A DNA stretch of 24,538 nt from a virus, in the IMG/VR virus record IMGVR_UViG_3300025466_000165, positions 1 through 24,538 of that record, one strand, 5' to 3'. The position numbers and the translations under genes were made by a program. Shown here in pieces: positions 1-24,538 of the stretch. The notes under the pieces were generated by a model that was given only the letters and a program-made list of their open reading frames with translations, had not been told where the DNA came from and searched no databases. How positions within the stretch are numbered: position 1 is the stretch's first letter; the number at the start of each line of letters is the position of its first letter.

Positions 1-19
1 AAAAAAAGCGTATCGGGTG

Positions 20-355
20 TCATTTAGTTTTATCACGCTTAGATGAGTTACAACTACGACAACAGGCAGCTAAGTTGGCCATATCTAGCGCTAGTGTCTT
101 GTCAACAGCTAGGGGGATGATGTGATCAACCGTGGCATCAAGCCCGGCTAATTTTTTCTGGCACTTGTAGCACGTCCACTGGTCACGATCTAAGACAATT
201 CGTCTGACCTTCTGCCACTGCGAACCATAACCTCTGTCAGTTGTGTTTGCTTTTGGTTTCGCATTTATTCTCTGCAACATATTCGCTGCACAATTAGGAC
301 AACGACTTGCACGAGTTGGAACGCCGCAATCTAAACACGAACGCATTAGCCCCAT
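20..355 (-). CDS. HNH endonuclease (packaging-associated type)
   Basis: A 111-aa protein with an N-terminal zinc-finger-like pair (C7-x2-C10 and C19-x2-C22). An HNH nuclease core follows: the GYGSQW...RDQWTCYKC stretch (C62, C65), the catalytic DH pair at 77-78, and a closing C-x2-C-N (C99, C102, N103). This is the architecture of small phage HNH proteins that sit beside terminase and, in HK97-like phages, assist DNA packaging by nicking. It is the last gene before the left edge, so terminase may follow downstream, but that is inference. The gene starts 9 bases after the Ntn-hydrolase stop and has no strong Shine-Dalgarno; a second ATG lies three codons in. Confidence 0.85.
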   Translation of the reverse strand: MGLMRSCLDCGVPTRASRCPNCAANMLQRINAKPKANTTDRGYGSQWQKVRRIVLDRDQWTCYKCQKKLAGLDATVDHIIPLAVDKTLALDMANLAACCRSCNSSKRDKTK

Positions 356-364
356 GGTGTTAAA

Positions 365-901
365 TTATTTTTCTTGCGCGATGTGAATATAGGGCGCGGA
401 TGTGTAAGCATCATTCGCCGCTGCAATCTCAATCGCTTTTGTTAAGTCAGCGCCAGCGCATAACGCACCGATTCCATACGATGAACCAGAACCGACTCCG
501 TAATATCCAACGTCACTCAATGAGACACTGAAATCATCAGCAATCTCGAACACTTGACCGCAGACAGAAATCAAAAATGCAAATCGTGAATCATCACTTG
601 AATCGCCATCAAGTTTGTAATCGTTATCTTTAAAACATTTTTTCAGTGATGGAATAACTTTTGCAATCATGAAATGATAAATATCTTTTTTGTCTGCTGC
701 TGTTGGTGTTGGTGGATTCCATAAATGTTGCGCGATGTCACAAGCTGCAACTTCACCAGAACCAGCAATTAAAAATCTGTTACGTTCTGAAATCTTTGAC
801 ATTTTCTCGTGACGATAAATTCTTCCGTTAGGAGCAGTCACTTGATTGTCAGCAATAAACTCAACGCGATCAGTAAATTGCACGGCGAGAATTGTTGTCA
901 T
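365..901 (-). CDS. HslV/proteasome-type Ntn-hydrolase peptidase
   Basis: A 178-aa protein that resembles HslV (ClpQ), the threonine peptidase of the HslUV protease, along its whole length and at nearly the same size. It begins MTTILAV; removal of Met exposes Thr1 as in HslV (TTIVSV). Mature Asp17 lies in IADNQVT, aligned with HslV AGDGQAT, and Lys35 (or Lys32) in HEKMSKI matches catalytic Lys33 after a short insertion. The GVGSGSSYG motif (135-143) corresponds to the HslV IGSGG turn, and the C-terminal YIHI resembles the HslV end. No HslU-like ATPase is visible. The start overlaps the previous gene by 4 bases (ATGA). Possible roles are virion-protein maturation, host protein turnover or a structural use of the fold; the family call is firm, the role unknown. 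Confidence 0.8.
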   Translation of the reverse strand: MTTILAVQFTDRVEFIADNQVTAPNGRIYRHEKMSKISERNRFLIAGSGEVAACDIAQHLWNPPTPTAADKKDIYHFMIAKVIPSLKKCFKDNDYKLDGDSSDDSRFAFLISVCGQVFEIADDFSVSLSDVGYYGVGSGSSYGIGALCAGADLTKAIEIAAANDAYTSAPYIHIAQEK

Positions 902-1050
902 TTTTTCGCCGCGTTCCTCTCGTCTAATAATTCATCTATGAATTCCCAGATGATGTGCTTACGAGAATCGCGTGTGTTTTTCTTGGATTCGACTGCGTGT
1001 TGTAACGCCTCGTCGATTTCCTCAATTTTCGGTTCTTTCGGGGATTTCAT
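898..1050 (-). CDS. Small hypothetical protein, helical
   Basis: A 50-aa highly charged protein (MKSPKEPKIEEIDE... ending DELLDERNAAKK) with no recognisable domain; it looks mostly alpha-helical. Its TGA overlaps the ATG of the HslV-like gene (ATGA), which suggests translational coupling and makes it a possible partner of that peptidase. The start is the only ATG after an in-frame TAG at 1078-1080. There is no clear Shine-Dalgarno. A small inverted repeat (TAGAC-3-GTCTA, 1068-1080) lies just upstream. Confidence 0.6.
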   Translation of the reverse strand: MKSPKEPKIEEIDEALQHAVESKKNTRDSRKHIIWEFIDELLDERNAAKK

Positions 1051-1121
1051 GGGACGGTCAAAACCGATAGACGGAGTCTAGCATGACAATGGGAACATAA
1101 CGGCGCATTTCGGACATTTTG

Positions 1122-1826
1122 TCAAATTCGACGCGCCGCTAGAAATTGAGTCAAATTGAAAAGCTGGCCTCGGCGCTGGATTTCATGGCGCTTGGCAAAT
1201 ACCTGAACAGCTTTTGGCGCGATTCCCAGATATTCGCTGATTGCCTCGGCATCGAGCCAGACTTCGCGTCGGGAATCAGTCAAGGCAACTGCCATGAGCC
1301 GAATCGCCGTCCATTCGGTTTGGCAATTTCGGCACCGGACGATTTCCATCATTTCGCCGTCGCGGATTTTCAGAAGTTGTCCGCAAGGCTCGCCATTTTC
1401 GCCGTCGGCTGGGCATGGAATGAATTTTGACTTTTCAACGACATGGCGTGAAGCGACTTTGCCCATTTCGTGCAGATCATGGATTTCGCCAGCGTAATCA
1501 GCGAACCATTCTTGCTGACTGGACCATTCCAGATGTGCCAAGGCAAAATCGACGGTTTTCTTGATTTCACGCCCGAGGCTTTTGCGACGGACCAGCGCTG
1601 GTGGCGTCAAATGACGATCGGCGCGGATGATGACTTCCCACGAATGCAGGACTTTGAGAATGTCATCGCCCGCGATCCATGACAGAGCCGCCAGATTGAC
1701 CCCAAGCGTCCGTTCGCCTGATCCAGAGCCATGACCGCCGTTTCCGGGTCGAAGCTCCTCATGCGCCCAACGCCAAAAGTCATAAATCTCGGCAAGCTCG
1801 GTGCTGGCGCGCTTGAATGGGTTCAT
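1122..1826 (-). CDS. Zinc-ribbon and helix-turn-helix DNA-binding protein
   Basis: A 234-aa protein. The N-terminal half is helical and unrecognised. A zinc ribbon follows (C138, C148, then C165-x2-C168), and the C-terminus (about 191-234) has the pattern of an excisionase/MerR-like winged helix (WLDAEAISEYLGIAPKAVQV). Such proteins are common in actinophages and are generally taken as DNA-binding; the regulatory role is inference. The ATG at 1826 was preferred over an in-frame TTG at 1832 that overlaps the upstream stop. It is the second gene after the palindrome-rich region, so it could act there. Confidence 0.65.
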   Translation of the reverse strand: MNPFKRASTELAEIYDFWRWAHEELRPGNGGHGSGSGERTLGVNLAALSWIAGDDILKVLHSWEVIIRADRHLTPPALVRRKSLGREIKKTVDFALAHLEWSSQQEWFADYAGEIHDLHEMGKVASRHVVEKSKFIPCPADGENGEPCGQLLKIRDGEMMEIVRCRNCQTEWTAIRLMAVALTDSRREVWLDAEAISEYLGIAPKAVQVFAKRHEIQRRGQLFNLTQFLAARRI

Positions 1827-1828
1827 GG

Positions 1829-2197
1829 TCAAAAAGGTATCCCATCGGACTCGACTTTTGCGGGATTGGGGTAATAGTCGGGATGTGTTGCCACGAACGC
1901 CATCTCACACCGATGCTCCACAAGTTTGATGTGGTTGTTGGCGGCCATCATCCGAATCTTGGTCCGGTAATCGGCGATGAAGGATTTTGCCGACCGACGA
2001 ATCTCGAAGGTGGGAATCTGGTCGAGGTAATACTTGAGGTCATTTTCAGGGTTGAGTCGGGTCGTATCAAGTTTCACTTTCCAGACGCCGCCAGCCAGAA
2101 CGACCCAGATCGCGGATTGACAGCGATTGCATCGGTCGGCATTGGCGTCCTCGGATAACCGATAGCGGGGAACGCTGAATAAGTCAGGAGTGGTCAT
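1829..2197 (-). CDS. Hypothetical protein with Cys pairs, possibly zinc-binding
   Basis: A 122-aa protein with a C23-x2-C26 knuckle (RCNRCQSAIW) and a later His/Cys pair (VEHRCE) that could complete a zinc site. The body after the knuckle has alternating hydrophobic residues. No family is recognised. It is the first gene after the 254-base repeat/palindrome region, so its promoter must lie there. A TTGGAG-17-TACCTT arrangement (2237 to 2209) would start transcription only a few bases before the ATG, implying a nearly leaderless mRNA; this is weak. The stop nearly touches the next start. Confidence 0.6.
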   Translation of the reverse strand: MTTPDLFSVPRYRLSEDANADRCNRCQSAIWVVLAGGVWKVKLDTTRLNPENDLKYYLDQIPTFEIRRSAKSFIADYRTKIRMMAANNHIKLVEHRCEMAFVATHPDYYPNPAKVESDGIPF

Positions 2198-2206
2198 TGT
2201 GCGGAT

Positions 2207-2316
2207 ATAAGGTAGTTTTCCAATAAGGTAGCTCCAACTAGCATAGTGTTCTTATTAGGCCGCTATATATAGCGGCGGCCATAATAAGGTAGAAAACCTT
2301 AATAAGGTTACCTTAT
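2207..2316. repeat. ATAAGGTA repeat array
   Basis: The nonamer ATAAGGTAG occurs on the plus strand at 2207-2215, 2223-2231 and 2284-2292. A variant, ATAAGGTTA, is at 2302-2310 and an inverted copy (TTACCTTAT) at 2308-2316. The last two form a TAAGGT-T-ACCTTA inverted repeat. The third copy pairs with a nearby ACCTT to give an AAGGT-5-ACCTT hairpin. The first two copies are 16 bases apart. Repeated short sites of this sort bind an initiator or a repressor; which one cannot be told from sequence. Confidence 0.6.
2251..2288. repeat. Inverted repeat with 16-bp perfect palindrome
   Basis: CCGCTATATATAGCGG (2260-2275) is a perfect palindrome. It is flanked by CTTATTAGG on the left and CGGCCATAATAAG on the right, which extend the pairing imperfectly. 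It could form a cruciform or a transcript hairpin. It has no T-run on either side, so a simple intrinsic terminator is unlikely. Confidence 0.65.
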
Positions 2317-2364
2317 GTCGTAGGTCACACTTTTGCGCCCGATATGTCCGATTTTGTAATGATG

Positions 2365-2378
2365 AAATGTCGACATTT
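2365..2378. promoter_or_regulatory. 14-bp palindromic operator candidate
   Basis: AAATGTCGACATTT is a perfect palindrome, the form expected for a dimeric repressor site. On the minus strand it lies 5 bases after a TACAAT hexamer that could be a -10 element. Related half-sites (TGTCC, GGACA) flank it at about 2345-2349, 2392-2396 and 2413-2417. Confidence 0.45.
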
Positions 2379-2451
2379 GCCCCATTGTATTTGGACATTA
2401 TTGACCCATTTTGTCCAGATAAATATCGTCTATTCACTATATTTGCCGCCA

Positions 2452-4623
2452 TCATTCACCACCACCACTGACGAGGTCGTACTGCATCGGCGCCTTGCCC
2501 CACGGATACCACGTGTCGGACCGACCCAGCGTCCTAAACTCCACCCGCTTGCCCCGCACCGCCGCATCACGCGCCGCCTTGAGCGCCTTGTCGTCGTAGC
2601 GCTTGCCAAGGGCGGTGCATATCGCCGTCGTTGTAGATCCCGGGTGCTCCAACACTGCGGCCACCCATAGCTCCTCGAGGTTGGCTTTACGAGCCGAGCG
2701 AGCGTCTGACCCGCCCAGTGTCAGCGATCGGGTGGCATTGTCGTAGCGGAGCATCTGCTCCTCAAGCATGACGTCGCGACCGTCCGCGGAGAAGAATCTG
2801 CCATCGTCCGTTTTCTTAAGCAACCACCGCACGTCAGCCCAGTCGTCGATGCGGGTAGCACCACGAGCACGGTCGATGCCGAATTCTTGGGCGCGACCAG
2901 TGTGGACAGGAAGGACGAGATTGCTGACTCCCGCTCGCTCTTTGATGATGTCGAGCATATCGAGGAAGACAGAGACGTCCGAGTTCGAGTTCTCGTCTCC
3001 GCTACCGGTGAAGGCTCGGGCAAATGGGTCAACGATCCATGTGGTCGCATTCAAGGTCTGTAATAGCTCGACAACCTCTTTCTGGACGTAATCAGATTTG
3101 AGGGGAACGGCCTTGCCGCGAAGGTGGACCAGCGTGACCATTTCCGAACGCTCGATGGCGATGTCTTTCATCCATCGGCGGTACTGGTTCTCACTGACTT
3201 CGTAGTTGAAGATAACGACTCGACCCTCGTGCTCTGGGGCCTTGAAGTAGTTCAGGAATCGGGTGCCATCTGCCAAGGATTTCGCCAGATTGTTAATGAG
3301 GGTCGTTTTGCCGGCCTTATATTGGGCGGTCAGGGTGACGTTAGCGCCTTTCGGGAAAATGCCCTCAATCGTCCATGGAACCTCGGTGATGGGCAGTTCT
3401 AGCTCCTCGGCCAAGGTCTCGACATAAATGAATCCGTCGTAGAGCTTCTCCGCGTCAGCCTTATCCAGCTCGGACTTAACTTGACGGCGAATCCTTGCCC
3501 GCATCAGCTCCTCGTTATAGGCGGCTTCTTCGATAGTGAGGAATTTGACTGCTTCGGGTGTGGGCTGAATCTGTATAGATTGCTGAGCAGTTTCAGGATC
3601 TAAGCGCACATTGTTTGTCTCGATAGTCGGCGCAATCGACGGCACGCCGTAACCGTTCGCTCGAAGGTGACGCGCTGCTGCCTTGAAATCGCCCGCGTGC
3701 TCGATATGGGTGAAGGCGGCGAATTTGCTGTAAGGCTTTTCTGCCTCGAATTCGGTCGAAGTGGAGAAGACGTACAGGTTGTCACCATCGTTGCGGCCAG
3801 TAGTGGCGCTGATGCCGATGCTCTTGCCCGGTCTGCGCCAATAGGTCGTGTTCGCCACCGAGAACACTTGTGTCCAGCCACGAGGCGTCAATAGCTCTGC
3901 CCACGTTGTTCGAGCGTTGAAGTCATCGCCCGGTGTGATGCCGTTGCCTTCTGGCTTAGGTGCGATGACCTCGATGACGGCTTCTGCGGTGGGTGTTCGG
4001 TCGAGAGCTTTGAGAACGGTGTGGATTGCTTGGCGCTCATCCCATGTCAGAATCGGGATTGTCGCTGGTGATCCAGAGAGTGCGACCCATGGCTTTCCTG
4101 ACGGATGGACTGGACCGCTGGATGGGGCAGTAATGGAGAATCCGCCTTCGCCTCGGGTCTCGATAAGGACGCCACCATCTTCACCGGGCATTCTGGCGAT
4201 TTTGGTATTGCCCGGCACTGCGGCATCGCTGATTCGATAGTAGAAATGCAGACCGCCCGATGGCGTGAATTCTGCGTAGCCAGTGGTGATGCGCTCCCAG
4301 ATTTCGCCAAGTCCTGAATTGACGGCGAGGTCGGCGGCTTCTTCCAGTAGCTTCATGGCAACCGCGCGGCCCTCAAGTTCCAGCATTTCCAGATTGCCAC
4401 TAGCGGCGCCAGTAATGATGCCAAGGCCAGTCTGCTCTGGATCCTTGAACCATGCGTGAATCTGTTGAGCATTGGCGCGCTCGGTCTGATATTTCTTCCA
4501 TGCACCAATCGGCGCCTTGCTACCGTCGGTCCGCGCTGGCACCACCGAGCAACCGTGCGCTGCGAACGCCAGAGCCGCCGAAAAGATAGGTAAGGAATTC
4601 TCCGAGTGTTCTGCCTCAATCAT
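2452..4623 (-). CDS. Primase-polymerase / AAA helicase-like replication protein
   Basis: A 723-aa fusion replication protein. Residues 15-190 match the bifunctional primase/polymerase N-terminal (Prim-Pol) fold: GCSVVPARTDGSKAP near 24-38, GIITGAASGNLEMLELEGR at 68-86 where the metal-binding carboxylates lie, and SGGLHFYYR at 122-130 with the motif His. Residues 415-620 form a RecA/AAA_25-type ATPase with Walker A AQYKAGKTT (433-441), Walker B WIVDPF (529-534) and LPVHTGR (571-577). The C-terminus (645-700) resembles a winged helix. The protein should prime and help unwind phage DNA. The ATG at 4623 was chosen because AAGGGG precedes it and it overlaps the upstream stop by only 8 bases. An acidic E-x-E replaces the more usual D-x-D. 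Confidence 0.88.
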   Translation of the reverse strand: MIEAEHSENSLPIFSAALAFAAHGCSVVPARTDGSKAPIGAWKKYQTERANAQQIHAWFKDPEQTGLGIITGAASGNLEMLELEGRAVAMKLLEEAADLAVNSGLGEIWERITTGYAEFTPSGGLHFYYRISDAAVPGNTKIARMPGEDGGVLIETRGEGGFSITAPSSGPVHPSGKPWVALSGSPATIPILTWDERQAIHTVLKALDRTPTAEAVIEVIAPKPEGNGITPGDDFNARTTWAELLTPRGWTQVFSVANTTYWRRPGKSIGISATTGRNDGDNLYVFSTSTEFEAEKPYSKFAAFTHIEHAGDFKAAARHLRANGYGVPSIAPTIETNNVRLDPETAQQSIQIQPTPEAVKFLTIEEAAYNEELMRARIRRQVKSELDKADAEKLYDGFIYVETLAEELELPITEVPWTIEGIFPKGANVTLTAQYKAGKTTLINNLAKSLADGTRFLNYFKAPEHEGRVVIFNYEVSENQYRRWMKDIAIERSEMVTLVHLRGKAVPLKSDYVQKEVVELLQTLNATTWIVDPFARAFTGSGDENSNSDVSVFLDMLDIIKERAGVSNLVLPVHTGRAQEFGIDRARGATRIDDWADVRWLLKKTDDGRFFSADGRDVMLEEQMLRYDNATRSLTLGGSDARSARKANLEELWVAAVLEHPGSTTTAICTALGKRYDDKALKAARDAAVRGKRVEFRTLGRSDTWYPWGKAPMQYDLVSGGGE

Positions 4624-4882
4624 TGTCAACGATTTCCCCTTCAATAATGTCTTCGGTTGGTGCTTCGGGTGGCAGGTGCTTGGTGACGAAGTTGATGGCG
4701 ATGTCCATCGCGTTGACGAAGCCGAGCTCATAATCGGCGTTATATTCCACCGGCTTTTCTTTCCACATATTCAAGCGGTCGATAATGGGCTGGATATATT
4801 CCATCCGAATCATCTTGCTGTAATAGTTATTGCGAAATTCTGGGTCCTTCATCTGCTCATTTAGAAGATCCGCGAAATTCAT
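4616..4882 (-). CDS. Hypothetical protein
   Basis: An 88-aa acidic protein (MNFADLLNEQMKDPEF..., ending EGEIVDND) of unknown function, probably helical. The ATG at 4882 was chosen because longer versions run through most of the upstream gene. Its middle part (ADYELGFVNAMDIAINFV) resembles the same part of its neighbour (ADWLNGVEYGFILALERL), so the two may be distant duplicates. The stop overlaps the primase start by 8 bases, suggesting coupled expression. Confidence 0.6.
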   Translation of the reverse strand: MNFADLLNEQMKDPEFRNNYYSKMIRMEYIQPIIDRLNMWKEKPVEYNADYELGFVNAMDIAINFVTKHLPPEAPTEDIIEGEIVDND

Positions 4883-5081
4883 CGACAACACTGTCCAATC
4901 TCTCGAGGGCAAGAATGAAGCCGTATTCGACGCCATTGAGCCAATCTGCTTTTGCGTTTGGGTGCTTATCTTTCTTGAATTCCCATTCACGACCACCAAC
5001 CAATTCGATGGCTTCGCGAAGACCTTGAAGGAATCCAAGTTGTTGCGATTCTTGCTTCTCGATTTTCAGAGTCTTGTTCAT
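4857..5081 (-). CDS. Hypothetical protein
   Basis: A 74-aa charged protein starting MNKTLKIEKQESQQ, with no recognised domain. The ATG at 5081 gives an ATGA overlap with the preceding membrane protein; an in-frame ATG at 5090 would add MGQ. The central LREAIELVGG and LNGVEYGFILALE segments look helical, and the second is shared in pattern with the next gene. It probably belongs to the replication operon by position only. Confidence 0.6.
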   Translation of the reverse strand: MNKTLKIEKQESQQLGFLQGLREAIELVGGREWEFKKDKHPNAKADWLNGVEYGFILALERLDSVVDEFRGSSK

Positions 5082-5179
5082 TTGACCCATTTTCTTTTTG
5101 CAGCGAAATATCCATAGACGCCGAAGGCAATCCCAACGGTGTCAATTACAACCAGCCAGATAACCATCAGCATCATCAT
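5078..5179 (-). CDS. Single-pass membrane miniprotein
   Basis: A 33-aa protein starting MMMLMVIWLVVIDTVGIAF, almost entirely one transmembrane helix, with a basic tail AAKRKWVK that would stay in the cytoplasm by the positive-inside rule. It overlaps both neighbours (ATGA at each end), which supports it as a real gene despite its size. The function is unknown. Confidence 0.55.
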   Translation of the reverse strand: MMMLMVIWLVVIDTVGIAFGVYGYFAAKRKWVK

Positions 5180-5343
5180 GACTTACCCGCCCAACCATCA
5201 CCCTTGAAGACGATGCCGGGCGCGGAAAACTTGCGGGACATTTCAGCGCCGCAACACTTAGGCGGTGTGAAAGTCTCCTCAAATCGTGCAAAAACTTCTT
5301 CGGTCTTATTGCAGATTTGGCACTGGAATTCGTAGCTAGGCAT
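5176..5343 (-). CDS. FmdB-family zinc ribbon protein
   Basis: A 55-aa protein matching the FmdB putative regulatory family: MPSYEFQC...C at the start (C8 and C11), a second Cys pair (C30, C31) in PKCCGAEM, and the family-typical end SAPGIVFKGDGWAGKS. Members fold as a small zinc ribbon; the molecular function is not well defined and a regulatory role is only presumed. The start shares one base with the previous stop (TGATG) and the stop overlaps the next start. Confidence 0.8.
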   Translation of the reverse strand: MPSYEFQCQICNKTEEVFARFEETFTPPKCCGAEMSRKFSAPGIVFKGDGWAGKS

Positions 5344-5504
5344 CAGCAATCACATCCGCAGTTGCATCCTGATTCCCGACCTTTAGCCCCTCGCGGGTTG
5401 TCGTCCAAGTACCGTCGGCGCTTGCGGGAAATCCCCTCGGCAATCACAACAGTTCCCCCGATGATGATCAGCGCATAAATCGCGCCAAATGCGTATTGCA
5501 ACAT
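5343..5504 (-). CDS. Small membrane protein with Cys-rich tail
   Basis: A 53-aa protein with one transmembrane helix (MLQYAFGAIYALIIIGGTVV) followed by a basic stretch (SRKRRRY) and a cysteine-rich end (CNCGCDC) that could bind metal. The ATG at 5504 is supported by an excellent AAGGGG Shine-Dalgarno six bases upstream; a longer reading frame to 5594 runs through the tRNA-like element and is not preferred. The function is unknown. Confidence 0.65.
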   Translation of the reverse strand: MLQYAFGAIYALIIIGGTVVIAEGISRKRRRYLDDNPRGAKGRESGCNCGCDC

Positions 5505-5535
5505 TCTTGCCCCTTGTCTCTCGAGTGGTCTTGCG

Positions 5536-5601
5536 TGCGCTGGCAAGGAATCGAACCTCGCGTCGGGAATGTCTACAGGAAACCGACGAACCATCCAGCG
5601 C
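5536..5601 (-). tRNA. tRNA-like element lacking a D-arm (possible tRNA remnant)
   Basis: Read on the minus strand, GCGCTGG (5601-5595) pairs perfectly with CCAGCGC (5543-5537). Directly before the latter lies a canonical T-arm: CGAGG, loop TTCGATT, CCTTG. An A at 5536 fits the discriminator position. So the acceptor and T-arm have exact tRNA geometry. Only 34 bases separate acceptor and T-arm, too few for both D- and anticodon arms. They hold CTGTAGA, which looks like an anticodon loop (GTA, Tyr) without a pairing stem, and a CGTCGG/CCGACG hairpin. It may be a deleted tRNA gene, a tRNA mimic or an attachment-site relic. No integrase is visible in the window. Confidence 0.35.
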
Positions 5602-5634
5602 TGCCGACATCCCCCTAGATGTCAGCGTCTCGGG

Positions 5635-6063
5635 TTAAAACGGTTCTGCTGATTTCGCGCCGAGTTGGGCTTGAAGTGCAGCAAGCACCGCAGGGTCAAC
5701 ACCAGCAGTCGAGGCAGGTGCTACTGGTGCAGAAGTGATGAAGCCATCTCCGGGGACAACTTTCACATCGAAATGCTTGAGAGTCTTACCACCGGCACGC
5801 TTCTCGAGATCGGCGTAGGTGATGGTAATGGTGTCGCCCACGTTCGGACGTTTTTCAGCCAGTGCTGCCTTAAGGCGTACTTGACCAGCGGTAAGTGTTT
5901 TCTCGCCTTCCGCTGTTGAGAGCACCAACTGAGGAGAGACGCTGCCGTCTTCCCACTTGTGTGCTCCGATAGAGAGGACCTGACCAGTAACGGTGTCGCC
6001 TACATTCTCGAATTTGATGTAGTCACCGCCTACCTTCATGCCGGGTTCGTCCCATATTGACAT
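5635..6063 (-). CDS. Single-stranded DNA-binding-like protein (OB fold)
   Basis: A 142-aa protein of a type frequent in actinophages: MSIWDEPGMKVGGDYIKF, then beta-rich VGDTVTGQVLSIGAHKW, LTAGQVRLKAALAEKRP, VGDTITITYADLEKRAGGK. The pattern fits an OB-fold core (about 15-110), an Ala/Pro-rich linker and the end AKSAEPF. The terminal acidic-Pro-Phe resembles the SSB C-terminal tip that recruits partner proteins. It lies between a Cas4-like nuclease and the primase, consistent with replication or recombination. The start has a good AAGAAGG Shine-Dalgarno. The SSB assignment is by pattern and context. Confidence 0.6.
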   Translation of the reverse strand: MSIWDEPGMKVGGDYIKFENVGDTVTGQVLSIGAHKWEDGSVSPQLVLSTAEGEKTLTAGQVRLKAALAEKRPNVGDTITITYADLEKRAGGKTLKHFDVKVVPGDGFITSAPVAPASTAGVDPAVLAALQAQLGAKSAEPF

Positions 6064-6066
6064 GGC

Positions 6067-6813
6067 TTACCTTCTTTCTGTTCTGGGTTGGGCTGGTAAA
6101 TCTCCACCGGGACATCCGACGGAGACATCTGTTGATCCGGGCAAGTAGTAAGAGCAGTAATGGCAGAACGATTCCGTCGCTGGCAACATCTTGAGGGCAT
6201 TACTGCCACCCGCTGCCACGATTTCCTTCGCTTGCTTAAGTCGCTCGATTCCCGCTGCCGCGATTTCGATATTGAATGGTTCGGACCAGATATGCAATCC
6301 TCGCAGAGAGCCACCACGAGGTAAGAAAACGATGCAGACATCCTCGATGAGGATTCCCTCGCGAATGAGGCCCCATGCGTAGAGATGCGCCTGTGTGCGG
6401 TATTGGTCACCAACGCCGTCGGCCTTGTAACGCTTGAGGCTGGAATCTCCCACGACCTTCCAGTCGATGACGCATTTGCGCTCAAGGTCGACAAGGTCGC
6501 AACTGCCACCAAAATCGAGGTCAGGATCCACGGTGACCCGGTGCTCCACGAGATACCGCGGTTGTGGCAGAGATTCATTCAGGCGCTCATACACTCCCGC
6601 AAGATAAGCGTGGACTGCCGTGCCAATGGTCGCCAACCACGTGTCGGACTGATTGGTCGGTGACGTCTGGGTCAGGCGGTAACCGATTTTGCGGACGCAC
6701 GCACCCCCGACCTCGGATGGACCGACGGCCTTTTGTAGCGAGCGAGCGGAATTGGCTGATGCGCTTCCGATATTGACTCGAACCTCGGTCGCTAGATCGT
6801 AAATGTCAATCAT
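6067..6813 (-). CDS. Cas4/RecB-like PD-(D/E)XK exonuclease
   Basis: A 248-aa protein with the RecB-family nuclease core: His68 in GTAVHAYL, Asp106 in GGSCD, Asp117-x-Lys119 in VIDWKV, and the QYRTQAHLYAWGL motif (137-149). One N-terminal cysteine (C39 in GGACVRKIGY) and three C-terminal ones (C217, C220, C234) fit the four-Cys iron-sulphur cluster of Cas4/AddB nucleases. Phage members act in recombination and end resection. No CRISPR array or other cas gene is present, so this is a phage replication/recombination enzyme. A strong AAGGGGG Shine-Dalgarno precedes the ATG. Confidence 0.85.
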   Translation of the reverse strand: MIDIYDLATEVRVNIGSASANSARSLQKAVGPSEVGGACVRKIGYRLTQTSPTNQSDTWLATIGTAVHAYLAGVYERLNESLPQPRYLVEHRVTVDPDLDFGGSCDLVDLERKCVIDWKVVGDSSLKRYKADGVGDQYRTQAHLYAWGLIREGILIEDVCIVFLPRGGSLRGLHIWSEPFNIEIAAAGIERLKQAKEIVAAGGSNALKMLPATESFCHYCSYYLPGSTDVSVGCPGGDLPAQPRTERR

Positions 6814-7003
6814 TGTCGTCCCCCTTGATGAAATACCATGAAGCCCAAAAGTAGGAGTTCACGAAAATCTTAAAACGCAACCGGCGGGTGGCGTGGTCTT
6901 TCCATTTGTGATGTCCGATGTAGCTATGCAATCCAGCTTCGGTGTCGCAAAATGCTCCGCAGAGAAAATCTTGCAACTCCTCAACCTTGTTGTACTTTCT
7001 CAC
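6806..7003 (-). CDS. Hypothetical protein, GTG start
   Basis: A 65-aa protein (GTG start; MRKYNKVEELQDFLCG..., ending FIKGDDND) with several aromatic and His residues and no recognised family. The GTG overlaps the previous stop (GTGA), and the protein's stop overlaps the nuclease start by 8 bases. Tight packing on both sides supports a real gene translated together with the nuclease and its upstream partner. Confidence 0.6.
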   Translation of the reverse strand: MRKYNKVEELQDFLCGAFCDTEAGLHSYIGHHKWKDHATRRLRFKIFVNSYFWASWYFIKGDDND

Positions 7004-7323
7004 AACTCATCGTCCGGCATGATGGGTCGGAATTGTCTCATGCGCGTTGTCACGGTACAGGACTCGACTTGCTCGGGTGTGAGGATTTCTTTCGCCTTTT
7101 TGCCGTCGAAGCGCTGTTGCTCGATGTAGGCGAATTTGATGACTGGGTTGCCGTTAATGGTTCCCAGCGGATTCTCGCCGAGTGCCAACTCAACATGAGC
7201 TCTGGCAATGTCGGCTTGCTCCTCGAGTTTCTTAATCTCGAATTTGATGCGGTTATATTCGCCGAGCCATCCTTGGACGGATGCTGGAAGCTCGACGGCG
7301 TCGTCGATGGTGAATTCTGACAT
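7000..7323 (-). CDS. Coiled-coil protein resembling the YqaJ-associated C-terminal domain
   Basis: A 107-aa protein with a helical/coiled-coil stretch (EYNRIKFEIKKLEEQADIAR) and then a beta region (GTINGNPVIKFAYIEQQRFD) and VTTRMRQFRPI. The order, coiled coil then a test of -G.-.P.(I/V)-.-. strands ending in T-R-.-F, resembles the segment that follows the nuclease domain in YqaJ-type phage recombinases. Here it is a separate gene two places before the Cas4-like nuclease and could be its partner; that is inference. Shine-Dalgarno AAGGGGA is clear. Confidence 0.6.
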   Translation of the reverse strand: MSEFTIDDAVELPASVQGWLGEYNRIKFEIKKLEEQADIARAHVELALGENPLGTINGNPVIKFAYIEQQRFDGKKAKEILTPEQVESCTVTTRMRQFRPIMPDDEL

Positions 7324-7332
7324 GGTTTCCCC

Positions 7333-7746
7333 TTAGTAGAAATTGTGCTTGAGTTCGTTGGCTTTTGCAGCGCATGGTCCACCAGAACCGTAACGCTCCG
7401 AGATATAGGCAAGCATCGCCACCAGTTGAGCCTTCTGGTCGTTCGAGTGCTTTATTCCGAGGTTTCTGTAGGTAGATGCGAGAAGCTGCCCAATTCCTCG
7501 CGCTGAGCTGGTCGGAGACTTGGCGTAAGGATTCTCATGTGATTCGACCGTCATGACATATCGAAGGCATTCGTACTGCTTTGGAATCAAAAGTTCCCGG
7601 GCAACCTGATCCGCTGTGGCGTCGGTGAAGGCCACTTCGTGAGTGATAACCAACGGCGAGTGGATATGGTTGATGACGAATGCGACATTGACGCCAAGCA
7701 AAATCGTGAGGAATAAACGAAGACCGAATTGCCACCAAGTAATCAT
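7333..7746 (-). CDS. Membrane-anchored SLT/lysozyme-like protein
   Basis: A 137-aa protein with an N-terminal signal anchor (about 7-27, LRLFLTILLGVNVAFVI) and a C-terminal transglycosylase-like domain: Glu68 in MTVESHENPYAKSP is the likely catalytic acid, followed by SSARGIGQLLASTYR, then LAYISERYGSG and the end ELKHNFY. Actinobacterial secreted SLT/aggregation-factor-type domains show the same string, and C60 and C125 could form a disulphide outside the cell. It would cut or remodel peptidoglycan. Its place in the replication operon, away from the lysis genes, is unusual. The start overlaps the WhiB stop. Confidence 0.75.
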   Translation of the reverse strand: MITWWQFGLRLFLTILLGVNVAFVINHIHSPLVITHEVAFTDATADQVARELLIPKQYECLRYVMTVESHENPYAKSPTSSARGIGQLLASTYRNLGIKHSNDQKAQLVAMLAYISERYGSGGPCAAKANELKHNFY

Positions 7747-8150
7747 CGGTTCATCCGTTCCACTGCTTTTTTGTATCGGATGATGGCCGTGACAACACTG
7801 TCAGCTTTGATTCCCAGAATATGTCCAATTTCTTCGTTTGTGTAGCCTTGTTGCTTGAAAGAGACAGCTCTCGCCCCCTTGGAATGGGCGACTCGTCCAG
7901 AAACCTTTCGAGGTTGGAAACGAGTTCGCTCACGTTCAGTCTGCCCGCCCCATATTCCGTCTGGAATTGCGTGATCCACGGCGTATTTGAGGCAATCCAC
8001 TTGGTGATCGCATCGTCCGCAGATTGACTTGGCGTGGGGAGTGTTGATGCGCCGTTCTTCGCTAGTTTCCGGGAACCAGAGCTCTGGGTCGACTTCCGCG
8101 CATAACGGATTGTCGAAGTCTGGAAAATTCTTAAAAATTTCATTCAACAT
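7743..8150 (-). CDS. WhiB-family transcription factor with C-terminal HTH
   Basis: A 135-aa protein. The WhiB domain shows four iron-sulphur cysteines (C17, then C44-x2-C47-x5-C53) and the GIWGG turn (65-69). Residues about 92-130 (SKGARAVSFKQQGYTNEEIGHILGIK...) look like a helix-turn-helix as in sigma region 4 or LuxR-like proteins, beyond the basic tail usual for the family. WhiB proteins are confined to Actinobacteria and their phages and bind the housekeeping sigma factor; phage copies can override host WhiB regulation. The start at 8150 was chosen as the longer frame overlaps the upstream gene by 80 bases. Confidence 0.9.
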   Translation of the reverse strand: MLNEIFKNFPDFDNPLCAEVDPELWFPETSEERRINTPHAKSICGRCDHQVDCLKYAVDHAIPDGIWGGQTERERTRFQPRKVSGRVAHSKGARAVSFKQQGYTNEEIGHILGIKADSVVTAIIRYKKAVERMNR

Positions 8151-8508
8151 TCCTGTCGCCGTATCCTGCTTCTCTGAGTAGTTGAACGATGTCGGAGATG
8201 GACATAACTGCCCACCAATCACCGGGCCGAGTTAACCCGACGCCGTTAGGTTTTACAACAAGAATTCCGTAGTCGGCCTTAGCGTGCTTGGTCTCGAGCT
8301 TTGTCTCCTCAAGCCATGCAGGGATTTTGTAGGTGCGATGGCTCTTGACTTCCCATGCCAGACACGGAGTTCCGGTGACATCTCCGAGATCCTCGCCTGA
8401 GTTTCCCCCACCCAGTGCGCGGCGCTCTGCCCCCGGAAATCCGTGACCTTGTAGGAATCTCACCAGAGCTGTCTCTGCTGATGTCCCCTTAGCCTTGGCC
8501 TTGGACAC
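8140..8508 (-). CDS. PD-(D/E)XK Holliday junction resolvase-like nuclease
   Basis: A 122-aa basic protein with the resolvase/VRR-like order: KGTSAETALVRFLQGHGF, AERRALGGG, Asp43 in LGDVTG, Glu53-Val-Lys55 in AWEVKSH, and a closing GDWWAVMSISDIVQLL. This pattern is typical of actinophage proteins called Holliday junction resolvases. It would resolve branched DNA during replication or before packaging. It uses a GTG start with AAGGG upstream, sharing one base with the previous stop. Confidence 0.75.
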   Translation of the reverse strand: MSKAKAKGTSAETALVRFLQGHGFPGAERRALGGGNSGEDLGDVTGTPCLAWEVKSHRTYKIPAWLEETKLETKHAKADYGILVVKPNGVGLTRPGDWWAVMSISDIVQLLREAGYGDRNVE

Positions 8509-8753
8509 TAGCCCTTAACCGATTCGAGACGCCGAGACTGCTTGACGGATGGCGTCCGAAAAGTGGAATGGTGCGTGAGCTGGTAGAGAATATCCTTGAC
8601 CTTTTCCGCTTCAACGCGTGTGGTCTTGAGTTCGCGCTTGAGTTCGTGAGTTCCCTCGCGCTTGGAATACTGATAAAAGCTGCCAATATGGGTGAAAATA
8701 AACGCAACGCCAATCATGAGGGCTGCGAACACATCTGCATTCATTCGGATCAT
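8508..8753 (-). CDS. Single-pass membrane protein with coiled-coil tail
   Basis: An 81-aa protein with one transmembrane helix (MNADVFAALMIGVAFIFTHIG, residues about 4-24) followed by a charged helical tail (EGTHELKRELKTTRVEAEKVKD). The function is unknown. It overlaps both neighbours by one base (TAATG and TAGTG). An internal ATG three codons in is an alternative start. Confidence 0.6.
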   Translation of the reverse strand: MIRMNADVFAALMIGVAFIFTHIGSFYQYSKREGTHELKRELKTTRVEAEKVKDILYQLTHHSTFRTPSVKQSRRLESVKG

Positions 8754-8938
8754 TAGTTATTACCTTTCGCCAATACATTCACGGTCACTGATGATTCCTC
8801 GGCGGGCCAGAACATATGCTGGATACCTTGCTCGGTTTCAATTTCGATGATGTCGATGCCCCCGATGGATGCGGGAGACTTGAAAATTTCAGTAATGGTG
8901 CCAGTGAAACTGAGGACTACTTGGTCGCCTTTGTTCAT
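8753..8938 (-). CDS. Small beta-rich hypothetical protein
   Basis: A 61-aa protein (MNKGDQVVLSFTGTITEIF..., ending VLAKGNN) with alternating hydrophobic residues that suggest a small beta barrel (SH3- or OB-like). The function is unknown. The ATG at 8938 was chosen because it overlaps the preceding stop as ATGA; a longer frame to 8968 would overlap the upstream gene more. Confidence 0.6.
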   Translation of the reverse strand: MNKGDQVVLSFTGTITEIFKSPASIGGIDIIEIETEQGIQHMFWPAEESSVTVNVLAKGNN

Positions 8939-9063
8939 TTGCGGAGCGCCTTCTTGAAGTTGTGCCAATCCTCAATTTCGGTGTCGATGTCCTGTTGTGG
9001 AATGAACATGATCAGAGCTGCCGTACCAATCACGGCCAGAGTTGTGATAACTATTCCTAGCAT
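8935..9063 (-). CDS. Single-pass membrane miniprotein, first gene of early operon
   Basis: A 42-aa protein with an N-terminal transmembrane helix (MLGIVITTLAVIGTAALIMF) and a short charged tail (PQQDIDTEIEDWHNFKKALRK). A strong AGGGG Shine-Dalgarno lies upstream and the stop overlaps the next start. It is the first gene behind the candidate promoter at 9118-9146, so it should be among the first phage proteins made. The function is unknown. Confidence 0.6.
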   Translation of the reverse strand: MLGIVITTLAVIGTAALIMFIPQQDIDTEIEDWHNFKKALRK

Positions 9064-9117
9064 TTTGTTGCCCCTGTTCTGGATGCTTCGGGTTCCTGTC
9101 CCCTCGGCTCTAGGAGT

Positions 9118-9146
9118 AGTTCATCAGCGAATGCAGGGAATGTCAA
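9118..9146 (-). promoter_or_regulatory. Candidate early promoter
   Basis: On the minus strand a perfect TTGACA (9146-9141) is followed after 17 bases by TGAACT (9123-9118), a weak -10. It lies about 55 bases before the first early gene and after the terminator of the upstream block. The remaining bases between 9064 and 9335 hold small inverted repeats (TCTGGGG/CCCCAGA at 9229-9256) and no gene. Confidence 0.4.
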
Positions 9147-9266
9147 CAACCGTTAACTAGGCGATTTCGGCGTGTCGTGGAAAGACCCCAGCCGTTTGGT
9201 CTACTCGGAATCGAGTTTCAGGGACGGTTCTGGGGCCACGCCAAGAATACCCCAGAAACGACGAAG

Positions 9267-9304
9267 AAGCCCCCCAACGCCGGCGAGGTGGCGTTGAGGG
9301 GCTT
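9267..9304 (-). terminator. Strong hairpin terminator
   Basis: Two 15-base arms (9267-9281 and 9290-9304) pair at 14 positions, with a G-T wobble at the other, around an 8-base loop; the stem is GC-rich (GCCCC...GGGGC). On the minus strand it is followed by a T-rich CTTCTTCGTCGTTTCT. It lies just after the HNH-DUF6378 gene and separates the structural/lysis block from the replication operon. A smaller hairpin (GCCTT/AAGGC, from 9306) sits beside it. Confidence 0.75.
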
Positions 9305-9335
9305 AGCCTTTACTTAAGGCTTCGTTAGGTAAGGG

Positions 9336-9884
9336 TTAAGGGTTTTCGGTGGCGATTTCGCCTGAGATGGCCATATAAGCCGCGGCGTCGATGAAGCTGT
9401 CGAGATGCTCCGGGGACTCGATGAGGCGGGCAACCTTGACCTGAGCCATGCAGAGGGCCACTTGCGCGGGGCTAATCTCGGTTTCTAATACAACCGACCA
9501 GAGAGCGGCGATGCGTTCGTGGTTCACTTTTGGAGTGCCGTAATTCTTGTCACGGTCACCATGAGTCAGCCGATTGGCTTCGTCGAGGATTTCCTTGCGG
9601 TTCATGAGCTTTGCCCCCTGATCGTCTTGCGTCCCCTTGGCCAAGTTGCAGGGAGCGCATAATGCTTGCAGATTGCTTTCATCATTCGTGCCACCCTTGG
9701 CGAGCGGAACGATGTGGTCAATGTGTGGCTCAATCTCGAAAAGACTAGCGCCGCAGTGTTGACACGTAAATCCGCAACGAGCCAAAATCCTCAACCGAAC
9801 CGTCTGTGGAAACGAAATTCGAGTCGTGGATTTTGGCTCCTTGCTGGCTTTGATTAGTTTCTTAATCTCGGCACGGAGAGTCAT
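9336..9884 (-). CDS. HNH endonuclease-DUF6378 fusion
   Basis: A 182-aa protein in two parts. Residues 25-85 form an HNH nuclease: C41-x2-C44, H54, D56-H57, N71 and C76-x2-C79-N. Residues 94-182 (MNRKEILDEANRLTHGDRDKNYG..., VNHERIAALW, PAQVALCMAQVKVARL, DSFIDAAAYMA) match DUF6378, usually a stand-alone phage protein of unknown function. At the junction, AGGGGG (9619-9614) lies 8 bases before an in-frame ATG (9605), so a separate DUF6378 product could also be made. The gene starts with an ATGA overlap and ends before the terminator. Confidence 0.8.
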   Translation of the reverse strand: MTLRAEIKKLIKASKEPKSTTRISFPQTVRLRILARCGFTCQHCGASLFEIEPHIDHIVPLAKGGTNDESNLQALCAPCNLAKGTQDDQGAKLMNRKEILDEANRLTHGDRDKNYGTPKVNHERIAALWSVVLETEISPAQVALCMAQVKVARLIESPEHLDSFIDAAAYMAISGEIATENP

Positions 9885-10144
9885 TTTGTTTTAACGCACC
9901 GACATCCGTTGTGTTGACCGCGTTTGCGGTGCTTGATGATGGATGCGCTTTTGATGTCGAAGCCGTGCTCGTTGAGGAGCCGAGCGACTGCTGCCGCCGC
10001 AATGTCCTGTTTATCTACCAACTCCTCGAGGGCTTGTGCGTCTTCCTTGGCTAAATCAGCCAGAAGGCGGTTGACCTTGCACGGATAACCCTGTTGGAGT
10101 GGTGGATCAGCGAGGAATGCCTCGATTGCTTTGCGAAGGCTCAA
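9881..10144 (-). CDS. HTH-like protein with C-terminal CxC, probable TTG start
   Basis: An 87-aa protein (LSLRKAIEAFLADPPLQQG..., CKVNRLLADL, AAVARLLNEHGFDIKSASIIKHRKR, GCRCV). The middle-to-end part has the layout of a small helix-turn-helix with a basic recognition segment; similar actinophage proteins are presumed DNA-binding. No ATG or GTG lies inside, so the TTG at 10144, just after the previous stop and behind GGCGG, is the likely start. An ATG at 10264 would overlap the holin candidate by 119 bases and is less likely. Confidence 0.55.
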   Translation of the reverse strand: MSLRKAIEAFLADPPLQQGYPCKVNRLLADLAKEDAQALEELVDKQDIAAAAVARLLNEHGFDIKSASIIKHRKRGQHNGCRCVKTK

Positions 10145-10145
10145 G

Positions 10146-10412
10146 TTATGCCGCCGGAGCCGCCGAAGCTGTTGGAGCTGCTGGTGCAGGTGTGGTGGCC
10201 TTGATTTGAGCCTTGCCGACCTGATAAACAGCAATAAACTTCTGAGCCTTAGCGAGCGCTGCACCGATTACTGGTCCGAAGACAGAAGCGGCGGCGGCCT
10301 TAGCTACTCCGAGAGGATGATGGTCGCCTGAGTACCAGATACCAGCGGCAGTCGAGACGAATGCGATGGCGTAGTGTTCAGCAATTTTCGTAACTTTAGG
10401 AGAGATCTTCAT
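10146..10412 (-). CDS. Small hydrophobic protein, holin candidate
   Basis: An 88-aa protein with two hydrophobic segments (HYAIAFVSTAAGIWYSG at about 13-29; GVAKAAAASVFGPVIGAALA at about 35-54) and an Ala/Pro-rich C-terminus (TPAPAAPTASAAPAA). Size, two apparent membrane passes and position right after two lysin-like genes fit a holin, which forms the membrane hole that releases endolysin. It has a good AAAGGG Shine-Dalgarno. Other membrane proteins in this block compete for the role. Confidence 0.5.
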   Translation of the reverse strand: MKISPKVTKIAEHYAIAFVSTAAGIWYSGDHHPLGVAKAAAASVFGPVIGAALAKAQKFIAVYQVGKAQIKATTPAPAAPTASAAPAA

Positions 10413-10457
10413 GCTTGCCCTTTCTAGGCGAAGGTGTGGAAAGAATAACAGATTGAG

Positions 10458-10946
10458 TTAATTGACCCATTTTGGACGCGCCACGGCAACGACGAACGAA
10501 TACTGGCGTTGCTTTTGATAGCAACCGTCTCCATTCGATTGGTTGACTCCCGGCGCTCCGGTGTTGCCTTCATAGGTGGTCAGGACACGGTGTTGGGTGT
10601 CGTTAGATACGACCAGACCAACGTGCTCCGCTTCCTTTTGACCTTCCCAGTTAAAGAAAACAATGTCACCAGCTTGAGCCGATGCAACTGGCACGAGTTG
10701 ATGAGTGGTGGTGAAATGGTTGACCGCTGTTGGGCAGTAGGCAAAACCCTTCGGGGATTGGATTCCAGCGATGAGCGCTCCTGCACCAGCTTGGTTGAAG
10801 CAGTAGGATACGAACATGGCGCACCAAGATTGGTGGTTCTCGCCATACCATGCGCCGAAAATGCTGTCGTTATTGGGGCTTTCTTTGTAGCCCTGTTGGA
10901 CATATTTCTTGGCAATATCTAAGACGGCGTTGGCTTGAATGGACAA
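10458..10946 (-). CDS. CHAP-domain endolysin
   Basis: A 162-aa protein that is essentially one CHAP (amidase/endopeptidase) domain: Cys42 in SWCAMFVSYCF, GDIVFFNWEG (93-102), His108 in AEHVGLVV, and N128 in TYEGNTG. It would cut peptidoglycan amide or peptide bonds. There is no separate cell-wall-binding domain and no signal peptide, so it would need a holin. The start is TTG at 10946, supported by an AGGAG eight bases upstream; no ATG fits. Longer reading frames run into the upstream gene. Confidence 0.85.
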   Translation of the reverse strand: MSIQANAVLDIAKKYVQQGYKESPNNDSIFGAWYGENHQSWCAMFVSYCFNQAGAGALIAGIQSPKGFAYCPTAVNHFTTTHQLVPVASAQAGDIVFFNWEGQKEAEHVGLVVSNDTQHRVLTTYEGNTGAPGVNQSNGDGCYQKQRQYSFVVAVARPKWVN

Positions 10947-10954
10947 TGTGACTC

Positions 10955-11440
10955 CTATTGGTAAATCAGACGCTCGGCTAAGTCGCCGGGGGTAACGAGG
11001 TAATCTTCTTTGCCGAAAAGTGGAATTCCTGCCTTGCGGTAGCACTCGGCCACCAATTCAGAGCAGATGTATCCATTCTTCGTCGAGAGATATTTCATGA
11101 GCTTGGTATTGGCAAGGATTTTCAACCCCAAAATACGGAATCCAAGATCAGCAATGACGAAAAACCCATAGGGCTTGCCGATAATCTGCCGAGCTTGGGC
11201 AACGATAATCAACCGCTGCTGGTCGTTGAGGACCTCGTGCTGATTCCAAGCGACGTAAGAATATTTCGACAGCGGGCTGATTTCGACGCCTTTAGGGTTG
11301 GCTTCGATAATCTGGTCGCCGCCGATGTAGATAAAGGCGTGATTCCAGCGGGAGAGAGTGCCGATACGAATCAGCTTTCCCATCAGCCCGTTGGTCTTGA
11401 CGCAACCGTAGTCCCCGATTCGGGGCTTGTAGTTACTCAT
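10955..11440 (-). CDS. Permuted NlpC/P60-like (YiiX/YebB-type) cysteine peptidase
   Basis: A 161-aa protein with the circularly permuted papain-like order: GDYGCVKTNG...RWNHAFIYIGGDQIIEA (His34, Glu47) first and GYICSELVAECY (Cys126) later. Permuted NlpC/P60 proteins of the YiiX group cleave amides or esters in cell-wall peptides or lipids. Next to the CHAP lysin, a second lytic activity is likely but not proven; an immunity or host-modification role is possible. ATG 11440 overlaps the previous stop and has GGAAG upstream. Its TAG contributes to the CHAP gene's AGGAG. Confidence 0.7.
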   Translation of the reverse strand: MSNYKPRIGDYGCVKTNGLMGKLIRIGTLSRWNHAFIYIGGDQIIEANPKGVEISPLSKYSYVAWNQHEVLNDQQRLIIVAQARQIIGKPYGFFVIADLGFRILGLKILANTKLMKYLSTKNGYICSELVAECYRKAGIPLFGKEDYLVTPGDLAERLIYQ

Positions 11441-11783
11441 AGTCTTCCAAGCTGTCAATCAAGTCCCGAAGGTCATCGGTCTGATTACGCTCGAGCTTGA
11501 GGATGTGTCGGATGATTTGAGCGTCCCGCTTAGTCTGCGAAAGCATGGAAATACCGACAATCAGCTCGATGATGACTGCGATGAAGCTGGCAATAAGCTG
11601 CCAGTGGACATAGGACGAATTATCCTTGAACCAGTGCGGACGAATCCACCAGACAATGCTGAGGACGGTCCAGAATATGATGAAAAACCAGTTACGGATG
11701 ACTCCTTGAACCTTCCACGAGACTTGCTCGCTAAAAGTTAAAACGTCACCGGTGTCTGGATGGATGAATTTCTTCTTAAACAT
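11433..11783 (-). CDS. Two-pass membrane protein
   Basis: A 116-aa protein with two transmembrane helices (NWFFIIFWTVLSIVWWI at about 31-47 and IASFIAVIIELIVGISML at about 64-81) and a C-terminal cytoplasmic coiled coil (RDAQIIRHILKLERNQTDDLRDLIDSLEDY). It faintly resembles DUF1003/low-affinity iron permease-like proteins. Next to lysins it could be a holin or a lysis-timing protein. ATG 11783 has GAGG upstream; longer starts overlap the small upstream gene. Confidence 0.6.
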   Translation of the reverse strand: MFKKKFIHPDTGDVLTFSEQVSWKVQGVIRNWFFIIFWTVLSIVWWIRPHWFKDNSSYVHWQLIASFIAVIIELIVGISMLSQTKRDAQIIRHILKLERNQTDDLRDLIDSLEDYE

Positions 11784-11949
11784 CAGAGCCTCGCTTTCGA
11801 CGAATGCCCCTGTTGCCTTTAGTTTCGGCTTTGATAATTTGTGCAATTACCCGATGAAAAATCCACCAGATAACGCCCCCGATTGCTCCTATTGAGAACG
11901 TGAACCCATAAAGTACGTTCGCCAAATCTGACCAGTCGTTAAGTGTTAT
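11776..11949 (-). CDS. Single-pass membrane miniprotein with non-canonical start
   Basis: A 57-aa frame reading TLNDWSDLANVLYGF, then a transmembrane helix (TFSIGAIGGVIWWIF) and a basic tail (ETKGNRGIRRKRGSDV). It fills the space between two genes and its stop overlaps the next start by 8 bases. No ATG or GTG is present at the front. An ATA at 11949 sits 8 bases after AAGGA and gives (M)TLNDW; the only standard alternative is a TTG at 11925. The topology fits a small holin or antiholin. Confidence 0.45.
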   Translation of the reverse strand: MTLNDWSDLANVLYGFTFSIGAIGGVIWWIFHRVIAQIIKAETKGNRGIRRKRGSDV

Positions 11950-11960
11950 TTAATTGTTCC

Positions 11961-12089
11961 TTACTGTTGAGGTTTATCCCCTGCCTCTATTTTACCAAGT
12001 AACAACTTCAATGTGATGTTTTCTTGAACCAATTCGCCTATGAGTTGTCTGAGACTTGCAATAATCTCATCGCTGCTCACTTGTGGCAT
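11961..12089 (-). CDS. Short coiled-coil protein
   Basis: A 42-aa protein (MPQVSSDEIIASLRQLIGEL..., ending IEAGDKPQQ) with a heptad-like pattern of Ile/Leu, so probably a short coiled coil. The start shares a base with the fibre stop (TAATG). Small proteins of this kind occur beside lysis and fibre genes; the function is unknown. Confidence 0.5.
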   Translation of the reverse strand: MPQVSSDEIIASLRQLIGELVQENITLKLLLGKIEAGDKPQQ

Positions 12090-13393
12090 TACTTAGATTC
12101 CAATGTGGCAACACGAGCAGTTAATTCCTGAACAGCTTTGACCAATGGTGCGATGAAATAATCATAAACAAGGCCTTGACGAGATTCTGGATCTGTTGGG
12201 TCGTCCATAGTCCAACCAGCGAAATCAAGGTCAGGGTTGTTTACCAAGCCCTCGAGTGCTGCCTTGACTTCTTGTGCGATGAATCCATAATGGCGTCGTG
12301 TGCCAGCGATAGGAGTTGCAACCGTTTTGCCTTTGTCGTCAATAGTTGTTTTGACATTTCCAACGTTCATCTTGAATGACACTGGATTGAGCTTGCTGAT
12401 GAAATTCAAGCCGAGAGCGGCTGGCTGAATATCATTTTTGACTCGTTGGTCCGAGGTGTTAATTGCGGAGTGTGCGGAATAAATATAATTCCAACGGAAA
12501 GAGCTTGAACCTATTGAATAAGCTGCGTCAATGCCTGAGCCAGTGCTATCTCCGGGAACAATATGTCCCTGCGATACCCATCCAGCACTTGAAGAAACCG
12601 ATGCGCCGCGCAGATAAGATCCAGTTGAATTGCCAGATTGAAAACCTGTTTGAGCCGCTACTGCTCGGTCAGTGATGAGCGCAAAAGAATTGGCGGAAAT
12701 GTTTGGATATAAGGCTGTCGTTGCCCCTGAGTTTGTGATGTATCCGCCAGAAGTAAATAGCCAGCCAGACGATGAGTTTCCAATCCAGCCAGAAGTCGCT
12801 TGAATCGTTCCGGTAATTGTGGCGCTAGAAGCCGTCAATGCGCCAGCGGAAGTGACGTGAAATGTGCCAGATCCGTTGTTATATTCAATCGAGCTAATGG
12901 TTCCGCTAGTGATTTTGCCAGCGTCTAGGTTAGCGATGACGGAACTGGTGATTGGTGAGGAAACCCATGATGAGCCGTTCCATGCCCACTGGCCGATAAT
13001 GTTGCCGCTTAGGTATTGCCACCAGATGTCTCCGGTATTTGTGCCAGAGCCAGAAGGAGTGCTTGACGAGTAGGTAATTTTATTTTTGCCGTTGGCTGAT
13101 GTTTGTGCGGAATTTGCAGTTGAGAGGGCTGTTGAAGCATCTGAAGCGGCCGTAGAAATTGCAGTGTCTTGAACGTCTGCCCAAGTGCTTCCATCCCAAC
13201 GGTGTTGCTTGTTTCCGTTGCTGATGTCGAACCATACGTCGCCAATGGCGCTGGCTGTTGGTGTCGGGTTAGCGTAGAAGGTGGTCGTGGTCTGAACCGT
13301 AGCGATGCCGCCAGCGTCAGTCTGGAAATCTGTTGAGACGTACCAAGTCGAAGCAGGAATTGGCGTGTTGGTGATTTGCGGTGCTAGTGGCAT
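12089..13393 (-). CDS. Tail fibre/appendage with S74 intramolecular chaperone
   Basis: A 434-aa protein. The N-terminus has repeated GDVWFDISNG.../HRWDGSTWADV and GDIWWQYLSG.../QWAWNGSSWV segments typical of phage tail-tip fibres. A Ser/Thr/Gly-rich beta region (160-310) follows, then a peptidase S74 domain: SDQRVKNDI with Ser314 and Lys319 as the self-cleavage dyad, LNPVSFK, HYGFIAQEVKAAL and a coiled-coil end. S74 domains trimerise the fibre and cut themselves off. It probably takes part in host recognition. AAGGGG and AAGGA precede the start. Confidence 0.85.
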   Translation of the reverse strand: MPLAPQITNTPIPASTWYVSTDFQTDAGGIATVQTTTTFYANPTPTASAIGDVWFDISNGNKQHRWDGSTWADVQDTAISTAASDASTALSTANSAQTSANGKNKITYSSSTPSGSGTNTGDIWWQYLSGNIIGQWAWNGSSWVSSPITSSVIANLDAGKITSGTISSIEYNNGSGTFHVTSAGALTASSATITGTIQATSGWIGNSSSGWLFTSGGYITNSGATTALYPNISANSFALITDRAVAAQTGFQSGNSTGSYLRGASVSSSAGWVSQGHIVPGDSTGSGIDAAYSIGSSSFRWNYIYSAHSAINTSDQRVKNDIQPAALGLNFISKLNPVSFKMNVGNVKTTIDDKGKTVATPIAGTRRHYGFIAQEVKAALEGLVNNPDLDFAGWTMDDPTDPESRQGLVYDYFIAPLVKAVQELTARVATLESK

Positions 13394-13403
13394 TCCTTAC
13401 CCC

Positions 13404-14534
13404 TTAAATCGTAATCGAATATGAATTCATCGGTGAGGTCATGAGATTCGTGCGCCAGCTTGTTGGGCTGATGTCGTGATCGTAACCTTCGACAACGGTG
13501 TAGAGCTCGAGTGTGCGACCGTCAACGGTGGTGCGCTCGACGGTGACTTGGTCGCCGATTTCCAATGAAAGAAAGTCAGGATACAGAGTGCCGAGAGCAA
13601 GCGCCTCGAACTGGACTGACTGGACAAGCGGTTGAGGATTGTGGTCCTTGTACGCCAGATACTTTGCCAAGTTATCGGCATCGCTGTCGTTGAGAATGGG
13701 TGCGTTAATGGTGACCGTCTTGAGGCCAAATGCGGTGGTGGATGGAAGATGGCGGAATCGGCGTTGTGTTGCACCGTCTCGCTGGATGATGGCTTCGTTG
13801 ATGACTTGGTAAGTTCCCGGCGTCGTTTCGAGTGTGTCATATTCGACAGTATTGGTGGCGCGAGAATCCGAGAGCAGAAGCCGAGTCGGACGGCTGAACT
13901 TGTCGGACAATGGCAAAAATGTAGCTACACCGTCACGGCTGATATAGAAGCGACCAGCCTCGCACGCCACGCACTGCTCGATGATGGATTGCAAGGTTCC
14001 CGACTGAGTCGTGGCTTGCATTTGTACGGATCCAGAGAGATTGGTTGAGCCAGTCCAGTTGGCATAAGTCAGCATCCGCCCGACGCGAGTGCTGGTGGTT
14101 TCGCCACTGTACGCGGCTGGCGATTGGGCGGCGGCATACATCTTGGACAAGAGTGCAATTCCGTCTGTGAAGACCATTGTGGCTGTTGGCGAGAATCCTT
14201 GGTCCACCGTATTCGTCTCTAAATAGCCCACGAACAGCGTGTAATTTGTCGATGACCATGTAGCTACAACTTGCATCTGCAAGCCCGCCTGAAGCTGATT
14301 GACGCCCGATATGACATAGGGAGAGCCTGAGCCAGTGTATTCGGGGTCATAGTAGCCAGAGAGGTTGTCGAGGATAACCGTGGCAGAGCCCGGGTCATTC
14401 TTCTGATCCGCACGAGAGCGACCACGCTTGATTTGGAGCTGGCGCATATCGTTGGAGTTAACCGTCACCCATGATCCGTTAATGTAAAACTGGATGGCGA
14501 GCGCCGGTGCGTTTGTGCCGTCGAATGCTGCCAT
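13404..14534 (-). CDS. Minor tail / tail-tip protein
   Basis: A 376-aa protein directly after the tape measure. The front (FYINGSWVTVNSNDMRQLQIKRGR..., NDPGSATVILDNLSGYYDP) and the later ADNLAKYLAYKD and LEIGDQVTVERTTVDGRTL segments are typical of actinophage minor tail proteins that build the tail tip/hub. No catalytic motif is seen. It may combine distal-tail and hub functions, since no other gene separates it from the fibre; that is inference. Confidence 0.75.
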   Translation of the reverse strand: MAAFDGTNAPALAIQFYINGSWVTVNSNDMRQLQIKRGRSRADQKNDPGSATVILDNLSGYYDPEYTGSGSPYVISGVNQLQAGLQMQVVATWSSTNYTLFVGYLETNTVDQGFSPTATMVFTDGIALLSKMYAAAQSPAAYSGETTSTRVGRMLTYANWTGSTNLSGSVQMQATTQSGTLQSIIEQCVACEAGRFYISRDGVATFLPLSDKFSRPTRLLLSDSRATNTVEYDTLETTPGTYQVINEAIIQRDGATQRRFRHLPSTTAFGLKTVTINAPILNDSDADNLAKYLAYKDHNPQPLVQSVQFEALALGTLYPDFLSLEIGDQVTVERTTVDGRTLELYTVVEGYDHDISPTSWRTNLMTSPMNSYSITI

Positions 14535-14536
14535 GC

Positions 14537-16012
14537 CTACAATCCTAGCGCAGCGATGGGCGCACCCTTACGGCGCAGAAGTTGAGCCATTTCGTTGCGA
14601 ACTTGAGCGACCAAGTCCTTTTGAGCGATGACTGAGCCTTGGACGTTAATCGTGACATTTATTCCCTGACCAATGCCAGCGCCAGCCTTAGAGAGCGGAA
14701 CGACAGCCTCGGGACCAGCTTCGCCAATCATGGCAATCGTGGGAGAGTTGACGATTCCGCCATCGGCCAGCTTCGGAATCTTGGGGATGTCTATGCCGAA
14801 CTCGAAACCACCGAGGAATTTCGGCAACTTGATGTGAATCTTGTCCATGGCGTCAATGGCGAAGTTGATGACGTCAATGACTCCGTTGATTTCAGCCTTG
14901 ACCAGATAGATGATGCCTTTGATGACATCCACGACCACGTTTGCGGCGATTGCCACGGCCTTGAATGCGCCTTCGAGGACTACGGCGAACACTGGCGCCA
15001 GATAATTCATGACGAAGGCGAAGACATCTTTGAGAACTGGCAGAAGTAGCTGAAATAAGGTTTTAACGTCGTTGAAGACCGTGCCAATGGACTTGCCAAT
15101 GGATCCGAACGCTGATGCCTTGCCACCGGTGGACTCAAAATGGTCACCGAGGTCGGTGATGTATTTGACCAAGTCGCTGATAAATCCGATGACTGGGCTG
15201 ATGGCTTCGCCAAGCAACTTGAATGCTGGCTTGAGAACTTCCATGAGCACCGGCACGACTTCGGAGAATCCCTTGGTGATGGCGGTGATAGCAGGATAAA
15301 GATATTGACCGAGCTGAACTTGAAGGCCTTGAACTGAGGCGTGGAATTCACGCTGAGCCATGATGTTCTTCTGTACGGCGTCGAGGTTGTCTTGGCTAAG
15401 GACCAAGCCCATCTTCTGAGCTTCTGCCGAGAACTTGGCGATTCCCGCTGATCCTTGATTCAAGAGCGGAGCGAGTTGCATTCCTGACTTGCCGAAGATT
15501 TGCAAAATGTCGTTAGTCTTGGCAATACCGTTTGGCATCGCCGCAATCTTGCCCGCGACTTCGGAGAAGATGGCGCTCGCTGACTTGAAATTACCGTTAA
15601 CGTCCTTGACGCTGACACCAATGGCCTCGAATTTCTTTTCGCCAGCGGTTGTGGCAGCGGCTTTCGCCATCTTGCCCAGAGCTGTTGCCAAGGTATCGGA
15701 TGAGACGCCAGCTTCTTCCGCCGCGAAACGCAGTTTGGACATATCTTCGGCAGAACCGCCTGTGTAACGTTGGAGATTTTTGACTTCGGTTCCGACATCT
15801 TGGAATGCGTTGATGGAAGACTTGGCGAAGCTGAGGACATCCGATGCGGCATTCTGCATCAAGTTGGCAGAGAATACGCCAGCGGCGATGTCCTTAATTT
15901 TAGAAAAATGGCCCCCTGTTTCATCCGCAGCTTTGCCGACATTTTGGAGCGCCTTCGATGCTGAAACGTCGCGGCCATAGAGCGAGTACGTTAACGAGGT
16001 ATCGTTCGCCAT
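14537..16012 (-). CDS. Tape measure protein
   Basis: A 491-aa protein. An N-terminal helical region (FSKIKDIAAGVFSANLMQNA, VKNLQRYTGGSAEDMSKLRF) resembles the conserved tape-measure start. Hydrophobic helices occupy 250-390, and the end has the familiar IPKLADGGIVNSPTIAMIGE and AGPEAVVPLSK. It sets tail length and is injected with the DNA. At about 1.5 A per residue it implies a short tail near 70-75 nm, an estimate. Start ATG 16012 follows GGAG that overlaps the frameshift product's TAG. Confidence 0.92.
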   Translation of the reverse strand: MANDTSLTYSLYGRDVSASKALQNVGKAADETGGHFSKIKDIAAGVFSANLMQNAASDVLSFAKSSINAFQDVGTEVKNLQRYTGGSAEDMSKLRFAAEEAGVSSDTLATALGKMAKAAATTAGEKKFEAIGVSVKDVNGNFKSASAIFSEVAGKIAAMPNGIAKTNDILQIFGKSGMQLAPLLNQGSAGIAKFSAEAQKMGLVLSQDNLDAVQKNIMAQREFHASVQGLQVQLGQYLYPAITAITKGFSEVVPVLMEVLKPAFKLLGEAISPVIGFISDLVKYITDLGDHFESTGGKASAFGSIGKSIGTVFNDVKTLFQLLLPVLKDVFAFVMNYLAPVFAVVLEGAFKAVAIAANVVVDVIKGIIYLVKAEINGVIDVINFAIDAMDKIHIKLPKFLGGFEFGIDIPKIPKLADGGIVNSPTIAMIGEAGPEAVVPLSKAGAGIGQGINVTINVQGSVIAQKDLVAQVRNEMAQLLRRKGAPIAALGL

Positions 16013-16020
16013 GTTATCTC

Positions 16021-16484
16021 CTAATCGTTGGACTGTGCTGCTGCAATAAGACTATTGAGAATCTCAAGCTCTATGTCCCAGACATTCAATGGAGTGATGC
16101 CGGGATAAAAGTGACAGAGAAGCGCAAGGTGCTTTCTAATATGTTGCCGGGTCCCGCCTCGAATTAGTTTTCGGCGGTTGGCGATTTTTTTGGATCAGAG
16201 TCACCCTCAACAGAGATGTCGTTGATGGCGTAATTGTTCAGGACATCGTCGATGCTGACGATTTTGCCCGCACGCGTCATGCAAATCCATGCCAGAGCGT
16301 AAAGAGCTTTGAGCTTGGAATAAGCAGGATTACTGTGGAGCTTGTCGTCGGAGAGAACGCCCAGAAGCGTCAATCCGTCGAGCCCGAAAGCGTCCTCAAT
16401 AGCAATAATTTCCCGACCAGTTGGGCCGGGAGTGTCGTTCTCTGTTGGCAAATTGTACGATTCGCCTTTGATGATGATTGGCAT
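16021..16484 (-). CDS. Tail assembly chaperone, -1 frameshift (G-T) product
   Basis: The downstream frame from 16185 to 16021 is open for 54 codons and gives HFYPGITPLNVWDIELEILN near its end, which is typical of the second part of siphovirus tail assembly chaperones. It has no start of its own. Joining it to the upstream frame at the slippery site gives a protein of about 154 aa (100 plus 54). The long form, like lambda gpGT, is thought to link tail tube subunits to the tape measure during assembly. The stop TAG is 8 bases before the tape measure ATG. Confidence 0.8.
16164..16484 (-). CDS. Tail assembly chaperone, short (G-like) form
   Basis: A 106-aa protein (MPIIIKGESYNLPTENDTPG, then GREIIAIEDAFGLDGLTLLG, KLKALYALAWICMTRAGK) with the layout of the short tail chaperone just upstream of the tape measure. 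It ends DPKKSPTAEN when no frameshift takes place. AAGGGG lies before the ATG. Position between the major tail block and the tape measure confirms the call. Confidence 0.8.
   Translation of the reverse strand: MPIIIKGESYNLPTENDTPGPTGREIIAIEDAFGLDGLTLLGVLSDDKLHSNPAYSKLKALYALAWICMTRAGKIVSIDDVLNNYAINDISVEGDSDPKKSPTAEN
16185..16191 (-). other. Slippery heptamer A_AAA_AAA for -1 frameshifting
   Basis: Seven A residues on the minus strand read as CCA-AAA-AAA in the first frame. This is the X_XXY_YYZ form in which both tRNAs re-pair after slipping back by one. The -1 frame is open until 16021, whereas the zero frame stops at 16164. A GC-rich stretch follows about 20 bases on (GAGGCGGGACCCGG) and could stimulate slipping. 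Confidence 0.75.
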
Positions 16485-16493
16485 AGCTTCCCC

Positions 16494-17042
16494 TTATTTC
16501 GTCGGATCTATTTCTGAGACTATATCTAGCACAACGGATGTTACCGTCTTTTCGAACGAATCTCTGTTGCGTAAAACCGTAACGCCTAAAAATGGATGGC
16601 TTGGTTGAGTTGGCCAATCTTGAGGATTAGCTCTGCGACCGAATACTGGGTGGCGCCATCGACCATATTTCTTGTACCGACGGCCTTCCATATAGTAAGG
16701 AATCGTCCGTGGACGCCCACTGTTAGCCATGAACTTGGTTGTCGAAATTCTGACATGGACCACGCCGCCTCTGCCTGTACCGTTGAAATCGGCTTTAGCT
16801 GAGGCGGCAAGAGCTTGACGCAACCCCATGGTCTGCCCTCGAACCTTGCGACCGATTGCCTCGGCATTCCCACCCTTTGCCGGGATTGCCAAGGCTTCGG
16901 TTTTTACTTCTTCAACGATGGGCTTTGCAGCTTCCACCATTTTCTTGCGTAATTGCTTTTTGATTTCAACGTCGATATTGGAGACAGCTTTGTAGAAGCG
17001 CTTAAACTCCGCGGCATCGACCGTGAAATCGTCATCGGCCAT
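16494..17042 (-). CDS. HK97 gp10-like neck/tail component
   Basis: A 182-aa basic protein: N-terminal helices (EIKKQLRKKMVEAAKPIVEE) and a C-terminal part with GRWRHPVFGRR and TQPSHPFLG. That His-Pro-(V)-Phe-Gly followed by Pro-x-His-Pro-Phe pattern is typical of the HK97 gp10 family, which connects head and tail or closes the tail. Here it lies after the major tail protein instead of before it. The ATG is two bases from the preceding stop with only a weak ribosome site. Confidence 0.7.
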   Translation of the reverse strand: MADDDFTVDAAEFKRFYKAVSNIDVEIKKQLRKKMVEAAKPIVEEVKTEALAIPAKGGNAEAIGRKVRGQTMGLRQALAASAKADFNGTGRGGVVHVRISTTKFMANSGRPRTIPYYMEGRRYKKYGRWRHPVFGRRANPQDWPTQPSHPFLGVTVLRNRDSFEKTVTSVVLDIVSEIDPTK

Positions 17043-17043
17043 A

Positions 17044-18021
17044 TTAGAGAGCGGAATCGCTTGTCTGGTAGGTGATGGTAAGAGGTGCGTCTGTGCCGTT
17101 GTCGTAAGCGGTGAAAGTCATCGCCAAGTCAACAACGCCGGGACCGGGAACCTTAGGTGTATCAGCATCGAACTTGACGGCTGACACGGTGATGCTGAGG
17201 CTCTGCTTGTAGCTTCCAGCGATTGTGGCGCCAGTGAAGGTCAAGTTGAGAGCGGTGACAGAATCGTTGAGGTACTTGTTGAACAAGGTCAAGTCGGTGA
17301 ATTCAGCGGTGAGCTTTCCGGTGATCTTGCGGAATCCGTTGATGACCTGTTCTGCCTTAGCGCCTGAATTGCCAAGGTTGTAACGGTCGACCTTGAGGAC
17401 GTTATCCACGGTCAGAGTGAAGTCCTTCACGTTAGCGACAGAAGTGCCGTCAACGGTCAGAGCGCCTTCGGCGAAGTGGAAGATTGAACCGTTGGCTGAG
17501 TACGAAGCAGTCGCCAAGGATTGTGTTGTGGTGAATCCAGCTGCGTCAACAGTGAACTTGCCTGTAGCTAAGCCACCAGCGGCAACCGACAATTCCCATG
17601 AGGAGATCTTGGTTCCGGTCATGGTCTTAGGGACCACGGTGCCTGTGTATTCTGGAACGCCAACTTGAACGGTCAGAGACTTGGAATAGACATCGCCAAG
17701 AGTAAAGGCGTAAGAGTAGACGCCAGTGGTGAGTGTGGTTGGTGATGGAATGGAACCTGTTGCGGCAGACAAGAGCAGACCGAGGCCGTTTGTAGGCAGG
17801 TCGAGCATGATGTCGCCAGTTGCATCGAATGTTGTGACAACACGACGCTGAGAGCGTGGAAGCAAGCCACCAGCGCGAAGACCTAAGCCCTCGACTGTTT
17901 TCTTGTTGTAGTTGATAGCTTCTGAGGTGAATTCGTAGAAACGAGCCACCGTGACGGCGGTGTTATATGTCGTCTCAACTGCGATTCCGAGTTGGGAAGC
18001 AATACCGGAGCCGATTGCCAT
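17044..18021 (-). CDS. Major tail (tube) protein
   Basis: A 325-aa, beta-rich, Thr/Gly/Ala-rich protein: GSGIASQLGIAVETTYNTAV at the N-terminus (typical of phage tube proteins), GDIMLDLPTNGLG, LTVQVGVPEYTGTV, VNGF-like VINGFRKITGKLTAEFTD, and a long C-terminal beta region. It polymerises into the tail tube around the tape measure. AGGAG precedes the ATG, consistent with strong expression. Confidence 0.85.
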   Translation of the reverse strand: MAIGSGIASQLGIAVETTYNTAVTVARFYEFTSEAINYNKKTVEGLGLRAGGLLPRSQRRVVTTFDATGDIMLDLPTNGLGLLLSAATGSIPSPTTLTTGVYSYAFTLGDVYSKSLTVQVGVPEYTGTVVPKTMTGTKISSWELSVAAGGLATGKFTVDAAGFTTTQSLATASYSANGSIFHFAEGALTVDGTSVANVKDFTLTVDNVLKVDRYNLGNSGAKAEQVINGFRKITGKLTAEFTDLTLFNKYLNDSVTALNLTFTGATIAGSYKQSLSITVSAVKFDADTPKVPGPGVVDLAMTFTAYDNGTDAPLTITYQTSDSAL

Positions 18022-18029
18022 GTTTTCTC

Positions 18030-18245
18030 CTAGTTGTTAGCTGGGGCAGCCGGAGCGTCCGGTGCTGGGGTTGATGGGGTTATCGAAGCAGCTGCCTGAT
18101 CAGCGGCCGTCCAATTCTGTGTCTGCTCAAGCAGTGATGCAGCGGCTTCGTCGGAGACGTCCACGGTTGCACCAGCCTTGACTGTTAATCCGAGCGCCGG
18201 GATTACGACATCACCAAGAGCTGAGATGTTTTTGATTTTTGCCAT
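18030..18245 (-). CDS. Small tail-region protein
   Basis: A 71-aa protein (MAKIKNISALGDVVIPALGL, VDVSDEAAASLLEQTQNW, then an Ala/Pro-rich tail). Small proteins of the same layout (a beta core with GxTVDV, then L-x-Q-x-x-x-W) precede the major tail gene in many actinophages; the function is unknown. It has a very good AAGGAG ribosome site, implying high expression, so a decoration or accessory structural role is possible. Confidence 0.6.
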   Translation of the reverse strand: MAKIKNISALGDVVIPALGLTVKAGATVDVSDEAAASLLEQTQNWTAADQAAASITPSTPAPDAPAAPANN

Positions 18246-18254
18246 GATTTCTCC

Positions 18255-18719
18255 TTATGTTCTCGCACGGTAAGCAATAGTGAAAATGATGATACAAGCC
18301 GCACCAGCGTTGGTCTGCATATAGCGAGGCTCGTGTGATTCCAGTCCAGAATACAACACCGAACCGCCGACGCTAGGGTCTGAACGCATGATGGTGTCAA
18401 CTGCCGAGAGCATGGAATAAGCAGTGGTCCGAATGGCGGGAAGGTTGGTGTTGTCGCCTGATTGGGCAACCAGCGTGCAATTCAGCTCGCCTTCTTCCCA
18501 ACGCTTGTAATTACCGACCAGCTCCCAGTTATTGCGGAAGGTTCCCACCGAGACATCGCCGTCCTCGTTGCCATCATGCCCAATCGCAATCCAGTTGGAT
18601 GGGTAGGAGTCGATGGAAACGGTAGGGCCGTCATAAATCTGAACGCCAGTTAAGGCTGAGGAATTCTGCAACGCTGTAATCACGTTGTTGATGAAATTCG
18701 GTAATGCTGTCGCTGCCAT
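18255..18719 (-). CDS. Tail terminator-like protein
   Basis: A 154-aa protein: FINNVITALQNSSALTGVQIYDGP, WIAIGHDGNEDGD, GNYKRWEEGELNCTLVAQSG, and a late SHEPRYMQTNAGAACIIIFT region. The string resembles siphovirus tail terminator/tail completion proteins, which cap the tube, and position between the connector and tail genes agrees. Similarity is by pattern only. Confidence 0.6.
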   Translation of the reverse strand: MAATALPNFINNVITALQNSSALTGVQIYDGPTVSIDSYPSNWIAIGHDGNEDGDVSVGTFRNNWELVGNYKRWEEGELNCTLVAQSGDNTNLPAIRTTAYSMLSAVDTIMRSDPSVGGSVLYSGLESHEPRYMQTNAGAACIIIFTIAYRART

Positions 18720-19568
18720 TTAGAGGATACCCGGCAACGAGATTGGATCTAGCAATTCCATCGCACGACGAGGCAGTGAGTAAGTCGCGCCAGAGTAGAA
18801 GTCATCGCCGTTCTGATTGCGGCTAATCACGTTCATGGATCCGCGCTGTGTCTGCCAGAGGTGACGAACGATTTCGAGGACGCCTTGCTTAGCGGCTGGG
18901 TCAGGATTGACGAAGCCCGAGACATAGCTGATGGTGATGTTCTGAGATCCCGGCGCCCAGATTCCGTAATAGTTAGGCTCATTGAGCGAACCAGTAGTTA
19001 TGCGCCAGAGACGTTGGCCAGTGTATTCCAGCGAGTAATCAGCCGAAGTCAGCAAGACGCCGTTCTCGTAGACCGAAGTGATGGACATAGCGCGAGGATG
19101 ATGCAGACGGATATTGTCGACATTTCCGTCATAGATTTCGTTTGTATAAGTCACGCGACCAAGAATGTTGCCGGTGTAACTCTGAGCCAGAGAAGTTGCC
19201 GCGTCAATCATGCGACGAAGCTCGTTGTCGCTGTTGGTGGTCGTCAGCGCGATGTTGAGGTGGTCCTTGGCTTCATCGAGAGAAATGATGGAGAGCTGGG
19301 TGTAATCGCGGACGGTAAATTCGTCGTAATATGAGGACGCGTTAGATCCTGTCGCCAACCATGCAACGAGGTGACGGCCAGTCTGAGATGGCGTATAGAC
19401 CGTGTCATAAAGTCCGGTAGCTGAGTTGGTAACGCTAGGAGTGACAGTGGTGCCATCTGGCAAGGTAATCGTGGCAACGACAGTGGTGGCGTTGGCGTTG
19501 TTACCGTTGGAGTCTGTAATTGTGACTCCGAGCGGAACCTGACTTCCGAGGTCAAAAGTTGAGGCCAT
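18720..19568 (-). CDS. Head-tail connector with N-terminal Ig-like domain
   Basis: A 282-aa protein in two parts. Residues 1-90 are beta-rich with an Ig-like look (VPLGVTITDSNGN, VVATITLPDGTTVT, TGLYDTVYTPSQTGRHLVAW). Residues 93-282 resemble gp6-like head-tail adaptors: ISLDEAKDHLNI, ELRRMIDAATSLAQSYTG, VENG-type VYENGVLLTSADY, and a final LEIVRHLWQTQRG. It would join the portal to the tail; the added domain may lie on the virion surface. The start overlaps the previous stop (TAATG). Confidence 0.7.
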   Translation of the reverse strand: MASTFDLGSQVPLGVTITDSNGNNANATTVVATITLPDGTTVTPSVTNSATGLYDTVYTPSQTGRHLVAWLATGSNASSYYDEFTVRDYTQLSIISLDEAKDHLNIALTTTNSDNELRRMIDAATSLAQSYTGNILGRVTYTNEIYDGNVDNIRLHHPRAMSITSVYENGVLLTSADYSLEYTGQRLWRITTGSLNEPNYYGIWAPGSQNITISYVSGFVNPDPAAKQGVLEIVRHLWQTQRGSMNVISRNQNGDDFYSGATYSLPRRAMELLDPISLPGIL

Positions 19569-19771
19569 TATCTGCCTTTCATAGAAGGTGCATTGGAGAC
19601 GTGAGAATTCATGTTGCCGCGATAGGCCGAATAGTTATAAGAAAATCCGTGTTGGTTATATTTAACACCTGACGAGTTATAGGTAAAGTGAACCGTTCCC
19701 GACGCAGTTGATTGGCGTTCGGTCATGCTGGGAGCTTTGCCGACATGGGATTTCATGCTGCTTGCGCTCAT
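19568..19771 (-). CDS. Small protein with duplicated terminal motif
   Basis: A 67-aa Ser/Asn/Tyr/His-rich protein. It has MKSHVGKAPSMTER near the N-terminus and MNSHVSNAPSMKGR at the C-terminus (pattern MxSHVxxAPSMxxR), around a Tyr-rich middle (HFTYNSSGVKYNQHGFSYNY). No family is recognised. It starts in an ATGA overlap with the glycosyltransferase and touches the connector gene. It could be a glycosylation target or small structural peptide; this is a guess. Confidence 0.55.
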   Translation of the reverse strand: MSASSMKSHVGKAPSMTERQSTASGTVHFTYNSSGVKYNQHGFSYNYSAYRGNMNSHVSNAPSMKGR

Positions 19772-20817
19772 TGGGCGGCTCCTTCGTAATGGATTAGGTT
19801 CTCCCCCAGTCGTTCATTATATGGGGCAAATTGGACAGCAAGGCGTCCGTGCTCTAACGCCACCCGATGAAGTCCCATGTTGTACGCGGCGATTGCGACT
19901 TGATCATGAGGCAACCAACTCCACGCATCGGACTCGCAGAGATAGGACAAAGATTTATCGGTAATCGCAAGAGCCGAAAGAGCCGCCGCATAGGATTGAG
20001 GCCATAGCTTTTGGGTGTAGTAATACTCCGCCAATTCGCATCGAGCTTCGCGTTGCTCGGGAGCTTCTGCAATCGCCCGAAGTAGCCAGCGCTCGCGATT
20101 GTGTGGTTCGAGCTTGGCCAAGTAGCGCATTGAAGCTGCACGCTCTGGCTCCCAGACTGCTCGAGGCAGTGCAAGATGTCGACGAAATTCCTTGATGGCT
20201 TCATCGTTCATAGAGTGGAAATACAACTCGCGGGCGTAATAGAACGCATTCCGGTCATCGTCGGGGTCTTCTTCGATAGCCAACTTGAGAAGTGGAAAGT
20301 ATTGACCGCGTGACTTGGTCGTGTCCGGGTGGTGGTGAATCTCGAGCTTAATCCACTCCTGTTTTTCCTCACCCAGTGGCGTTAGCACTTCATGGACTGG
20401 ATGTCGCCATTGGTATCCGTGGCGGGCGTGAATCTTGTCGCCGCCGTAGACGAGGTCTGGCGAGCCGTCGGGCAACCATGACCATGTGTAGGGATATCGA
20501 GGCCGTGTGGTGCCTTCTGGGACCGATTCGAGGGCTTGGCGCCAGCCCGGTTGAAGGACTTCGTCCATGTCTAAGGCGATGGCGTAGTCGATGTCATCGG
20601 GCAAGGCGTCGAGTGATGCCTGTCGTGCGTGGTCGAATCGCCACGGCTTGACGGTGATGATGCTTGTGTGGATGCCGAGTTTCTTGGCAATCTCCACGGT
20701 GTCATCTGTGGATCCTGTGTCGAAAATGTAGAGATGGTCCGCTTCACGCGCCGACTGATACCAACGCTCGACGAATTGGGCTTCGTTCAGAGCGATGGTA
20801 TAAACGGCGATTTTCAA
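19768..20817 (-). CDS. GT2-family glycosyltransferase with TPR-like C-terminus
   Basis: A 349-aa protein. Residues 1-145 are a GT-A domain: MKIAVYTIALNE, IFDTGSTDDT (31-40), the D83-x-D85 metal-binding motif in LDMDEVLQP, and WRHPVHE (137-143). The rest is a row of helices (YFPLLKLAIEE, AFYYARELYF, ARCELAEYYY) like TPR repeats. It would transfer a sugar from a nucleotide donor to phage structural proteins or host surface glycans. It uses a TTG start behind AGGGGG. Its position among head-tail genes suggests virion modification, by inference. Confidence 0.8.
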   Translation of the reverse strand: MKIAVYTIALNEAQFVERWYQSAREADHLYIFDTGSTDDTVEIAKKLGIHTSIITVKPWRFDHARQASLDALPDDIDYAIALDMDEVLQPGWRQALESVPEGTTRPRYPYTWSWLPDGSPDLVYGGDKIHARHGYQWRHPVHEVLTPLGEEKQEWIKLEIHHHPDTTKSRGQYFPLLKLAIEEDPDDDRNAFYYARELYFHSMNDEAIKEFRRHLALPRAVWEPERAASMRYLAKLEPHNRERWLLRAIAEAPEQREARCELAEYYYTQKLWPQSYAAALSALAITDKSLSYLCESDAWSWLPHDQVAIAAYNMGLHRVALEHGRLAVQFAPYNERLGENLIHYEGAAQ

Positions 20818-20836
20818 CGATGCCCCCTGATGGCGA

Positions 20837-21064
20837 TTACGCTGTCAGCGCCGCGATTTCTGCGCCAGTCAATCCGAGCGCTTGTAGCTTTGCTTGAGCA
20901 GACAACTTAGCATCGGCGGCAGCCTGAGCATCGGCTTCGCGCTTTGCGGCATCCACGGCAGCTTGTGCAGCCTGTTGGTCGCGTTCTGCGATTTCGGCAG
21001 CAGTTAGAGGAATCTCTGTTACTTCACCTGTAGCGCAGTTGACTTCAATTCGTGTGTCAGCCAT
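20837..21064 (-). CDS. Small Ala-rich tail-region protein
   Basis: A 75-aa protein: a beta start (TRIEVNCATGEVTEIPL), then a long Ala-rich coiled coil (ERDQQAAQAAVDAAKREADA) and GLTGAEIAALTA. Phages often have such a C-x-T-G-E...AE-I-A protein near fibres, but no function is known. The start overlaps the preceding gene by 8 bases. Confidence 0.6.
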   Translation of the reverse strand: MADTRIEVNCATGEVTEIPLTAAEIAERDQQAAQAAVDAAKREADAQAAADAKLSAQAKLQALGLTGAEIAALTA

Positions 21065-21371
21065 TTGTTACTTCTTTCCATGAGGTAGTTGGTTCATCCC
21101 AAGAATACATTTTGCCATCGGCAGGATAAGCGACAGGCGCTTGCCATTGGTACTTATCGTCTAGCTTCCATGATCCGAAAGGCTGAGGGGCGTAAAAGAC
21201 ATCATGCGTTGAATCGTATGAATACCCGATTCCTGCATAGTTATGGCGAATCGAACCATCCATCGCAGTCTCTACCCACTTGCCGCCGAGAGAATCTACA
21301 AACGATTGTCCAGCGACTATTACCTGTGTGACGATGTTGTTGTCGTCAACTTGTGCAAAGTATTGTGTCAT
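21057..21371 (-). CDS. Fibre-region structural protein common in aquatic phages
   Basis: A 104-aa protein (MTQYFAQVDDNNIVTQVIVA, IRHNYAGIGYSYD, FYAPQPFGSWKLDDKYQWQA, YSWDEPTTSWKEV). Proteins with N-Y-A-G-I-G-Y-x-Y-D and F-x-A-P-x-P are frequent in marine and freshwater phage fibre clusters. The role is unknown but presumably structural. An AAGGAGAAGG ribosome site precedes the start. Confidence 0.65.
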   Translation of the reverse strand: MTQYFAQVDDNNIVTQVIVAGQSFVDSLGGKWVETAMDGSIRHNYAGIGYSYDSTHDVFYAPQPFGSWKLDDKYQWQAPVAYPADGKMYSWDEPTTSWKEVTNG

Positions 21372-21380
21372 TCCTTCTCC

Positions 21381-22772
21381 TTAGTACGCATATCGAATAA
21401 TTACAATGCCAGAGCCACCGTTACCGCCGACATAAGAGCTACTGCCACCAGCTCCTCCACCACCACCAGAGCCTGTGTTTGGCGTACCCGATGTTCCATT
21501 GCCAGAGATGCTTCCAGCACCGCCACCACCAGAACCGCCTGCACCTGCAGAACCACCAGAGTCAGCGCCGCCACCACCGCCGCCAGCGTAGTAGTTACTT
21601 ACGCCAGTTCCAGTTGCGGATGCAAAAGATGAAATAGCAACACCAGCACCACCAGCACCAGAAGCGCCACCGCTGTAATTTCCACCAGCGCTTCCTGCAC
21701 CACCACCGCCACCCGAAGGGTAAGGAGATGAGTTAATACCGTTGCCACCAGCGTAACCTTGGTTAGCAGTACCAGTACCACCGAATGTTGCGGCGCTTCC
21801 GTTTCTTCCACCACCAGCACCCGAGCCGCCAGAATTACCATTGCCTTGTGATACTGCAGCACCACCACCAACTGAAGTAATGGTTGTAATGCCAGTACCA
21901 GCAATGCTTGAGTTAGAACCATTTGTAGCAGTTGCGCTACCGCCTACTCCGCCAGCACCAACGGTAATTGTGTAAAGAGCATTTGAGGCTAAAGTAATTG
22001 CAGACTCAAGAGAGCCGCCACCACCAGTTGCGGTAACTGTTGAGCGTAGTCCGCCTGCACCGCCACCACCACCGTTAAATGTCGAAGCACCACCGCCAGC
22101 AACTACAAGGTAGTCACAACTAAGCGCCGTCTGTGGGGTGAATGAACCAGAGGACAAGAAGGCGTGGTACCAGTAAGTGCCGTCTGTCTGAATAATGTCT
22201 CCACCGATAGCCTTCGGAGCTTTAGTAGGAGTAGTGCCTACTGCGGCTAGGGCATAGAGAGAGAAGGTGGAGTATTGGGCAAAAGCCGTTGTAGGAGTAA
22301 TTTGAATCATCTTAATGCCAGATGTTCCAGTCCATATTCCAGCTTCAAGTCCTGCGTATGCAGCAGTTGCATTGTTTTCCGAAGCGTAATCTATCGAAAC
22401 GGATTTAGCATTTGATGAAGTATAGTTAGGAATATAAACTTCAATGTTGGTAAAGGTGTTAGCCGTATTTCCAGAACTATCACCCGCACCTTGAAATATA
22501 TCAATTTTTGATGTGTTGGAAATGCCTACGCTACCAGCACCGCTTCCATTTCCATACAAGTATTTCCACGAATAATTATTACCTGTGTCAATATTTGCAT
22601 TTCCCACTTGAAGGTAATAATCACCGTTGTTTGCGGTAGATGTAGTATCTCGCGCACTAACAACCAACTTCAAATCCGTATAACCAGTCTGAGGTATGTT
22701 GTTGAAGGTGACGCTAGATGCGCCAGCAGCTCCTACGGTGATTCTTTCAATCAGAACATAATTTGCTGTCAT
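21381..22772 (-). CDS. Appendage protein with Gly-rich C-terminal region
   Basis: A 463-aa protein. Residues 1-165 are the domain shared with its two upstream neighbours (SSVTFNNIPQTGYTDLKL..., YSTFSLYAL). A link (PKAIGGDIIQTDGTYWYHAF) and SGSFTPQTALSCDYLVVAGGG follow, then about 230 residues of low-complexity Gly/Ser/Ala repeats, ending GGSGIVIIRYAY. Gly-rich domains of this sort form polyglycine-II-like tips in other phage adhesins, so this may be the receptor-binding member of the family. Confidence 0.8.
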   Translation of the reverse strand: MTANYVLIERITVGAAGASSVTFNNIPQTGYTDLKLVVSARDTTSTANNGDYYLQVGNANIDTGNNYSWKYLYGNGSGAGSVGISNTSKIDIFQGAGDSSGNTANTFTNIEVYIPNYTSSNAKSVSIDYASENNATAAYAGLEAGIWTGTSGIKMIQITPTTAFAQYSTFSLYALAAVGTTPTKAPKAIGGDIIQTDGTYWYHAFLSSGSFTPQTALSCDYLVVAGGGASTFNGGGGGAGGLRSTVTATGGGGSLESAITLASNALYTITVGAGGVGGSATATNGSNSSIAGTGITTITSVGGGAAVSQGNGNSGGSGAGGGRNGSAATFGGTGTANQGYAGGNGINSSPYPSGGGGGAGSAGGNYSGGASGAGGAGVAISSFASATGTGVSNYYAGGGGGGADSGGSAGAGGSGGGGAGSISGNGTSGTPNTGSGGGGGAGGSSSYVGGNGGSGIVIIRYAY

Positions 22773-23326
22773 TACTTAACCTTCGCTAACTTCTCAGGAG
22801 CGTATAGCTCTAATATCTCCAACGCGTATGCCACCTTATCCTCCACTCGCTGACCTGCTGGTTGGGCTTTTGACCAAAGCTCTAAATTTTCTATTCTGTT
22901 ATCTTGGCGGTTGCCGTTGATGTGGTGAACATTTTCGCCTTTGGTTAGCCACCGACCTAGATGTTCCGCCATAACAATTCGATGTTCTGCAACCTTGCCA
23001 TTCTTATCTGCCATTGGGTGATTGGGCAGGTTCAATACTATGTAACGCGTGCTAGCAACTCGGTAGCCAACATTCTTTAGCGTTTCCGGCAGATCGTAAA
23101 GCGCCACTCGGCGGTAGTGCATTTGGCACATTCCCTTGGCTATATGCGGTTTGGTGCAATCGCCAATGGTGCAATGCTTGTATTTTGAGAAGTTGCCTTT
23201 GGGTAATTTCTTGGCAATGTCTCCGTGAACCTTGAGGCGTTTGGCGTGCATAGCGCACAACCCTCTATTGCGTAGTGGCTTTTCACAACCCTCGACTTGG
23301 CAAGGGTAATCATTTTTGTAAGGCAT
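22772..23326 (-). CDS. HNH homing-type endonuclease with tandem zinc fingers
   Basis: A 184-aa protein. Two zinc-finger-like repeats come first, C-x4-C-x9-C-x2-H (CQVEGCEKPLRNRGLCAMH at about 9-27; CTIGDCTKPHIAKGMCQMH at about 52-70). An HNH_3 core follows: YIVLNLPNHPMADKNGKVAEHRIVMAEHLG, then NVHHINGNRQDNRIENLELW. Free-standing genes of this type cut intron-less alleles and spread like homing elements. It lies between two members of the appendage family and has no clear ribosome site. Its TAATG overlap shows it is fitted into the operon. Confidence 0.85.
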   Translation of the reverse strand: MPYKNDYPCQVEGCEKPLRNRGLCAMHAKRLKVHGDIAKKLPKGNFSKYKHCTIGDCTKPHIAKGMCQMHYRRVALYDLPETLKNVGYRVASTRYIVLNLPNHPMADKNGKVAEHRIVMAEHLGRWLTKGENVHHINGNRQDNRIENLELWSKAQPAGQRVEDKVAYALEILELYAPEKLAKVK

Positions 23327-23340
23327 AGGTTAAGTATAGC

Positions 23341-23841
23341 TTATATGCCGTAAAGGGTGAAGGTTGAGCCAGCCGTAAAGTAAGCCGCGCCTTGTGAGTA
23401 AAGCTGGATTGTATTTATGGCGGCAGTATTACGCCACAATCCAACCGTTGCCAAAACTTGCGAGACAACATTTTGACGAGTCAATATGGTTTTGTAAGTT
23501 GAGCTATTTGAATAGTTCTGAAAATGAACCTCGGTTATGCCCCAGTTTGTATTGTTGCCGTAATTGTCTAAGAAAATAGGATAGTTATTTGACGAGGTGT
23601 AACGGTTAGAAGTTGCCGATGAACCGTTGCCAACTAGCTGCGTCGAAGAATAATTAGAGTTGGTTGTATCTACAGTTCCGTTGCCAACCTGAATACCCGC
23701 ATAAGTGTTAGAGCTGAGGTAGCCGTTATAGACTAAAAACAAGTCTGTGTAAGTTTGCGGGATAGATGAGAAAGTAATCGTATTGGTTGTTGAGCCGCTT
23801 ACTGTCTGCGTCTGAATCGCCACCATAGTATTAGTTGTCAT
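23341..23841 (-). CDS. Appendage protein, single-domain family member
   Basis: A 166-aa protein: TITFSSIPQTYTDLFLVYNG at the front, many Ser/Asn/Thr/Tyr, and the end INTIQLYSQG...STFTLYGI. It is the shared beta-rich domain alone. Such short proteins probably decorate the tail or trimerise into a fibre. GGAG precedes the ATG and the start overlaps the previous stop (TAATG). Confidence 0.7.
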   Translation of the reverse strand: MTTNTMVAIQTQTVSGSTTNTITFSSIPQTYTDLFLVYNGYLSSNTYAGIQVGNGTVDTTNSNYSSTQLVGNGSSATSNRYTSSNNYPIFLDNYGNNTNWGITEVHFQNYSNSSTYKTILTRQNVVSQVLATVGLWRNTAAINTIQLYSQGAAYFTAGSTFTLYGI

Positions 23842-24449
23842 TATTTAACTCCGTACAAAGAGATGGTGGAATACTGATTAAACGCTGAGCCAGCATCGGT
23901 ATAAATACTAATAGAGTTAATAGCATCAGATGTAACACTAGTTCCAGCCTTGAACCAAAGTCCTGATGAAAGTACGACTCGACCTGAGCCATTATTATCC
24001 GCGCCACCTAAAGCGCGTAAAGTTTTTAATTTATTAGTATTGGCGTAATCAAGAATATCAATAATTACTGCACCAAACATTGATGCGTTAATGGCACTTG
24101 AGCCTGAACCGCCATCAATATGAAGGTATGTAGAAGGCGTTGAGGCGGCACCAGAATAAGCAGAACCACCATCACCGCCAAGATAATGTCGAGCATAGTT
24201 AGTTCCAGAATCGCTGTTGAAGCGCAAATTAATGTCATCAAAGCCATATGTTGCTCTGTTATCTTGAAGCGAACCACGCAACTGCAAATGCGTATAAGTC
24301 TGCGGAATAGCCGAGAAGGTAATAGACGATTGCCCGCCAACTCCAACCGTCACACTTCCTAGCGCGTCAAATGCACCTGCTGGGCCAGCGTAGAGATGGC
24401 CTGAGATTTGCGAGGCGAGGATGCCATTGAGCAGGAATGGTGTTGGCAT
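23841..24449 (-). CDS. Appendage protein, family member with short N-terminal extension
   Basis: A 202-aa protein. An N-terminal extension (LNGILASQISGHLYAGPAGA) precedes the shared domain: SSITFSAIPQTYTHLQLRG, ARHYLGGDGGS, and INSISIYTDAGSAFNQYST with the ending ISLYGVK. The extension may be the attachment part. It is probably a tail or fibre protein. The ATG follows two bases after the previous stop. Confidence 0.7.
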   Translation of the reverse strand: MPTPFLLNGILASQISGHLYAGPAGAFDALGSVTVGVGGQSSITFSAIPQTYTHLQLRGSLQDNRATYGFDDINLRFNSDSGTNYARHYLGGDGGSAYSGAASTPSTYLHIDGGSGSSAINASMFGAVIIDILDYANTNKLKTLRALGGADNNGSGRVVLSSGLWFKAGTSVTSDAINSISIYTDAGSAFNQYSTISLYGVK

Positions 24450-24451
24450 GA

Positions 24452-24538
24452 TTAGGCAATATCACCAAGAACGGTAAAGGTGTTGCTTCCGGTGCAGAGA
24501 ACAGAAGCCGCCGAGTATTGTGCGCGAAGTTTAGGAGC
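24452..24538 (-). CDS. C-terminal end of a structural protein (cut by window edge)
   Basis: Only the last 28 residues are present (APKLRAQYSAASVLCTGSNT, then FTVLGDIA). Such short beta ends with TVLGDI are common at the ends of tail or fibre proteins in this cluster. The gene continues beyond the right edge. Confidence 0.55.
   Translation of the reverse strand, partial: APKLRAQYSAASVLCTGSNTFTVLGDIA

Follow-up and report, generated by a model that had tools for sequence, protein, structure and literature searches.

The question raised by this locus is what role a proteasome-like threonine peptidase could have in a phage that shows no unfoldase to accompany it. We analyzed the window, the whole stretch of 24,538 nucleotides presented here (IMG/VR record IMGVR_UViG_3300025466_000165, positions 1 to 24,538), which comes from a freshwater actinobacterial phage. 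The phage origin is supported by its WhiB, tail and replication genes. The gene of interest (365..901, minus strand) encodes a 178-residue, BPH/AAH-like member of group I of the proteasome-like peptidases, as judged from PHROG 1040, an AlphaFold2 model, Foldseek searches and 114 relatives that we extracted, all of them from phages. The open reading frame starts with ATG and its product begins MTT-. The start residue is identical across the relatives, and in the closest siblings of the window the frame is closed by a stop about 10 codons upstream of the start.

The identity of the enzyme, an Ntn hydrolase of the proteasome-like family (Pfam PF00227 clan), is solid. The protein matched PHROG 1040, named "peptidase HslV family", with E = 4.9e-24. 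As a single sequence it gave a sub-threshold match to the Pfam Proteasome family (0.0021), and 20 of 21 relatives matched that family, the best at 2.5e-6. A PDB search with a query profile built from 21 relatives placed BPH first (5ovu, 1.8e-10; 5ovs, 1.1e-8), followed by HslV (~1e-6) and then proteasome beta. These matches, and the structural ones described below, bear out the proposal of the first-pass annotation that this is a proteasome-type threonine peptidase. Its further statement that the protein aligns with HslV over the full length did not hold. The NCBIfam HslV equivalog models matched residues 1-37 only, at 15 bits versus cut-offs of 137-158 bits, and the full-length resemblance was to BPH and PHROG 1040. 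By the equivalog score, below the cut-offs, and the lack of a detected HslU, the protein is not a true HslV.

The catalytic residues that had been picked out from the sequence were all in place. Thr1, the putative nucleophile after removal of Met, is residue 2 (codon at 896..898, minus strand, as are all features of this gene), Asp17 is residue 18 (848..850) and Lys33 is residue 36 (794..796). Each of the three was present in 114/114 relatives, giving an invariant triad, with no loss in close relatives. The oxyanion Gly47 (residue 49; 755..757) was found in 112/114. In the GSG turn (residues 137-139; 485..493), G137 and G139 were present in all 114 relatives and S138 in 104. The C-terminal region, where equivalents of Asp166 and Ser169 are expected, was not strictly conserved in the family. 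We favor an active enzyme because the catalytic triad is invariant. Values of dN/dS were between 0.05 and 0.20 in the nine pairs for which dS could be estimated, showing that the gene is under purifying selection.

We used AlphaFold2 to model the monomer (pLDDT 91.3) and obtained the complete layout of a proteasome beta subunit, including helices H1-H4. A Foldseek search of the PDB with this model gave 908 matches at E ≤ 0.001. The best was BPH (5ovs, E = 5.4e-11, TM 0.74), HslV and proteasome beta chains came next, and the best 50 of the 908 were all BPH, HslV/ClpQ or proteasome chains. A structure search of BFVD recovered dozens of phage proteins with the same fold. Helix H2 spans residues 68-92 in the model, and H1 and H2 are among the best conserved segments of the protein (mean entropy 1.0, compared to 1.39 overall). 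In known members of the family, these two helices make the contacts between subunits (PMC8665760). The loop that leads from H2 into the following strand (residues 93-106; 584..625) coincides in position with the pore loop of BPH and is acidic: Asp and Glu account for 37% of its residues among the 114 relatives, compared to 13% over the entire protein. BPH is told apart from HslV by its hallmark, a long acidic pore loop after H2 (PMC5777263).

As had been noted at the outset, no unfoldase was visible in the window, and we recognized none in 26 related viral records. No unfoldase of the AAA_2 type (HslU/ClpX-type) was found in these records, which may be incomplete, and an HslU of the host could possibly be used. 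AAA-family matches occurred in 10/26 records. We considered that an unfoldase had been missed among them and rejected this for two of the strongest matches, the two that we inspected: one is a DnaB/RecA-like ATPase, the other an IstB/DnaC-like protein.

The peptidase family is widespread among phages of freshwater Actinobacteria. An actinobacterial host is indicated by a WhiB gene in the window (7743..8222, minus strand; Pfam Whib, 4.9e-17) and in 22 of the 26 related records. The family occurs in more than 500 IMG/VR stretches and in two cultured phages, OX376640 (titled LanE43-AprE7) and OX376641. These correspond to Planktophila phages E7 and F5, respectively (PMC10202952), where we infer the identity of OX376641 with F5. 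More distant homologues were found in phages of Microbacterium, Arthrobacter, Vibrio, Klebsiella, E. coli and Caulobacter. A host-derived gene was also considered and rejected: no GTDB genome was found to encode the protein in scans with strict patterns taken from its close family. The G+C content of the peptidase gene is the lowest among the 40 open reading frames of the window (40.4%, compared to a mean of 50.5 and an SD of 4.1), as if the locus had been acquired later in the lineage of the window. Both neighbouring genes are likewise low in G+C. The offset is smaller or absent in most other contexts of the gene.

In the window, the peptidase gene lies between packaging genes and a boundary gene of the zinc-ribbon/HTH kind. 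On one side is an HNH endonuclease gene (20..355, minus strand; Pfam HNH, 6e-9), the first gene of the packaging side. Its expected link to packaging was confirmed: TerS and TerL follow it in L007, L008 and L009, and L008 reads HNH-TerS-TerL-portal. On the other side, a gene for a zinc-ribbon/HTH protein (1122..1832, minus strand; phrog_1467, 5e-15) forms the upstream boundary of the cargo slot, and it is present in loci both with and without the peptidase. We considered that this protein might be shared with Arthrobacter phage Pitbull, as the architectures look alike by eye; BLAST gave no support. Elsewhere in the window, an HNH endonuclease is fused to DUF6378 (9336-9884; 8.8e-30), and a gene for a permuted papain-like amidase of the YiiX/C92 family (10955-11458) overlaps the CHAP endolysin gene.

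A 50-residue open reading frame (898..1050, minus strand) overlaps the start of the peptidase gene by 4 nt, and this overlap was seen in 7/7 loci of its cluster. It had been suggested as a partner of the peptidase. The cluster is confined to the lineage of the window, and in L239, L241 and L243 the small gene is kept and other small open reading frames take the place of the peptidase. Because the 50-residue gene persists in these three loci with no peptidase in the slot, it is not a dedicated partner.

We found the peptidase gene in at least five genomic contexts, with a gene order that varies by lineage. In context A, that of the window, the order is zinc-ribbon/HTH, 50-residue gene, peptidase, HNH, TerS, TerL, portal, S78-containing protein and MCP. 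In context B, that of the Planktophila phages, the order is TerL, portal, peptidase, phrog_8200, a protein of 1.5-1.9 kaa, a probable scaffold and MCP. The large protein between the portal and capsid genes of these phages (L004:8727-14021; L030:5460-11153) has no recognisable Pfam or PHROG domain. Context C places the peptidase downstream of a CHAP/PG-binding endolysin, across a gap of 66-77 bp in 28 loci (e.g. L104). The gap is 74-77 bp in 27 of these loci and 66 bp in one, and a promoter or regulatory element may lie within it. In context D, a gene of the histone-deacetylase family precedes the peptidase, in some loci separated from it by a GP88 gene. The histone-deacetylase-family protein of these freshwater actinophages (L050:5943-6866; Pfam Hist_deacetyl, 2.8e-55; cluster 4, 29 loci) is encoded immediately upstream of the peptidase in 19 loci and one gene away, with GP88 between, in others. 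In context E, the peptidase follows a RuvC-like resolvase. One 4.5 kb contig, L096, has two copies of the peptidase on opposite strands, possibly as the result of an assembly palindrome.

Presence and absence of the gene at a fixed position could be followed in two of these contexts. Among 69 portal-containing loci of context B with sufficient downstream sequence, the peptidase directly followed the portal in 60 and was lacking there in 9. The portals of the nine are 84-88% identical and no gene has replaced the peptidase; in the six that we annotated, the portal is followed directly by a small gene and then by phrog_8200. Two of the nine records (39.9 and 37.5 kb) have the peptidase nowhere. 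Given these 60 loci with the gene and nine lacking it at the slot, two of them lacking it altogether, the peptidase is a clean single-gene accessory cassette. In context A, 10 of the 14 TerL loci with room upstream had a homologue in the slot and 4 had none. The homologues in L222 and L228 are divergent (26-35% identical), and three more loci of this context have similarly weak profile scores. L239 has no homologue in the slot and has one elsewhere in its record (G038:18210-18737), which is evidence for gene movement or repeated acquisition. Overall, the peptidase behaves like a swappable accessory gene and not like a part of the virus particle.

The explanation that we favor, and think somewhat better than even, is that the gene encodes an intact, BPH-like compartmental threonine peptidase that works independently of an unfoldase and that freshwater actinophages, E7 and F5 among them, carry as accessory cargo. 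Removal of Met would free the amine of Thr1 to act as the nucleophile; for BPH, activation by removal of Met was shown by mass spectrometry (PMC5777263). Helices H1-H4 would hold the subunits together in a closed double ring of the BPH/HslV type, an assembly about which the modelled monomer says nothing direct. Substrates would be filtered by the acidic loop at the position of the pore instead of an AAA+ gate. During infection, and with no ATPase of its own, the particle would degrade unfolded or flexible proteins or peptides, such as host or host-defence proteins, possibly assisted by host chaperones. The gene would be single-gene cargo inserted at differing operon boundaries, and its product would have no structural or head-maturation role in the phage of the window. 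For accessory cargo, the removal of host or defence proteins is a more fitting task than a structural role.

A narrower form of the same explanation, in which the enzyme is an anti-defence or takeover protease directed at one specific host defence or regulatory protein, is possible, but we hold it only tentatively. Counter-defence cargo typically shows what is seen here, namely an accessory distribution, exchange of the slot with unrelated small open reading frames or divergent homologues, and purifying selection, but we recognized no defence-related neighbours. We found no described function for the phage-borne proteasome homologues listed by Fuchs et al. 2021. With cultured carriers and natural pairs of loci that have and lack the gene, the role of a phage proteasome homologue that has no unfoldase can be tested directly.

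It is unlikely that the protein instead enters the 20S proteasome of the host and reprograms it, be it as a decoy, an inhibitor or a substitute subunit; the last two of these roles had been raised by the first-pass annotation, for the host proteasome or HslV. Many members of the Actinobacteria have 20S proteasomes, and WhiB points to such hosts. However, in sequence and fold the protein resembles BPH and HslV more closely than it does proteasome beta, and an invariant triad is not needed by a pure decoy. Phages of E. coli, Klebsiella and Vibrio carry homologues as well, and these hosts are not known to have a 20S proteasome.

We judge it just as improbable that the protein works as a monomer or small oligomer on one specific substrate, as a processing enzyme or a connectase-like ligase. 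The family does include connectase (PMC8665760), which shows that the fold can be a monomeric ligase. In addition, BPH had no activity on model substrates in vitro, yet bound epoxomicin (PMC5777263). This inactivity on general substrates would suit a specialised enzyme, and it also means that an active peptidase of the BPH type may fail in standard assays. The presence and conservation of H1-H2 and the lack of a visible S3/S4 insertion argue against a connectase-like enzyme.

A role as a prohead (head maturation) protease, or as a protease that removes the scaffold, is more doubtful still. It draws on context B, where the gene occupies the usual place of a prohead protease between the portal and the scaffold and MCP genes (the 60 loci described above), and where we found no S78, phrog_80 or ClpP-type protease in the records. 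Because no conventional prohead protease was detected there, we checked whether the peptidase is dispensable, and its absence from this slot in nine close relatives argues against such a role. For the lineage of the window, a head maturation protease, as had been proposed from the sequence, can be rejected. The sibling contig L008, which shares 98.97% identity with the window over 1,848 bp and encodes an identical peptidase protein, continues with TerS, TerL and portal genes and then a gene for a separate protein that has an S78 prohead protease (2.5e-40), and the relative L009 also has an S78 prohead protease. Similarly, Microbacterium phage WaterT has both the peptidase gene and an annotated capsid maturation protease, and other lineages place the gene beside endolysin, histone-deacetylase-family or RuvC genes. 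In the Planktophila lineage (E7/F5) a head maturation role is unlikely, and the specific proposal that the peptidase removes scaffold or trims capsid proteins during head assembly there, which would leave the loci that lack the gene with no maturation proteolysis, seems to us very improbable.

The peptidase can be compared to several known systems. It differs in fold from prohead proteases of the S78, S14 and S49 types, being neither S78 nor ClpP-type. Unlike connectase, which lacks H1-H2 and carries an S3/S4 insertion, it retains the two helices with no insertion seen. With HslV it shares the fold, the triad and a Thr1 that follows the initiator Met, but it scores far below the equivalog cut-offs, has no HslU and has a pore region that is acidic rather than basic. 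Membership in PHROG 1040 is clear from the HMM match, but the name of that group is an annotation only and its members are diverse; we found no functional tests of them.

The general kind of protein is already known, as the phage-borne group I homologues described by Fuchs et al. 2021 are PPH, of about 140 residues and lacking H2, and AAH (PMC8665760). The window peptidase resembles PPH in being a phage-borne group I homologue with no unfoldase. It is not PPH, however, because it has 178 residues and a clear H2. BPH (5ovs/5ovu) is its best match by both sequence profile and structure, and the two share a Thr1 directly behind Met, the acidic loop that follows H2 and the lack of a partner unfoldase, none being known for BPH (PMC5777263). 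The differences are that BPH is only about 18-21% identical in structural alignments, is chromosomal rather than phage-borne and sits on a long separate branch of our tree, and that the phage proteins have another linker, bearing an invariant PP motif; the double ring, tetradecameric in BPH, is a prediction for the window peptidase. In the tree, the long BPH branch falls within an unresolved polytomy, the E7 homologue also has no firm place and the deep branches are unresolved.

AAH is likewise group I, and a region of the type PP...Y.FM...[SA]LR.CL.D.G is common to the window peptidase and plasmid-borne Streptomyces/Rhizobium homologues. These homologues, chosen by host taxonomy, stood as AAH candidates in the tree, which did not include the reference WP_035979212. 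A long branch with 100/100 support separates them from the clade of the window, and the majority of the freshwater actinophage sequences group by themselves. Judging from this tree, the clade is probably not AAH. Fuchs et al. reported AAH from no phage specific to Actinobacteria (PMC8665760). We file the clade, a distinct branch, as a new phage-borne group I subfamily that is not HslV, PPH or BPH; it is abundant in freshwater actinophages, a host group with no reported phage carriers of AAH, the nearest described family.
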